Shown here piece by piece: positions 1-64,000 of a DNA stretch of 64,000 nt. Every line of letters begins with the position of its first letter. Within the stretch, counting starts at the first letter, position 1. The notes under the pieces are model-generated. The model was given only the letters and a program-made list of their open reading frames with translations. It was not told the DNA's origin and searched no databases. A program made the position numbers and the translations under genes. Origin of the DNA: an uncultured Holdemania sp. (GTDB taxonomy: Bacteria > Bacillota_I > Bacilli_A > Erysipelotrichales > Erysipelotrichaceae); the NCBI GenBank assembly GCA_947037125.1, contig CAMQTJ010000001.1:1-64000 (forward strand), in the 5' to 3' direction.

Positions 1-1
1 T

Positions 2-979
2 CCTACTGCTTATACTTTCTATCAAAATTATTTTCCAACATCTTTAGCATATATGTTTAAAGAAAAAGGCTATAGTGCAAATTCATTTCATAATAGTAAA
101 GGTTCTTTTTATAACCGCTATGATTATCATAATTCATTTGGTTATGATAAATTTTATGCATCTAAAGAATTGGAAATACAAATACCTGAAAATTTCGGTT
201 ACGAATGGCCAAAAGATTTCGATTTATTTGAAAAAAGCACTGAAAAAATCTTAGAAAATTATAATGAAAATCAACCTTTTCTTTCATATTTAATAACGGT
301 TAGTACTCATATGCCTTACAACTCATTTCGCAAAAATTTAGAAGATGAATTTAAACTGGTAAAGAAAATATATCCTGATGTAAGTAGTGAGGTTGCCTAT
401 TATTTAGCAGGGGCAATGGATTTAGATAAAGGCTTAACACATATGGTTGAAGAATTTGAAAAAAAAGAAATTTTAGATGATACAGTATTTATAGTTATTG
501 CCGATCACTATTCTTATGGAATGAATGCAGAAATAATTTGGGAATATTATGATAAATATGAAAATAACTATTTGAAATTAACAAATGTACCTTTTCTTAT
601 TTGGACACCAGGCATTGAAAGTGAAGTTGTTAGTGAAAAGTGTTCACAATTTGATGTACATCCTACTATATCAAATCTGTTTAACTTGGACAATGATCTA
701 ACTTATGCTATGGGTAATGATATATTTTCTAACGAAATAAATACGATCATTTATGGTTCACGCAACACTTGGGAAGATGATAATATTCTATATGATAACA
801 ATCAAACTCTTATTCAATTTAATGATGATATTGACCCTTATTACGCAAGAGATAAAAATAATCAGCTTATTAAAAAGATTAATACATTTCAATACATTTT
901 AAAAGATGACTACTTTAATAGTTCAATATTCAAACAATCACAAATAGATAAAAACAAAGATAACAAATTCCAAAACTAG
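2..979 (+). CDS. LTA synthase-like sulfatase-superfamily protein (5' truncated)
   Basis: The reading frame is open from the first bases, so the gene begins outside the window and only its C-terminal ~325 residues are present. The visible start (FPTSLAYMFKEKGY, then NSKGSFYNR and FGYDKFY) matches the core of LtaS-type phosphoglycerol transferases, which polymerise lipoteichoic acid or decorate envelope polymers outside the membrane. VFIVIADHYSYG holds the late metal-binding Asp-His pair of the alkaline phosphatase/sulfatase fold, and STHMPY resembles the family substrate-site segment. The N-terminal membrane helices would lie upstream. The C-terminus after the DVHPTISNL segment is short and polar. 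A related phosphoglycerol or phosphoethanolamine transferase cannot be excluded. Confidence 0.8.
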   Translation, partial: PTAYTFYQNYFPTSLAYMFKEKGYSANSFHNSKGSFYNRYDYHNSFGYDKFYASKELEIQIPENFGYEWPKDFDLFEKSTEKILENYNENQPFLSYLITVSTHMPYNSFRKNLEDEFKLVKKIYPDVSSEVAYYLAGAMDLDKGLTHMVEEFEKKEILDDTVFIVIADHYSYGMNAEIIWEYYDKYENNYLKLTNVPFLIWTPGIESEVVSEKCSQFDVHPTISNLFNLDNDLTYAMGNDIFSNEINTIIYGSRNTWEDDNILYDNNQTLIQFNDDIDPYYARDKNNQLIKKINTFQYILKDDYFNSSIFKQSQIDKNKDNKFQN

Positions 980-1000
980 GATTTGTTATCTTTTCTTTTT
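956..1000 (+). terminator. Rho-independent terminator of the LTA synthase-like gene
   Basis: AAAGATAACAAAT and ATTTGTTATCTTT pair around a short loop that contains the stop codon. A T-rich tail (TTTTCTTTTT) follows. The stem lies partly inside the coding end. Confidence 0.75.
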
Positions 1001-1040
1001 GCTATTTTGTTAATTAACTTTTTTTATACTTTATAAATTA

Positions 1041-2972
1041 TTATTCAAATTCTTTTTTCATTGCATCAATAATTGCTTGAGATTCTTCAGTAGCACCTGA
1101 TACTACATCAACTTCAACACTCTGTTGAGAAACAAATTCGTTAACCAATTCTTGTAATTGAGCAGGTTCCATAAACATATTATCTTCACCCTCTAAAACA
1201 GAAACTAAAGATATTTTTCCTTCAGAAATTTTTATATTTAATTTAAATTCTCCATGACGTCCCTCAATAGCAAGTTCGTATGCCCCAGCATTTTCATCAG
1301 CAAAAATAGAATTTTCAGCTTTAACTGCTTCATCAAGTACTTTAAAATCAGATGTTACTGTGCTTTGTATACCAAAAGCATCTTGTGCTGCTGCTCTTCC
1401 TGATGCAATTGCCTCTGATAAGAACACACCATTTTGATATAAATTTGAAACATAGCTTCCTAATTCACCAGCTTCATATAAATTGTCAATTGGATTACCG
1501 TCCCAATTTAATACTTGAGACTTAGTATTACGAACAGCTCCACCTGTAGTTGCAACAAGTGTTGGTGTAACTTCTACTGCATAATATGGACCCTGACTAA
1601 TCGGTTGCATTTTACTAGGATCACGATTAAAGTCAGTATCAACTCCACTGATTGCCATCTCATTATAACGATCAATTGTAGCTTTTAATTCAATTGGATC
1701 ACGATCAATTAATACTGCTAGCTCTTCAATAGTATCAGCCTTAACAATCCATCCCTTTTCAATTTCTTCAACATTACCTTTAGACCAAGCATATTTTTCT
1801 GTTGTAATAGGCCATGATAACCATGGTGTAATTACAGTATCATTTTCTCTAAAATTTTCATCAAAAATAAAATGAACAGGTAGTGCACGATCATGTGGTA
1901 AATCTAAATATTTTCCATATTCCTTAGCTTTCATGTGTTGTCTATGATAATCTTGAGCTTCATCATAGAAACGTTCATTATTTGCTCCTACTTGTACGTA
2001 TGAACCTGTTTTAAATGTCATATTTAAAATAAAAGTTGATTCAAATTCAGGTGTTTGAACACCTAACCAATATCCACCTGATTGAGTTTGGTTATTCATG
2101 TGCCACATTTGTGCACCAACCTCCATAAGCATTTTAATACCATCACCAGTATTCCCAGGTGTTCCTGATGTTTTAACCATGTCTACACCATGAAAATCTT
2201 TTTGCATTTGTAAATTATTTTCAAAACCACCACATGATAATAATACTCCATTGTTAGCTTTGATATAAGTTTCATTACCTTCCCAATCACTTGAAATAAC
2301 ACCTTCAACACGTTTAGTAATTGGATCTTGCACTAATTCAGTCGCAAAATTACCATAACGAACTTCTACATTATCTCTCATTTTAACAGCAGCATTAAAC
2401 CCATGCCATAATCCACCTGTTTCAAATGATGACCCCTTAGTTCTAATATGTGCACTAGCTCCTTTAAAATCAGCACCTGGTAAATCTTTAAATTCCACAA
2501 CTAAAGAACCCCAACGAGCAGGTCCACCACCAACATATCCAATTTCATAACCTGCTGCATCCATGCTTGCTGAAATCCATGGAGTTTGATCAGCAAAGCG
2601 ATCAACTAACCAAGTTAAATATTCATCAGGAATCGGATTTGGTTCATTACACGCTTCTAAATACGTCTTAAATTTTTCTTTATCATCTTCTGCTGGAATA
2701 ATAAATGTTTGACCAGATGCAATTGAATTACCACCTGCTTGCTCTTCATTCATTTTTTCCAAAACTAAGATTGATGATTCCCCTGCAATATCACTAGCTT
2801 CTAATGCTGCTGCCTGCCCCGCCAAACCATAACCTACAACCAAAAAATCAACTTCTTCATCCCATTGAATATCGCTTGTAGAATCATTATTGCTTTGTGA
2901 ACAACCTGTAAAACACGATAAACATAAAACTGAAATAAGAAAAAAACCTAAACCTTTGACATATGTTTTCAT
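1041..2972 (-). CDS. Lipoprotein flavin reductase: FAD-binding fumarate/urocanate reductase-like with C-terminal FMN-binding domain
   Basis: This is a predicted surface lipoprotein of 643 residues. The signal peptide ends FTGC (Cys24). A FAD-binding reductase domain of the FrdA/flavocytochrome c type follows, starting VVGYGLAGQAAALEA at about residue 44 and ending with a second FAD region (VATTGGAVRNT, EAGELGSY). The last ~90 residues look like an FMN_bind domain with DVVSGAT, which fits the Dxx(S/T)GA(S/T) signal for covalent FMN attachment by ApbE. Known relatives reduce fumarate, urocanate or other acrylates outside the membrane with electrons from flavin-based chains; the substrate here cannot be read. 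FMN_bind sits at the C-terminus, whereas in UrdA it is N-terminal. The start follows AAAGGAGG. It has its own promoter and operator and lies just downstream of marR. Confidence 0.85.
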   Translation of the reverse strand: MKTYVKGLGFFLISVLCLSCFTGCSQSNNDSTSDIQWDEEVDFLVVGYGLAGQAAALEASDIAGESSILVLEKMNEEQAGGNSIASGQTFIIPAEDDKEKFKTYLEACNEPNPIPDEYLTWLVDRFADQTPWISASMDAAGYEIGYVGGGPARWGSLVVEFKDLPGADFKGASAHIRTKGSSFETGGLWHGFNAAVKMRDNVEVRYGNFATELVQDPITKRVEGVISSDWEGNETYIKANNGVLLSCGGFENNLQMQKDFHGVDMVKTSGTPGNTGDGIKMLMEVGAQMWHMNNQTQSGGYWLGVQTPEFESTFILNMTFKTGSYVQVGANNERFYDEAQDYHRQHMKAKEYGKYLDLPHDRALPVHFIFDENFRENDTVITPWLSWPITTEKYAWSKGNVEEIEKGWIVKADTIEELAVLIDRDPIELKATIDRYNEMAISGVDTDFNRDPSKMQPISQGPYYAVEVTPTLVATTGGAVRNTKSQVLNWDGNPIDNLYEAGELGSYVSNLYQNGVFLSEAIASGRAAAQDAFGIQSTVTSDFKVLDEAVKAENSIFADENAGAYELAIEGRHGEFKLNIKISEGKISLVSVLEGEDNMFMEPAQLQELVNEFVSQQSVEVDVVSGATEESQAIIDAMKKEFE

Positions 2973-2985
2973 ATATCCTCCTTTA

Positions 2986-3013
2986 TTTATAGTAAACCAT
3001 TACTTACTATAAA
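2986..3013 (-). promoter_or_regulatory. Perfect inverted repeat, probable MarR operator
   Basis: TTTATAGTAA and TTACTATAAA form a perfect 10-bp inverted repeat around 8 nt. It lies immediately downstream of the -10 box and over the expected transcription start of the reductase gene. This is where a repressor would block initiation. The adjacent marR gene is the obvious candidate; that assignment is inference. Confidence 0.7.
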
Positions 3014-3014
3014 T

Positions 3015-3043
3015 AATATAACAATTATCGCACCAATTGTCAA
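3015..3043 (-). promoter_or_regulatory. Strong sigma-A-type promoter of the reductase gene
   Basis: Read on the minus strand: TTGACA at 3043-3038, exactly 17 nt, then TATATT at 3020-3015. The start codon is about 40 nt downstream behind AAAGGAGG. Confidence 0.8.
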
Positions 3044-3070
3044 TGATTTCACATAAAAATAATATATAAA

Positions 3071-3099
3071 ATAAAAAAAACATATCAACTATGTTTTTT
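3071..3099 (-). terminator. Terminator after marR
   Basis: A perfect 10-bp stem, AAAAAACATA with TATGTTTTTT, has a 5-nt loop. On the minus strand it is followed by a T-rich run. It overlaps the end of marR and separates the clp-ispD-marR transcript from the reductase promoter. Confidence 0.75.
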
Positions 3100-3543
3100 C
3101 GGATTTAAATCAAACTTTGGTAACAATTCATTTATTGTTGAAATAGCATTGATAATTCTTTCTTGATCATCAATGGGTAATAATTCATAACTACCATATG
3201 CATTATTTAAAAATTGTACTTTAACTTTTTCAATTATCGTATAACCTAATGGCGTAAGACTAATTAAAATAACCCTACGATTTTTACTATCATAACTTCT
3301 TTGTATTAATTCTTTCGAAACTAATAATTCAATTAGTTTTGTCGCTTGTTGTTTAGACATACTCATTTTATTAGAAAACTCGCCCATTGTCATTTTTTCA
3401 TCTTTTTGTAAATACCAAAGAGTACTCATTTGATTATGCGATAAGCAAAATTCATTTTTAAAAAATAATGCAAAAGGCTTTGATACTTTTTCTAAGTTTA
3501 ATTCAATATATCCAATCATTGCTTTATCAAATTCTTTTCTCAT
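3085..3543 (-). CDS. MarR-family transcriptional regulator
   Basis: The 152-residue protein has the MarR winged-helix plan: an N-terminal dimerisation helix, then a winged helix (MTMGEFSNKMSMSKQQATKLIELLVSKELIQR) with the wing DSKNRRVILISLTPLGY, then a C-terminal helix. MarR proteins usually repress neighbouring genes and release DNA on binding a small molecule or on oxidation. The start codon directly abuts the ispD stop, so it is probably co-transcribed with ispD and the Clp-like gene. The next gene downstream, the flavin reductase, has a palindromic operator over its promoter and is the likely target. The effector is unknown. Confidence 0.85.
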   Translation of the reverse strand: MRKEFDKAMIGYIELNLEKVSKPFALFFKNEFCLSHNQMSTLWYLQKDEKMTMGEFSNKMSMSKQQATKLIELLVSKELIQRSYDSKNRRVILISLTPLGYTIIEKVKVQFLNNAYGSYELLPIDDQERIINAISTINELLPKFDLNPKKHS

Positions 3544-4185
3544 TTACTTAACCTTAATATCACTTTCATTTGTTATTTTGATATTAGCATAATCACCAAT
3601 TACTACTTTAGTTTTTGTATTACTACAAATTTCTACACAACTAACATCATCAGTAACATTTAAATTTAATTCAACTACTTTATCATAAGCCTGTTTAATC
3701 ACACTTGTTTTAAATGCTTGAGGTGTTTGAGCATTATATAAACAATTACGATCTAAAGTTTTTTCAACCAACATATCCGCATTAACAAGCTTAACTGTAT
3801 CAATTGATTTAACCCCAACAACAACAGAATCAAAACAAATCAATTCAGCTTTAACATTATCAATCACTGTTTGTGTCAAGTAGGGTCTTGCACCATCGTG
3901 TACCATAACATAATCACTTGTTGTTTTTTTTAAGCCTTCATATACACTTAATGTTCTTGTATCTTTACCTTCAACTAATTCAATATCATTAAAATTATTC
4001 AACAATTCAAAATTATCTTTTTGTGTCACAACAATTATTTGTACACAATCAAAATCATTTTTAAACAAAGTAATTACCTTATCAATTATTCTATTATTTT
4101 GATCTAATTGATAAAAAACTTTGTTATATCCTAAATTCAAACGACTTCCATTTCCTGATGCACAAATAACTGCTGTATATTTCAT
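3544..4185 (-). CDS. ispD: 2-C-methyl-D-erythritol 4-phosphate cytidylyltransferase
   Basis: The 213-residue protein is of normal IspD length. It couples CTP with methylerythritol phosphate in the non-mevalonate isoprenoid pathway. The nucleotide-binding N-terminus CASGNGSRLNLGYNKVFYQL matches the family signature with its conserved Arg and Lys, and VMVHDGARPYLT is the second diagnostic block. TDDVSCVE is the late conserved segment. It sits between the Clp-like gene (3 nt upstream) and marR (abutting), which suggests one transcript. In Bacillus ispD also follows the clpC region, so the arrangement echoes an old gene order. A TarI-type ribitol-phosphate cytidylyltransferase is the main alternative, since the families are close. 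Confidence 0.8.
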   Translation of the reverse strand: MKYTAVICASGNGSRLNLGYNKVFYQLDQNNRIIDKVITLFKNDFDCVQIIVVTQKDNFELLNNFNDIELVEGKDTRTLSVYEGLKKTTSDYVMVHDGARPYLTQTVIDNVKAELICFDSVVVGVKSIDTVKLVNADMLVEKTLDRNCLYNAQTPQAFKTSVIKQAYDKVVELNLNVTDDVSCVEICSNTKTKVVIGDYANIKITNESDIKVK

Positions 4186-4188
4186 ACT

Positions 4189-5967
4189 TTATATTACCTT
4201 TTCTAAATCAAGTGTTTTTATTTGATTAATATTATTTAATGATAACACAAAATCATTATTTTTCACATTATTAAAAGCTAAAAACCCAACACATTTTGAT
4301 ACACTTGGTTTATCTGTTACAATTAAAAAATTACTTATATTAATTTTATCGTTTTCTAAATTAACTATTACACCATCTCTAAATCCTTTTTCTAACATAG
4401 CCTTACATTCTTTTGTAACACTTGAATAATTACTAAAATATATTAGTCCATATTTTTTTAAACTAACTATATTTTTGATTATATTTAAATATTGATAAGT
4501 TCCTAATTGATTAAAATTATTACAATTAATTTCTATTGATTGATTACTTTTACCAAAATATTTTTCACTAATCAGTTTAAAAAACAATGATTTACTCTCG
4601 TTTTTTCCATCAATCTTCCATACATCAATAACCTTAAATTCATTCATACTTATTAGTCTTTTATACAGTTTAGTTATTTCATCCTTATTGATTATTTTAT
4701 TTTTTTTAACTTCACTTATAAAATCATTATTATCATTATTAGTTGGTAAATGAGTTATTAAAGATATTGCTTGTTCAATGTGTTTAACACTAACACTTCT
4801 TAAGTTATCCTTTAAACAATTAGTGCATGCAATGTCTAATAAATCTATTGCCTTATCAGGAAAATTAGTTTCTAAAATTTGTTTAGTCGCTAAATCAATA
4901 CATTGATTAATAATGTTATTACTTATTTTGACTTTGTGATGTAGTTGTAATTGTTTAGATTTTGCATATAACATCGAAAAAAGTAATTCACCACTTGGTT
5001 CATCAATAATTATTTTTTGAAAACGTCTTTTTAATGCCTTATCCTTTTCAATAAATTTTTGATATTCAAAAGGTGTTGTAGCACCAATACATCTAAGATT
5101 ACTACGTGCAAGATAAGGTTTTAAAACTGATGCAACATCTAAACTACCCTCAGCCTTTCCAGCATTAACCATCAAATGAATTTCATCAATAAATAGTATA
5201 ACTTTCTTATTATCTTTAATTAAGTCAATTATTATTTGAAGCTTTTCTTCAAATTCACCGCGATATTTAGTCCCTGCAACTAATGAATTCAAATTTAATT
5301 CTAAAATAGTATTATCAAATAAACATTGCGGAACTTTTTTTTGATTAATCAATAATGCTAAATGCTCGACAATAGCACTTTTTCCAACACCTGCTTCTCC
5401 AACTAAAATACAGTTAGACTTTTCCATTTTTGATAATACTTGTATTATTTCACTTATTTCACTATCTCTTCCACTTATTTCAAAATCATTTTCTTTTTTA
5501 AACTTATTTAGATTTTTTAATTCTTTATAACTATCAAATATGATACAATCATTTTCACTTACTGTATTTATCAACATTTTAATATCAACATCGTGTCTTC
5601 TTAACAATTCATTGGCAACATTATTTTCTGCATTCAATAATAATAAAGTAATATCATCAATACTTGTTTCCTTATTATTAGTGTTGGCAATTTGTTCACT
5701 TTGCTCAAATATTTCAACTAATGTTTTAGTATATAGTGCATCTTGTTGTTCATTATTTTCAAATCCAAATAATGATTTTATTTCATTTTTCATAAGTGAT
5801 GCATCTATTTGATATTTACTTAATTCTTTTTCAAGCTTACAATTTTTTATCATTAGTATACCTACTAATAAATGTTCAGTACCAATATATGAATTTTTAC
5901 ATTCTTTCGCAAATGCTTTAGCATTATTAATAGCGCAAATAACTTTTCGATCAAGATTATGGTGCAT
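4189..5967 (-). CDS. ClpC-like AAA+ ATPase with a degenerate second ATPase domain
   Basis: The start at MHHNLDRK is set by AAGGAGG 5 nt upstream; an upstream in-frame ATG lacks a good site. Residues ~1-135 form a Clp N-terminal substrate/adaptor domain (NSYIGTEHLLVGIL). The first AAA+ domain is intact, with Walker A GEAGVGKSAI, Walker B VILFIDEIHLM and LKRRFQKI for sensor/arginine-finger regions. It lacks an obvious coiled-coil middle domain. The C-terminal ~150 residues align in outline with the ClpC second AAA+ domain but have lost both Walker motifs (IDGKNESKSLFF and YGLIYFSNYSS replace them). The protein is 592 residues against ~810 for ClpC. A role as a hexameric unfoldase without D2 hydrolysis, or decay of an old copy, are both possible. 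Confidence 0.75.
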   Translation of the reverse strand: MHHNLDRKVICAINNAKAFAKECKNSYIGTEHLLVGILMIKNCKLEKELSKYQIDASLMKNEIKSLFGFENNEQQDALYTKTLVEIFEQSEQIANTNNKETSIDDITLLLLNAENNVANELLRRHDVDIKMLINTVSENDCIIFDSYKELKNLNKFKKENDFEISGRDSEISEIIQVLSKMEKSNCILVGEAGVGKSAIVEHLALLINQKKVPQCLFDNTILELNLNSLVAGTKYRGEFEEKLQIIIDLIKDNKKVILFIDEIHLMVNAGKAEGSLDVASVLKPYLARSNLRCIGATTPFEYQKFIEKDKALKRRFQKIIIDEPSGELLFSMLYAKSKQLQLHHKVKISNNIINQCIDLATKQILETNFPDKAIDLLDIACTNCLKDNLRSVSVKHIEQAISLITHLPTNNDNNDFISEVKKNKIINKDEITKLYKRLISMNEFKVIDVWKIDGKNESKSLFFKLISEKYFGKSNQSIEINCNNFNQLGTYQYLNIIKNIVSLKKYGLIYFSNYSSVTKECKAMLEKGFRDGVIVNLENDKINISNFLIVTDKPSVSKCVGFLAFNNVKNNDFVLSLNNINQIKTLDLEKVI

Positions 5968-6088
5968 ATAAACCTCCTTATGCTTTATCAGTTTATGCAT
6001 TTAGTAATTAGTATTAACAATATTTCGCAAATTAGTTTATTTTTTTATATAAATCTTCTATAATCAAAGTATATAAAAGGAGGATTTT

Positions 6089-6586
6089 ATGCAAATAACA
6101 ACTAAAAAAGGTGATTTAGGCTTAACGGACATTAATGGAAAAAGAATTTATAAGTCAGATATCGTAATTGATTGTATCGGTGAAATAGACACATTAATGG
6201 CAAAATGTATTACTAATTGTGCAACATATCAAAAACATCATAATGACTTAAGACAAGTAGTAGAAGATTGTACTACTATTTGTTCTTATATTGCAGGCTA
6301 TATTAAAGATGTTGATTTTAATATGGATGTTGTTTGGATTGAAAACTTAATTAATATGTATGAAAAAAAAGATATTAAGTTTGATTTTGTTTATCCATTT
6401 AATGATTTAGAAGCTGCAAGTTACAACGAACTTAGAGCATTAGCACGAAGTACTGAACGTACATGTTTTAAATTACATCAAACAAATAGTATCGATATTA
6501 ACATAATAAAATATTTTAATCGTCTATCAGATTTATTCTTTTTGATGATAATTGAAAAAATGCATTATTCACAAAATAACAAATAA
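6089..6586 (+). CDS. PduO-type cob(I)alamin adenosyltransferase-like protein
   Basis: The 165-residue protein starts with TTKKGDLGLTDINGKRIYKSD, the ATP-binding start of PduO-type adenosyltransferases, and ends with ARSTERTCFKLH and FNRLSDLFF, the other conserved block. The family transfers the 5'-deoxyadenosyl group of ATP to cobalamin to make coenzyme B12. The next gene is an adenosylcobalamin-dependent ribonucleotide reductase, 114 nt downstream, so this enzyme probably supplies its cofactor. The start follows AAAGGAGG. It is slightly shorter than the usual ~180-190 residues, but both ends of the family are present. Confidence 0.8.
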   Translation: MQITTKKGDLGLTDINGKRIYKSDIVIDCIGEIDTLMAKCITNCATYQKHHNDLRQVVEDCTTICSYIAGYIKDVDFNMDVVWIENLINMYEKKDIKFDFVYPFNDLEAASYNELRALARSTERTCFKLHQTNSIDINIIKYFNRLSDLFFLMIIEKMHYSQNNK

Positions 6587-6646
6587 TAATTTGATTATTA
6601 TTATTTTAAATGCTCTCAAAATATGTTATCATAGTAACAATGTTGT

Positions 6647-6694
6647 AACCTTTATATAGGTTCAATAAATTTTAGACAAAATATAAAGGTAGGG
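6647..6694 (+). promoter_or_regulatory. Leader with two mutually exclusive pairings next to the nrdJ ribosome binding site
   Basis: ACCTTTATAT (6648-6657) is a perfect 10-nt complement of ATATAAAGGT (6681-6690), which includes the first part of the Shine-Dalgarno stretch AAAGGTAGGG. The same segment can instead form a local hairpin, AACCT (6647-6651) with AGGTT (6658-6662). The two structures cannot coexist. A translation switch is inferred, not shown. Confidence 0.4.
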
Positions 6695-6700
6695 AAAAAT

Positions 6701-9214
6701 ATGAGTTATAGTAAAGAAATTATTAGTAAGTTAAACAGTGATATTAAGCAATATTTTCCAATTTTATTTCCAATTGAAGACACTTATCACACAGTACATC
6801 AAGGTGTTTCACGTCTAGTAATGCTTGATCGTTACTCTCAAAAAGATCGTGAATTAATTTCACTTGGCGTTGATGATATTGTAATTACTGTTATTCGTGA
6901 AGATCCAAAATATCCAGCACGTGGTATTGGGAAAGTAATCAGTATTGATAATGTTAGCGAACATGTAATTATTGAAGTAGAAGAAGAGTTTAGAGCAACA
7001 CTTAATGACCCTAAAGAATCTGAAACAGGAATCATTAGACGTCATTTTAGCGAAATTGATAAGCCATTAGAAATCTATTATGAGCAAATTGCAAAACGAG
7101 TTGGTTTTGCCCTTGCAAATGCAGAAGATAGTGTGGAAAAGAAAGATAAATACGGACAATTATTTTTTGATGAATTAAAAGAAATGAATATCATACCTGC
7201 AGGTCGTGTTTTATACGGAGCTGGTAGTGGTACACAAGTTACATATTTCAACTGTTTTGTAATGCCTTTTGTTGCAGATAGTCGTGGTGGTATTGCCGAA
7301 CATCGTAAAGAAGTTATGGAGATAATGAGTCGTGGAGGTGGTGTTGGAACTAATGGTTCTACATTACGTCCAAAAGCTGCTCCTGCAAAAGGTGTTGGTG
7401 GTAAGTCATCAGGTGCTGTAAGTTGGTTAAATGATATTGCAAACTTAACAAATCTTGTAGAACAAGGTGGTTCACGTCGCGGTGCTCAAATGATTATGCT
7501 TGCTGATTGGCATCCTGACATTATTGAATTTATTGTTTCTAAAATGCAAAATCCAAAAGTATTAAAATGGTTAAGTGAACATTCTAATGATGAAAAGGTT
7601 CGTGAATTATCTACAAACAAATTAAAGTTCACACCACTAACTCATTTAGAACATGATATGTATGAAGCCCTAGTTGAAAATAAAAACACACCACAAAATG
7701 TGAGTGATCACGCAAGAGCAATGCTTCTTGAAGGTGGAACTTTATCTGTAAACAACGTTGATTTCTTAACAGGTGCAAACATTTCAATTACCCTAACAAA
7801 TCAATTTATGAAAGCTGTAGAAGATGATAATGATTTTGACTTAAGATTTCCAGATCTTCAAAACTATGATGAAAAACAAAAAGAAGACTACGATAATTTA
7901 TGGCACACAATAGGTGACGTAAATGAATGGGAACAAATGGGCTATCCTATTAAAGTTTACCGTACAGTAAAAGCACGTGATATTTGGGACTTAATAAGTT
8001 TTTGTGCCACTTACTCTGCCGAACCTGGTATTTTCTATATTGATAATGCTAATGAAATGACTAACGCTAAAGCTTATGGTCAAAAAGTTGTTGCAACAAA
8101 TCCTTGCGGAGAACAACCTTTAGCCCCATATTCAGTTTGTAACCTTGCTGCTGTAAATCTTGCGAATTTTGTTGATAAAAAAACAGGCGAAATTTTATAT
8201 GATAAACTTGCAACAACTGTTTCATTAACTGTTAGAATGCAAGATAATGTTATTGATGATACACCTTATTTCCTAGAGCCAAATAAAAAACAAGCACTAG
8301 GCGAAAGACGTGTTGGACTTGGTGTTATGGGTCTTCATGATATCTTAATTTGGTCAAGACATCGTTATGGTTCAAAAGATGCAATTGATGTAACAAATAA
8401 AATCTTTAAGTGCATTAGCGAAAGTGCTTATAGTACATCAGTAGCACTTGCTAAAGAAAAAGGAGCATTCCCTTTCTTAGAATCAAATGAAGCATTCATT
8501 AATACAGGATTCATGAAAAAAATGAAAGAAGAAATCAGACAAGATATCTTAAAATATGGAATACGTAATTCTCATTTACTAACAATAGCACCTACAGGTT
8601 CAACAGGAACGATGGTTGGTGTTTCGACAGGACTTGAACCATATTTCAGTTTCAGTTATTTTAGATCTGGAAGACTTGGAAAATTTATTGAAGTTAATGC
8701 TGCAATAGTTCAAGAGTTTTTAGATTTAAATCCACAATATACTAAAGAAACATTGCCTGACTATTTTGTAAGTGCAATGGAACTTAGCCCTGAAGATCAT
8801 GCTGATACACAATGTGCAATTCAAAACTGGATTGATTCATCAATCTCTAAAACAGTTAATGCACCTCGTGGATTTAGTGTTAAACAAGTTCAAAAAATCT
8901 ATGAACGCCTATATAAAGGTGGAGCAAAAGGTGGAACTGTTTATGTTGATGGTTCTCGTGATTCTCAAGTATTAACTTTATCAAATGATGAAGATAACAC
9001 ATGGAATCAAATGAGTGCAAAAGACTTTGGTGTTGAAGTAAAAGAACAAATTGAAAAAGATAAAAAAACTGATTTAAGATCTGATAGACAAGACCGCAAC
9101 ATAGGTGTTGAAGTTGGAGATATTTGCCCAATATGTTTAGAGGGTATTGTAGAAGAAATTGGTGGTTGTAACACTTGTACAAACTGTAATGCACAATTAA
9201 AGTGTGGACTATAA
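6701..9214 (+). CDS. nrdJ: Adenosylcobalamin-dependent (class II) ribonucleoside reductase
   Basis: This 837-residue enzyme makes deoxyribonucleotides using a radical from coenzyme B12, without oxygen or a second subunit. Conserved parts are GRVLYGAGSGT and FNCFVMPF (redox Cys185), the substrate loop GGVGTNGSTLRP, NPCGEQPL with active-site Cys469 and Glu471, and the phosphate-binding APTGSTGT. The last ~30 residues carry CPIC and CNTCTNC clusters, a Cys-rich tail that shuttles reducing equivalents in related enzymes. No clear N-terminal ATP-cone is seen. The B12 adenosyltransferase gene directly upstream supports the class II assignment. The start has AAAGGTAGGG, part of a possible leader structure. 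Confidence 0.93.
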   Translation: MSYSKEIISKLNSDIKQYFPILFPIEDTYHTVHQGVSRLVMLDRYSQKDRELISLGVDDIVITVIREDPKYPARGIGKVISIDNVSEHVIIEVEEEFRATLNDPKESETGIIRRHFSEIDKPLEIYYEQIAKRVGFALANAEDSVEKKDKYGQLFFDELKEMNIIPAGRVLYGAGSGTQVTYFNCFVMPFVADSRGGIAEHRKEVMEIMSRGGGVGTNGSTLRPKAAPAKGVGGKSSGAVSWLNDIANLTNLVEQGGSRRGAQMIMLADWHPDIIEFIVSKMQNPKVLKWLSEHSNDEKVRELSTNKLKFTPLTHLEHDMYEALVENKNTPQNVSDHARAMLLEGGTLSVNNVDFLTGANISITLTNQFMKAVEDDNDFDLRFPDLQNYDEKQKEDYDNLWHTIGDVNEWEQMGYPIKVYRTVKARDIWDLISFCATYSAEPGIFYIDNANEMTNAKAYGQKVVATNPCGEQPLAPYSVCNLAAVNLANFVDKKTGEILYDKLATTVSLTVRMQDNVIDDTPYFLEPNKKQALGERRVGLGVMGLHDILIWSRHRYGSKDAIDVTNKIFKCISESAYSTSVALAKEKGAFPFLESNEAFINTGFMKKMKEEIRQDILKYGIRNSHLLTIAPTGSTGTMVGVSTGLEPYFSFSYFRSGRLGKFIEVNAAIVQEFLDLNPQYTKETLPDYFVSAMELSPEDHADTQCAIQNWIDSSISKTVNAPRGFSVKQVQKIYERLYKGGAKGGTVYVDGSRDSQVLTLSNDEDNTWNQMSAKDFGVEVKEQIEKDKKTDLRSDRQDRNIGVEVGDICPICLEGIVEEIGGCNTCTNCNAQLKCGL

Positions 9215-9230
9215 TAATTAAATAAATCAA

Positions 9231-9270
9231 AAAAGATGATAACTATTAAATTAGAATCATCTTTTTATTT
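9231..9270 (+). terminator. Terminator after nrdJ
   Basis: The 10-bp stem AAAAGATGAT / ATCATCTTTT has a 15-nt loop and runs into a T-rich tail. Confidence 0.8.
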
Positions 9271-9303
9271 ATAACGTATTAGATTTTATTAAAAAAATAT
9301 AAC

Positions 9304-9318
9304 TTAACCATAGGTTAA
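9304..9318. promoter_or_regulatory. Short palindrome upstream of the first XRE gene
   Basis: TTAACC-ATA-GGTTAA is a perfect inverted repeat about 32 nt upstream of the predicted -35 box. It may be an operator. No copy was seen before the second XRE gene. Confidence 0.35.
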
Positions 9319-9349
9319 ATATTACATTACAAACTAAACAATCACTCAA

Positions 9350-9378
9350 TTGTTATCCACATTGATATTTGTTAGAAT
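9350..9378 (+). promoter_or_regulatory. Promoter of the first XRE regulator
   Basis: TTGTTA, 17 nt, then TAGAAT preceded by TGT (extended -10 type). The -35 region sits in CTCAATTGT, which recurs at the same place before the paralogue at 13397. Confidence 0.6.
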
Positions 9379-9403
9379 TTAAATATACAAAAGGAGTATA
9401 ATT

Positions 9404-10453
9404 ATGAAAATTAATCAAATTATTAAACAAAAAAGAAATGAATTAAATCTTAGTCAAAAAGATATTGCCGATTACTTAGGTGTATCAAGTGTTGCAATAA
9501 GCAAGTGGGAAAATGGAGTTTGCTATCCTGATATTGAATTACTACCATCCTTAGCTCGATTATTGAATGTTGACTTAAATACTTTACTATCATTTAATGA
9601 AGATTTAAGTGATGTTGAAGTACATGAATTTATAAATCAATTATTCCCAATGGGTAAAACAAACAATTTTGATGAAACATTTGTAAAAGCTACAAATAAA
9701 ATCAGAGAATACAACACAAGTTACAACTTAATTTTATTAGTTGCAACTATGCTATATTCAAATTTATTAAATGAAGAAAATGAACGATACGAATATTATC
9801 ATCAAGAAATCATTAAGTTATTCCAGCGTTGCTTTGATTGCCCTGATATTTTAATTAAAGAACAAGCAACAAGTATGTTATTTAGTAATTATCTAAATAA
9901 ATTAGATTATATAGCTGCCCAAAACTTGCTTGATAAGCTAAATACAACAACTGTAGATAAAGAAATACTAAGTGCAAATCTTGCATTTAAACAAGAAGAT
10001 TATCAATACGCTTCACAGTTATATGAATCTAAATTACTTTCTACAATTACTAAAGTACAAGATTTAATTTTATATATAATAAATGTCGCAATTAAACAAA
10101 AGGATTTTAATAAGGCAAATTTTCTTGCAGATATTTCTAAACAAAGTGCAATGTTATTTGAACTATATCCATTTTTATATAGTAGTGCAAGTTTTGAAGT
10201 GGCAACTCAAAGTGAAAATATCCAAAATACTTATGAAATAGCAATTAATATGCTACAAGTACTTGACCAAGATTTTGATGCTAGTAAAAGTACTCTATAT
10301 CAAAATATCAAAGCGAAAAAAATAGTAGGCAATGACAATGATTTCTTTAAGGCGATGGTAATTGACTATCTTAATGAACTATCATTTTTTAAAGATACTG
10401 TTGAATGCAAAACAATTATGAATAAATACAATAAAAAAAATACTATAAACTAG
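9404..10453 (+). CDS. XRE-family regulator with C-terminal helical-repeat domain (paralogue 1)
   Basis: The 349-residue protein has an N-terminal HTH_3 (residues ~1-62; SQKDIADYLGVSSVAISKWENG, recognition helix SSVAISKWE) and a long helical C-terminal part resembling TPR-like repeats, as in Rgg/PlcR-type regulators that sense peptides or partner proteins. No ligand can be inferred. It is closely related to the protein at 13397; both share the PDIxLLPxLARLL segment and FNExLSD linker. The two flank a HAD-radical SAM-HAD operon on the other strand, so the pair looks like a duplication spread around that operon. Confidence 0.8.
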   Translation: MKINQIIKQKRNELNLSQKDIADYLGVSSVAISKWENGVCYPDIELLPSLARLLNVDLNTLLSFNEDLSDVEVHEFINQLFPMGKTNNFDETFVKATNKIREYNTSYNLILLVATMLYSNLLNEENERYEYYHQEIIKLFQRCFDCPDILIKEQATSMLFSNYLNKLDYIAAQNLLDKLNTTTVDKEILSANLAFKQEDYQYASQLYESKLLSTITKVQDLILYIINVAIKQKDFNKANFLADISKQSAMLFELYPFLYSSASFEVATQSENIQNTYEIAINMLQVLDQDFDASKSTLYQNIKAKKIVGNDNDFFKAMVIDYLNELSFFKDTVECKTIMNKYNKKNTIN

Positions 10454-10462
10454 TATTTTTTT
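10434..10462. terminator. Bidirectional terminator between the XRE gene and the HAD gene
   Basis: AAAAATACTA and TAGTATTTTT pair around TAAAC with A/T runs on both sides. It overlaps the 3' ends of the two convergent genes. Confidence 0.7.
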
Positions 10463-11276
10463 CTTTTTGATTAGCTTTTAAAATAATTTCAATTGCCTGT
10501 GCAACACTTTTAACTTTATAAGCTGCATGACTTAGTATATCATCATTTGCATGATCCATACAAAATGACATAGGGCAGACATTAAACATTGAAATATCAT
10601 TTTCATTATCCCCTATTACTGCAACTTCATCTATTGTGCAATTAAACATTTCACATAGTTTTTTTACACCTGACCCTTTATTAATACCTTTATAAGTTGT
10701 ATCAATTAAATCCACATCACATAATGTAAAATCAAATTCTTTATAAGTATCAATCAAATATTTTTTTACTTTACTAACATATTTAGGATCCAAAAAGATA
10801 CCTATTCTTAATAGTTGTTTTTCAACTTTCACATCTAAAAAACTAGTATCATAGTACACATTAAATGATTCAACATTACTAATCTTTTCTCTATCAATGA
10901 ACGGATAACTATTTTTAATTGCTGTATAATTTTTATGATTTATATCATCAGTTATAATATTATATGCAAATCCTTGATTTTTTAAATAATTATTAAATTC
11001 ATAAAGTAGGCATGGATCAAAAGTTTTCCCCATCCATACATCACCATCAACATAAACTTGTGCACCATTCATTCCTGCAAATGCTACTTCCTTCAATAAT
11101 ATTTGATTTATAAAATGACGATGTTCAATATCGCGTGCTGAAGCAATTGCAAAATCAATATTATTTTCATTTAGTTTAATTAATGCATCAATATTTTCAC
11201 TACTTATTCCTTTAGAAAATTCTTCACCTATTTTTAATAATGTACCATCTAAATCACTTACTACTAACTTAATCAT
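10443..11276 (-). CDS. Cof-type HAD-superfamily hydrolase
   Basis: The 277-residue protein has the HAD phosphatase motifs: VVSDLDGTLL (nucleophile Asp8 and Asp10), SARD for motif II, a Lys in the GSGVKKL region, and VIGDNENDISMF for motif IV. The large cap between motifs II and III (type C2B) is typical of Cof/YbjI-like sugar- or cofactor-phosphate phosphatases. The substrate is unknown. It is the last gene of a three-gene operon, 13 nt after the radical SAM gene, behind an AAAGGA site. Residues ~60-190 differ clearly from the other HAD protein of the operon, so the two probably act on different substrates. Confidence 0.85.
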   Translation of the reverse strand: MIKLVVSDLDGTLLKIGEEFSKGISSENIDALIKLNENNIDFAIASARDIEHRHFINQILLKEVAFAGMNGAQVYVDGDVWMGKTFDPCLLYEFNNYLKNQGFAYNIITDDINHKNYTAIKNSYPFIDREKISNVESFNVYYDTSFLDVKVEKQLLRIGIFLDPKYVSKVKKYLIDTYKEFDFTLCDVDLIDTTYKGINKGSGVKKLCEMFNCTIDEVAVIGDNENDISMFNVCPMSFCMDHANDDILSHAAYKVKSVAQAIEIILKANQKEKNTSL

Positions 11277-11289
11277 AAATTCATCCTTT

Positions 11290-12390
11290 CTAATTTAATT
11301 GTGTTGCTATATGTCTCATTCTTTGCTCTGTATAACTTAAGAACTGTTGATAACCACAATAATCTTCATCATAATAACACACGCCTACTCGCTTACAATT
11401 GCCATTACACATTGTTTTATATTTACAATTTACACATTTATTACATACTTTTTTATCTTCATCTATAAATTGTTGTACAAGTTTATTTTTCGCTAAATCA
11501 ATTAAACTATCATCACATATATTACCAATTTTATATTCATCTAAAACATAAAAATCACACGGATATACAGAACCATCAGCTTCTACTACATATTGAAAAC
11601 TACAATGACCAAGCATTCCACAAGTTGTTGGATGTACATTTGCATACATAGGAATTATATTATCAAATAAACCAATGCTGATATAATTACCTTTTTGATA
11701 TTCTTTAAACCATTCATCAAAAAACACTTGGTAAAAATCGTTAAATTGTTTTGGTGTTAGTGCAAATAAATCCATTGCTTTATCATTATTAAGTGATGGC
11801 ATACATGGAATTAATTGCACATAATTTAAATTATTACGTCTATAAAAATCAAACAATTTCTTTGGATTTTCACTTAATGTACTAGTTAAAACTGTAAGGA
11901 TATTAAAGTTAATTTTATTATCTTTTAATAAATTAACTGATTTAATTATTTTATCAAATGTACCATCATTAAAATTATCAACCCTAATTTTATCATGATT
12001 ACTCTTAAATCCATCAATCGAAACACCTACTAAAAAATCATGTTTTTTAAATAATTCAATCCAACTTGCATCAATTAAAAGCCCATTAGTTTGAATTGCA
12101 TAATTAATATGATGATAATCTTTTTTAACCTTATCAACTTGTTCAATAAAATAATAAAAGAATTCTATAGTTGAAAGTGTTGGTTCACCACCTTGAAAAC
12201 AAAAATTAATAACTACTTCATCTTTAAAATAATTCACAACTTTATCAACAATACTATCCACAACATCATGTGTCATCTTACCATAGGAGTTTAAATTACG
12301 ATTGTCACTAACATCAGCATAAAAGCAATACTTACACTTCATATTACAATTAGATGAAGCAGGTTTAATTAATAATGCAATTGACTTCAT
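11290..12390 (-). CDS. Radical SAM/SPASM protein, anaerobic sulfatase-maturase type
   Basis: The 366-residue protein binds a radical SAM cluster through CNMKCKYC (Cys15, Cys19, Cys22), in the Cx3Cx2C pattern, after the KPASSNCNMKCKYCFYAD family start. FCFQGGEPTLS follows. The C-terminal SPASM domain has CGMLGHC, VEADGSVYPCDFY and CNKCVNCKYKTMCNGNCKR for two auxiliary clusters. Relatives oxidise a Ser/Cys in sulfatases to formylglycine or modify peptides. No classical formylglycine sulfatase lies in this window (the LtaS-like gene needs none), so the substrate is open. Its ATG overlaps the stop of the upstream HAD gene by one base (TAATG), which implies translational coupling. Confidence 0.85.
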   Translation of the reverse strand: MKSIALLIKPASSNCNMKCKYCFYADVSDNRNLNSYGKMTHDVVDSIVDKVVNYFKDEVVINFCFQGGEPTLSTIEFFYYFIEQVDKVKKDYHHINYAIQTNGLLIDASWIELFKKHDFLVGVSIDGFKSNHDKIRVDNFNDGTFDKIIKSVNLLKDNKINFNILTVLTSTLSENPKKLFDFYRRNNLNYVQLIPCMPSLNNDKAMDLFALTPKQFNDFYQVFFDEWFKEYQKGNYISIGLFDNIIPMYANVHPTTCGMLGHCSFQYVVEADGSVYPCDFYVLDEYKIGNICDDSLIDLAKNKLVQQFIDEDKKVCNKCVNCKYKTMCNGNCKRVGVCYYDEDYCGYQQFLSYTEQRMRHIATQLN

Positions 12391-13199
12391 TACTTGCCCA
12401 AAATATTTTCTGTAATAAATAAACCTAATCCACCTTCAGCATTAGTTTTACCCATAAATTTCGCAACACTTTTCGCATCATCTGTACCATTAGACATACA
12501 AACACTAAACTTACATTCAGTAAGCATTTCTAAGTCATTAGTCGTATCTCCAAAAGCTAATACGTGGTCCATTGTAGTATTGAATTTTTCGCACACTTTT
12601 TGAATACCAACAGCTTTTGAACATTGTGGATCCACAAATTCAAACATATCTTTACCCGATTTAAATGCTCTAAAATCTGTACGATTTAAACTTTTTGTAT
12701 AAACTTCTATTTCTTCCATAATATCAGGATTAACATACATTAATAATTTCGGTTGACTCTCTTTCACATATTCTCTTAAATCGGCATTTTCAACTTTTAA
12801 ACTATGTAGTTTTTCTATTTCTAAAAGTCTTGCAGTACGTTTTTGTGACACCAAGTTTTTACCAACATAAATTGTAGGATTACAATCAAACTCTTCATAT
12901 AGGTCAACAATTTCATGAATCATTTTCGCACTAATTGTATGGTATGTTTTAATTTCATCAGTTTCAAAATCATATACTTGTGATCCATTCATACCAATTA
13001 AAAAATCCATTTGATCTTGAAGATTCCAATCTTGTAATAAACTCAATAAACCCTCTACAGGTCTTCCAGATGCAATACCAAATTTAATTCCTTGTTTTCT
13101 TGCACTACAAATAGCCTCATAATTTATTTTTGGTAATTCTTTATTTTCATCTAATAATGTTCCATCTAAATCTGATACAATAATCTTAATATTTTTCAT
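12390..13199 (-). CDS. Cof-type HAD-superfamily hydrolase (operon leader)
   Basis: This HAD phosphatase of 269 residues starts at MKNIKIIVSDLDGTLL, with GAGG 7 nt upstream; earlier in-frame ATGs lack such a site. Catalytic motifs are SDLDGTLLDE, ASGRPVEG, a Lys at SKAVGIQKV, and AFGDTTNDLEML. The C2 cap marks the Cof group, which dephosphorylates sugar phosphates, flavin or pyridoxal phosphate, among others. It is the first gene of the HAD-radical SAM-HAD operon. An extended -10 promoter lies ~25 nt upstream. The substrate is not predictable from sequence. Confidence 0.85.
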   Translation of the reverse strand: MKNIKIIVSDLDGTLLDENKELPKINYEAICSARKQGIKFGIASGRPVEGLLSLLQDWNLQDQMDFLIGMNGSQVYDFETDEIKTYHTISAKMIHEIVDLYEEFDCNPTIYVGKNLVSQKRTARLLEIEKLHSLKVENADLREYVKESQPKLLMYVNPDIMEEIEVYTKSLNRTDFRAFKSGKDMFEFVDPQCSKAVGIQKVCEKFNTTMDHVLAFGDTTNDLEMLTECKFSVCMSNGTDDAKSVAKFMGKTNAEGGLGLFITENILGK

Positions 13200-13224
13200 A
13201 ATATACCTCATTTTCAATAAAAAT

Positions 13225-13233
13225 ATTATAACA
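13225..13233 (-). promoter_or_regulatory. Extended -10 promoter of the HAD-radical SAM-HAD operon
   Basis: The minus strand reads TGTTATAAT, a TGn-TATAAT extended -10, with no good -35 box. It is ~25 nt before the first start codon. Confidence 0.5.
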
Positions 13234-13347
13234 TAAAATCACCAATAACATTACACAACCAATAAGTTATAAGTTATATTATATCAAAATAATAGTTAAT
13301 ATAACTAATGGTTTATTTTTTAGGTCAATAATTATATCAGCTCTCAA

Positions 13348-13376
13348 TTGTACTTATACACAAATCTAGCTATAAT
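13348..13376 (+). promoter_or_regulatory. Promoter of the second XRE regulator
   Basis: TTGTAC, 17 nt, TATAAT. The -35 is embedded in CTCAATTGT, shared with the promoter of the paralogue at 9404. Confidence 0.7.
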
Positions 13377-13396
13377 AAATATATAGGAGTAAACTT

Positions 13397-14437
13397 ATGA
13401 ATATAAATCAAATAATCAAAACTAAGAGAAAAGAATTGATGATGACCCAACAAGATATCGCAAATTATCTTGGTATTACTACACCTGCAGTAAGTAAATG
13501 GGAGAAAGGTAGTAGCTATCCTGATATAACTTTATTACCACCACTTGCAAGACTTTTAAAGATTGATTTAAATACCCTGTTAGCATTTAATGAAAATCTT
13601 AGTGATGGTGAAATTAAAAATATAATTAAAATAATCGAAGAAAAAATAGAGAATGAAAATTATGATAATGGTTTTGAATATGCAATAAATTGTATAAATG
13701 AATACCCAACATGTGTTGATTTAATATTTAATGCTGTATTATCATTAATAGCTTACTTGCCTACATTACCTTTAGTAGATCAAACTACTTATAAAAATAA
13801 AATAACAAAGCTTTATTCAAGACTATTAAATAGTGAAGTCCCTGAAATAAGAAAAGAAGCTGTAAATTATATCTTTACACAACACATTGAAAATAAAGAA
13901 TACGAACAAGCTGAAAAAATAATTGAACATTTAATGACAGATAAAAAAGTATTACTTGGTACATTATATATGAAAAAAGAAAATTATCTTGTTGCATCAA
14001 AATTATTTGAACAAAGACTATTAGAAAATGCACTAGAAAATCACAATATTTTAAATAACATGGCAAAAATAGCCCATTTAGAAAATAACAAGGAACATAC
14101 AAATAAACTATTAAATAAATTATCAAACATGATCAACATTTTTGATTTAATGGATTGCACTGCATTTGTACCACAATTTGAAATAGCTATTAAAGAAAAA
14201 GATCAAGAACAAAGTATTATTTTATTATCGTACATCTTAAATTCAATGAACAGTAAATGGGATATTAATAATAGTATTTTATATTCACATTTAGACTTAC
14301 AAAGTGCCAACCTTGAGGATTATAGTAGTTTTATTATACCAAGTTTTATTAGTGAACTAAAAAATGAAAGTGAATATGATTTTCTTAAAAATAATGAAGA
14401 TTTTATTAATTTATTGAAAAAATATGAAAGTAACTAA
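13397..14437 (+). CDS. XRE-family regulator with C-terminal helical-repeat domain (paralogue 2)
   Basis: The 346-residue protein has an N-terminal HTH_3 (TQQDIANYLGITTPAVSKWEKG) and a helical C-terminal region with pairs of helices of TPR-like character. It is a paralogue of the regulator at 9404 with almost the same length, HTH and linker (PDITLLPPLARLLKIDLNTLLAFNENLSD differs at few places), while the C-terminal sensing part is more diverged. It precedes an M23 peptidase gene by 45 nt on the same strand, so the two are probably co-transcribed. A peptidoglycan- or peptide-linked signal is possible but unproven. Confidence 0.8.
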   Translation: MNINQIIKTKRKELMMTQQDIANYLGITTPAVSKWEKGSSYPDITLLPPLARLLKIDLNTLLAFNENLSDGEIKNIIKIIEEKIENENYDNGFEYAINCINEYPTCVDLIFNAVLSLIAYLPTLPLVDQTTYKNKITKLYSRLLNSEVPEIRKEAVNYIFTQHIENKEYEQAEKIIEHLMTDKKVLLGTLYMKKENYLVASKLFEQRLLENALENHNILNNMAKIAHLENNKEHTNKLLNKLSNMINIFDLMDCTAFVPQFEIAIKEKDQEQSIILLSYILNSMNSKWDINNSILYSHLDLQSANLEDYSSFIIPSFISELKNESEYDFLKNNEDFINLLKKYESN

Positions 14438-14482
14438 GGCATATAACTTCATAAATATACAAGAAGCAACTAGGAGTAATAT

Positions 14483-15349
14483 ATGAAAATACTAAAATTT
14501 TTAAAAAATTTAAGTTATTTATGGTTTGTAGGAATTATTGGAGTATTGCTTGATATTGATTTTCTTGTTTTATTTTTCTTGTTTGGACTATTTGGATTTA
14601 TAGAGTTTTACTTTATTTATGTAAAAATAAGAAATAGTGATGATAATCAATACTTTGGTATTATTATTCAAAGTTTAAAAATGATTATAGGTCAACCATT
14701 AATTCTACTTAGCTGCGGGTTTAAATTACCAAACATTAAGAATTACTCACCAATAGAATATTATTCTTTACCATTTAATAATACTTGGCTAACAGTTAAT
14801 GGTGGTATTGATAAAGCTAATTCACATTCCTATAATCTTTTCAATCAAAGATATGCCTATGATTTTTTCATTGTTGATGAAACAGAATTATCATATAGTG
14901 GTGACAGGAAAGATTTAAACAATTATTATTGTTATAAACAAGATGTATTAGCTGTTGCAGATGGAATTGTAGTCGATTTGAAAAATAAATTTAGTGATAC
15001 ACCAATTGGTGATGTTGGTACTGCAGGTTGTAGTGCTAGTGATATTAGAGGAAATCATATTGTAATCAAACATAACAATCAAGAATATAGTGTAATCTGT
15101 CATATGCTTAAGGATAGCTTTACAGTTTCAGTAGGTGATCATGTCGTACGTAATCAAGTTATTGGCAAATGTGGGAATAGTGGGAATACTAGTGAACCAC
15201 ACATTCATTTTCAAATTCAAAAAGGTAAAAGTTTCTACCTATCAGCAGGTATTCCTGTATTTTTTGATAATATTGAAATAATTAATAGTGAAAATAATAA
15301 AGGAATTCATATAACTAAAGATGTTATGGTAAAAAATATAATGCTATAA
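14483..15349 (+). CDS. Membrane-anchored M23 (LytM-type) peptidase
   Basis: The 288-residue protein has two hydrophobic helices in the first ~50 residues and then a peptidase M23 domain on the outer side. Zinc-ligand motifs are YAYDF for the HxxxD region and HIHF for the HxH end, with GNHIVIKH and GKCGNSGNT typical of the fold. The first His of HxxxD is not obvious: Arg-Tyr-Ala-Tyr precedes the Asp. A nearby SHS may supply the ligand, as in BlaR-associated M23 proteins. It would cut peptide cross-bridges or bind peptidoglycan. An AGGAG site precedes the ATG, and it follows the XRE regulator in one likely operon. Confidence 0.8.
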   Translation: MKILKFLKNLSYLWFVGIIGVLLDIDFLVLFFLFGLFGFIEFYFIYVKIRNSDDNQYFGIIIQSLKMIIGQPLILLSCGFKLPNIKNYSPIEYYSLPFNNTWLTVNGGIDKANSHSYNLFNQRYAYDFFIVDETELSYSGDRKDLNNYYCYKQDVLAVADGIVVDLKNKFSDTPIGDVGTAGCSASDIRGNHIVIKHNNQEYSVICHMLKDSFTVSVGDHVVRNQVIGKCGNSGNTSEPHIHFQIQKGKSFYLSAGIPVFFDNIEIINSENNKGIHITKDVMVKNIML

Positions 15350-15367
15350 CGATAATATAATGACACT

Positions 15368-15402
15368 AAAAACAACTCTTATAATTTTAAGAGTTGTTTT
15401 TT
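15368..15402 (+). terminator. Terminator after the M23 peptidase gene
   Basis: AACAACTCTTA with TAAGAGTTGTT forms a clean hairpin flanked by A and T runs. It can also serve the convergent antiporter gene. Confidence 0.8.
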
Positions 15403-15404
15403 AT

Positions 15405-16865
15405 TTATTTGCAATTTATTTTATTATATATACTTACAATAATAACTAAACTTAATAATGCACTAGCAAAAGTTAGATAAACATTTAAAGTAAAACCTGC
15501 AACAATAAACCCTATAAAAGAAGCAGCAGCCACTAATAATGCATAAGGTAGTTGTGATTCAACATGTTCGATATGATCACACTGTGCACCAGCACTAGCC
15601 ATTATAGTCGTATCAGAGATAGGAGAGATATGATCACCACATACAGCACCTGCAAGAATACTCGCAATACAAATAACTAACATGATATCTGTTTCCAAAA
15701 ATATTGATGTTGCTATTGGAATTAAGATACCAAATGTACCCCATGAAGTTCCTGTTGAAAATGCTAGAAGCATTGCACAAACAAATAATGTAGCGGGTAA
15801 TATAGTATAAGGAATATTAGCTTGCATCATAAAGTTACTTACAAATACACCAGCGTTTAAACCTTCAGAAACAATTGAACCTAAAGTCCAAGCTAGTGCT
15901 AAAATACAAATAGCAGGCACCATTGTTTTAAATCCTTCAGGTATATTTTCTGCAAAGGTTTTATAGCTTATGATCTTTCTTGGAATATATAAAACAAAGA
16001 TAAAGCAAAGTGTATAAAATGAAGCTAACACTAAAGCTGTTGGAGCATCACATGCAGCAAATGCCGAAACAAAATCTACTCCATCAAAGAACCCACCTGT
16101 GTACAACATAGTTACAACACTTGAAACAATCAAAAATAATATAGGTAATAATAAATCATATATTTTAGCTTTCGTTTCTTCATACTGTATTGTGCTAGGC
16201 TTTATCAATTGCGCTTTTTTTTCAGATTCTTCCATAACACCATAGTTTTTATCTTTCACAATTACATAGATAACCATTATGATAGTTAATAAGGCATACA
16301 AATTAAAAGGTATGGTCATTAAAAACAAAGTAAAGCCATCACCACTTGTATAACCACTAACCGCCGCTGCCCAACTAGAAATCGGCGCAATAATACAAAT
16401 AGGCGCTGCTGTAGAATCAATAATATACGCAAGTTTAGCACGAGATATATTATATGAATCAGTTATATCTTTCATAACACTACCTACTGTCAAACAGTTA
16501 AAGTAATCATCGATAAAAATAATTGTACCTAAAGCAAAAGTAGCTCCTAATACACTTCTTTTTGTTTTTAATTTCTTTTGAACCCAATTAGCGTAAGCAA
16601 TACTTGCCCCACTTTTTGAAATTAAACAAACAATAATACCTAATAATATAAGAAATATTAATATTCCTATACTACCATCACTTCTAATTGATTGTATCAT
16701 TGTATCAAATATTATTTCAGTTGCCATTAATAAATTAAATTCACTAATTAATAATGCTCCACTTATAATTCCGAAAAATAATGATAAATATACTTCTTTT
16801 GTTTTTAGTGCTAAAACAATTGCAATAAATGCTGGCAATAAAGCCCATATCGTTGATTCAAACAT
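15405..16865 (-). CDS. NhaC-family Na+/H+ antiporter
   Basis: This 486-residue polytopic membrane protein has about 12 predicted helices. IFIDDYFNCLTVGSVMKDI is the diagnostic acidic membrane segment of NhaC-like antiporters. GDHISPISDTTIMASAGAQCDHIEHV is the second conserved block. FSTGTSWGTFGILIPI is also typical. The family exchanges Na+ for H+, or in some members malate/lactate or other organic solutes, so the substrate is not fixed. The start follows AAAAGGAGAA. The gene is single, convergent with the M23 gene. A Na+ antiporter fits the Na+-type ATP synthase c subunit found at 59.6 kb. Confidence 0.85.
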   Translation of the reverse strand: MFESTIWALLPAFIAIVLALKTKEVYLSLFFGIISGALLISEFNLLMATEIIFDTMIQSIRSDGSIGILIFLILLGIIVCLISKSGASIAYANWVQKKLKTKRSVLGATFALGTIIFIDDYFNCLTVGSVMKDITDSYNISRAKLAYIIDSTAAPICIIAPISSWAAAVSGYTSGDGFTLFLMTIPFNLYALLTIIMVIYVIVKDKNYGVMEESEKKAQLIKPSTIQYEETKAKIYDLLLPILFLIVSSVVTMLYTGGFFDGVDFVSAFAACDAPTALVLASFYTLCFIFVLYIPRKIISYKTFAENIPEGFKTMVPAICILALAWTLGSIVSEGLNAGVFVSNFMMQANIPYTILPATLFVCAMLLAFSTGTSWGTFGILIPIATSIFLETDIMLVICIASILAGAVCGDHISPISDTTIMASAGAQCDHIEHVESQLPYALLVAAASFIGFIVAGFTLNVYLTFASALLSLVIIVSIYNKINCK

Positions 16866-16892
16866 AATAATATTCTCCTTTTAAGCCTTATA

Positions 16893-16921
16893 AAAATAAC
16901 ATAATTGATAGAATATTTCAA
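16893..16921 (-). promoter_or_regulatory. Probable promoter of the NhaC-like gene
   Basis: The minus strand reads TTGAAA, 17 nt, TATTTT preceded by TGT. The remaining 16922-17129 is AT-rich sequence in which nothing else was recognised. Confidence 0.45.
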
Positions 16922-17129
16922 TAGATTTATCAAACACTATGTAATTAATTTTTTTTAATTTATTAGTAGTTATATTAATTAAATAATTATAGTATTATTA
17001 TATAAATATATGCTATTGAATAATATATTTTTTAAAAATATTATACTTCATGTATTACGCTTTTTGATTACTATTATAAATGTCATATCATTTACATATA
17101 ACAGCTATTAATACCGTTAATTCCAACAC

Positions 17130-18326
17130 CTAATCACGATTTAAAAGCCAGTCCAAAACATTGATTTGTTTAATACCATTATGACTTGTATACGGTGTCA
17201 AATCCATAGTTAAAAGATATTTTGAATTATGATCAGATATTTCATCAAGTGATGCTAATTCTCTTTTTAATGTATTTTCATCTTGCACCGTATAAGCGAC
17301 TTGATAATATTCTGTTCCTTTATCAGTTATAGCGATGAAGTCCACTTCTGCTTCTTTCACCTTACCAATAAAAACTTCATATCCTCTTCTAAGTAATTCA
17401 AGATAAACAACATTTTCTAAAATATGACCATCATCTGCTTTCTTAGTTCCAAGCATCGCATAACGTAGTCCAATATCAGCTGCATAATATTTACTTCCCG
17501 TTTTAAGATACTGTTTACCTTTTATGTCATATCTTTTAGTTTCATAAAAAATAAAACTATTTGTGATTGCTGTTAAATAGCTTTCAACGGTGTTTACAGT
17601 AATTTTTCGACCATTAGACGTCATAGTATTTGCAATTTTATTGTGTGATGCTAAATTGCCGATATTATCAAAACTAAAACGAAGTACTGATTTAAGCATA
17701 TCAATATCTGGAAATTTCCCTCTAGTGATGATATCTTTGATAAGTATTGAATCAATAATTCCCTCTAAATACATCTTTCTATCTTTATTATTTGTCAATT
17801 TGATTGCATACGGAAATGAACTATTTGTCGTATAATTTAAATATAGTTTTTGAAGATTTGTTTCATTATCAAAAGCAGAGCAATATTCCTTATAAGATAG
17901 CGGCAACATTTTTATTTCAATGTATCTTCCCGATAACAATGTCGCAAGTTCACTCGATAACAAAAATGCATTTGATCCTGTGATATATACATCACAATTT
18001 TTTTTAATAAATAAGCTATCAACTGCTTTTTGAAATTCTGGAATTCTCTGTACTTCATCAATAAAAATGTAATTCATTTTATCTTTGACTACTCTTTCTT
18101 TAATGTAAGTATGCAGATCTTTTGCAGTTTCAATAAAATCAAAATCGAAATCCTCTAAATTTAATGAAATAATTTGATTATCTTCAACTCCACTACTCTT
18201 TAAATAGTCTTGATACTGTTCAAAAAGAGTTGATTTTCCACATCTTCTAATACCAGTTACCACTTTAATCAATTCCTTTTCTTTAAACCTAATTAAACTT
18301 TCAAGATATTCTGTTCTTATAATCAT
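17130..18326 (-). CDS. AAA_14/DUF4143 ATPase
   Basis: The 398-residue protein has a P-loop near the N-terminus (VVTGIRRCGKSTL), Walker B with YIFIDEVQRI and sensor YITGSNAFLL, then a C-terminal DUF4143 domain (residues ~200-360). The start is the ATG after GAGGTGG; an upstream TTG in frame is less likely. The C-terminal part carries EVDFI near a Lys-rich stretch, like the nuclease-like fold reported for this family. The cellular role of these proteins is not established; they are abundant in gut anaerobes and variable between strains. It stands alone here, with no antitoxin-like partner visible. AT-rich flanks suggest an accessory insertion between the antiporter and lysS. Confidence 0.85.
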   Translation of the reverse strand: MIIRTEYLESLIRFKEKELIKVVTGIRRCGKSTLFEQYQDYLKSSGVEDNQIISLNLEDFDFDFIETAKDLHTYIKERVVKDKMNYIFIDEVQRIPEFQKAVDSLFIKKNCDVYITGSNAFLLSSELATLLSGRYIEIKMLPLSYKEYCSAFDNETNLQKLYLNYTTNSSFPYAIKLTNNKDRKMYLEGIIDSILIKDIITRGKFPDIDMLKSVLRFSFDNIGNLASHNKIANTMTSNGRKITVNTVESYLTAITNSFIFYETKRYDIKGKQYLKTGSKYYAADIGLRYAMLGTKKADDGHILENVVYLELLRRGYEVFIGKVKEAEVDFIAITDKGTEYYQVAYTVQDENTLKRELASLDEISDHNSKYLLTMDLTPYTSHNGIKQINVLDWLLNRD

Positions 18327-18510
18327 AACGCCACCTCTTTTCAATAGTATATCACAAACTTATCTTTTTATACAAGTTTTGTCAAGGGTATTGATAATTT
18401 TCCGTAAATGATAACACTAAATTTTATAGTCAATTATTCATTAGCTACACATAGACTTGATACTAATCTAAATTAGTATCAACTGCATATATAAAGTTCA
18501 CTAAAAATAA

Positions 18511-18560
18511 AAATAGGCGTAAAATGAGTCATTGATTCTCTCATTTCACTACCTATTCTT
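18511..18560 (-). terminator. Terminator after lysS
   Basis: On the minus strand, AATAGG..GTgAAATGAG pairs with CTCATTTtAC..CCTATT and ends in TTTTATTTTT. It lies ~20 nt after the lysS stop. Confidence 0.75.
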
Positions 18561-18582
18561 TTTCAATTATTTTCTATTTATT

Positions 18583-20067
18583 TTATTGTCTATGTTTCAT
18601 GTGTGGAAATAATACAACTTCTCTGATTGATTCACTACCAGTTAATAACATAACTAGTCTATCAACACCAAGACCAATACCACCTGTAGGAGGTAAACCA
18701 TATTCTAATGCTTCTACAAAGTCTGTATCCATTTCATTTGCTTCATCATTTCCAAGATCTTTTTGAGCCATTTGATTTTCAAATCTCTCTCTTTGATCAA
18801 TTGGGTCATTTAATTCACTAAATGCATTTGCATATTCAGTCTTATCAATGAATAATTCAAATCTTTCAGTAAATCTTGCATCAACACTTTTTCTTGCAAG
18901 CGGAGATACTTCTAAAGGATGTCCATAAACAAATGTTGGTTGTAAGATTTTTTCTTCGCAGAAGTTTTCAAAGAATAGATTTACAATATGTCCAAATGTT
19001 CTTTGGTGCTTTTCAACTTCAACATTATGTTCTTTAGCTAAAGCTAATGCTTGTTCATCAGTTAATGGCTGCCAGAAATCAACACCTGTAGCATCTTTAA
19101 TTGCATCAACCATATGTACACGATTAAATGGAGCTTTTAATGAAATTTCTTTTTCTCTAAATGTAAATGTTGTTGTATTAAATACTTCATTAGCAACACT
19201 ATCAAGTAAGTTTTCACAAAGATCCATCATACCTAACATATCTGAATATGCAACATATGCTTCAACTGTTGTGAATTCTGGATTATGAGTAGAATCCATT
19301 CCTTCATTTCTGAATAAACGTCCAATTTCATAAACACCTTCAAGTCCACCAACGATTAAACGTTTTAAAGGTAATTCTGTTGCGATACGCAAGTAAAAAT
19401 TCATATCTAATGTATTATGATGAGTAATAAATGGTCTTGCTGTAGCACCACCTAAAATAGGTTGTAATACTGGAGTTTCAACTTCAATTAAACCAGCATT
19501 ATCAAAAAAATGTTGAATTGCTCTAATAATACGAGGACGAATCATAGCAACTTTACGTGCATCATCATTCATAATTAAGTCAACATAACGTCTTCTATAT
19601 CTTTCTTCAATATCCGTTAAACCATGAAATTTTTCAGGTAATGGACGAAGAGCTTTTGTAAGGTGAGTATAAGTACTTGCTTTAACTGATAATTGACCAG
19701 AATCTGTCATAAAAATAACACCATTAATTCCAACAATATCACCAATATCACTAGACTTAAATAATTCATAAACTTCTTCACCAACAACTGTTTTATTAAT
19801 AACGATTTGTTGTTGACCATCACGATCTAAAATATGAATAAAACCAAGTTTACCCATACGTCTTTTAGTCATAATTCTTCCAGCAACACTTACCTCAATA
19901 TTTAATTCAGCTAACTGTTCTTTATTTTTGCCTTCAGCAAGTACACTAACATCACTTGATCTATGAGTACGATTAAATGCTTGACCAAATGGATCAATAC
20001 CTTTATCTTTTAAATCATTCATTTTTGCAATTCTTACTAATTCTTGTTCACTACGATTAACTGCCAT
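18583..20067 (-). CDS. lysS: Lysyl-tRNA synthetase, class II
   Basis: The 494-residue enzyme charges tRNA-Lys in the cytoplasm. An N-terminal OB-fold anticodon-binding domain (VSVAGRIMTKRRMGKLGFIHI) is followed by class II motif 1 (FDNAGLIEVETPVLQP), motif 2 (FRNEGMDSTHNPEFTTVEAY) and motif 3 (GIGLGVDRLVMLLTG). The start follows AAAAAGGAGAAAT. A T-box leader with its own perfect promoter precedes it, so expression should rise when tRNA-Lys is uncharged. It lies downstream of dusB in the Bacillota core block, though small unrelated genes intervene. Confidence 0.97.
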   Translation of the reverse strand: MAVNRSEQELVRIAKMNDLKDKGIDPFGQAFNRTHRSSDVSVLAEGKNKEQLAELNIEVSVAGRIMTKRRMGKLGFIHILDRDGQQQIVINKTVVGEEVYELFKSSDIGDIVGINGVIFMTDSGQLSVKASTYTHLTKALRPLPEKFHGLTDIEERYRRRYVDLIMNDDARKVAMIRPRIIRAIQHFFDNAGLIEVETPVLQPILGGATARPFITHHNTLDMNFYLRIATELPLKRLIVGGLEGVYEIGRLFRNEGMDSTHNPEFTTVEAYVAYSDMLGMMDLCENLLDSVANEVFNTTTFTFREKEISLKAPFNRVHMVDAIKDATGVDFWQPLTDEQALALAKEHNVEVEKHQRTFGHIVNLFFENFCEEKILQPTFVYGHPLEVSPLARKSVDARFTERFELFIDKTEYANAFSELNDPIDQRERFENQMAQKDLGNDEANEMDTDFVEALEYGLPPTGGIGLGVDRLVMLLTGSESIREVVLFPHMKHRQ

Positions 20068-20091
20068 TTTATTTCTCCTTTTTCATATAAA

Positions 20092-20320
20092 AAAAACTCT
20101 AATCCTTATAAAGGGACGAGAGTTATCATCGTGGTACCACCCTAATTTTTGATTAAATCGCTTTAATCAACTTAGTGACTTATAAAGTCAGCTTTTATGG
20201 CAAGCATACCTATAACTCCAAGACCTTTATTTCATTAATTAATTACTATCTAACTCACACCAACATTAGATTCTCTTTGAATAATTTGATTAATTACTTT
20301 TCTTTTCATCGTTATTTATC
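20092..20320 (-). promoter_or_regulatory. T-box riboswitch of lysS
   Basis: The minus-strand leader holds the T-box core AGGGTGGTACCACG (about 20144-20131), Stem I with distal-loop TGTTGGTGTGAG closed by TCTAA/TTAGA, and a terminator formed by AACTCT..GGA/AGAGTT and eight T. AGTA and GAA elements of a specifier loop are present, and an AAA triplet at 20228-20226 followed by G fits a lysine specifier codon. Uncharged tRNA-Lys would favour the antiterminator. The T-box call is firm; the exact specifier position is less sure. Confidence 0.88.
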
Positions 20321-20326
20321 GTTATG

Positions 20327-20355
20327 ATTATATAGTTTTTTTAAGCTTTTGTCAA
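20327..20355 (-). promoter_or_regulatory. Consensus promoter of the lysS T-box transcript
   Basis: Minus strand: TTGACA, exactly 17 nt, TATAAT. Both hexamers are perfect matches to the sigma-A consensus. Confidence 0.85.
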
Positions 20356-20391
20356 TCATTTAAAAACTAGTACCAATCAATAAAAAAATAT

Positions 20392-20592
20392 CTATTTTGT
20401 TTTATACACCATAATAATAGTTATTGTTGAATTTTCTCTAAAATTCATAAATCCAGGCTTTGAAAACTTATACGCATGCGAATGACTTATATATTCTACA
20501 TCGTTTTCATTAATAAATTTAAGCATATCATCAATTGCTTTTGTAGTTGGTTCATCAATAAATTCTTTAATTTTAATATTTTCATTATACAT
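20392..20592 (-). CDS. Small hypothetical protein
   Basis: This small, soluble protein of 66 residues was not recognised. The chosen start (MYNENIK) has GAGGTG 7 nt upstream; a further ATG 24 nt earlier has none. It looks like an alpha-beta fold: a helix around DDMLKFINEND, then a strand-rich end with VEYISHSHAY and STITIIMVYK. No signal peptide or membrane segment is seen. It sits between the lysS promoter and the divergent yaaA gene and may be a single-gene unit. Confidence 0.55.
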   Translation of the reverse strand: MYNENIKIKEFIDEPTTKAIDDMLKFINENDVEYISHSHAYKFSKPGFMNFRENSTITIIMVYKTK

Positions 20593-20723
20593 AATATACA
20601 CCTCTTCTATTTTCATTTTATATCATGTAATTAAACTTGTCAATTTAAAACATTGAATCATACAATTGTATTTTAATATATTAATTAATTTCAATATGGT
20701 ATGATATATTAGAGGTATTACAT

Positions 20724-21455
20724 ATGAAAATAATTATATCACCAACTAAAAAAATGAAAGTCTCAACTGACGATTATACAACAACTACAACACCAATTTT
20801 TAATCATGAGGCACAATCAATATTAAACTTTTTAAAAAATCAAAATATTGATTCACTAAAAAACATATATAAGTGCAATGATAAAATTCTAGAAGAAAAT
20901 ATATCACGCTTAAATAATCCTTTAATTAATAATTGTGCTATTTTATCATATCAAGGATTACAATTTCAAAATATGGCAGCCCACCTTTTTAGTAAACAAC
21001 AATTAGAGTATGTTAGTAATAATCTAGTAATACTTTCGGCAGTATATGGTATGTTAAGACCTTTAGATAGCATAAATTTATATCGATTAGAAATGAATGC
21101 TTCAATTAATTATGAAAATCATATAAATCTTTATTCTTTTTGGTCAAATAAAATCTATAATGAGTTATATAAAGATCAAGATATCATTATCAATTTAGCT
21201 TCTAAAGAATATTATGATGTTATAAAAAAACAGCTTCAACCAAATGATGTTATGATTAATATAAAATTTGCAGAAATAATTAATGATAAAGTTATCTCAA
21301 AAGCAACTCTTGCAAAGATGGCTCGTGGGTCAATGGTTAGATTTATGGCAGAAAATAATATTGATAACATTGATGATATTAAATTATTTAATGATTTCAA
21401 TTTTAAATTTAATGATCAACTATCAGATGAAACAAATTTAGTTTTTATAAAATAA
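20724..21455 (+). CDS. yaaA: YaaA family peroxide-stress protein
   Basis: The 243-residue protein is of normal family length and opens with MKIIISPTKKMK, the diagnostic start of YaaA (DUF328). AVYGMLRPLDSINLYRLEMN and NLASKEYYDVI are the other conserved blocks. In E. coli YaaA limits free iron and DNA damage under hydrogen peroxide, and the fold binds DNA. The role in anaerobes is inferred only. A TTAGAGG site precedes the ATG. The gene is monocistronic, with a strong terminator directly after. Confidence 0.88.
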   Translation: MKIIISPTKKMKVSTDDYTTTTTPIFNHEAQSILNFLKNQNIDSLKNIYKCNDKILEENISRLNNPLINNCAILSYQGLQFQNMAAHLFSKQQLEYVSNNLVILSAVYGMLRPLDSINLYRLEMNASINYENHINLYSFWSNKIYNELYKDQDIIINLASKEYYDVIKKQLQPNDVMINIKFAEIINDKVISKATLAKMARGSMVRFMAENNIDNIDDIKLFNDFNFKFNDQLSDETNLVFIK

Positions 21456-21463
21456 ATATAAAT

Positions 21464-21497
21464 AAAAAATCTTAGATAAATTACTAAGATTTTTTTA
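21464..21497 (+). terminator. Terminator after yaaA
   Basis: AAAAAATCTTAG and CTAAGATTTTTT form a 12-bp stem with an 8-nt loop. Confidence 0.85.
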
Positions 21498-21535
21498 TTA
21501 TATAATTATTTTATTGATTAAATAATTTATATATA

Positions 21536-21799
21536 TTAAATTTGGTTAATGAATTCCACAACAATTAAAAGACAAACCATAAATATAATAGTGAAAACAA
21601 TTCCTGCCATAAGTTGAATAAAGTAATATCGCCAATTAGGAATAGTACTATATTTAACTTTTTTGTATTTACCATTAATCATAATTAAACTTTGGATAAC
21701 AACAAAAACAATACCTGTAATTATAACAATCCAAAATCCATCCCCTTTTTTTAGTAATAACATAATTTCTTGTAATTTATCTAACACAAAAACCCCCAT
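21536..21799 (-). CDS. Small two-helix membrane protein, unknown
   Basis: Not recognised. The 87 residues hold two long hydrophobic helices (~21-41, WIVIITGIVFVVIQSLIMI, and ~61-84, AGIVFTIIFMVCLLIVVEF), with a basic loop (NGKYKKVKYS) between, so the loop probably faces the cytoplasm. The start is uncertain: the ATG lacks a clear ribosome site, and a GTG four codons in is an alternative. It is a single gene downstream of dusB on the same strand only by distance. Confidence 0.5.
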   Translation of the reverse strand: MGVFVLDKLQEIMLLLKKGDGFWIVIITGIVFVVIQSLIMINGKYKKVKYSTIPNWRYYFIQLMAGIVFTIIFMVCLLIVVEFINQI

Positions 21800-21942
21800 T
21801 TTAATAGTAGTTCAGCTACTATTTATCTACTAACAACAATATATCCCCTATATGTTGTATTCTTATTCTTATTTTTCTTTTTTTATTGCTATTAGTATTA
21901 TATCACTCTTTATATTTTTTTCAATACATTTTTATGTTATAT

Positions 21943-21968
21943 AAAAAGCACACATTATATGTGTGCTT
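21943..21968 (-). terminator. Terminator after dusB
   Basis: AAGCACACAT with ATGTGTGCTT around a 3-nt loop, followed on the minus strand by TTTTTATA. The stem overlaps the dusB stop. Confidence 0.85.
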
Positions 21969-22971
21969 AACTATTAATTTGTTGAATAAATCTGAAATCA
22001 TCTTTTTCTAAAGCATCCATGTATTTATTTAATACAACTTCTAAGTCGTTATATGAATGAACTTTAATCATTAAAGGCTTTACTTTTGCACTATAAGGTA
22101 TACCTTGAATATACCACATTGCATGACCACGCATTTCTCTCATAGCAATTTTTTCACCTTTTAATTCAATAAGACTTGCTGCATGCTTTAAGGCTAAGTC
22201 AAACTTTTCTCTTACAGTTATTTCTTTTGAATCTTGATTATTTAAATAATCATTACACTGCCTAATTAACCATGGATCACCTAGTACTCCACGTCCAATC
22301 ATTACAGCATCACAATTAGTTTCTTCAAGCATTTGTTTAAACATTTCAACACTTGTAACATCACCATTACCAATTACAGGTATTGAAACAGCATCTTTAA
22401 CTTGTTTGATATAAGACCAATCAGCTTTTCCTGTATACATTTGTGATCTAGTTCTACCATGTACAGCAATTGCACTTGCTCCTGCCTTTTCTATTAGTTG
22501 TGCAACCTTTACACAATTAATACTATCTAAGTCCCAACCAATTCTAATTTTAACTGTAACAGGCTTTTTTACAGCATTGACTACATTTGAAACAATATCA
22601 TATATTTTGTCAGGAGTTTTTAATAATTCAGATCCCCCACCATTTGTTACAATTTTTCTAACGGGACAACCAAAATTTATATCGATAATATCACAATCAC
22701 TATGATCATCTAAAAAAATTGCAGCCTTTACCATACTATCTATATCACTACCAAATAATTGCATTGATATAGGATGTTCACTCTTATCAATAATTGTCAT
22801 GTCCTTAGTTCTAATTGAATCATAACAAATTCCTTTATCACTAATCATTTCAGTATAAATTAAACCTGCACCAAATTGTTTCGCTATCATTCTAAATGCC
22901 ATATTACTAACACCTGCCATTGGAGCAATTACAATTTGATTTTCTATTTCAATATCAGCTATTTTCCACAT
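21967..22971 (-). CDS. dusB: tRNA-dihydrouridine synthase DusB
   Basis: This FMN-dependent TIM-barrel enzyme of 334 residues reduces uridines in the tRNA D-loop. The start APMAGVSNMAFR, the catalytic-Cys block NFGCPVRKIVTNGGGS, and AVHGRTRSQMYTG and PVIGNGDV are the family signatures. Its first codons overlap the end of hslO by 13 nt, so the two are translationally coupled. In Bacillus the dusB-like gene lies between hslO and lysS in the same order. Confidence 0.93.
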   Translation of the reverse strand: MWKIADIEIENQIVIAPMAGVSNMAFRMIAKQFGAGLIYTEMISDKGICYDSIRTKDMTIIDKSEHPISMQLFGSDIDSMVKAAIFLDDHSDCDIIDINFGCPVRKIVTNGGGSELLKTPDKIYDIVSNVVNAVKKPVTVKIRIGWDLDSINCVKVAQLIEKAGASAIAVHGRTRSQMYTGKADWSYIKQVKDAVSIPVIGNGDVTSVEMFKQMLEETNCDAVMIGRGVLGDPWLIRQCNDYLNNQDSKEITVREKFDLALKHAASLIELKGEKIAMREMRGHAMWYIQGIPYSAKVKPLMIKVHSYNDLEVVLNKYMDALEKDDFRFIQQINS

Positions 22972-23846
22972 GCAGTTTTAAAATCCATTATTAATTGTAG
23001 ATCATCTTCACTAAAATTATATGTAGTATTACAAAATTCACACTTAACTTCACAACCATGATCATCATTTTTCATTTCTGTAAGGTCTTCATGAGTAAGT
23101 GTCGTTAATGCTGCTTTAAAACGATCTTTTTCACAACTACAATGCCAATTAAGATCACTTTCTTCTAAGATATTAACTTCATCAAACAAACTATTTGCAA
23201 TAGCTGTAGCATCCATTCCACTTTCGATTAGTGATGATATTGGTTTAAGTTTTGATACTACTTCTTCAACAGCACTAATTTCTTCATCTGTTGCATCAGG
23301 CATTATTTGAATAATTAATCCACCTGCTGCAATTACTTGATTATTTGTTTCTACAAGAACACCTAACGCTACAGCTGAAGGTGTCTGTTCTGAAACTGTA
23401 AAGTAATAAGCAAAATCTTCAGCAATTTCACCACTTACTAAAGCTGTTTTTCCCTCAAATTTTTCTTTTAATCCTAAATCTTTAATAACACGTAAGTAAC
23501 CATCAGTTCCAACTACTAGTCCTACTGCCAGTTTTTTTGATTCGTTGTATTGAAGAAATTGTTGGTTATCACCTACAAATCCTCTTACATTTCCATTCTT
23601 AAAACTTTCAGCCATGATTGTTCCAATTGGACCGTTACCATTAATTGAAACAGTTATTTTTTCACGATCATCTTTAAGCATAGAACCCATCATTGCAGTC
23701 GCACTTAAAGTACGTCCCATTGCAGCTGCTGATGTTGGCCATAAGTCATGTTGTAAACGTGCTGTTTCACATAAGTTGGTTGTAGTACACGCAATAATAC
23801 GTATATGGTTATTTAGTGCTAATGCTTTAATAATTGTATCTTTCAT
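22959..23846 (-). CDS. hslO: Redox-regulated chaperone Hsp33
   Basis: The 295-residue protein has an N-terminal Hsp33 domain and, near residues 232-272, the zinc switch with HCSCEKDRF and KCEFCNTTY (CxC and CxxC). Oxidation of these cysteines releases zinc and activates holdase function in known Hsp33. The ATG follows TGGAGG. hslO-dusB form a coupled pair. The promoter presumably lies in the 240-nt gap after ftsH, which is AT-rich and holds the ftsH terminator. Confidence 0.94.
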   Translation of the reverse strand: MKDTIIKALALNNHIRIIACTTTNLCETARLQHDLWPTSAAAMGRTLSATAMMGSMLKDDREKITVSINGNGPIGTIMAESFKNGNVRGFVGDNQQFLQYNESKKLAVGLVVGTDGYLRVIKDLGLKEKFEGKTALVSGEIAEDFAYYFTVSEQTPSAVALGVLVETNNQVIAAGGLIIQIMPDATDEEISAVEEVVSKLKPISSLIESGMDATAIANSLFDEVNILEESDLNWHCSCEKDRFKAALTTLTHEDLTEMKNDDHGCEVKCEFCNTTYNFSEDDLQLIMDFKTACGK

Positions 23847-24046
23847 CTTTTATCCTCCATAGAATTGATATCTTATATTTTTTTAATTTAACTAATTCAT
23901 TTAGTCATGTTGTTTATGCAACATTTATAGTAAGTAGTAATTTACTCACTCCTTATATTATACTACATTTTTACAAAGTTACTAACCATTATATTTATTG
24001 AACTAATAATTTATATATATTATTTATACTATATAAAAATAAATTA

Positions 24047-24076
24047 AATGACAGCAATCATTAAGATTACTGTCAC
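24047..24076 (-). terminator. Terminator after ftsH
   Basis: TGACAG-AATC with GATT-CTGTCA forms a stem with one mismatch about 12 nt after the ftsH stop. The T-rich side is better on the plus strand, so efficiency on the minus strand is uncertain. Confidence 0.6.
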
Positions 24077-24087
24077 TTTTTATTTAA

Positions 24088-26010
24088 TTAAATTTTTGGT
24101 TCTTCTTTAGAAATTTCCTCAGTTACTGATTCAGTTACTTCAACATTTTCCACAACTGTTTCTACAACATTTTTTTCCATTGTACTTTCATCAAAAGGTT
24201 TAAAATCACCTTTTAATACTAATTCAATTTCTTCTGCTGTTAGTGTTTCATGTTCAATTAAAGCTTCAGCAATTAGTACTAAATCTTCACGATGTTTCAC
24301 AATAAGTTTTTTAGCACCTGTGTGACACATATCAATGATTTTTCTAACTTCTTGATCTATTTCAAAAGCGATTTGCCCAGAAACACTAGATCCTGATCCT
24401 GAATTGTAATCACGACCTAAGAATACACTATGATCACTATTATCATATTTAATAGGACCAAGATCACTCATACCATAAATTGTAACCATGTCACGAGCAA
24501 GTTTTGTTGCTTGTTCAATGTCATTTATAGCACCAGTACTTACATCATCAAAGAATACTTCTTCTGCACAACGACCACCCATATAACCTGTAATCATTGA
24601 AAGCAAATCATTTTTAGTATTCATGATTTTTTCTTCTTTAGGAATCATTAAATTATAACCTCCTGCAGTTCCACGAGGTATAATTGTAACTTTTTGAACT
24701 TTATTTGCACTATCAACATTAAGACCAATAATAGCATGACCTGCTTCATGATAAGCAACTAATTTTTTTGATTTTTCATCATATTTACGAGATTTCTTTG
24801 CAGGTCCCATCATAACTCTGTCAATCGCTTCATCTAAATGATGCATATATACTTTAGTACTATTATCTCTAACAGCTAATATACTTGCTTCATTTAAAAC
24901 GTTTTCTAAGTCAGCACCACTAAATCCTGGTGTACGACTTGCTAAAGCATCAAGATTAATTTCTTCAGCTAAAGACTTATTTCTTGCATGAACTTTTAAT
25001 ATTGCTTTACGACCTTTTTTATCAGGTAATGAAACAGTAATTGTTCTATCAAAACGACCAGGTCTTAATAAAGCAGGGTCTAATACGTCAGGACGATTTG
25101 TTGCAGCAATAATAACAATACCGCCATTATCAGTAATACCATCCATCTCAACAAGCATTTGGTTAAGTGTTTGTTCACGTTCATCGTGACCTCCACCCAT
25201 ACCAGCTCCACGTTGACGACCAACAGCATCAATTTCATCAATGAAAATCATACATGGTGCAGTCTGTTTCGCTTTTTTAAACATATCACGAACACGACTT
25301 GCTCCAACACCAACAAACATTTCAACAAAGTCAGAACCTGAGATTGAATAAAATGGCACGTCGGCTTCGCCTGCAACAGCTTTTGCTAATAAAGTTTTAC
25401 CAGTACCCGGAGATCCTACCATTAAGATACCTTTTGGTATACGAGCACCCATTTTCGCAAATTTCTTAGGTGATTTTAAATAATCAATAATTTCAGCCAT
25501 TTCTTCTTTTTCTTCATCACAACCAGCAACATCATTAAAACGGACTTTTATATCCCCTTCAAGACGAGCTCTAGATTTAGAAAATTCAAACGCTTTATTA
25601 TTTTGTCCACCATTCATTTTAGTTAACATAAACATTACAAATCCACCAATAATTAAAAACGGTACGATTGATAATAATGCATCAACAAAAACATTAGAAG
25701 CCGTTTCGTCAATAATGTTAGCTTCACCAAGTTGGCTTGTTACTTCATTTGCTAACTCTTCAGTACGTGGCATTGTTGCAGTGAAATTAACTTTATTTTC
25801 ACCCTCCATGTAATAACCTTTAATAGAAATTACATTAGTACCAAACGTAGCTGTTGATTCAACAATTTCTTGTTGTTCAATAACAGTCTGTAATTCATCA
25901 TAATTTAATTTTTCAACACTGCTTCCAGGCTCCATATAAAGAATTGCAAACAATGTAATTGATACAAGTAAATAAGGTAAATAATTAATCCATTTAATAT
26001 TTTTACGCAT
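24088..26010 (-). CDS. ftsH: ATP-dependent zinc metalloprotease FtsH
   Basis: This membrane-bound AAA+ protease of 640 residues has two N-terminal membrane helices (~10-25 and ~111-131) around an extracytoplasmic domain. Walker A is GSPGTGKT, Walker [13 protein letters not shown], with the second region of homology [18 protein letters not shown]. The zinc site is [11 protein letters not shown]. It degrades membrane and regulatory proteins. The C-terminal tail (last ~30 residues) is Glu/Val-rich and low complexity. It is the last gene of spoIIE-tilS-hpt-ftsH, 18 nt after hpt, with site AAAGGGAG. Confidence 0.96.
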
Positions 26011-26028
26011 TAAAACACACTCCCTTTA

Positions 26029-26568
26029 CTATTTATAAAATTCTTCTTTTAATACACCAACATATGGTAAGTTACGGAACTTTTGATCAAAATCTAAACC
26101 AAATCCAATAACAAATTCATTTGGTATAACAAACCCAACATATTCAGCAGTAATGTCAACAACACGACGATCAGGCTTATCAAGTAATGTTACAACCTTA
26201 ACGTCACTAGCACCTTTTTGAACCATCAATTTCTTAACAGTTTCAAGAGTTCTTCCCGTATCGACAATATCTTCTACTAAAATAATTTCTGTGTTTTTAA
26301 TCGAACGATCTAAATCTTTAATGATTCTAATATCACCAATAGATTCAGTACCCTCATAACTTGAAACATCCATAAAATCATACTCGATATCTAAATCAAT
26401 ATGCTTAATTAATTCCGCTAAAAAAGGAACAGATCCCTTTAATAACGCTACAAGCAAAGGTTTATTCTCATGATTTTTATATTCATTTGTAATTTGTTCA
26501 CCTAATTCTTTTGATCTTGCTACGATTTGTTCATGTGTTACTAATATGTTTTTGACAGATTGATGCAT
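26029..26568 (-). CDS. hpt: Hypoxanthine(-guanine) phosphoribosyltransferase
   Basis: The 179-residue enzyme salvages hypoxanthine and guanine with PRPP. ILVEDIVDTGRTL is the PRPP-binding loop, LLKGSVPFLAELI the N-terminal conserved segment, and GFVIPNEFVIGFGLDFDQKFRNL the C-terminal signature. The start follows GGAGGAAATAGT. It lies 21 nt after tilS and 18 nt before ftsH in the order conserved across Bacillota. Confidence 0.95.
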   Translation of the reverse strand: MHQSVKNILVTHEQIVARSKELGEQITNEYKNHENKPLLVALLKGSVPFLAELIKHIDLDIEYDFMDVSSYEGTESIGDIRIIKDLDRSIKNTEIILVEDIVDTGRTLETVKKLMVQKGASDVKVVTLLDKPDRRVVDITAEYVGFVIPNEFVIGFGLDFDQKFRNLPYVGVLKEEFYK

Positions 26569-26589
26569 ACTATTTCCTCCAGTGTAATA

Positions 26590-27804
26590 CTACCATTTTA
26601 CCACAAAACAGTTAGGATTGTTAGAATAATGTTTCAAATCGCACCCTATTTCCGGTATAAATATTATTTCACCAGCACAATTCAATACTACCGGCCATGA
26701 TTTCCTTAACTCATATGGTATTTTTCGATCAATAAAGAATCGATTAATCTTTTTTGTACCAAATCTAAGCTTAATACTATCATTATTTTGTGCATTTCTA
26801 ATTGTGATTGGAAAGTCATTAGATGATAATGTTAAGGATTCAATTGTTGTACCCTTGTCAGTTAATTTGAAATATTTGTTTGATATAAACTCTACTTCAT
26901 TTAAAACATAAGAATACAATACCTCTTTAGTCTTACTAATTGCAACGATATTATACATTTTCGACAATTTCACATAATCCAGCACATTGATTTCCACATT
27001 TCTATTCGTTTTAAGCTGTCGATCTAAATCTAGACACCTTTTCATTGAAAATCTTTTCCCACTAACCTTATAAAATATCGTTCTAATATAATATGCTCTT
27101 TCAAACTCACTTAGTTTAGAATAGATATTATAATCAATTTTTAGGTCATCATTCAATAATTGTTTTATTAATTCTTCACTTATTTTTAGTTCAATATTAC
27201 GCATCTTTATATCAAGTAGCATTTCATTTTTTTCATCATGTGTCATCTTTTCAACAATTTCATGTCTGATTTTATTTCTAGTATAATCATTACTTAAATT
27301 AGATTCATCTATTCCATATTCAACACATTGATTATCACAATATTTAACTAAATCATCCTTAGTAAAATTTAATAATTCTCTAATTATTAATACACCTTTA
27401 ATTGTTGTTTCCTTTTTAATTCCATAAAATGACGGTATTGTACAACGCTTTTGTTGTATTAAAAAAGTCTCAATTAAATCATCTAAATGATGTGCAACTA
27501 AAGTACAGTATAATTTTCTATTTGTAACAATTTGATTAAAAAATTCATAGCGAACATCTCTTGCCCATTTTTGAAAATTACCACTTTCATACTTAGGATA
27601 TAAAGTATACATTAAAATATCATGTGATTTACAATAATTTTTTACAATTAATTCATCACGAATTGCACTATCCCTTTTTTGATAATTAACGTGTGCAACA
27701 ACACATTTAATATTAAGTGTCACACACATATTTAAAAGAGCCATAGAGTCTGGCCCTCCTGATACTGCTATTAAAACCTTTTTACCAACTAAATCATCTA
27801 ACAT
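26590..27804 (-). CDS. tilS: tRNA(Ile)-lysidine synthase
   Basis: The 404-residue N-type ATP pyrophosphatase modifies the wobble C of tRNA-Ile(CAU) to lysidine so that it reads AUA. The PP-loop is IAVSGGPDSMALL (residues ~11-23). VAHHLDDLIETFLIQ and SNDYTRNKIRHEIV are TilS-specific blocks. The C-terminal ~100 residues match the TilS C-terminal domain in outline (IRNAQNNDSIKLR). AGAGG precedes the ATG. AUA is common in this AT-rich sequence, which fits the need for the enzyme. Confidence 0.93.
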   Translation of the reverse strand: MLDDLVGKKVLIAVSGGPDSMALLNMCVTLNIKCVVAHVNYQKRDSAIRDELIVKNYCKSHDILMYTLYPKYESGNFQKWARDVRYEFFNQIVTNRKLYCTLVAHHLDDLIETFLIQQKRCTIPSFYGIKKETTIKGVLIIRELLNFTKDDLVKYCDNQCVEYGIDESNLSNDYTRNKIRHEIVEKMTHDEKNEMLLDIKMRNIELKISEELIKQLLNDDLKIDYNIYSKLSEFERAYYIRTIFYKVSGKRFSMKRCLDLDRQLKTNRNVEINVLDYVKLSKMYNIVAISKTKEVLYSYVLNEVEFISNKYFKLTDKGTTIESLTLSSNDFPITIRNAQNNDSIKLRFGTKKINRFFIDRKIPYELRKSWPVVLNCAGEIIFIPEIGCDLKHYSNNPNCFVVKW

Positions 27805-27842
27805 ATAGCTACCTCTTACTTGTAACTATTATTTTAACTCAT

Positions 27843-29735
27843 TTATCCAATTTGCGCAAAAATAACTGACGCATCATCGTGATTTTCATAGTTTTTTAGG
27901 GTATTTCGTATATTTTCTTGTATTACTAGATTTTTTTTCACCAAGCACCACTCACGAATAGTGTTTTCATCGATTCCATCACTAGACATAATAAACATAT
28001 CGTTTTTATGACATTGCACTTTAAAGCAATCAGAATTAACTTTATTAATTATTCCTAAAGGCAATGATTGACCCTCTATTTTAAATACTTCATTGTCACG
28101 TATTAAAAATGTAGGACTTGCACCAGATTTAGAAATATATGCCTCATTTGATATTCTATCAAAACACAAAAAATCAAGAGTAGCAAAACTTGAAGCTTTA
28201 TTTAAACAACAAATACTATTCATACTTTTAACGGCCATTTCAATTGGAATTCCCGCAGACAAAAGTCTTTGACACAAAAAGGTAATAAAACCACTTGATT
28301 TACTAGCATTTTTACCAACACCCATACCATCACTTATTGTACAAATGGTACACGTCTTATTTTCAAAAATAGCGCATGTATCACCACTATCATTATTTTC
28401 ATCAACTATTCGATATGCCTTAGCTTTAAAATCACTTGGCTTAATTCCCATAAATTCAACACGTAATGCATTATTGAAGAAATTATTAGAATCAACACTA
28501 ATAATCTTTAAATTCTTGTCGATTACCATTTGTAATAAAGGTAAGATGACTTCTTTAATATCTTTGCGTGAGCAATCAACAAATTGAATTACAATATGTT
28601 TTTGATTACTTTCAGTTGTTGTTGAGATGACTTTAGTTACATCATAATGATACCCTTTAATTAACTCATAAATCCTTTCAGATTCATCTTGCATACTAAA
28701 GACACTTTGCTTTAATTGCATTGATAAAAGTTCCATAGATTGAGCCATACCATCTAAAAAAGCTACTTCTGATGGTTGTATCGTTTGATAATAATGCGAA
28801 ATACTGTGAAATATTTGGGCAAACTGATTTAATTGATGCTCTACAAGTTTTTCTTTAGACTGCCTATAATAGATTATATCATTAATATTTTTTTCAACTA
28901 TCACAAAATTATGTAAGAAATCTCTTGGTACAATACTTGCTACACTACTAATAACAAAAGCTATAAGTGTCAGCATCATATCTTGGTAAAACAAATAAAT
29001 AACTGATGTAAATAATAAACATTTGATAAAATTATTACCACTATTTAATTTATAAACAATAAAACCAACTAACCAACCAAAACTCATAATATCGATATTA
29101 CACGTAACTGCAATAAGCATGGATAATACAATTATTTCATCATTTTTTACATAATTACTAATAAGTAATATACACAATGAATATATTATAATCACTTGTT
29201 GAATGGTTAAATAACTACTTAAAAAAGTAAGCGAACTAACTATAAATAACCCTAAAATAAATGGTGATATTTTGAAGTTTTGTTCCACAAAGACATTTTC
29301 ACTTGTTGCCATCAACATTAAAATATACCCCACAACAAAAGACATCATACCAAAACGAAAATCACTAATTAATACAATTGTACTTATTGCACTTATTAAA
29401 CCTGTTACAAATGGCATAAAATAATAGGAATTAATTTTGATGACTTTTATAATTAAAATAACTAATAAATAAACACCTAAAATCGCTGCACTATGCATAA
29501 AGTAGTTATAATTAAATATTAAGTTAGAAATAAGATATCCTACGGATAAATAAATAAATTCATTTGCCTTTCTTTGGTAAAAAAAAGATAGAATCGTAAA
29601 CATAATACATGGCATTAAAAACTTTTCAAAACTTATTGCTGTAAAAATAGCTACTGCAAATAAAAATCCATCGGTTGTGGAAATACTTATTTTTTTCCGA
29701 AAACCATTCTCTAAAATTGATACATTATTACTCAT
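27843..29735 (-). CDS. spoIIE: Stage II sporulation protein E (serine phosphatase)
   Basis: The start MSNNVSIL follows AGGTGGGGTG; more upstream in-frame starts lack such a site. The 630-residue protein has about 10 hydrophobic helices up to ~residue 260, a regulatory middle region, and a C-terminal PP2C-type phosphatase with CTISDGMGVGKNAS, SGASPTFLIR, MFIMSSDGID and NHDDASVIF. In Bacillus it dephosphorylates SpoIIAA to release sigma-F in the forespore and works at the polar septum. The length is somewhat short of 827 in B. subtilis. Its place before tilS-hpt-ftsH matches the conserved order. Confidence 0.92.
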   Translation of the reverse strand: MSNNVSILENGFRKKISISTTDGFLFAVAIFTAISFEKFLMPCIMFTILSFFYQRKANEFIYLSVGYLISNLIFNYNYFMHSAAILGVYLLVILIIKVIKINSYYFMPFVTGLISAISTIVLISDFRFGMMSFVVGYILMLMATSENVFVEQNFKISPFILGLFIVSSLTFLSSYLTIQQVIIIYSLCILLISNYVKNDEIIVLSMLIAVTCNIDIMSFGWLVGFIVYKLNSGNNFIKCLLFTSVIYLFYQDMMLTLIAFVISSVASIVPRDFLHNFVIVEKNINDIIYYRQSKEKLVEHQLNQFAQIFHSISHYYQTIQPSEVAFLDGMAQSMELLSMQLKQSVFSMQDESERIYELIKGYHYDVTKVISTTTESNQKHIVIQFVDCSRKDIKEVILPLLQMVIDKNLKIISVDSNNFFNNALRVEFMGIKPSDFKAKAYRIVDENNDSGDTCAIFENKTCTICTISDGMGVGKNASKSSGFITFLCQRLLSAGIPIEMAVKSMNSICCLNKASSFATLDFLCFDRISNEAYISKSGASPTFLIRDNEVFKIEGQSLPLGIINKVNSDCFKVQCHKNDMFIMSSDGIDENTIREWCLVKKNLVIQENIRNTLKNYENHDDASVIFAQIG

Positions 29736-29754
29736 ATTATCACCCCACCTACAT

Positions 29755-29785
29755 ATTATAATTAAAGACATAAAAAAAATGTCAA
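29755..29785 (-). promoter_or_regulatory. Possible spoIIE promoter with wide spacing
   Basis: Minus strand: TTGACA at 29785-29780, 19 nt, TATAAT at 29760-29755. Spo0A-activated sigma-A promoters such as B. subtilis spoIIE also have over-long spacers. No clear 0A box was found. Confidence 0.45.
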
Positions 29786-29811
29786 ACCATGTCAGACATG
29801 GATAAGACATT
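29771..29811 (-). terminator. Terminator of the MazF-like gene, nested palindrome
   Basis: Minus strand AATGTC...GACATT encloses CCATG...CATGG and is followed by eight T. The inner CCATGTC-A-GACATGG (29787-29801) is a perfect palindrome and overlaps the stop codon. The T run lies within the spoIIE promoter spacer. Confidence 0.65.
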
Positions 29812-30346
29812 CTAAAATTCTTTTTTGGATATTTTTATACAGTTCACTACTAGTGTCAATATTAGCTTTTACGTCTATAATTCTTGCACTATTAATATAT
29901 TTACAATCATTTAAGAATAATACTGAATCCCTATTAAGCCCTTTAATCAATCCTATTTGCATCAAATGTTTTTTACCATTAGGTAATTTTATTTCATCAT
30001 ATGCTTGATGATATGTACTAGGATTTGATGTCATGGGAATTACAAAGACTTTGCCATTTGTGATATTGGTTATCAAACCAAAATGTTGAAATCCTGCTTC
30101 ATTCAAATAGGCTTGACCAAAATCAATATAACAAATATCGCCTTCTTTAATTCTAACACCAAATTGATCACACGATTTATATTGATTACGCATAATATAA
30201 TTTGCTTCACTCACTAAATGAGCGTGTAATTGTTTACTTGATAAATCCTTATAATTAGTTTTCATTAAACTCATAAAATTATTTAAATTGTTTGCTTTGT
30301 CATTTATAACATCACCGATTAACTGTTGGATACTTAACATATTCAT
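29792..30346 (-). CDS. MazF/PemK-like domain protein (toxin fold), unknown role
   Basis: The start is the ATG after GGAGGTAGTGCCC (184 residues). Residues ~65-160 resemble the PemK/MazF barrel: GDICYIDFGQAYLNEAGFQHFGLI matches the family opening, and KVFVIPMTSNPS follows. The N-terminal ~60 residues are helical and extra relative to MazF (about 110). No antitoxin gene is seen next to it. It may be an RNase or simply a nucleic-acid-binding barrel; long solitary forms of this type occur in Bacillota. It is upstream of spoIIE on the same strand but ends in its own terminator. Confidence 0.6.
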   Translation of the reverse strand: MNMLSIQQLIGDVINDKANNLNNFMSLMKTNYKDLSSKQLHAHLVSEANYIMRNQYKSCDQFGVRIKEGDICYIDFGQAYLNEAGFQHFGLITNITNGKVFVIPMTSNPSTYHQAYDEIKLPNGKKHLMQIGLIKGLNRDSVLFLNDCKYINSARIIDVKANIDTSSELYKNIQKRILECLIHV

Positions 30347-30493
30347 GGGCACTACCTCCACTAATATGTTTACCCTATTTTAGTTTCTTATACTAAATTA
30401 TTTAATATAATATTTAATTAATCTTAAATTGAAAATATAATGTGAAAGTTAACTAAAAAGTTAATTTTATGAACTAATTTATTTATCTATACA

Positions 30494-32911
30494 TTACTTA
30501 TCAACCAAAATAAATCCAACTGCTTCTTCATATGTATGTATTTCAATATTTTCTTCATCAACTATTTGATAGTTAACAAAAGCATATCCGTCACCAAAAT
30601 TAGCCTCATCATTTTTTGTCGGAACAAGATTTGACCCTACAATTGATTTTATTGACTCTGCATAACTTATAACTTTCTTACTTCTTTGAGCAATTCTTTT
30701 GCCAGTATCAACATAAAGTTTATCATTGACCATAATCAAACGATTATTCTTATTTGCATCATTAGTTAATGCAATATCACTATTTAAACTCTTTTTTATT
30801 TCACTATTTAAAATTATGTCCCAATTTTTATTTTTATCATAATTACTATTTTCGATTACTTTTTTAAATTCATTAATTTCCTTTTCACTAAATGATTGAT
30901 TATTATCTTGAATATATAAAGAAAAATCTGCAGTTAAATTATTTAACTCATTAGTAATGTCATCAATAATTGGTGTTGAAATATGATAATCATAATATAA
31001 TACTCCTGTTTCACTATACTTTACACCCGTAAATAAGTTAAATATTGTATTATTGTCACTGTCCTTTAAAATTTGTAGTTCATGATTATTTTTTGTAGAT
31101 GTTTCTTGAACATCATCGCTCATAATTACAGTAAAGGAATTTGTATCTTGTATTTGTTCATTTATCCAAGAACCAATATGTACATAATCGTATTTTGTTT
31201 CAATTTCACCCGTTATGTGCTGTATACTAGCATTAAAATCAAGAACCGCGACACCATCAACAATATCTAAAAATATATAGCGACCATCAACTTGTTCATC
31301 ATCTAAATAACATTGGATTCCAAATTTTGCAGTTTTAAGATCTTTATAACTTTCTGGCATTAATATTATTAATGATTGAGTACTTTTATTAATCGTAATT
31401 GTAGGACCACCTATTTGTTCAATAATATCTGGGTCATCATTAGCTCTTGGATAAAACAATTCATCCCCTACAAGAATTACCATTTGATCATTTGTAACCG
31501 CCATAATTTTTAAAGCTTCTGATTTAAAACCAAGTAATGTTTTTGTTTTTTCAAACACATCATCATAATTAGTTCTATCATATGACATATTTAATTTTTG
31601 TCCATCATCTTTACTTATATCAAAAGTGATTTTATCCACATTGCCTATTAATGAAAACATCAATTTCGCATTTATTTCAAATTGTTGATTATCAATATTA
31701 AGTGCTGTTTCATTCTCACTTATTTGGTTTAATGCATCATTAGTTGCTTGTAACTTTACGATGATTTCATATGGTTGTATATCTGTTACAAGTTTAAAAC
31801 CATCACATATTACATTACTTGGAAAAGATAAATTATATATTATATTTCCTACTGCAGAATTGTCACCAACATAATCAGTACGATTTCCCCATAACATCTC
31901 CAAATTAGTTTGATTTTCGTCATTACCAACGTTAGTAATATCTTTAGTAATTTTCGGATTAGATATTAAACCTACGGCTAAGCATATTACTGCAATAGTT
32001 GCAATTATTCCAACCCAGATCAATGGTTTTTTATAAGTCATAATATTTTTAATTCTACTTTTGGTATCACATTCACCAAATGCCAATGGTGTTACAAAAT
32101 TAAGTTTTTTACCTGTTGTAAATTTCAATAGCGATGTTGAATATTCTACACGAATATCATCTTCAATATTTTTCATTACGGTTTCATCACAGGCCATTTC
32201 CATATCTTTTCTTGAAAGAAAAAACGCAATCCAAACTAGTGGATTAAACCAATGAATTGTTAAGGCTATAAACGCCATAATTCTTGTAATGTGATCTAAA
32301 CGCTTGATATGACATAGTTCATGCATAATAATATATTCTTGTTCATCATTAGAAAGTGTTGAAGGCAAATAAATCTTTGGTTTAAATAAACCCATTACAA
32401 ATGGTGTTTGAATATAATCAACAATATATATATTATCTTTAATTCTAAGTTTAGTAATTAAATCTTTTTTCACTTTGATCAATTGAATTACACTATATAT
32501 AACAATTACAATCATCCCACTAGCCCAAAATATTGCACCTGCAAAAATAAACTTCTCTAAAGGATTAGACACAATTGGTTGTAATTCATTCACTATATTA
32601 TTATTGATTAATTGATTTACAATAGGAATTTGTTTAATTTGTGATGGATTATCAACGATATTTTGAGGTACATATTCAATCAAACCATTGTCATTAGTAG
32701 GAGCATTAAGCATTCCCATAAACGATAAATCACTTTCTATCGTATAGGGACATAATAACCTTACAAGTACAACTGCCCATATTGTATAAGAATATATTTT
32801 TGGAACTTTTTTAAGTAATACTCTAAAAACTAAAACTGCTACAATAATGACACTAGCAGTAAGGCTCATATTAATTATAATTGGTAAAAGTTCATATATT
32901 AAAAATTTCAT
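30494..32911 (-). CDS. BlaR1/MecR1-type M56 peptidase with DUF4825 sensor region
   Basis: The 805-residue membrane protein has four N-terminal helices and a zinc-protease loop with HELCH (His197, Glu198, His201) facing the cytoplasm. After a last helix at ~300-318, the outer part starts WGNRTDYVGDNSAVGNIIY, typical of DUF4825 rather than a penicillin-binding sensor. Known BlaR1 cleaves BlaI, or triggers its cleavage, when beta-lactam binds; the signal here is unknown. The ATG overlaps the blaI stop (ATGA), so the pair is coupled. No beta-lactamase gene is nearby. Confidence 0.85.
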   Translation of the reverse strand: MKFLIYELLPIIINMSLTASVIIVAVLVFRVLLKKVPKIYSYTIWAVVLVRLLCPYTIESDLSFMGMLNAPTNDNGLIEYVPQNIVDNPSQIKQIPIVNQLINNNIVNELQPIVSNPLEKFIFAGAIFWASGMIVIVIYSVIQLIKVKKDLITKLRIKDNIYIVDYIQTPFVMGLFKPKIYLPSTLSNDEQEYIIMHELCHIKRLDHITRIMAFIALTIHWFNPLVWIAFFLSRKDMEMACDETVMKNIEDDIRVEYSTSLLKFTTGKKLNFVTPLAFGECDTKSRIKNIMTYKKPLIWVGIIATIAVICLAVGLISNPKITKDITNVGNDENQTNLEMLWGNRTDYVGDNSAVGNIIYNLSFPSNVICDGFKLVTDIQPYEIIVKLQATNDALNQISENETALNIDNQQFEINAKLMFSLIGNVDKITFDISKDDGQKLNMSYDRTNYDDVFEKTKTLLGFKSEALKIMAVTNDQMVILVGDELFYPRANDDPDIIEQIGGPTITINKSTQSLIILMPESYKDLKTAKFGIQCYLDDEQVDGRYIFLDIVDGVAVLDFNASIQHITGEIETKYDYVHIGSWINEQIQDTNSFTVIMSDDVQETSTKNNHELQILKDSDNNTIFNLFTGVKYSETGVLYYDYHISTPIIDDITNELNNLTADFSLYIQDNNQSFSEKEINEFKKVIENSNYDKNKNWDIILNSEIKKSLNSDIALTNDANKNNRLIMVNDKLYVDTGKRIAQRSKKVISYAESIKSIVGSNLVPTKNDEANFGDGYAFVNYQIVDEENIEIHTYEEAVGFILVDK

Positions 32912-33273
32912 AAGCTACCTCTATTATCATCAATAAAATCCTGTATTTCTTTTATATCTTTATCACTTAATTTTTTTCGCAATGAAAACGCAGTAAGAAA
33001 TTGTGGCAATGACCCTGAAAAAGTTTCATCTACAAATTTTTCACTTTGAACTGCATCAAATTCTTGTTTTGATATAAGTGATGTTACAATACCATTATCA
33101 TTATTAAAAATACCTCTATCGCACAACCTTCTTAATATTGTATATGTTGTGGATTTTTTCCATGAAAGATTTGCTTGTGCAAGTTTTACAAGTTCTCCTG
33201 ATGTAAGTGGTTCATTTTCCCAAATCAATTTAGAAAAAAGCATTTCTATTTCTCCAAGTTTATAATCAGCCAT
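32908..33273 (-). CDS. BlaI/MecI/CopY-family repressor
   Basis: The 121-residue winged-helix protein reads LGEIEMLFSKLIWENEPLTSGELVK, then SWKKSTTYTILRRLCDRGIF for the recognition helix and wing, and a C-terminal dimer part (SDKDIKEIQDFI). It presumably represses its own operon until cleaved by the M56 partner. The conserved Asn-Phe cleavage site of BlaI is not plainly visible. Two operator-like repeats overlap the promoter directly upstream. Confidence 0.88.
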   Translation of the reverse strand: MADYKLGEIEMLFSKLIWENEPLTSGELVKLAQANLSWKKSTTYTILRRLCDRGIFNNDNGIVTSLISKQEFDAVQSEKFVDETFSGSLPQFLTAFSLRKKLSDKDIKEIQDFIDDNRGSL

Positions 33274-33289
33274 TAGTATTCTCCTTAAG

Positions 33290-33332
33290 GTCTACTTACT
33301 GTAAACCCATTTAAAGTCTACACCCAGTAAAC
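33290..33332 (-). promoter_or_regulatory. Two BlaI-type operator copies
   Basis: GTCTAC-N5-GTAAAC occurs twice, at 33290-33306 and 33316-33332, with 26 bp between centres. Each is a near-perfect dyad (GTYTAC/GTAAAC). The distal copy covers the -10 box and spacer, the other the early transcribed region. Confidence 0.75.
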
Positions 33333-33343
33333 CTAATTGTCAA
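33315..33343 (-). promoter_or_regulatory. Promoter of the BlaI/M56 operon
   Basis: Minus strand: TTGACA, 17 nt, TAGACT. It is overlapped by operator copy 2. Confidence 0.7.
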
Positions 33344-33442
33344 TAATTATTGCATATTTATTTTTATATAAAACCCCAACTATTTATATCGATTTAACAA
33401 TTTGTATATTTTTCACTTATAAAAATTTCACTATTTTTATAC

Positions 33443-33472
33443 AAAAAAAGATATCTAACAACAAGATATCTT
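33443..33472 (-). terminator. Terminator after the ABC permease gene
   Basis: AAGATATCT and AGATATCTT with a 7-nt loop, then seven T on the minus strand. Confidence 0.8.
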
Positions 33473-33535
33473 CAACATTATTTTTTTAACTATAATTTTA
33501 TATGGTCAATAAATCATAATAATTTTACTTATTCA

Positions 33536-34174
33536 TTAATAGACTCTTTCACTTACTTTCATTGATATAAAAACTGTTATACTACAAATAATTGTCGGAA
33601 TCAAATATGTTAATGTATAATAATTTTCTGAAAATAGCAATGAAACTAATGGCACACTAGTATCAAAAGAAAACAGCATAATTATTATCAACATTATTAC
33701 CTCTATAAATAACAATGAAAACATAGTAACATTTATCCTATTACATGATTTATATTTATACAAAATTGGGAATACTAAAGCCATTGAGATAATAACTGAA
33801 CTACCAAACAAAATCGTTATAACCAAAACTTCACTTAATAACATAGTTACTGTAAAAACATTTGCGATCATTCCTAAAACAAAAGCAATTATTATTCCAA
33901 AAATCATATAAAGTAAACAAGTATAATATTTAGCTTTAACTTTATTTTTTTTAGTTATCGGTAAAATTGCCTCATATTCGATAAACTTATTAGTTTCACT
34001 TTGGTAAATTATTGTCATTGTAACAATATAAAATAAAATAATTATAATTGGCATTATCATTGCACCTAAAAATACACATCCTGCTATTAATATTATTATC
34101 ATAGTAAAAACCATTGGAATTACTTCTTTTTTTCTAAAAAATAGTTTTCCATTTTTATACATTAATCCATTCAT
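33536..34174 (-). CDS. ABC-2-type membrane protein of the GntR-linked transporter
   Basis: The 212-residue protein has six predicted helices and a short N-terminal basic start (MNGLMYKNGKLFFRKKEV), the pattern of ABC-2 or YtrC/BcrB-like permeases. No catalytic motifs are expected. It follows the ATPase gene by 210 nt on the same strand and starts behind AAAGGAGG, so it is probably the membrane partner. Related systems export peptides or lipid-targeting antibiotics, or act on the envelope; the substrate is unknown. The ATPase-permease gap is long and AT-rich, so a separate transcript is possible. Confidence 0.7.
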   Translation of the reverse strand: MNGLMYKNGKLFFRKKEVIPMVFTMIIILIAGCVFLGAMIMPIIIILFYIVTMTIIYQSETNKFIEYEAILPITKKNKVKAKYYTCLLYMIFGIIIAFVLGMIANVFTVTMLLSEVLVITILFGSSVIISMALVFPILYKYKSCNRINVTMFSLLFIEVIMLIIIMLFSFDTSVPLVSLLFSENYYTLTYLIPTIICSITVFISMKVSERVY

Positions 34175-34384
34175 AAATATATCCTCCTTTATTTTGTTTG
34201 TATATAATTATATCTATATACTTCATAATCGATAATTGTAATTAAAGTTATTGCTTTTCTATACTAATTTTATTTATTTTTGTAATACGTGATAATAATA
34301 GATATTTAACATTTAAATTATTATTTTTAGGTAAAGGCAAAATAAGAAGTTAATTATGTTAAGAATAAAGGTACATTACTTTAT

Positions 34385-35278
34385 TCAAATAATTATTCCA
34401 TCATTTAATTTTTCTCCCTTTATGTAAAATTGCATTACTTCAGCGATATTTGTAGTATCAATAACATATTGCGAAAAGTTATCCACAATATATTCTTTAT
34501 TTTTAGATAAAACTTTTACACTATAATCATCTTTGATAACAGATACAAAATTACTCTTATCCATTTGTTTAAACTGTTCAAAAGAACATTTAATTACTGC
34601 ATAATCGTAGATTAATTCATCTTTAGCAACTTCAAATACAACTCTACCCTCATCAATCATTATGATATAATCGGCTATTTTTTCTAATTCATCTGTGTTG
34701 TGAGTTGAATATAAAATTGAATGACTTTCATCTTGAACAAAATCCAAAAATAAATCAAGCATTTCAACTTTCGCAATAGGATCTAAATTACTTGTAGGTT
34801 CATCTAAAATAAGTAACTTAGGATGATGAGCTAATGCAACTGCCATCGATAATTTACAAGCATTCCCTTTTGATAATTTTTCAATTAATTGATTTTCATA
34901 AAATATTTCAAATTTTTTTAATAGTTGATCAAATAATTCATTATCCCAGTTTTTATATATTTTACTCATCATAATTTTAATTGTACTAATATCCATTAAA
35001 CTAGGGAAATGATTATCATCAAATACTACACCTATATCATTTAAGTAAGGAAGTAATGGATCGTTACATTTAAAATCGATTGGATTATTAAATATTTCTA
35101 AGCTTGCACTATTGCTCTTTATTATTTGTAGTATTGATTTTATCGTTGTTGTTTTACCTGATCCATTTTTCCCAACAAACCCTACAATACTACCTGTAGG
35201 CACTTTAAAGCTAACATTATCTAAACCAAACTCTTCAAATTTGATACATAAATTTTCAACTTTAATTGCATTATTCAT
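34385..35278 (-). CDS. ABC transporter ATP-binding protein (YtrB/BcrA type)
   Basis: The start MNNAIKVEN has AAGGAG upstream. The 297-residue ATPase has Walker A GFVGKNGSGKTTT, signature region EKLSKGNACKLSMAVAL (LSKGN in place of LSGGQ, as in many YtrB-like proteins), and Walker B LLILDEPTSNLDP. The last ~80 residues are an accessory tail. It follows the GntR gene with almost no gap, the usual YtrA-YtrB pairing in which an envelope-active antibiotic relieves GntR repression in Bacillus. Whether that signal applies here is inference. Confidence 0.85.
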   Translation of the reverse strand: MNNAIKVENLCIKFEEFGLDNVSFKVPTGSIVGFVGKNGSGKTTTIKSILQIIKSNSASLEIFNNPIDFKCNDPLLPYLNDIGVVFDDNHFPSLMDISTIKIMMSKIYKNWDNELFDQLLKKFEIFYENQLIEKLSKGNACKLSMAVALAHHPKLLILDEPTSNLDPIAKVEMLDLFLDFVQDESHSILYSTHNTDELEKIADYIIMIDEGRVVFEVAKDELIYDYAVIKCSFEQFKQMDKSNFVSVIKDDYSVKVLSKNKEYIVDNFSQYVIDTTNIAEVMQFYIKGEKLNDGIII

Positions 35279-35279
35279 A

Positions 35280-35657
35280 TTAATATTCTCCTTCATATAT
35301 TAGTGAAATTAACTTATTTAATTCATTAATTGATATATTATTCAATTTCGCAATCCTAACAATTTCCATTACTTTATTTTCTAGATTCTTTTGATTTTCT
35401 TCTTTTTTCAAATTGTTATTAATATTGGCAACATATGTTCCCTTACCAGCTGTTGTTGTAACAAAACAATCCTTTTGTAAGTCATCATAAGCTCTTTGAA
35501 CTGTCATGATACTTATATGAAGTGATTTCGCAAGTCCTCTTACAGATGGTAAATTATCACCAGCTTTTAATTTATTACTTATAATCATTTCTTTCATTTG
35601 TGATGTTATTTGTTCATAGATTGGCATTGAACTATTGGCACTGATTATTATATTCAA
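35280..35657 (-). CDS. GntR-family regulator, YtrA subfamily
   Basis: The 125-residue protein has a GntR winged helix (residues ~8-75, MPIYEQITSQMKEMIISNK, LPSVRGLAKSLHISIMTVQRAYDDL) and only a short helical tail, which is the YtrA plan. It starts with TTG behind GAGGAGG at a 7-nt spacing; no better ATG is in frame before Met11. It is followed immediately by the ABC ATPase gene. A direct-repeat array sits just upstream and is the likely autoregulatory operator. Confidence 0.85.
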   Translation of the reverse strand: MNIIISANSSMPIYEQITSQMKEMIISNKLKAGDNLPSVRGLAKSLHISIMTVQRAYDDLQKDCFVTTTAGKGTYVANINNNLKKEENQKNLENKVMEIVRIAKLNNISINELNKLISLIYEGEY

Positions 35658-35672
35658 ATTACGTCCTCCTCA

Positions 35673-35690
35673 ACTGTACTGTACTGTACT
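35673..35690 (-). promoter_or_regulatory. Tandem ACTGT repeat, probable GntR operator
   Basis: ACTGT-ACTGT-ACTGT-ACT stands directly upstream of the GntR ribosome site. Each unit junction contains the palindrome GTAC. The position, just after the expected transcription start, suits repression by the encoded YtrA-like protein. Confidence 0.55.
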
Positions 35691-35699
35691 GATACATCA

Positions 35700-35728
35700 A
35701 CAATATACTATTATCCACATTATGTCAA
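35700..35728 (-). promoter_or_regulatory. Promoter of the GntR-ABC operon
   Basis: Minus strand TTGACA, 17 nt, TATTGT; a TATATT with 15-nt spacing is an alternative -10. Confidence 0.55.
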
Positions 35729-35732
35729 TATT

Positions 35733-35758
35733 AAAAAAATCCCTTTAAAAGGATTTAA
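35733..35758 (-). terminator. Terminator of the former M42 peptidase gene
   Basis: AAATCC-N8-GGATTT followed on the minus strand by seven T, about 20 nt after the remnant's stop codon. Confidence 0.6.
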
Positions 35759-35778
35759 TTTTTTATATTTAAACTAGA

Positions 35779-35928
35779 TTATTTATTTATATTAACTAAT
35801 GCTTTTTTTAATAGATTAAGCATATCATTAATATCACTATATTGCATAACACAATTTTGACTATGAATATATCTATATGGAATACTTAAACCTAAAGCTT
35901 TAATTCCAAAATTACTAGTTTGTACACC
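35779..35928 (-). pseudogene. C-terminal remnant of an M42-family glutamyl aminopeptidase
   Basis: A 49-codon frame has no start and is closed upstream by TAA. It reads GVQTSNFGIKALGLSIPYRYIHSQ and on to a helix NDMLNLLKKAL. The block matches the C-terminus of M42 metallo-aminopeptidases (SIPxRYxHS, then the final helix). The catalytic domain is missing, so the gene was cut off by deletion. It retains its stop codon and terminator. Confidence 0.7.
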
Positions 35929-36265
35929 TTTTTAAAATTTGAATTATAACTTTTTAATGGTCAAACAAATATGACTTTACTAATTTGTATCAAAAAGTAT
36001 TACCATGGCAAGAACATAAAAGAATTGAACTATATAATATTATGAACGCTTATGCTATTCAAAGCAAGAGGTAGAAATAATAGATTATTCCAAAAACTTT
36101 TTTAGTAATGATTTTTTTATTTTGGATATTTCTCGATTCAAGATGAGCTTTTAAACAATATAAAGCGATTATTATAAATCCACTTTAAAATTATACAATG
36201 AAAAGTTAGTATACTTTTATTTTTTAAAATGATATTATATAAGCAATAAATTAGGAGAATTTTTT
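35929..36265. other. Degenerate sequence between the M42 remnant and the DUF2500 gene
   Basis: No intact gene is seen. A plus-strand frame at about 35958-36075 reads on without stop (YDFTNLYQKVLPWQEHKR and beyond) but lacks a start and a recognisable family; it may be debris of another deleted gene. The rest is AT-rich, with a ribosome site (TAGGAG) before the DUF2500 gene. Confidence 0.4.
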
Positions 36266-36652
36266 ATGAATATATTATTTTTTGGTAGCGTTAATGGTTC
36301 AATGGGTTTATTTCCAGTTATCTTTTTTACAGTCTTTGCAGTAATTGTTATATCAATGATTATAAATACAAGTAAAAAAACACTAGAATGGCAATCAAAC
36401 AATGTAGCAGAAGTACAGGTTGTGGACGGACAAGTTGTAACAAAAAGATCAGATGTTAGCCATTATAATTCAGGTAATGGTCACCATAATTCTTCAACTA
36501 CATATTATGTAACTTTTCAATATAATAATGGAGACCGTGTTGAATTGAAAGTGAAAAGTTCAGATTATGGTATGCTTGTAGAAAAAGATATAGGTGTCTT
36601 GAAGTTTCAAGGAACTAGATATTTAAGTTTTGAACGTAACATAACTAAATAG
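36266..36652 (+). CDS. DUF2500 membrane protein
   Basis: The 128-residue protein has one N-terminal membrane helix (residues ~14-34), a short linker rich in His/Ser/Asn (SHYNSGNGHHNSSTTYY) and a beta-rich domain ending DYGMLVEKDIGVLKFQGTRYLSFER, the signature of DUF2500. The function of the family is not known. The ATG follows AGGAG. It is a single gene, ending in a bidirectional terminator shared with tagO. Confidence 0.8.
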   Translation: MNILFFGSVNGSMGLFPVIFFTVFAVIVISMIINTSKKTLEWQSNNVAEVQVVDGQVVTKRSDVSHYNSGNGHHNSSTTYYVTFQYNNGDRVELKVKSSDYGMLVEKDIGVLKFQGTRYLSFERNITK

Positions 36653-36694
36653 CTATACTTAAAAACTTATACATTTTTAAATAATAAGGCAAAT

Positions 36695-36722
36695 AAAAAG
36701 TAGTCAAATGACTACTTTTTTT
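36695..36722. terminator. Bidirectional terminator between the DUF2500 gene and tagO
   Basis: AAAAAGTAGTCA and TGACTACTTTTT pair almost completely, with A/T runs on both sides. Confidence 0.8.
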
Positions 36723-37803
36723 CATTATCATATAATTTTTTCTTAGGATAACCAAATAATCTTCGAGATAATCCCAATAAAGGATGAAACTTCGGATTAA
36801 TCATTTCAGTTGCTTCCACAAATATTTCAAATAATATCAATAATATTACAAGCAATATAGTTCCTATTGTTTCATTTTCAAACATGATTATTGCGCAAAC
36901 ACCAAATAAAGCAGCAACAGAATATAATACCAAAACTGCTTTTTTATGCCCTAAATTTAAACGATACATTAGAATGTGATGAAGATGCGACTTATCAGCA
37001 CTCATCATACCAACACCTTTTAATTTTCGCCTAATCATCGCAATTAGTGTGTCAGATATTGGAATAAATAAAATCATAATAGGTAATGCTAGAGTAACTA
37101 ATGTTGTTGTTTTAAATCCCATTAAAGAAATACACGCGATTGTAAATCCTAAAAACAAGGCACCACAATCACCCATGAATATAGATGCCGGATGAAAATT
37201 ATAGGGTAAAAACCCTGCTATTGCACCTACTAAAATTAAAGCAAAAACACTAATATAAGTACGATCCATCATAAATCCAATTGTTCCAATTGTACATAAA
37301 ACAATTAAACATATTCCACCTGACAAGCCATCTAAACCATCAATCAAATTAATTGCATTAGTGACACCTACAATCCATATAAATGATACTAAGGTAGAAA
37401 AGATACCTGGTTCAATAACTATTCCAAAAGGTAGAGTTATTGTACCAAGAGTTATACCACCAAAATAAATAGCAATTATAGCAGCTGTTGCTTGAAACAT
37501 AAGTTTAAAAATCGGTTTTAACTCGTAAATATCATCAATTAACCCACCGATAAATATTACTAGTCCACCGATAATTACACCATTCCACATATAGTCAGCT
37601 TCAATAAAACAGGCAAGTGATATCATGTATGCAACAAATATCGCAAGCCCTCCCATTCTAACCATCTTACCAGAGTGAACAGTTCTTGCATTTTCTTGAG
37701 CATAAATATTTAAACTAAATCCTATTTTCTTACAAATTGGTACAAGTAATAGCGACAACATGAATGGCAGTAAAAAATAAGTAGCTATCCTTACAATATT
37801 CAT
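36712..37803 (-). CDS. tagO: UDP-GlcNAc (or MurNAc-type) undecaprenyl-phosphate sugar-1-phosphate transferase
   Basis: This polytopic protein of 363 residues has ~10 helices of the MraY/WecA family. NAINLIDGLDGLSGG carries the catalytic Asp pair, SIFMGDCGALFLG is the next conserved loop, and KSHLHHIL is the WecA/TagO-type His motif. It would start teichoic acid or another polymer by loading GlcNAc-phosphate onto undecaprenyl phosphate. It follows mbl by 14 nt in one transcript. A cation-coordinating Asp is in GLIDDIYEL. The symbol tagO is by family analogy. Confidence 0.85.
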   Translation of the reverse strand: MNIVRIATYFLLPFMLSLLLVPICKKIGFSLNIYAQENARTVHSGKMVRMGGLAIFVAYMISLACFIEADYMWNGVIIGGLVIFIGGLIDDIYELKPIFKLMFQATAAIIAIYFGGITLGTITLPFGIVIEPGIFSTLVSFIWIVGVTNAINLIDGLDGLSGGICLIVLCTIGTIGFMMDRTYISVFALILVGAIAGFLPYNFHPASIFMGDCGALFLGFTIACISLMGFKTTTLVTLALPIMILFIPISDTLIAMIRRKLKGVGMMSADKSHLHHILMYRLNLGHKKAVLVLYSVAALFGVCAIIMFENETIGTILLVILLILFEIFVEATEMINPKFHPLLGLSRRLFGYPKKKLYDNEKK

Positions 37804-37817
37804 AATTTATTCTCCAA

Positions 37818-38804
37818 TTATTTAACTTTATCAATATTTTCTAATAAAACACCTGTTCCTATTGCCACACATGATAACGTATTTTCAGCCACGTACACAG
37901 GAATATTTAATTCTTTGATTAATAGTTGATCAAGTCCCACCAACATTGCTCCACCACCCGTCAAAACAATTCCACGAGTAACTATGTCACTTGAAAGTTC
38001 TGGAGGTGTTTGTTCTAATACAGTACGACAAGCTCTTACAATATCCGCTAAAGAATCACGCATTGCAAGTTCAGTTTCATCTGCTGTAATTGTAATAGTA
38101 CTTGGCAATCCTGACACTAAGTCACGACCAGAAACTTGAATACTATCATTTTGATCAGAACGACAAGCCGTTCCAATTTTAACTTTAATTTCTTCCGCAG
38201 TTCTATCACCTATTAATAATTTATAGTTTTCTTTTACATATTTAATAATATCACGATCAAATTTATCTCCTGCAATTTTTAAAGATGTACTTGTAACAAT
38301 TTCACCAAGTGATAAAATTGCAACATCTGTTGTTCCACCACCTATATCAAGTACCATAGATCCTGTAGGTTTTGAAATATCAAGACCTGCACCAACTGCT
38401 GCAACTTTTGGTTCTTCTTCAATATAAACTTTTTTAGCCCCTGCACGATATGCAGCATCACGAATAGCATTACGTTCTACTGAAGTAATGTTTGACGGAC
38501 AACAAATTAAAATTGTAGGACGAGAAAACATTCCTTTTAACTTTAATTTACGAATAAAATAATTAAGCATGATTTCAGTTACTTCAAAATCTGCAATAAC
38601 ACCGTCTTTTAAAGGACGAATAGCTAAAACTCTACCCGGTGTTCTTCCTAACATTTCTTTTGCTTCTTGCCCAACTGCCAAACATTTTTTAGTCTCTGCA
38701 TCAATAGAAACTACTGATGGTTCATCCAATACAATCCCTTGACCTTTAACATATATTAAGGTATTTGCTGTACCTAAATCAATTCCTACACTTTTAGAAA
38801 ACAT
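37818..38804 (-). CDS. mbl: MreB-like actin homologue Mbl
   Basis: The 328-residue actin-fold protein opens VGIDLGTANTLIYVKG, the MreB/Mbl phosphate-1 motif, with MVLDIGGGTTDVAILSLG for phosphate 2 and IVLTGGGAMLVGLDQ for the adenosine motif. It forms filaments under the membrane and steers lateral wall synthesis in rods. The place after spoIIQ and before tagO is the Bacillus mbl setting, where spoIIID would lie between; spoIIID is absent here. Start behind AAAGGAG, with an extended -10 upstream. Confidence 0.92.
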   Translation of the reverse strand: MFSKSVGIDLGTANTLIYVKGQGIVLDEPSVVSIDAETKKCLAVGQEAKEMLGRTPGRVLAIRPLKDGVIADFEVTEIMLNYFIRKLKLKGMFSRPTILICCPSNITSVERNAIRDAAYRAGAKKVYIEEEPKVAAVGAGLDISKPTGSMVLDIGGGTTDVAILSLGEIVTSTSLKIAGDKFDRDIIKYVKENYKLLIGDRTAEEIKVKIGTACRSDQNDSIQVSGRDLVSGLPSTITITADETELAMRDSLADIVRACRTVLEQTPPELSSDIVTRGIVLTGGGAMLVGLDQLLIKELNIPVYVAENTLSCVAIGTGVLLENIDKVK

Positions 38805-38835
38805 AATAATACTCCTTTACATAATTTCACCTTTT

Positions 38836-38844
38836 ATTATAACA
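38836..38844 (-). promoter_or_regulatory. Extended -10 promoter of mbl
   Basis: The minus strand reads TGTTATAAT ~35 nt before the mbl start. No good -35 box is seen. Confidence 0.5.
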
Positions 38845-38875
38845 TATTTACTCTATTTTAATTTACAAAATTAAA

Positions 38876-38935
38876 AAAATCCTCCATAGATTATCAACGT
38901 ATTTTATTTTCGTTGAAAAATTTGAAGGACCTTAA
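38876..38935 (-). terminator. Terminator between spoIIQ and mbl
   Basis: Minus strand TTCAACG/CGTTGA with an outer TCCTTCA/TGGAGGA pairing, then seven T. Confidence 0.6.
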
Positions 38936-38940
38936 TCTTT

Positions 38941-39576
38941 CTAGTTTAATTCACTAATTTTCTTTCTAATTAAATTATCAGGATCAACTAATGTATCATT
39001 ACGCATACAAGATACGTGTAAGTGAATTCCTAAATCTTCATTATAAAGATTTTCTCCACTTAATCCTACAATTTCATTTTGTTTAACCTTATCACCTATT
39101 ACAAAATTAATTTTTGATAAACTTTGATAAGTAATCAATATTCCCTTATCTGATTTAATTGAAATACTTTTTCCCATTAGAGCATCTTCAAATACGTCAA
39201 CTACTTCACCACTAATCATAGCAACTGCTTCAAACACTTTTCCATCAAAAGTATAATCAACTCCTTGTGATGGTCGATAAACATCATCAAATTCAACAAT
39301 TGCTTTATCTAGTGTTTCATCACTTTTTGACATATCAAAATAATGAGTCGCCACACTTGCATTAACAACATATGGCATTGAAATAATTTCATCTGTACTA
39401 ACGAAATCTGGCAATTGTAAAACATAATCACTTTCTTGTTCATAGATAACAGGCAATGGATCATTTGCATTATAATTATAGCTTAAATATAATGCACCCA
39501 ACAACATGACTACTGCTAATAAAGCTGTACCAACACTAAAAATTCCTTTGTTTTTTTTCTTTTCATATACTAACAT
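38941..39576 (-). CDS. spoIIQ: SpoIIQ-like M23-domain sporulation protein
   Basis: The 211-residue protein has a single N-terminal membrane helix (residues ~11-32) and an extracytoplasmic LytM domain. In the HxxxD zinc motif the His is Ser (Ser103, Asp107), as in B. subtilis SpoIIQ, and the HxH pair is kept (His185, His187). It is therefore probably not a peptidase but a zipper partner of SpoIIIAH in engulfment. The context DUF1146-spoIIQ-mbl matches ywzB...spoIIQ...mbl of Bacillus, with murAA and spoIID missing. The ATG follows GAGGTGAG. Confidence 0.8.
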   Translation of the reverse strand: MLVYEKKKNKGIFSVGTALLAVVMLLGALYLSYNYNANDPLPVIYEQESDYVLQLPDFVSTDEIISMPYVVNASVATHYFDMSKSDETLDKAIVEFDDVYRPSQGVDYTFDGKVFEAVAMISGEVVDVFEDALMGKSISIKSDKGILITYQSLSKINFVIGDKVKQNEIVGLSGENLYNEDLGIHLHVSCMRNDTLVDPDNLIRKKISELN

Positions 39577-39697
39577 AATCTCACCTCAATGAAATTATTA
39601 ACAACATTTATAATTATATACATAATTAAATTTATTTTTATGCAGTATTATAAAAATAATCAAACACAATAAAATAAAGTATAACTATATAATAATA

Positions 39698-39904
39698 TTA
39701 AAAGAAAATATTGTTATACATTAAATCCATTATAAAATTCGCAACTAAATAACCAAGCCCTAAAGACAATAAAACAATTAAACATTGAGCTTGAAATGTT
39801 TTGTTTTTTTTAATTATTTTTTCAAAATCTATTCCCATTAAACTATATAAACTACATGCAAAACATACTATATATAACATTGTTTGTGATATAAATTCAA
39901 CCAT
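39698..39904 (-). CDS. DUF1146 (YwzB-like) membrane protein
   Basis: The 68-residue protein has two helices (residues ~5-20 and ~40-60) with a basic loop FEKIIKKNKTFQAQ. It resembles DUF1146/YwzB, which precedes murAA-spoIID-spoIIQ in Bacillus. The function is unknown. It is 8 nt downstream of the dipeptidase gene and 121 nt upstream of spoIIQ, so it probably belongs to the dipeptidase transcript. The start follows AAAGGTAGGTG. Confidence 0.65.
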   Translation of the reverse strand: MVEFISQTMLYIVCFACSLYSLMGIDFEKIIKKNKTFQAQCLIVLLSLGLGYLVANFIMDLMYNNIFF

Positions 39905-39912
39905 AATTGCAC

Positions 39913-40803
39913 CTACCTTTCAAAAAAATCAATTACATTTTGATAACATATTTTACTTACAAAATCATTATCATACTTATCATTTAATACTGTAAGTAAT
40001 TCATCACATTCACAACAACTTTTAAGACCTTCAATCATTGAATTATCTTTTCCAAAATAATCCATAAAATCAAACCCGAAAGCTAAATTATTTTCACCTA
40101 TTAAATTTTTCAAATAATCAATCATTAATAATAATCCTTTGATATTGCATAAATTATGATCATTACTTACAAAACTTTTAACACCTACAACTCCTATTAT
40201 ACCATTTTGTTCTTTAATTTTAATAAGTAAGTCATCACTTAAATTTCTAAAATGATTACACATTTCATAAGCATTTGAATGTGTTGCAATGATTGGTTTA
40301 CTACTATATTTTAAAACATCATAAACACCTTGTTCACAAAGATGTGATATATCAATTGTTATATCATATTCATTTAAATATTTCACAGCATCTATTCCTA
40401 AATCACTCAATGGCATATTTCCACTTTTTGCACCACATGCCAGTTTATTATTATCATTCCAAACTAATGAAGCTGTTTTGACTTTATGTTGTTTTAACCA
40501 TTTTATACGATTTTTAATATCACAATCAATTGGACACATACCTTCAACTGCAATAAATACTTGAATCTTTTTATCATTTTCAAAAGAAAAATACTGACTT
40601 TTATTTATTTGATCATAAACATATGCAATCATTTCTTGCATGATATCATAATTTTCATCACCTAAAAAAAAGCAAACGATAGCAGATCTTTTTATTTTTC
40701 CTTTTATAAATTTTGGATAATGATAATCATCTAATCGATTAGCTTTATCCCTTTTATGTTCAAATATATCATTACCTATATCATCATGTAGATTATAAAA
40801 CAT
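39913..40803 (-). CDS. M19-family (renal-type) dipeptidase
   Basis: The start MFYNLHDDIG follows GGGGGTGG; the earlier in-frame starts are less likely. The 296-residue TIM-barrel metallohydrolase shows HDD for the first HxD, DISHLCEQGVYDVLKYS, and PIIATHSNAYEMCNHFRNL, the M19 His-binding blocks. The metal-bridging Glu (EGMCPID) and GFDFMDYFG are also present. The family cleaves dipeptides, including D-Ala-D-Ala-like bonds in some relatives. The first helix region is shorter than in longer family members. Confidence 0.8.
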   Translation of the reverse strand: MFYNLHDDIGNDIFEHKRDKANRLDDYHYPKFIKGKIKRSAIVCFFLGDENYDIMQEMIAYVYDQINKSQYFSFENDKKIQVFIAVEGMCPIDCDIKNRIKWLKQHKVKTASLVWNDNNKLACGAKSGNMPLSDLGIDAVKYLNEYDITIDISHLCEQGVYDVLKYSSKPIIATHSNAYEMCNHFRNLSDDLLIKIKEQNGIIGVVGVKSFVSNDHNLCNIKGLLLMIDYLKNLIGENNLAFGFDFMDYFGKDNSMIEGLKSCCECDELLTVLNDKYDNDFVSKICYQNVIDFFER

Positions 40804-40887
40804 ATAACCACCCCCATTTATTATATTAATAGTATTATAGCTTGTGCTAAAAATCAATTCATTTCATACACTATTATGGGTGATAGT

Positions 40888-41733
40888 ATGAATAATATGA
40901 TAGAAGTAAAAGATCTTTGTAAACAATATAAAAAATTTAAAGCAATAGATAACATTAGTTTTACTTTGCAAAAAGGAAAAACCCTCGCTTTTTTAGGGTT
41001 AAATGGTGCTGGTAAAAGTACGACTTTGAATATTTTAAGTACCCTATTAAATCAAAGTAGCGGTAGTGTTAAAATCGCAAATTATAACTTAAACAATAAT
41101 AATATCAATATTAAAAAAAATATTGGTGTTGTCTTTCAAAAAAATACTTTAGATTTAGATTTTACTGTTTATCAAAATCTTTATCAACGCTCTTATTTAT
41201 ATTTTCAAAATCATAATCAGTGTATAAGTGAAATAAATAGAATTTGTGTATTATTAAATATTACTCATTTATTAAAAAAGCCATTAAAGAATTGTTCTGG
41301 TGGCCAAATTAGAATAATTCAAATCGCACGAGCATTAGTTCATAGCCCTAAACTTTTAATCTTAGATGAACCTACACAAGGTCTTGATCCAAGTGCTAGA
41401 AAACTTGTATGGGATAGTATTATAAAGATACAAAAACAAACTAATTTAACTATTTTTTATTCCACTCATTATATGGAAGAAGTAAAATATGCCGATGAAA
41501 TATGTTGTATCAATGATGGAAAAATAATTGTTCACGATGAACTTAAAACAGTTATGAATAAATTTTCAAAACAAAAACTAATTATTGAAGACAATAATAT
41601 AACTAAAACATTTTCTTTTGATAATCCTAAAAGTGCAATTAATGAATTAAATAAACATCCTAGTTTAACTAATTTTTGGTATATTGATATATTACTAGAT
41701 GAACTATTTCATCAAATCAGTAAGGAGTTTTAA
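40888..41733 (+). CDS. ABC transporter ATP-binding protein
   Basis: The ATPase is of the DrrA/CcmA export type. Walker A is LGLNGAGKSTTLN, the signature LKNCSGGQIRIIQIARAL, Walker B LLILDEPTQGLDPSAR, and H-loop FYSTHYMEE. Starts at 40876, 40888 and 40897 are all in frame; 40888 has the best-placed GGGTGA. The permease ATG follows the stop by one base, with AAGGAG inside this gene, so the two are coupled. It is divergent from the dipeptidase gene. The substrate is unknown; drug or lipid exporters share this plan. Confidence 0.88.
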   Translation: MNNMIEVKDLCKQYKKFKAIDNISFTLQKGKTLAFLGLNGAGKSTTLNILSTLLNQSSGSVKIANYNLNNNNINIKKNIGVVFQKNTLDLDFTVYQNLYQRSYLYFQNHNQCISEINRICVLLNITHLLKKPLKNCSGGQIRIIQIARALVHSPKLLILDEPTQGLDPSARKLVWDSIIKIQKQTNLTIFYSTHYMEEVKYADEICCINDGKIIVHDELKTVMNKFSKQKLIIEDNNITKTFSFDNPKSAINELNKHPSLTNFWYIDILLDELFHQISKEF

Positions 41734-41734
41734 T

Positions 41735-42604
41735 ATGAAAGCATTCTTTAATTTAGTCAACAGACATTTAATTTATTTCTTTAAAGATAAAATAAATGTT
41801 TTATTCACTGTAATTTCCTTAATAGTGGTTTTATCATTATATTTTTTATTCATAAAAGACTTTACAATTGATGCCATAAAACAAGTTTGTCCTGCAAATA
41901 ATATTGAACAGTTTACCGATCAAAGTATGTTGATAGGATTAATACTAGTTACAGGGTTTAGTGCATCACTTGGCATGCTTAATTTGTTTATCAAGGATAT
42001 TTCAAATCATGTCATCAACGATTTTTTAATAACTCCACACTATAAAATTACAATTTATACTTCATATCTTTTCGCATCTGTTGTGATAGCACTATTATTT
42101 TCTACACTTGGTTTTTTCTTGATTTTATTTTATCTAAAAAATAATTATAGCTTTAATATAACTACATTTAATTTAATTCAAACATATTTTTTAATCATTA
42201 TAAATTGTTTTGTTTCATCTTTATTATTAATGATTATCGCCTTTTTTATTAAAACGTCACAATCTTTTGCTACAATTGGAAACCTTGGTGCAACAATAAT
42301 AGGATTTATAATAGGTGTCTATATTCCTTTAGGTTATTACCCTGATACTATTCAATCTATTTTAGTAATGTCACCACTAAGTACAATAGCTTGTGCTACA
42401 CGCAATGTGTTTACAATTGATATATTAAAAGACATAACTTTTAATTTACCCAGTGATGTCATGCATGAAATTCAAAAAGTTTTTGGTTGTACATTATCTT
42501 TTAATAATGATGTACTATCTTTAAATCAATTATATCAAGTAATTTTTGGTTTACTATTTTTTATAATTGTCGTTTATATAATAATCCAACAGCTTAAAAC
42601 ATGA
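41735..42604 (+). CDS. ABC-2 type permease (drug/lipid exporter type)
   Basis: The 289-residue protein has an amphipathic N-terminus (MKAFFNLVNRHLIYFFKDK) and six hydrophobic segments of an ABC-2 permease, with a larger outer loop between the first two (IDAIKQVCPANNIEQFTDQ). YIPLGYYPDTIQSILVMSPL is the conserved re-entrant-like segment near helix 5. The start is fixed by AAGGAG 7 nt upstream; a longer frame exists inside the ATPase gene but lacks a site. It ends against the first lipoprotein gene on the other strand with no terminator seen. Confidence 0.85.
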   Translation: MKAFFNLVNRHLIYFFKDKINVLFTVISLIVVLSLYFLFIKDFTIDAIKQVCPANNIEQFTDQSMLIGLILVTGFSASLGMLNLFIKDISNHVINDFLITPHYKITIYTSYLFASVVIALLFSTLGFFLILFYLKNNYSFNITTFNLIQTYFLIIINCFVSSLLLMIIAFFIKTSQSFATIGNLGATIIGFIIGVYIPLGYYPDTIQSILVMSPLSTIACATRNVFTIDILKDITFNLPSDVMHEIQKVFGCTLSFNNDVLSLNQLYQVIFGLLFFIIVVYIIIQQLKT

Positions 42605-43675
42605 TTATTTAATAATCCATTCACCATCTTTTTTAAGTATTACACTATTATTATAATATGGTGAACCATATTCATATTCAAAATCCATTAATGTATTTCC
42701 TAAAGTATCAATTACTCCATATTTTCCTTCTTGATTTTTCACAACAATTCTTCCATCAATTACAGGATATGGATAATATGGCATAATTTCATACTTATCA
42801 TAAGTTACCTCGTCCATAAATGTCTCACTTACAAATGTAGCCTGATAAATGCAATCAATAACTAGTTCCCCTTTATTATTGACATAACCCCATAAATCAC
42901 CCTTTTTCACAGGAATTAGCTCACTATCAATTTTAAATACATCATCATATATTGCATCCGTCAATACTTCTAGTTCAGAATTGATAATTCCATATTTTTT
43001 AGATATATCAAAGTCAACATCATATTCCAAGCTACTATCATAATTGGTTATTTCATTGTAGCCAAGTAATGTATTTTCACTTAATTCATTACTATTAATT
43101 TTTGATAATCCCATAGGACCATCATCTCCTTGATGCATACCATAAATTATATTATTTTCAACATCAAAGCCAATACCATTACCGTTACCGCCGCCATGTT
43201 GTCCGCCACAATTAAATAGTTCAGTATTTTGAAGCTCTATTAATTCTTGTCCGTCAGCATGGATATCTATACAATCATAATGACCTTTTGGATATCCTTT
43301 CGATAAAGGTACACAACTTAGTTTTTTATCTTGATTAATTAAACCGTATAAATTATTATCTGCAATGATATAAAAATTTTCATCTATTTCATAACTCATA
43401 CCGAAAACATCTGACGGCTTTAATAGTGGATATAATTGTTCTAATTCAAACAAAGTACTATCAAATGCTTTTATTGGTTCAGCTGTAGGCTGTACTGGTC
43501 CATCGAAATTAGATTCATTATCGACTGTAGGTGTTGATGTAGTCTTTGGTGTAGATGTAACATTTGGTGATACCGTTGGACTATTTGTATTAACTGGCTT
43601 GTCTATTTCATTTAAGCTGCATCCACTTACCAATAATAATCCTATGATTACTGAAATTATTTTACCATTTTTCAT
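42605..43675 (-). CDS. WG-repeat lipoprotein, copy 6 of the tandem array (last in order)
   Basis: The start is the ATG of MKNGKII, behind GAGGAG; an earlier in-frame ATG covers the ribosome site. The 356-residue lipoprotein has lipobox LVSGC (Cys19), a Thr/Pro/Ser linker (residues ~27-60), a diverged middle region with GGQHGGGNGNG, and C-terminal WG repeats: LWGYVNNKGELVIDCIYQ, then YPYPVIDGRIVVKNQEGKYG and a final VILKKDGEWIIK. WG beta-repeats form repeat surfaces that bind ligands or cell surfaces; the ligand is unknown. The last ~65 residues are nearly the same as in its neighbour. Confidence 0.85.
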   Translation of the reverse strand: MKNGKIISVIIGLLLVSGCSLNEIDKPVNTNSPTVSPNVTSTPKTTSTPTVDNESNFDGPVQPTAEPIKAFDSTLFELEQLYPLLKPSDVFGMSYEIDENFYIIADNNLYGLINQDKKLSCVPLSKGYPKGHYDCIDIHADGQELIELQNTELFNCGGQHGGGNGNGIGFDVENNIIYGMHQGDDGPMGLSKINSNELSENTLLGYNEITNYDSSLEYDVDFDISKKYGIINSELEVLTDAIYDDVFKIDSELIPVKKGDLWGYVNNKGELVIDCIYQATFVSETFMDEVTYDKYEIMPYYPYPVIDGRIVVKNQEGKYGVIDTLGNTLMDFEYEYGSPYYNNSVILKKDGEWIIK

Positions 43676-43702
43676 TATCTTATCTCCTCGTATCATATAT
43701 TA

Positions 43703-44668
43703 CTATTTAACTATCCATTCACCATCTTTTTTAAGGATTACACTATTATCATAATATGGTGAACCATAGTCATATTCAAAATCAATTAATGTATTTCCTA
43801 AAGTATCTATTACTCCATATTTTCCTTCTTGATTTTTCACAACAATTCTTCCATCAACTACAGGATATGGATAATAAGGTGTAACATAATCTTTTTCAAA
43901 AAAAGTTTCTTGGTAAATACATGGAATGACTTCTACTCCATTTATATCAACATAACCCCAAAGCCCATCATTTTTTACAGGTATTAGTTCACTTTTAATA
44001 TTAAAAACATCTTCATAAATACATTGTGTCAAAATATTTCCTTTACCATCCATCACACCTTTTTTATCAGATTCTTTAAATTTATAGTGATCACTGCTTC
44101 CATCATTCCAAATAGTTTGTTGCACATCACTAATATCAATATAATCCAGCAGTTGTGTTTCACCACATATCTCAGCATCAAATTCAGTAAGAATTGTAGG
44201 TCCTTCTCCAAATGCATCACGTGTTAAAACTTCTTTATTTTCTAAATCATAATAAATGATTGTAGCTTGAAAAGACTCCCATGGTGCTTGCTTTAAATCG
44301 GTATCCTGCAAATCAAAAGTCATATCATCACCAAATAAATCAGTACCATCCCATGCATATGTAATAAATGGTATTTCAATATCTAAAATTAATTGATTAT
44401 CATTATTCATCACACCATATTCTTCATTCAATGAAATTACATAGTATTCATCATTTAGCTCATATCTTTGATAGCCATTAGAAATATTAACACTATTTAC
44501 GTTAAGTAGAGGCTGAATTAAATATTCATCTTTAACTACTTCATCTTCAACACCTGAAGTTTCAGTTGGCATAATACTTGGTGCAGGTGTTTGTTTTACT
44601 ACATTATTATCAAAGCTACAACCACTTATAAGTAACATTAAAATTAATGCATAAATTATTTTTTTCAT
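43703..44668 (-). CDS. WG-repeat lipoprotein, copy 5 of the tandem array
   Basis: The 321-residue lipoprotein has lipobox LISGC (Cys17) and the shortest linker of the set. The start MKKIIYALILMLLISGC differs from copy 4 at only two residues. Repeats run LWGYVDINGVEVIPCIYQ, YPYPVVDGRIVVKNQEGK, FEYDYGSPYYDNSVILKK. The middle (residues ~90-200) has its own sequence, with DDMTFDLQDTDLKQAPWE. It ends GEWIVK. It shares the QEGKYGVIDTLGN variant of the C-terminal block only with copy 6, so these two are the closest pair there. Confidence 0.85.
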   Translation of the reverse strand: MKKIIYALILMLLISGCSFDNNVVKQTPAPSIMPTETSGVEDEVVKDEYLIQPLLNVNSVNISNGYQRYELNDEYYVISLNEEYGVMNNDNQLILDIEIPFITYAWDGTDLFGDDMTFDLQDTDLKQAPWESFQATIIYYDLENKEVLTRDAFGEGPTILTEFDAEICGETQLLDYIDISDVQQTIWNDGSSDHYKFKESDKKGVMDGKGNILTQCIYEDVFNIKSELIPVKNDGLWGYVDINGVEVIPCIYQETFFEKDYVTPYYPYPVVDGRIVVKNQEGKYGVIDTLGNTLIDFEYDYGSPYYDNSVILKKDGEWIVK

Positions 44669-44693
44669 TTCTTTATCTCCTATTATTTAATTG

Positions 44694-45746
44694 CTATTTC
44701 ACTATCCATTCACCATCTTTTTTAAGTATTATACTATTATTATAATATGGTGAACCATAATCATACTCAAATTCAATAAGGGTAGTACCCCAAATATCAA
44801 TTACCCCATACTTATCTTCCCAATTTTTCACAACAATTCTACCATCAATCACAGGATATGGATAATATGATTCTCTTTTAGATGCACCACTATATCTACT
44901 ATTTGATGTTTCACTAAATGTTCCTTTATAAACACATGGTATTACCTCGACTCCTTGACTATTAACATAGCCCCAGAGACCGTTTGCTCGCACTGGAATT
45001 AGTTCTCCTGCAATGTCAAAAACATCTTCATAGAGTGCTTCAGTAAGCATTTTTCCCTCACCATTCACTACGCCTTTTTGCCCAGATGCATCATATGTTT
45101 GGTAGCTGTATCCATCTTGAGTAATAGTTTTAAAATTAGAAATTTGCTCATAAGAAATCAAATCGTTTGGATCAAAATTTGAAGCCTCAAAATCTTTGAT
45201 TCCTCTCATATCTTCTCCATCTGTATTATAGGGCTTTAACTTGAATGAGTAAGCATCAATGTCAAAAACTACTGTCCACCCTCTATTACCATATCCATCT
45301 TGACCATTTAAATCAGAATTTTTAATTTTCTCATAATTATTATCAACACTATCAAAAATTAACATACAATCGTCTAGCACATACGGAATGAAAGGCGAAT
45401 TTGGTTTGATAACTAATTCTTTATTATTATTAATAACTCCATAGACAAGATTATCATCACTGATGACATAGTAGTCATCATACAGATTATATTCACCAAC
45501 ACTTTGATTTAGTAATGGCTCAATATATACTAACTCAAATGTTTCAGGATCAAAGCTTGTATTTGCATTTTGCTCAGGTTTAATTGTTGGTATTAGTGTT
45601 GGCTGCTTTGTCGGTTTACTAGTAGTTTTATTTGTGGGCTCAGGTTGAATACTTGTTTCAGGCATTGGTGATTGCACAATTTCATTACTGTTGGTACAAC
45701 CACTCATAAGTAACAATAAAATTAATGCATAAATTATTTTTTTCAT
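44694..45746 (-). CDS. WG-repeat lipoprotein, copy 4 of the tandem array
   Basis: The 350-residue lipoprotein has lipobox LMSGC (Cys17), linker PEPTNKTTSKPTKQPTLIPT, a central part with NSDLNGQDGYGNRGW, and WG repeats LWGYVNSQGVEVIPCVYK and DKYGVIDIWGTTLIEFEYD. The NTDLRGQDGYG-like motif recurs in the first copy of the array (48991), so the variable domain of these two is shared. The 3' untranslated stretch and ribosome site are almost identical to those before copy 5, which implies a recent duplication. Confidence 0.85.
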   Translation of the reverse strand: MKKIIYALILLLLMSGCTNSNEIVQSPMPETSIQPEPTNKTTSKPTKQPTLIPTIKPEQNANTSFDPETFELVYIEPLLNQSVGEYNLYDDYYVISDDNLVYGVINNNKELVIKPNSPFIPYVLDDCMLIFDSVDNNYEKIKNSDLNGQDGYGNRGWTVVFDIDAYSFKLKPYNTDGEDMRGIKDFEASNFDPNDLISYEQISNFKTITQDGYSYQTYDASGQKGVVNGEGKMLTEALYEDVFDIAGELIPVRANGLWGYVNSQGVEVIPCVYKGTFSETSNSRYSGASKRESYYPYPVIDGRIVVKNWEDKYGVIDIWGTTLIEFEYDYGSPYYNNSIILKKDGEWIVK

Positions 45747-45771
45747 TTCTTTATCTCCTATTATTTAATTG

Positions 45772-46809
45772 CTATTTAACTATCCATTCACCATCTTTTT
45801 TAAGTATTACACTATTATTATAATATGGTGACGCAAAATCATATTCAAATTCAATTAATGTAGTTCCCCATACATCAATTACACCATATTTATCATCCCA
45901 ATTTTTCACAACAATTCTATCATTAATAACAGGATAGGGATAACGTGGTACATACTCATAGTCTGCATTGTAATCATGTGTTTCATAACTTCCAAAAACA
46001 GCTTGATAAGCACATGGTATTACTTCTTCACCACTACTATTTACATATCCCCATAACCCACCTTTTTTGACAGGTTTTAAACTACTTTCAATATCAAATA
46101 CATCATCATAAATAGCTTCAGTAATTATTTCACCATTACTGTTTATTACTCCTAGTTTACCTGTTTCTTTGTACTTAGAAAAATCATTTTCAACATATTC
46201 TACATCATAAAGTTCACTATATGATATTAGTGAGTTTTCGCTTAATTCATCATTTTTAAAATCGACTAAAAATGAATCACTAGCATGTGCAGCTGTAATT
46301 ATATAAAGTTTATCGTTTGTTTTATCATAACCTATATTTTCATTTCCACCACCATGCCCATAACATTCATGTAATTTTGTATTTTGTAGAATTTCTTGAT
46401 ATTCATTATGACCACAAAAATATTTTAGACACCAATCTAACCCATGAGAATGTGGATAAAAAATTGATGTTGCATTTAATGATAACTGTTTTTTTTCATT
46501 AATTAATCCAAATAAATTATTATCTTCAATAATATAATATCCATCATATAAAGAATAGTTGTAGTTTAATCCTAATTCATCATAAAGCAATGGATAAATG
46601 TGATCTAATTCAAAAGCATCTTTATTAAATGAACTTAGTGTTTCCGCTGTTGCTTTCGGAGTTGGTGATGGCGTTGAACTTGGAATTGAACTTGGACTTG
46701 AAGTTGGAATTTGTGTTGGCTCAAAAGTTGGCGCTATCACTGTTTTTTCTGTATCACATCCGCTAATAAATATTAAACTTAGCATTATTGCTATTATTTT
46801 AAATTTCAT
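45772..46809 (-). CDS. WG-repeat lipoprotein, copy 3 of the tandem array
   Basis: The 345-residue lipoprotein has lipobox FISGC (Cys18, Asp at +2) and a Pro/Ser linker PSSIPSSTPSPTPKA. The variable middle carries HECYGHGGGNENIGYD, a Gly/His patch like that of copies 2 and 6. Repeats are LWGYVNSSGEEVIPCAYQ, YPYPVINDRIVVKNWDDKYG and FASPYYNNSVILKKDGEWIVK. The start follows ACGAGG. Compared with copies 5 and 6, the C-terminal block has NWDDKYGVIDVWGTT instead of NQEGKYGVIDTLGNT. Confidence 0.85.
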   Translation of the reverse strand: MKFKIIAIMLSLIFISGCDTEKTVIAPTFEPTQIPTSSPSSIPSSTPSPTPKATAETLSSFNKDAFELDHIYPLLYDELGLNYNYSLYDGYYIIEDNNLFGLINEKKQLSLNATSIFYPHSHGLDWCLKYFCGHNEYQEILQNTKLHECYGHGGGNENIGYDKTNDKLYIITAAHASDSFLVDFKNDELSENSLISYSELYDVEYVENDFSKYKETGKLGVINSNGEIITEAIYDDVFDIESSLKPVKKGGLWGYVNSSGEEVIPCAYQAVFGSYETHDYNADYEYVPRYPYPVINDRIVVKNWDDKYGVIDVWGTTLIEFEYDFASPYYNNSVILKKDGEWIVK

Positions 46810-46839
46810 ATATTTTACCTCGTATTTCTTATAAATTGA

Positions 46840-47916
46840 TTATTTTATAAACCATTCACCATCTTTTTTAAGTATTACACTATTATCATAATATGGCGAA
46901 CCTTGCTCATATTCAAATTCTATTAAAGTATTACCCCATATATCAATTACACCATATTTATTATCCCAATTTTTCACAACAATTCTACCATTTACAACAG
47001 GATACGGATAAGGATAATACGACATTTTTTCATTTCTTTCAAAAAATGTATCATAATAAATTATTGGTATTACTTCTTCACCATTTTTATCAACATATCC
47101 CCATAACCCTTCTTTACTTACAGGTATTAATTCACTTTCAATATCAAAAACATTATGATAAATCGCCTCGGTTATTTTATTTCCTTCAGTATCTGCAATT
47201 CCATATTTGCCAGATACATCAAAAATGGTTACCAATTCTTCGTATTCATTCTCTTTTTCTTTTACAGAATATAATTCTTGATATCTCAACAATGAATTCT
47301 TTGGATAATCGGTTGTATCAAAATCTAGTAGAGCAGCAGATGGACCTCCTGTACTATTATATTTATATAGAAAAGCATTTTTATTCATATCATAAACTAA
47401 ATCTTGATTACAAGATCCATGTCCGTCACATATGTTAAGTTTACTATTTTTAATTTGATCTTGAATTTCATAATATGTTCCAAAGCTTTGATCGATAATA
47501 TTCCAGTTTAAATGATTCGCTCCTTCTTGGGCATGGACTATTGGATAATTAGTTCCTATTGGATTTAAAACAATTTGTTGCTGATCATTAATAATTCCAT
47601 ATTTACCATCAACTACAAATATATAATGGTCATCATATAAACTAAAATAATCATCATCTCTCTCTACTCCTTTAAATAGTAAAGGTGCAATATACTCAAC
47701 ATCCCAATCATTTATATCAAATTTTTCTATTGGTTGTTCAACAACTATAGGCGTTGGTGTGGGTGTGGGCTTTTTAGTTGGTTCAGGTTTTTTTGTTGCA
47801 ATAGGTGTTTCAGAAGGTGTTATTGTTGGCGTTGGTGTTATATTAGGCTCAGCCTTACTACAACCACTAATCATTACTAAAACCAAAAGCATACTAACTA
47901 TCTTTTTTATTTTCAT
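46840..47916 (-). CDS. WG-repeat lipoprotein, copy 2 of the tandem array
   Basis: The 358-residue lipoprotein has lipobox MISGC (Cys19) and a very regular linker of PT-type dipeptides (TPTPTITPSETP and KKPEPTKKPTPTPTPI), which at DNA level forms an imperfect GTTGG-like repeat. The middle has NICDGHGSCNQDLVYD; repeats LWGYVDKNGEEVIPIIYY and KYGVIDIWGNTLIEFEYEQ follow, and it ends GEWFIK. A long open frame runs opposite to its 3' half; codon pattern and homology favour the minus-strand gene. Confidence 0.85.
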   Translation of the reverse strand: MKIKKIVSMLLVLVMISGCSKAEPNITPTPTITPSETPIATKKPEPTKKPTPTPTPIVVEQPIEKFDINDWDVEYIAPLLFKGVERDDDYFSLYDDHYIFVVDGKYGIINDQQQIVLNPIGTNYPIVHAQEGANHLNWNIIDQSFGTYYEIQDQIKNSKLNICDGHGSCNQDLVYDMNKNAFLYKYNSTGGPSAALLDFDTTDYPKNSLLRYQELYSVKEKENEYEELVTIFDVSGKYGIADTEGNKITEAIYHNVFDIESELIPVSKEGLWGYVDKNGEEVIPIIYYDTFFERNEKMSYYPYPYPVVNGRIVVKNWDNKYGVIDIWGNTLIEFEYEQGSPYYDNSVILKKDGEWFIK

Positions 47917-47953
47917 CTTATATCCTCATTTCATATTATTGAATTGTTGTATA

Positions 47954-48991
47954 TTATTCAATAATTGACCACACACCATCTTTTAACACCATATAATTAC
48001 CATCAATATAATGTGATGCATAATCATAGTCAAACTCAATTAATGTGTTACCTTCTTTATCAATTACACCATATTTATCATCTGTATTTTTCACAACTAT
48101 TTTATTATCAATCACAGGATAAGGATAATAAGGAGCAACCAATTCATTTGTTTGTGTTTGATCATTATAGACATATTTACTTTTAAATGTTGGTTTATAA
48201 ATACATTCAATTACTTCATTTCCATTAATATCAACATAACCCCATAAACCATCTTTACACACAGGTATTAAGTCACTTTCTATAAACAATACATCATCAT
48301 AGATTATGTCAGTAACCATTTCACCATCGTTTTTACCAACACCTTTTTTTTCTGATAAATCATATTCAGCATTCCCATATTCATTAATAACAACATTATA
48401 AACTTGTTGATAAGACCATAAAATATCATTATTATAATCATATTTTTCAAAATCTACCATAGTACTTGGACCATCATGTCCCAAATGCATTGTATTAAAT
48501 TTATTAGTTTGTTCATCAAAAATATTTATCCTACTTATTTCACCATATCCATCTTGCCCCCTTAAATCAGTATTTTGCATTCCAGGGTGGTCGTAAATAA
48601 CACTTTCATAAGCAAGCATTTCTTTATTTATGATATATGGTAAATCAAAAGATAAAATATTAATCACCATTTGATTTTGATCATTTATTACACCATAATA
48701 TCCATCTTTTTGTACTACATAATATTCACTATTAATATCATAATCAAATATAGTCTTATAATTCATATCTGTTATTGGTTCAATTCCATGTATCCCCCAA
48801 ACATTCGGATCAAATTCACCTTGTGGTAGATCTTCATATACTAATGGAGTTTCAGTTGTCACAGGTGTTGGCTCTTGTGTTGGTGGAACTGTTATATTAG
48901 GTGTTGGTGTTATTTCTTCTTTTTTATTAGTTGCACAACCACCAAGCATTAATAAAACTAATATTCCTTTAATTATTTTTTTTGTTTTCAT
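47954..48991 (-). CDS. WG-repeat lipoprotein, copy 1 of the tandem array (first in order, most diverged)
   Basis: The 345-residue lipoprotein has lipobox MLGGC (Cys19), linker TPTPNITVPPTQEPTP, and a middle with NTDLRGQDGYGEISR that resembles copy 4. WG repeats are LWGYVDINGNEVIECIYK and KYGVIDKEGNTLIEFDYDY. The C-terminus ends DGVWSIIE rather than GEWIVK, the same ending as the short relic at 49064, so both descend from one sub-lineage. The ribosome site is weak (TGAGAAAA). It lies 113 nt after the VanW gene. Confidence 0.85.
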   Translation of the reverse strand: MKTKKIIKGILVLLMLGGCATNKKEEITPTPNITVPPTQEPTPVTTETPLVYEDLPQGEFDPNVWGIHGIEPITDMNYKTIFDYDINSEYYVVQKDGYYGVINDQNQMVINILSFDLPYIINKEMLAYESVIYDHPGMQNTDLRGQDGYGEISRINIFDEQTNKFNTMHLGHDGPSTMVDFEKYDYNNDILWSYQQVYNVVINEYGNAEYDLSEKKGVGKNDGEMVTDIIYDDVLFIESDLIPVCKDGLWGYVDINGNEVIECIYKPTFKSKYVYNDQTQTNELVAPYYPYPVIDNKIVVKNTDDKYGVIDKEGNTLIEFDYDYASHYIDGNYMVLKDGVWSIIE

Positions 48992-49063
48992 TATATTTTC
49001 TCATAGTATAATGAACTTAGGCTTATTAAATCTCTATTCATTATATTCTTTCTTTTATTTTTA

Positions 49064-49093
49064 TTAAAATTCGATAATTGACCATTCACCATG
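49064..49093 (-). pseudogene. Relic of a seventh WG-lipoprotein C-terminus
   Basis: The minus strand reads HGEWSIIEF and a stop, in a DNA context nearly the same as the end of the array's first copy (GGTCAATTATCGAA against GGTCAATTATTGAA). Only ~10 codons remain, with a stop just upstream in frame. It looks like the end of a deleted paralogue between VanW and the array. Confidence 0.55.
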
Positions 49094-49104
49094 TTATGGT
49101 ATTT

Positions 49105-49932
49105 TTAATTATTAATAATTAAATCAATATTCTCTGTATCATACATAACTTTTGCATGATTATCTCTTATCAGTTTTTTTTCAATAACAATACCTGTTTC
49201 TTTATCAATTTTATTACGATATACCTTACCGTTTCTAAAGACTTCATCATTTTCTTTAGTGAAAAACTCATTTTCAGATTTGATATGATACTTAAATTTT
49301 TGATAGTTATCACTTCTTATTTCTCCACATAGATAAGTATCATCTGTATAGGTTATTAATTGATATACATTGTTGGTATTATTTATAAAACGATAATCTA
49401 AATAGTTATACACAATTGAAGTCCCTGTACCAAATGGTATTTGTCTGTTGTAATCTGGAAATAAATCAATTTGATCATGATGATGGTGTTCTACTATTTC
49501 CATATCAGTATGTAATATCATCCAATGAATAAGGTTAGTGAACTGACACATTCCACCACCTATCCCACTAGTTGTTTTACCTGATGAAATAGTTAACCCT
49601 TTTTTATATCCTTTTTTTTCTGTACAGCTTCCAACTAATGACCAAAACGAAAAAGTTTCTCCACATCCTATAGTTATTTTATTTACCTTTGCTGAAGCAA
49701 GATTTAAATTAATAGCTTTATTATCTTGTAATTGGATATCGACATTCCCTAATTTTCTTCTTATTAATGATTTATGTTTATAGATTAAAATTGGTAAATC
49801 ATCTTTTATTTTTTTACTTGCTATCTTATTATGTATTGCTAAATTTTTTAATTTTCTCACCATTATACATTTAAACACAGCGATTTTATATGTTGTAGGT
49901 GATATTTGACAAAATAATTTTCTATTTACCAT
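49105..49932 (-). CDS. VanW-family protein
   Basis: The 275-residue protein contains the VanW domain: NLASAKVNKITIGCGETFSFW, then KGLTISSGKTTSGIGGGMCQFTNLIHWM and FPFGTG-like GTGTSIVYNYLDYRF. No signal peptide or membrane helix is obvious; the N-terminus is basic. VanW occurs in some glycopeptide-resistance clusters, but the function is unknown, and solitary VanW proteins are widespread in Bacillota. No vanHAX-type genes are here, so no resistance is implied. The start follows AAAAGGGGAA. Confidence 0.85.
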   Translation of the reverse strand: MVNRKLFCQISPTTYKIAVFKCIMVRKLKNLAIHNKIASKKIKDDLPILIYKHKSLIRRKLGNVDIQLQDNKAINLNLASAKVNKITIGCGETFSFWSLVGSCTEKKGYKKGLTISSGKTTSGIGGGMCQFTNLIHWMILHTDMEIVEHHHHDQIDLFPDYNRQIPFGTGTSIVYNYLDYRFINNTNNVYQLITYTDDTYLCGEIRSDNYQKFKYHIKSENEFFTKENDEVFRNGKVYRNKIDKETGIVIEKKLIRDNHAKVMYDTENIDLIINN

Positions 49933-50274
49933 AGTATTTCCCCTTTTTATTCCCTTATTTTAAATATTTTATTGTACCTATTTCATAATAAAAAAAATCT
50001 AAATTGACTAATATATAAATTAAATATAGCACATAATTAATATTTTAACAATCGATTGAGCTTAAGCGTCATTTATTTGGGATTAAGCGTAAATTATTTA
50101 AGCTATATCAAAAAAAATAAAGATGCCCATTTTACTATTATGGAGCATTTCTTTATGCAATTTTCGATAATATGTGTGTAATGATAATATTATCGTTTAT
50201 CATTTATAACAACAAATGCAACTTGTTTTTTTTTAATTAATAGTATACTTAAATCAATACAAGGAGGTTTATTT
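49933..50274. other. Regulatory-looking gap with palindromes before the small peptide
   Basis: GATAATATTATC (50183-50194) is a perfect 12-bp palindrome and also part of a 9-bp inverted repeat CGATAATAT/ATATTATCG (50165-50173, 50187-50195). An imperfect hairpin at 50118-50156 could end the minus-strand transcript or attenuate the plus one. A possible -10, TATACT (50244-50249), lies 25 nt before the peptide start. The rest is AT-rich. Confidence 0.45.
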
Positions 50275-50367
50275 ATGTTGAAAAAAAATATTAGCATGAT
50301 GCTTACTAGTCCATTATTGTTGAGTGTAAAAGGAATTATTGTTTTTGAGAAAGGATCTAATTTATGA
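50275..50367 (+). CDS. Small peptide of 30 residues
   Basis: The peptide begins MLKKNISMMLTS, continues PLLLSVKGIIVFEKGSNL, and is preceded by a strong AAGGAGG at 7 nt. It has two Lys at the start and a hydrophobic middle, so it could be membrane-active, a secreted signal, or a leader that couples translation of the next frame, whose ATG overlaps its stop (ATGA). No family is recognised. The strong ribosome site and upstream palindromes are the main reason to believe it is made. Confidence 0.45.
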   Translation: MLKKNISMMLTSPLLLSVKGIIVFEKGSNL

Positions 50368-50552
50368 TTAATGCTCGAAAATAAATATTTAAGTATTGTA
50401 TATTAGTACTTGGGTGTCTATTTTTGGTTTTGATTGTTCGTGATTTTAGGGTTAATGGCTTTCAAGCTCTTAATCTACGCAATTTATTATTGTTAGGATT
50501 AACCATTGCAGGGAAATTTTATATTTCTAATGAAAAGAAAAAAGAGATTTAA
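50364..50552 (+). pseudogene. Small membrane protein interrupted by an in-frame stop
   Basis: The frame opens MINARK, meets TAA at codon 7 and then runs open for 55 codons (IFKYCILVLGCLFLVLIVRD, later LRNLLLLGLTIAG and KKKEI) to a normal stop. This is a two-helix membrane protein with a basic end. Read through, it would be a 62-residue protein translationally coupled to the 30-residue peptide. A single CAA-to-TAA change would explain it. No start codon with a ribosome site follows the stop. Confidence 0.5.
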
Positions 50553-50596
50553 TTACTTTGTTTTACTTTCTTTATGTCTAAAATTTAGTATTTAAT

Positions 50597-50644
50597 AAAA
50601 AAGAACAGAATTAGCTATTATTAGCTTAGTTCTGTGCTTTTCGT
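50597..50644. terminator. Bidirectional terminator between the peptide locus and the DUF6591 gene
   Basis: ACAGAA..AGCTA pairs with TAGCT..TTCTGT with an internal mismatch; T runs follow on both strands. Confidence 0.7.
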
Positions 50645-50673
50645 TATTTCTTTTAAGTTACTTCAATTATTAG

Positions 50674-51786
50674 TTATTGTGTAACATCTAATAAATTAAG
50701 TGTTATTCTACTTGTAACTTCTATATAATATTTTGTTTCAGCATTATTCATCTCTTGGGTTTGTAATTCATCCATTGTTTCCATTTGACTTGCGAATTTA
50801 CCTATATAATCAAGGTAATCTACTAACATTCCCACATCATCACTAGATTCACTATATTTAATCATGAAATCGATATAATCATTAAAGAACACTTCGTATG
50901 CATCCATTTGTTCTTTAAATTCAGGGTGCATTCCATCTACTAAGTCAGTGTTATCTTCTTCAATATTTTCATCATTTTCAATATCGGGTTGTTTTGTTGG
51001 TTCCGGTATTATTTCTTCATCAATTGAAGGTGCTTGAATACTAATATTAATTATATTAAATCCTTCATAACTAACACTTAAATAATATCCATTTTCATTA
51101 TATGCACTGTAATAATCTTCTGCTTTATTATAATCAATATTAAATCCTGAATCTAAACAAGCTTGTACATAATCATTGTACTCATCAATTGTTGTTTCAC
51201 CTATATTCACATTAAACATATCAGAATTTTCAGTTATTATTTCTCCATATGATGAATTAGGTAAAGGTACTAATTGTACTATTTCACTAATAGGCCATAT
51301 AATTTCATTCATTTCTACAGGTGCATCAACTGTCATATAAATACTTTCATCACTCATATAATTAACACTAAGTTCATATCCCTCACTATTAAATGCGTTA
51401 TATCCATAATTATCTTCCACATCTATTGTAAATCCACTTTCTTTACAATCTTTTACGTATTCATCATATTCGCTTTCAGTAATTTTAAATATTTGAATCC
51501 ATAAATAGTCATTAGTATTACTATATATTGTCGCTTTATTTGATTCAGGTTTTGGTAAAATACTAGAAAGTTTAATATCTGACCAATCAAATTTTTCTGC
51601 ACTATCTTGTTTACCACCTTTTGGACCAAAAACTAGTAACAATACAATAATAGCTAGTGCAATAACCCAAAATCTTTTATAAATTGGTTTTTTATTTTTA
51701 GCACCACAATGTTGGCACATTTTTGTTTTTTCTTCTATTAAATTATTACAATTACTACATTTCATCATTTTCTTATTTTTAGACAT
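50674..51786 (-). CDS. Zinc-ribbon membrane protein with two DUF6591-like repeats
   Basis: The 370-residue protein has an N-terminal zinc ribbon (CSNCNNLIEEKTKMCQHCG), a membrane helix (RFWVIALAIIVLLLVFG) and an outer region with two similar units (residues ~70-150 and ~170-250), each with ESEYDEYVKDCKESGF or TIDEYNDYVQACLDSGF followed by YNAFNSEGYELSV or YSAYNENGYYLSV. It resembles DUF6591. An acidic linker and helical end follow. It is last in the TM2-SPFH-DUF6591 operon; the role is unknown. The start follows AAAGGAG. Confidence 0.7.
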   Translation of the reverse strand: MSKNKKMMKCSNCNNLIEEKTKMCQHCGAKNKKPIYKRFWVIALAIIVLLLVFGPKGGKQDSAEKFDWSDIKLSSILPKPESNKATIYSNTNDYLWIQIFKITESEYDEYVKDCKESGFTIDVEDNYGYNAFNSEGYELSVNYMSDESIYMTVDAPVEMNEIIWPISEIVQLVPLPNSSYGEIITENSDMFNVNIGETTIDEYNDYVQACLDSGFNIDYNKAEDYYSAYNENGYYLSVSYEGFNIINISIQAPSIDEEIIPEPTKQPDIENDENIEEDNTDLVDGMHPEFKEQMDAYEVFFNDYIDFMIKYSESSDDVGMLVDYLDYIGKFASQMETMDELQTQEMNNAETKYYIEVTSRITLNLLDVTQ

Positions 51787-51798
51787 TTTTACTCTCCT

Positions 51799-52791
51799 TT
51801 ATTGTTTTAAAATAGTCTTTTTTTCGATATCAAATTCTTCTTGCGTTAATATTTGATCATCAAGCAATCCTTTTAATTCTCTTAATTTTTCTGTCTTACT
51901 TTTTGTTTGTTTTGTTTCATTAGAAACATCTTGTATATTTTGTGCCATTGTATTTCCTAAAGCCATTCCAGCACCTAGCCCTGCAAGTCCACCTTCTTGT
52001 TTTGCAGCATCTCTCATTGCTCTTGCTGTTTGGTAATGCACAAATGAGTCCATATCACGTTTTGCCATACCAATTCCTGATTGTTCATCAATTAGTTTTT
52101 CAACCTCATCTGGTAAAGATATATTTTCAATAATAACATCTGAAAATTCAATTCCTATAATGTTTATTTGTTCATTAAATTTAGTTTGAATTGCTACTGA
52201 TATTTTTCTATATTCACAAGCTAAATCTAGTACTGAACTTTGTGATTCACCAATGATTGTTGCGAATGCCTCTGTAAGCATTGAAGAAAGATAAGTCGCA
52301 ATATCAAATGACATTACAATTCCTTTAGTACCAAATATTTCTTTCATAAACTGTTTAGGATCTACTATCTTAAAGCTAAACTTGCCAAAGCTTCGAATTC
52401 TAACCATATTCATTTCAATATCACGTTTCATTATTGGATTCCTAGTTGACCATTTATTATCTATAAATTGCCTAGTATTTATAAAATATAAATCAGTTAT
52501 AATTGGAGATATAAATAGATACGGAAAGGCACTTAAAGTCGATAATAAAGGCATGTTATTTGTATCTAATGTATATGTTCCAGGTTTTAGTACATCTGCA
52601 ATGTTTCCACACTTTATAAAAATCGCGCATTGGCTTTCTCTTACAATTACTTTTGATCCTTGTTTAAGTTCGTTATTTCCACTTTCACGATTATATTTTG
52701 ATACAATTAGTTTAGTATTCTGTGATTCAAATTCGATAACATCTAAAAATTGATTCTTCAAAACATCTATTAATCCCACACTAATTGCCAT
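51799..52791 (-). CDS. SPFH-domain protein with C-terminal SHOCT-like tail (YdjI type)
   Basis: The 330-residue protein contains an SPFH/virion-core-like domain (VIEFESQNTKLIVSKY, GSKVIVRESQCAIFIKCG, KPGTYTLDT, VRIRSFGKFSFKI) and a Gly/Ala-rich linker, and ends ELKGLLDDQILTQEEFDIEKKTIL, a SHOCT oligomerisation motif. In Bacillus YdjI relatives localise to membranes with stress systems. It overlaps the TM2 gene by 11 nt, so translation is coupled. It is 12 nt before the DUF6591 gene. Confidence 0.85.
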   Translation of the reverse strand: MAISVGLIDVLKNQFLDVIEFESQNTKLIVSKYNRESGNNELKQGSKVIVRESQCAIFIKCGNIADVLKPGTYTLDTNNMPLLSTLSAFPYLFISPIITDLYFINTRQFIDNKWSTRNPIMKRDIEMNMVRIRSFGKFSFKIVDPKQFMKEIFGTKGIVMSFDIATYLSSMLTEAFATIIGESQSSVLDLACEYRKISVAIQTKFNEQINIIGIEFSDVIIENISLPDEVEKLIDEQSGIGMAKRDMDSFVHYQTARAMRDAAKQEGGLAGLGAGMALGNTMAQNIQDVSNETKQTKSKTEKLRELKGLLDDQILTQEEFDIEKKTILKQ

Positions 52792-53188
52792 CCCATTCAG
52801 TTAATGGTAATCCATACTTATCTTTAAATTTTCCAATAGCTATCCAAATAATATCAATAAACCATCCTATACCAAATAATCCTCCTGTACATAAATATAA
52901 GAGTCCCATCCCAATTTTACCAACATAAAACTTATGTATACCTAATGTTCCTGTAAATATACATAGCAACAACGCAACCGTCCTACTTTTTTTACTCACA
53001 CCAAATTCATTTGTGTATTGTTTATTTCTTTGGTTATTATTAAAATCTTGAAATTTATCTTCATTTTCATATTGTTCAAACTTTCCACTATATACTTTTT
53101 CGTGTATAATTTTATCTGTTTGATTACCACAGTAATCGCAAATACCATTATTTAATGGTGCACCACATTGTGAACATTTATTTGTCAT
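52781..53188 (-). CDS. TM2-domain protein with N-terminal zinc ribbon
   Basis: The 135-residue protein has CSQCGAPLNNGICDYCG (zinc ribbon) and a polar linker, then a TM2 domain with two helices (ALLLCIFTGTLGIHKFYVGK and GGLFGIGWFIDIIWIAIG), the GIHKFYVGK and WFIDI motifs being diagnostic. TM2 proteins are of unknown function and frequently partner with SPFH proteins, as here. The start follows AGGAGGATAAA. First gene of the cassette. Confidence 0.88.
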   Translation of the reverse strand: MTNKCSQCGAPLNNGICDYCGNQTDKIIHEKVYSGKFEQYENEDKFQDFNNNQRNKQYTNEFGVSKKSRTVALLLCIFTGTLGIHKFYVGKIGMGLLYLCTGGLFGIGWFIDIIWIAIGKFKDKYGLPLTEWDGN

Positions 53189-53372
53189 TTTATCCTCCTG
53201 ATGTATTTATTAAGTCTAATTACTTATCATAAAGCGTACATTTTGATTAATGTCCTTATTTTATATAATTTTATATAAATTGCTATATATTAGTTAATTA
53301 GTTGCAAAACAAATGATAATTCCCTATAATTACATTGACTTTCGCTCTAAATAGTAGTATATTTTTTAAAGA

Positions 53373-53411
53373 TAAGTCTATCAAAAAGCACACTTTTTGA
53401 TAGGCTTTTTT
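53373..53411 (+). terminator. Strong hairpin next to the recombinase gene
   Basis: CTATCAAAAAG and CTTTTTGATAG form an 11-bp stem followed by GGCTTTTTT on the plus strand. It can end plus-strand transcripts; on the minus strand it lies just after the recombinase stop but lacks a T run. Confidence 0.65.
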
Positions 53412-54280
<869 letters not shown>

Positions 54281-54317
54281 ACACCTTTATTTAGTTGTAT
54301 TAACTAAATAAAGGTGT
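54281..54317 (-). terminator. Terminator of the ATP synthase operon
   Basis: A perfect 16-bp stem, ACACCTTTATTTAGTT with its complement, has a 5-nt loop and a T run on the minus strand. Confidence 0.9.
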
Positions 54318-54326
54318 CTATTTTAT

Positions 54327-56963
<2,637 letters not shown>

Positions 56964-56965
56964 AA

Positions 56966-58492
56966 TTAATCTGCCAACAATTTAAATGTTGCTAAATACT
57001 TAGAAATTGCTTCTTTCATTGAATTACTTAATTCATCACCAATTTTATCACCAATATTTAATGTAGCAACAATATCACTATGATTATCATCAAAATATGT
57101 ATGAAGTCCCGCTTCAAATTCTTTAATATTTTCAACTGAAACAGTCTTTAAGAAACCGTTATTAGCTGCAAATAATGAAAGTACTTGTTGAGCAACACTC
57201 ATTGGTGAATATTGAGCTTGTTTTAATAATTCAGTAAGTCTTGCACCATGATCTATTGTAGCTTTAGTAACTGCATCTAAGTCAGATCCAAATTGCGTAA
57301 AGGCTAATAATTCATGGTATTGAGCTAAGTCAAGTTTAAGTGAACCAGAAACTTGTTTCATTGCTTTAGTTTGTGCAGCACTACCAACACGAGAAACTGA
57401 TAATCCACTATCAACAGCTGGTCTTATTCCTGAATTAAATAATTCAGTTTGTAAGAATATTTGTCCATCAGTAATTGAAATTACATTAGTTGGAATATAA
57501 GCACTAATATCACCTGCTTGAGTTTCGATAATTGGAAGAGCAGTAATTGAACCACCACCTAATGCATCATTAAGTTTTGCAGCTCTTTCTAATAATCTTG
57601 AATGTAAGTAGAATACATCTCCAGGATATGCTTCACGTCCTGGTGGTCTTCTTAAAAGAAGTGACATTGTACGATAAGCTACAGCATGTTTACTTAAGTC
57701 ATCATATACAATTAATACATCTTCCCCATTTTCCATCCATTCTTCACCAATTGTAACACCTGTATATGGTGCCATAAATTGTAAAGGAGCTAATTCTGAA
57801 GCACCTGCTGCAACAATAGTAGTATACTCCATTGCACCATGACTTCTAAATTTTTCAACGATTTGCGCTACAGTACTAGCCTTTTGACCAATAGCAACAT
57901 AAATACATTTAACTTTTTTACCTTTTTGATTTAATATTGTATCAACCGCAATTGCTGTTTTACCAGTTTGACGATCCCCAATAATTAATTCACGTTGTCC
58001 CTTACCTACAGGTATCATTGAGTCAATAACTTTTAATCCTGTCATAAGTGGTTGATGAACCGATTTACGAGTCATAACCCCTGGAGCAACTCTTTCTGTT
58101 GGACGATAAACACTAGAAGTAATCTCGCCTTTACCATCAATTGCTTGACCAAGTGCATTAACAACACGCCCGATCATACAATCTCCAACAGGTATTTCCA
58201 TAATTTTGCCAGTACGTTTAACGATATCGCCCTCTTTAATAGTAGCGTCTGAACCCATTAAAACTGCACCAACATGATCTTCTTCAAGATTTAAAACCAT
58301 TCCATAAATATCATTTGGAAAAATTAATAATTCACTTGCCATAGCACTAGTTAAACCATGAATTAAAGCAATACCGTCACCAACAGTAATAACTGTTCCA
58401 ACTTCTGCAACTTCAAGAGTTTTATCATAGTCTTTGATTTGAGCACGAATTATTTTACTAATTTCTTCGCATCTTAAATTCACTAACTTCAC
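56966..58492 (-). CDS. atpA: F1F0 ATP synthase alpha subunit
   Basis: The 508-residue regulatory subunit has Walker [11 protein letters not shown], Walker [35 protein letters not shown] and [21 protein letters not shown]. The N-terminal crown ends at about residue 95. Ends in ATFKLLAD. Confidence 0.97.
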
Positions 58493-58501
58493 CTCGATCT
58501 T

Positions 58502-59038
58502 CTAGATTGAACTTTTTAGTAATGATTGTTTAAGGTCACTAAGTTTCCTTGCAATCGTATTATCTAAAATTTCATCTTGTATTCTAATTTTAATTCCTGC
58601 AATATGACTTGGATCAACACTTATTTTAGGTTGGATTTTTTTATTAAATCTTTCCTCTAAAAAAGCAACGATTTCCTTAACACTTTTCGCATCAAGTTCA
58701 CTTGCACTACTAATATAAGCAATTTCAATATTTAATTTTTTATTAACTAATAAATTAAATTCGATACATATTTGTTCAAAACAATCAAAACGATTTTTAT
58801 CTATTAAAAGTTGAATAAAATTATTAATCATTTCATCACATTTAAAGATTTGTTTAATTAATGCTTTTTTATCATCTTTCCTAATTTTAGGATGAGACAT
58901 TACAGCTTTTAATTCTACATTTTCATCTAATTGTTTTAATATATCAAATAGTTGTGTTTTATAAACATCCATTTGATTTGTTTCAAGTGATAAATCAAAT
59001 AGTGCTAAAGCATAGTTTTTACTAGCTGCCCCATTCAC
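58502..59038 (-). CDS. atpH: F1F0 ATP synthase delta subunit
   Basis: The 178-residue OSCP-like subunit links the b stalk to F1. It has an N-terminal helical domain (KNYALALFDL) and a C-terminal segment DPSHIAGIKIRIQDEILDNTIARKL. The start overlaps the end of atpF. Confidence 0.93.
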   Translation of the reverse strand: MNGAASKNYALALFDLSLETNQMDVYKTQLFDILKQLDENVELKAVMSHPKIRKDDKKALIKQIFKCDEMINNFIQLLIDKNRFDCFEQICIEFNLLVNKKLNIEIAYISSASELDAKSVKEIVAFLEERFNKKIQPKISVDPSHIAGIKIRIQDEILDNTIARKLSDLKQSLLKSSI

Positions 59039-59541
59039 TATAAATCACCCGCTTTATCAATAAACTCCTGTACATACTTAAGGTGTACTTTTTCATCAAC
59101 TTCTTTTCCAATAATTTTAGTTGCAGCTTCAACTACAATGCTACTCATTTCATCTTTAATTTGGTTAACTGCCTGAATTTTTTCTCTTTCAATATCAGCT
59201 TGAGCCTTTTCTTTAATTAACTCTGCAGATTTTTTTGCATCATCAATAATTTCATTAGACACTTTTTTAGCACTATCACTAGCCTTAGCAATGATGTCCT
59301 TAGCTTCAATATGAATTTGACTTAATTTTTCATTCGCAATTTCATTAAGTTTAAAACTTTCTTCATTCTTAGTTTTTGATTCTTCAATTTGATTATTGAT
59401 AAATTGCTCTCTTTTACTTAAATAATCTTGAAGAATATTCCAAAAGTATTTTTTAGCAATGATAACAATTAAGATTGTTGAAATAAGGACCAGTATCATA
59501 TCGACAGGTGATATTCTCAAATAATTTTCAATATTGATCAT
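59038..59541 (-). CDS. atpF: F1F0 ATP synthase b subunit
   Basis: The 167-residue protein has one N-terminal membrane helix (residues ~15-34) followed by a long charged coiled coil (YLSKREQFINNQIEESKTKN), the peripheral stalk. The C-terminal EVDEKVHLKYVQEFIDKAGDL fits the family. The site is GAAGGGAG. Confidence 0.93.
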   Translation of the reverse strand: MINIENYLRISPVDMILVLISTILIVIIAKKYFWNILQDYLSKREQFINNQIEESKTKNEESFKLNEIANEKLSQIHIEAKDIIAKASDSAKKVSNEIIDDAKKSAELIKEKAQADIEREKIQAVNQIKDEMSSIVVEAATKIIGKEVDEKVHLKYVQEFIDKAGDL

Positions 59542-59566
59542 TTAAAAATTCTCCCTTCTTTCAACC

Positions 59567-60525
<959 letters not shown>

Positions 60526-60541
60526 TCTAAAATCACATCCT

Positions 60542-60895
60542 TTACTTTTTTATTGCTTGGGATACATAGATAACAAAATTAACACTTACGAATCCTAATA
60601 ATAATGATACAACATTCATACCACTATCAATGCAAATATAAAATACGATTCCATAAAATATATATCTCATCATATAATGTGACATAGCAACACCACCAGG
60701 ATTTGAGGAATTAAACAATCTTTTCCCCATGCTTATAATTGTAACAAAGCCTGCAAGTCTTGCAATACAGCCAAACAAGAAACCATAAAATATATTCAAA
60801 TCTTTTGTAATAACAAAAGAAATTACTCCAACGATTAGAGCAAGTGCTAAAGTCATTTTAAAAATTCTTGCATAAAATTTACGATCATCATTCAT
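60542..60895 (-). CDS. atpI: AtpI-type ATP synthase accessory protein
   Basis: The 117-residue protein has four helices, with ATIL-like FGCIARLAGFVTI and NPGGVAMSHYMMRYIFYG, as in AtpI, which helps assemble the c ring. The ATG at 60895 has AAAGGA at a usable distance; an ATG 12 nt upstream sits on the site. It overlaps the end of the small atpZ gene. AtpI is needed for c-ring assembly in the Na+ enzymes studied. Confidence 0.75.
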   Translation of the reverse strand: MNDDRKFYARIFKMTLALALIVGVISFVITKDLNIFYGFLFGCIARLAGFVTIISMGKRLFNSSNPGGVAMSHYMMRYIFYGIVFYICIDSGMNVVSLLLGFVSVNFVIYVSQAIKK

Positions 60896-61073
60896 ATTTA
60901 TTTGCATCCTTTACTAAGATAAATAAACTTCCAAAAATAACATATGCCATAAGTCCTAATAAAAATAAGGGTGATGTATTAAATATTTTATCAATATAAG
61001 TACCAATAAAAACACTTAACACTAAACCAATAGTAATACGCGACATAAAGCGATATATATGAGTGGTATTCAT
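60888..61073 (-). CDS. atpZ: AtpZ-like small membrane protein
   Basis: The 61-residue protein has two helices (TIGLVLSVFIGTYID and PLFLLGLMAYVIFGSLFILV) separated by a short loop. Position first after upp and before atpI, and the sequence pattern, fit AtpZ/AtpQ of ATP synthase operons. It starts 3 nt after upp and overlaps atpI. Family assignment is from context plus weak sequence features. Confidence 0.65.
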   Translation of the reverse strand: MNTTHIYRFMSRITIGLVLSVFIGTYIDKIFNTSPLFLLGLMAYVIFGSLFILVKDANKYE

Positions 61074-61076
61074 TTA

Positions 61077-61697
61077 CTATTTTGTACCAAATATACGGTC
61101 ACCCGCATCACCAAGTCCTGGTACGATATAACCAAGTTCATTTAATTTTTCATCAAGTGCAGCTAAATAAATATCCACATCAGGATGAGCTTTTTGAACC
61201 GCTTGAACACCTTCAGGTGCACCTACAAGACAAACAAGCTTAATTGCTGTTGCCCCTTTTGCTTTAATGATGTCGATAGCAGCATTTGCACTACCACCTG
61301 TTGCTAACATTGGATCTAAAACCAAATTAATTGCATCTGGCATCGTACTTGGGAATTTTGAAAAATACTCATGTGGCATAAGTGTTTCTTCATCTCTATA
61401 AAGACCAACATGGCCAACTTTAGCTGTAGGAATTAAATTGTTAATTCCATTAACTAATCCTAGCCCCGCTCTTAAAATAGGGATTAAAACAATTTCTTTA
61501 GTCAATTCATAAGTCTCACATTCAATAACAGGTGTTTGAATCGTAACTTTTTTGACTGGTAAATCACGACAAACTTCATAAGCCATTAATCCTGCAATTT
61601 CATCAAGATTTTGCCTAAAGTCTTTAGTCCCTGTATCAACTTTACGCATTTGAGTTAACTTATGAGTTATAAGTGGATGGTTCATAACAAATAACAT
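61077..61697 (-). CDS. upp: Uracil phosphoribosyltransferase
   Basis: The 206-residue enzyme salvages uracil to UMP. The start [19 protein letters not shown] has AGGAG 7 nt upstream; a longer frame is not supported. [27 protein letters not shown] for PRPP, and [17 protein letters not shown] for uracil are the conserved blocks. As in Bacillus, upp precedes the atp operon and is probably its first gene. Confidence 0.96.
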
Positions 61698-61724
61698 ATC
61701 ATTTCTCCTTTTTTTAACCATGTT

Positions 61725-61733
61725 ATTATAGCA
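61725..61733 (-). promoter_or_regulatory. Extended -10 promoter of upp/atp
   Basis: Minus strand TGCTATAAT, a TGn-TATAAT extended -10, about 28 nt before upp. No good -35 box. Confidence 0.5.
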
Positions 61734-62046
61734 TATTTTGCCAATTATATTCTACAAATAAAATTGATATCACATTTTTTCACTTAATAATATTTAATGT
61801 AATCGCTATTAATTTTTCATTATTAGTATACCTCTTATTTAATATTTAATTTAACTATGCAACATTTGCGTTTTTGAATCTATAATAATAAAATTTATAT
61901 AAAAATTTTCATTATGTATGTTGCTTTCAATACTTTAACAAGATATCCCATTATCAGCTACTTGATTATTTAAATTATACTCATTAATTTTAATGCTAAG
62001 CTATATTCCTAAATTTAATATACATGAATCATTACTGTAAACAAAT

Positions 62047-62136
62047 AAAAAAATCCATCTAAGGATTTTCTTATTTTATTATATATGGCTTTCGCCAACT
62101 TCAACGGGGGAAAGAAGTTTGTCAAATCTCTTTGAC
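62047..62136 (-). other. Three back-to-back hairpins plus a terminator-like hairpin
   Basis: Contiguous perfect stems are GTCAAA-GAGA-TTTGAC (62136-62121), AACTTC-N11-GAAGTT (62119-62097) and GGC-GAAA-GCC with a GNRA tetraloop (62096-62087), read on the minus strand. A weaker AAATCC/GGATTT hairpin with a T run follows (62070-62047). It may be a small RNA or an interspersed repeat; neither can be shown here. A 71-codon frame across it is not credible. The rest of the 61734-62359 gap is AT-rich with nothing else recognised. Confidence 0.5.
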
Positions 62137-62359
62137 TAAATACAGTATAACTTTTATTTGTGTATGTTATATGTATGTAATGTGAAAAATATATGAAATA
62201 AACATCATCATATAAATTATATATATCCATGTATATTTCAAGTTATACAACTAAGATCAACCAAATACAATATTAAACAGAATATAATTGTAAGCAGAAT
62301 GTCAAAGCATGTCTTTAATTGTTATTTTTATATAGTATAATAATAATGAGGAATTTAAT

Positions 62360-63262
62360 ATGAAAGAAAACCGATATTTTCAAATGCTTTATCTATTACT
62401 TGAAAAAGGCAATATGACCGCACCACAATTAGCAAAACATTTTGAAGTGTCAGTTAGAACTATATACCGCGATATTGATATATTAAGTTCTGCTGGAATC
62501 CCTATATATGCCATACAAGGGCAAGGTGGTGGGATTTTTATTAAAGACAACTTTGTACTTAACAAATCATTTTTAAGTGAGCAAGACCAAAACCAAATCA
62601 TTATCGCACTGCAAAGTATTACAGCAGTAAACCAAGAAGACACTAGTGTATTATTATCAAAACTTAGTAGTGTTTTTCAAAAACGAAATACAAATTGGTT
62701 TGAAATTGATTTTTCAAGTTGGACTAAAACTGGAGCAACAAAAAATGTTTTTCATATAATTCAAAGTGCAATATTCAAATGCAAATGCGTATCATTTAAA
62801 TATTACAACGGTAATGGTGAAGTTACTAAAAGAATTGTTGAGCCTTTAAAATTGGTATTTAAAAATACTGATTGGTACTTTTATGGTTTTTGCACTATAC
62901 GATGTGATTATCGTTTTTTCAAATTAACTCGCATTAAAAATTTAGAAATGATCAATCAAGGTTACATCCGCGATGTACCAAATCAAATTTTCAAAAGATG
63001 TGAACATTTCGAAATGGAAACCATTAAAATAACTCTTTTATTTGATAAAAGCATGTCCTTTCGGGTTTATGATAAGTTCATTGATGAAATAACAGAAAAT
63101 AGCGATGGTAGTTTACTTGTTGAAACAATCATGCCAAATAATGAATTGATGTATTCTTATATTCTATCTTGTGGTGATAGTGTAGAAGTCATTTCACCAC
63201 CAAGCATACGCCAAGAAATAATTAATCGAACAAAAAAAATCATACAAAAATATCAAACCTGA
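62360..63262 (+). CDS. HTH/WYL-domain transcriptional regulator (YafY type)
   Basis: The 300-residue protein has an N-terminal winged HTH (residues ~1-60, TAPQLAKHFEVSVRTIYRDIDIL) and a C-terminal WYL domain (SFKYYNGNGEVTKRIVEPLKLVFKNTDWYFYGFCTIRCDYRFFKLTRI in outline, W-Y-F near residue ~173). WYL regulators bind nucleotides or nucleic acids and often control stress or defence genes. The start has GAGG upstream. The isochorismatase-like gene downstream on the same strand may be its target. Confidence 0.88.
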   Translation: MKENRYFQMLYLLLEKGNMTAPQLAKHFEVSVRTIYRDIDILSSAGIPIYAIQGQGGGIFIKDNFVLNKSFLSEQDQNQIIIALQSITAVNQEDTSVLLSKLSSVFQKRNTNWFEIDFSSWTKTGATKNVFHIIQSAIFKCKCVSFKYYNGNGEVTKRIVEPLKLVFKNTDWYFYGFCTIRCDYRFFKLTRIKNLEMINQGYIRDVPNQIFKRCEHFEMETIKITLLFDKSMSFRVYDKFIDEITENSDGSLLVETIMPNNELMYSYILSCGDSVEVISPPSIRQEIINRTKKIIQKYQT

Positions 63263-63437
63263 CACACTTTTGCAAGTTATCCATGCTAAAGTATTATTAA
63301 CATATTAGCCATGAGGTTTAATTATTTTAGGTAATAATCTTCATGAAAATCAAATCATAAATATGTTAATTTTGATAAGTCATAATTCTATTTACAAGGC
63401 ATTTTGATCTTATCAGCTTAAAAGGAGAGCAAAAAAA

Positions 63438-63932
63438 ATGGAAAAAGCACTAATAATAATCGATATTCAAAATGACATCACAAAAAATTACAAAGAAATT
63501 ATTGATAACATCAACAAATCTATTGATTGGGCAGTCGAAAATAACATTCATATTGTATATATCAGACACGAAAATTTATCAGCTGGTACGCGAACATTTA
63601 AACCTAATACAAATGGTGCACAATTAGTTTTAGATATGAAAAAAGCATCAAATAATGTATTCACTAAATTCAAAACAAATGCATTAACTAGTAGTGATTT
63701 TACTAAGTTCATTAGTGATAATGAGATTACTGAATTCTATATTGCAGGTGCTGATGCTATTGCTTGTGTTAAATCAACCACTTACAATATGCGTAAATTA
63801 AATTATAAAGTTAATGTTTTGTCTGATTGTATTACAAGCTATGATAAAAAGAAGATTAATGAAATGCTTGATTATTATAAACGTAAGGGTTGTATCCTAA
63901 TTAGTCTTGATAATTTATTAAAAACTATATAA
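63438..63932 (+). CDS. Isochorismatase-like cysteine hydrolase
   Basis: The 164-residue alpha/beta hydrolase has a catalytic triad of Asp9 (LIIIDIQND), a Lys near residue 77 (TKFKTNAL) and Cys110 (GADAIACVKSTTYNMRKLNY). The family includes nicotinamidases and isochorismatases. The Cys sits in IAC-V where relatives have VC-V. The substrate cannot be told. The start follows AAAGGAGAG. It is 175 nt after the WYL regulator, in AT-rich sequence where no clear promoter was identified. Confidence 0.85.
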   Translation: MEKALIIIDIQNDITKNYKEIIDNINKSIDWAVENNIHIVYIRHENLSAGTRTFKPNTNGAQLVLDMKKASNNVFTKFKTNALTSSDFTKFISDNEITEFYIAGADAIACVKSTTYNMRKLNYKVNVLSDCITSYDKKKINEMLDYYKRKGCILISLDNLLKTI

Positions 63933-64000
63933 TCAATTATCTTTTGTTTTTTAAAGTACGATGATTATACATTATAAAATATTAAACAAACATTTACGAT

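Follow-up and report, generated by a model that had tools for sequence, protein, structure and literature searches.

What does a bacterium gain from six neighboring genes for related WG-repeat proteins, a family that is common across bacteria and for which no established function was found? The window considered here, i.e., the whole 64,000-nucleotide stretch of DNA that was analyzed, originates from a low-GC Firmicute-type bacterium and harbors six intact, adjacent open reading frames (ORFs) on the minus strand at positions 42605−48991, encoding proteins of 321−358 residues and transcribed from 48991 toward 42605. They appear to constitute one six-gene operon of related, membrane-anchored proteins that face the outside of the cell. 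A first-pass annotation of this DNA had described six adjacent, same-strand genes sharing a lipobox, which the ORFs and their alignment confirm. In the order of transcription, the copies are:

47954..48991, minus strand: copy A, WG lipoprotein of 345 residues; first gene of the operon; C-terminus most divergent; HDGP kept, QDGYG present
46840..47916, minus strand: copy B, WG lipoprotein of 358 residues; CDGHG kept
45772..46809, minus strand: copy C, WG lipoprotein of 345 residues; CYGHG kept
44694..45746, minus strand: copy D, WG lipoprotein of 350 residues; C..GHG replaced by QDGYG
43703..44668, minus strand: copy E, WG lipoprotein of 321 residues; shortest linker, both central motifs lost
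42605..43675, minus strand: copy F, WG lipoprotein of 356 residues (363 if begun at an upstream in-frame ATG, as in the ORF list); last gene of the operon; CGGQHG and DDGP kept

The spacers A−B, B−C, C−D, D−E and E−F are 37, 30, 25, 25 and 27 bp, respectively. Because the genes lie on the same strand at distances of 25−37 bp, and no terminator-like site was found in the five spacers, they likely share one transcript, i.e., the array is likely a single co-transcribed unit. In an end-to-end alignment of all six copies, B−F are 36−39% identical to A, and the invariant columns include the lipobox G-C and YPYPV..(I)VVKN..KYGVID. The lipobox G-C follows a hydrophobic stretch in every copy (6/6), as expected of bacterial lipoproteins; the Pfam profile LPAM_1 gave weak matches, below its cut-off, in D and E alone. 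The profile PF14903 (WG_beta_rep) matches three stretches per copy (E values of 4e-14 to 2e-19; 52.8−69.6 bits compared to a gathering cut-off of 25.6), and all 17 WG-repeat matches in the whole genome fall inside the array. Searches of the array proteins with Pfam and NCBIfam yielded, in addition to WG_beta_rep and the weak LPAM_1, one negligible match and neither DUF576 nor TipC. The Pro/Thr linker, earlier described as common to all copies, is found in most and is short in E. Similarly, the near-constancy attributed to the C-terminal WG block holds for YPYPV..(I)VVKN..KYGVID, but VILKKDGEW is found in at most five of the six copies, with small changes (IILKKDGEW in D and YMVLKDGVW in A). 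A 209-residue lipoprotein on contig 16 of the same genome (4154−4783) combines an array-like signal peptide and Pro/Thr tether with an unrelated body, and the tether may be a general trait of the lipoproteins of this genome.

Identity calculated in windows is low in the center and high at the C-terminus, in agreement with the conserved ends and diverged center first proposed. Amino-acid constraint alone could give this profile, and codons were therefore compared at those positions where two copies share a residue, the fraction of identical codons being related to that expected from codon usage. In the center (alignment columns 28−305) the codon identity is 0.577, compared to 0.56−0.58 expected, i.e., the central silent sites are saturated and carry no sign of recent exchange. 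The WG block (columns 251−300), which precedes the C-terminal block and served as a control, displays an amino-acid identity of 0.50−0.66 at a codon identity of 0.54−0.56, which also represents saturation, and its conservation is, on this measure, attributable to purifying selection. In the last 57 codons (columns 329−385), codon identity reaches 0.811 versus 0.58−0.60 expected, and same-residue codons are identical at 47 of 50 positions in E and F, 37 of 41 in C and F, and 37 of 42 in B and C. Because the WG block is conserved and yet codon-saturated, amino-acid constraint alone does not yield the C-terminal pattern; judging from the codons, the C-terminal likeness is the result of recent copying between genes in addition to purifying selection. 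The segments involved, together with two gene junctions discussed below, are:

43703..43870, minus strand: C-terminal block of E, homogenized with F (47/50 same-residue codons identical)
42605..42772, minus strand: C-terminal block of F, homogenized with E, its last part also with C
45701..45871, minus strand: C/D junction tract, running from the end of C across the 25-bp spacer into the start of D; almost the same as the D/E junction
44623..44793, minus strand: tract at the D/E junction, matching the C/D junction almost completely; 14/30 identical shortly after the mature coding region begins

The C/D and D/E junctions (~170 bp) agree at 66 of 72 positions, then at 28 of 28 (stop codon and 25-bp spacer) and at 43 of 45 into the signal peptide, in an assembly of 135 contigs in which joining errors at short identical junctions are possible. 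Past the signal peptide the identity falls to 14/30 and then to 22/60, i.e., the tract stops just after the lipobox. The other spacers of the array do not contain the 25-bp sequence that is identical in these two. Since the bodies of D and E have diverged like those of any other pair, the shared junction is not explained by a simple recent gene duplication, and the simplest account would be that either the junction was converted or a body was swapped between conserved flanks. Recombination between copies, as suggested in the first-pass annotation, is thereby supported, but its footprints are found in the C-terminal block, the spacer and the signal peptide rather than in the center.

Formal tests were also applied. 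The PHI test gave p=0.0025 for the whole gene and a weak signal (p=0.027) for the center, and in the AU test the C-terminal block rejects the best tree of the center (p=0.0025). The center and the C-terminus both accept fourteen tree shapes, and all four blocks accept five, which means that the topological conflict between blocks is not absolute. The gene-conversion test proposed at the outset, implemented as a GENECONV-like test on silent sites of amino-acid-invariant codons, comprised 38 sites and had no power, which is why the codon identity relative to the codon-usage expectation was adopted instead. The result of a GENECONV-like test on all sites (p=0.002) was set aside as it is confounded by amino-acid constraint.

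The central motifs that had been taken as a mosaic are present as described, with QDGYG in copies 1 and 4 (A and D) and Gly/His patches in copies 2, 3 and 6 (B, C and F). As a sign of recombination, this pattern is not supported: the QDGYG of A and D, although no shared run in the center is longer, lacks significance in a permutation test (p=0.073), the silent sites of the center are saturated, and the Gly/His patch appears to be ancestral. The patch has the form C-x-GHG, which is found in seven of nine relatives outside the array, and the motif that follows it, (H/D/E)(D/E)GP, in all nine; in the array, one or both motifs have been lost piecemeal. Given that C-x-GHG is common in the relatives, the simplest view is that B, C and F kept their patches from the ancestor.

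Loss of conserved central motifs, seen in D and E, is also what would be expected from a serious rival explanation, in which an old envelope lipoprotein was amplified in tandem under relaxed constraint, the centers drift without diversifying selection, and frequent conversion between neighbors keeps the ends alike, without any function as a repertoire. The central pN is near pS, both being saturated, and conversion by itself accounts for the ends. However, all six frames are intact, and the signal peptide and WG block have remained under purifying selection despite a divergence that has saturated the silent sites, such that we consider relaxed amplification to be a real, if somewhat doubtful, possibility.

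Of 316 genomes from 80 genera of the order, a set that includes one genome of the species, one contains the array; the suggested search of related genomes thus confined it to the genome studied here. Relatives at E ≤ 1e-15 were identified in seven other genomes, the eight genomes spanning four genera. Each of the seven has between one and three such genes, dispersed and coding mostly for longer proteins, and the array is absent from all of them; in the genus mate G001 no relative of the array genes was found. Six of the nine relatives harbor an extra region of about 200 residues or more before the WG module; in the remaining three, about 140 residues precede the module, with signal and tether counted in. 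In three species of another genus a lone relative adjoins ispH, and this fixed place suggests that the single-copy gene is vertically inherited and has a standing role in the envelope. In a tree of the WG core, the six copies do not clearly group as one clade (36% of the bootstrap trees), and the internal branches of the array match many of the intergeneric ones in length. The same WG gene gave identical match scores on contigs 9 and 72 of G002, indicating that the gene was recently duplicated or that the assembly contains it twice.

Several other candidates were considered and rejected. Distant matches in Clostridia are multi-repeat membrane WG proteins rather than arrays. For an origin in mobile elements or phages, no relative was found in IMG/VR, plasmids carry only distant WG proteins, and a PHROG search gave nothing beyond a weak spanin match to the signal/linker part. 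For anti-phage defense, PADLOC returned no match to the array. A separate set of tandem paralogues was observed in G020 (contig 60, 5130−17594), where an N-terminal extracytoplasmic-function (ECF) sigma factor (sigma-70 regions 2 and 4) is fused to a region of WG repeats plus an SH3-like domain, according to Pfam, which was applied to one of the three paralogues with WG repeats; they resemble sigma factors that span the membrane and use WG domains as sensors. A further paralogue has VWA, TSP3 and lipase domains in place of the WG architecture.

The neighbors of the array encode an M19 dipeptidase, an ABC transporter, VanW, DUF6591, SPFH and TM2 proteins and a serine resolvase, the last 4.4 kb upstream, and a Pfam search of the flanking genes revealed no toxin domain next to the array. 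The flanks (39913−42604 and 49105−54023) are located between atpC and the M23/mbl genes. At the corresponding position G001 has other genes after the atp operon, the contigs of G002 and G003 end shortly after atpC, and the ABC permease of the flank has no match in the genus mates. These flanks may therefore represent a variable island. Phase or antigenic variation of the surface, with one scaffold switched from copy to copy, would be in line with the conserved ends and variable center, which are reminiscent of silent-cassette systems, but here all six copies are complete, closely spaced and on the same strand, there are no pseudogene cassettes, and neither strong inverted repeats nor an invertible promoter were found around the array; we regard switching as highly improbable.

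The layout of the genes and their recombination pattern fit the tipC and lpl/tilA arrays (PMC9484751, PMC10730906), which raises the question of whether the array is a poly-immunity locus, where, as with TilA and TipC, each lipoprotein would neutralize one version of an extracellular antibacterial toxin, whether type VII or contact-delivered. A locus resembling a type VII secretion system (T7SS) is found on contig 61 (1742−8110), encoding two WXG100 proteins, a 596-residue lipoprotein (weak Big_2), an EssC-like FtsK ATPase of 1263 residues and a small YukD-like ORF; EssC-like matches are found in all four genomes of the genus. The serine resolvase is also of relevance because polyimmunity loci, often a single polycistron, are sometimes located next to recombinases, according to the accessible part of a survey of polymorphic toxins (PMC3482391), the same part in which the WG repeat is not mentioned. 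However, the EssC-like protein falls below the T7_EssC cut-off, no toxin gene lies beside the array, no LXG protein was found in the genus, this genome included, and the search for a cognate toxin yielded none. Furthermore, the lone copy fixed beside ispH in three related species is more in line with a core function. Taken together, a poly-immunity role is unlikely in our estimate, and our confidence that the array serves T7SS immunity is low. Less likely still is the specific proposal of a new WG-fold extracellular poly-immunity array, in which each lipoprotein would neutralize a different competitor-toxin variant and cassettes would be exchanged via the 3'-spacer-5' blocks.

AlphaFold models based on 6 and 10 sequences have a pLDDT of 63 and 68, respectively; by block, the values are mostly 76−94 in the WG part and below 50 in the variable center. 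The best Foldseek matches are mainly beta-propellers (YxaL, BamB and the designed Cake and Ika), with a TM-score on the query of at most 0.29 and an rmsd above 8 Å, and we read the predicted WG domain as blade-like beta meanders, short of an established closed propeller. A search by sequence for a solved structure of the array proteins returned none.

The explanation that we favor, with moderate conviction, is that of a lineage-specific operon of six co-expressed extracellular WG-domain binders that evolves like the tipC or lpl/tilA lipoprotein arrays. Each protein would consist of a signal peptide and a lipidated cysteine, followed by a tether rich in Pro and Thr and, outside the membrane, an all-beta WG-repeat domain of about 285 residues. 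The near-identical segments, i.e., the 3' block, spacer and signal peptide, presumably act as homology blocks for conversion, duplication, loss and body exchange, while the WG domain would be held by purifying selection as the center diversifies. More tentatively, the six domains may be displayed together as extracellular binders with different targets, like the poly-specific TipC and Lpl/TilA arrays; such targets could be competitor toxins or ligands of another kind.

A set of six variants of one domain, probably co-expressed, offers a handle on the function of the WG repeat, and conversion of the ends combined with divergence of the center points to the center as the likely functional surface. 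If the array confers immunity, the known range of immunity against extracellular toxins would gain a new fold and a new lineage; if host or microbial ligands are bound, it would provide ready-made variants in specificity. The pattern of conserved ends and a drifted center is known from toxin-immunity lipoprotein arrays, and in the literature searched no earlier array of this kind was apparent for the WG family.

We hold with moderate confidence that the array would work like the TipC/TilA-type lipoprotein arrays. The tipC genes of the Streptococcus T7SS (TelC system) are tandem paralogues with a lipoprotein signal, conserved 5' and 3' blocks and a variable center, and they recombine through these blocks (PMC9484751). 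The present array has the same tandem lipoprotein paralogues, conserved end blocks, variable center and recombination via the blocks, but it belongs to the WG beta repeat family, no telC-like toxin gene is adjacent, and the 5' block is clearly common to D and E only. Lpl/TilA (DUF576) of Staphylococcus aureus, of which TilA has been proven to be an immunity lipoprotein (PMC10730906), are also tandem lipoproteins, and recombination tracts in lpl/tilA extend from the 3' portion of a gene across the spacer to the 5' portion of the gene after it, as in the array. In contrast, Lpl recombines through a conserved central stretch, while the center is the diverged part of the array, which also has no adjacent TslA-like lipase. 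With other WG lipoproteins of the same bacterial family, the array shares the WG module (about 280 residues), the lipoprotein signal and the C-x-GHG and (H/D/E)(D/E)GP motifs, the difference being that those genes are dispersed, one to three per genome, whereas here they are arranged in tandem.
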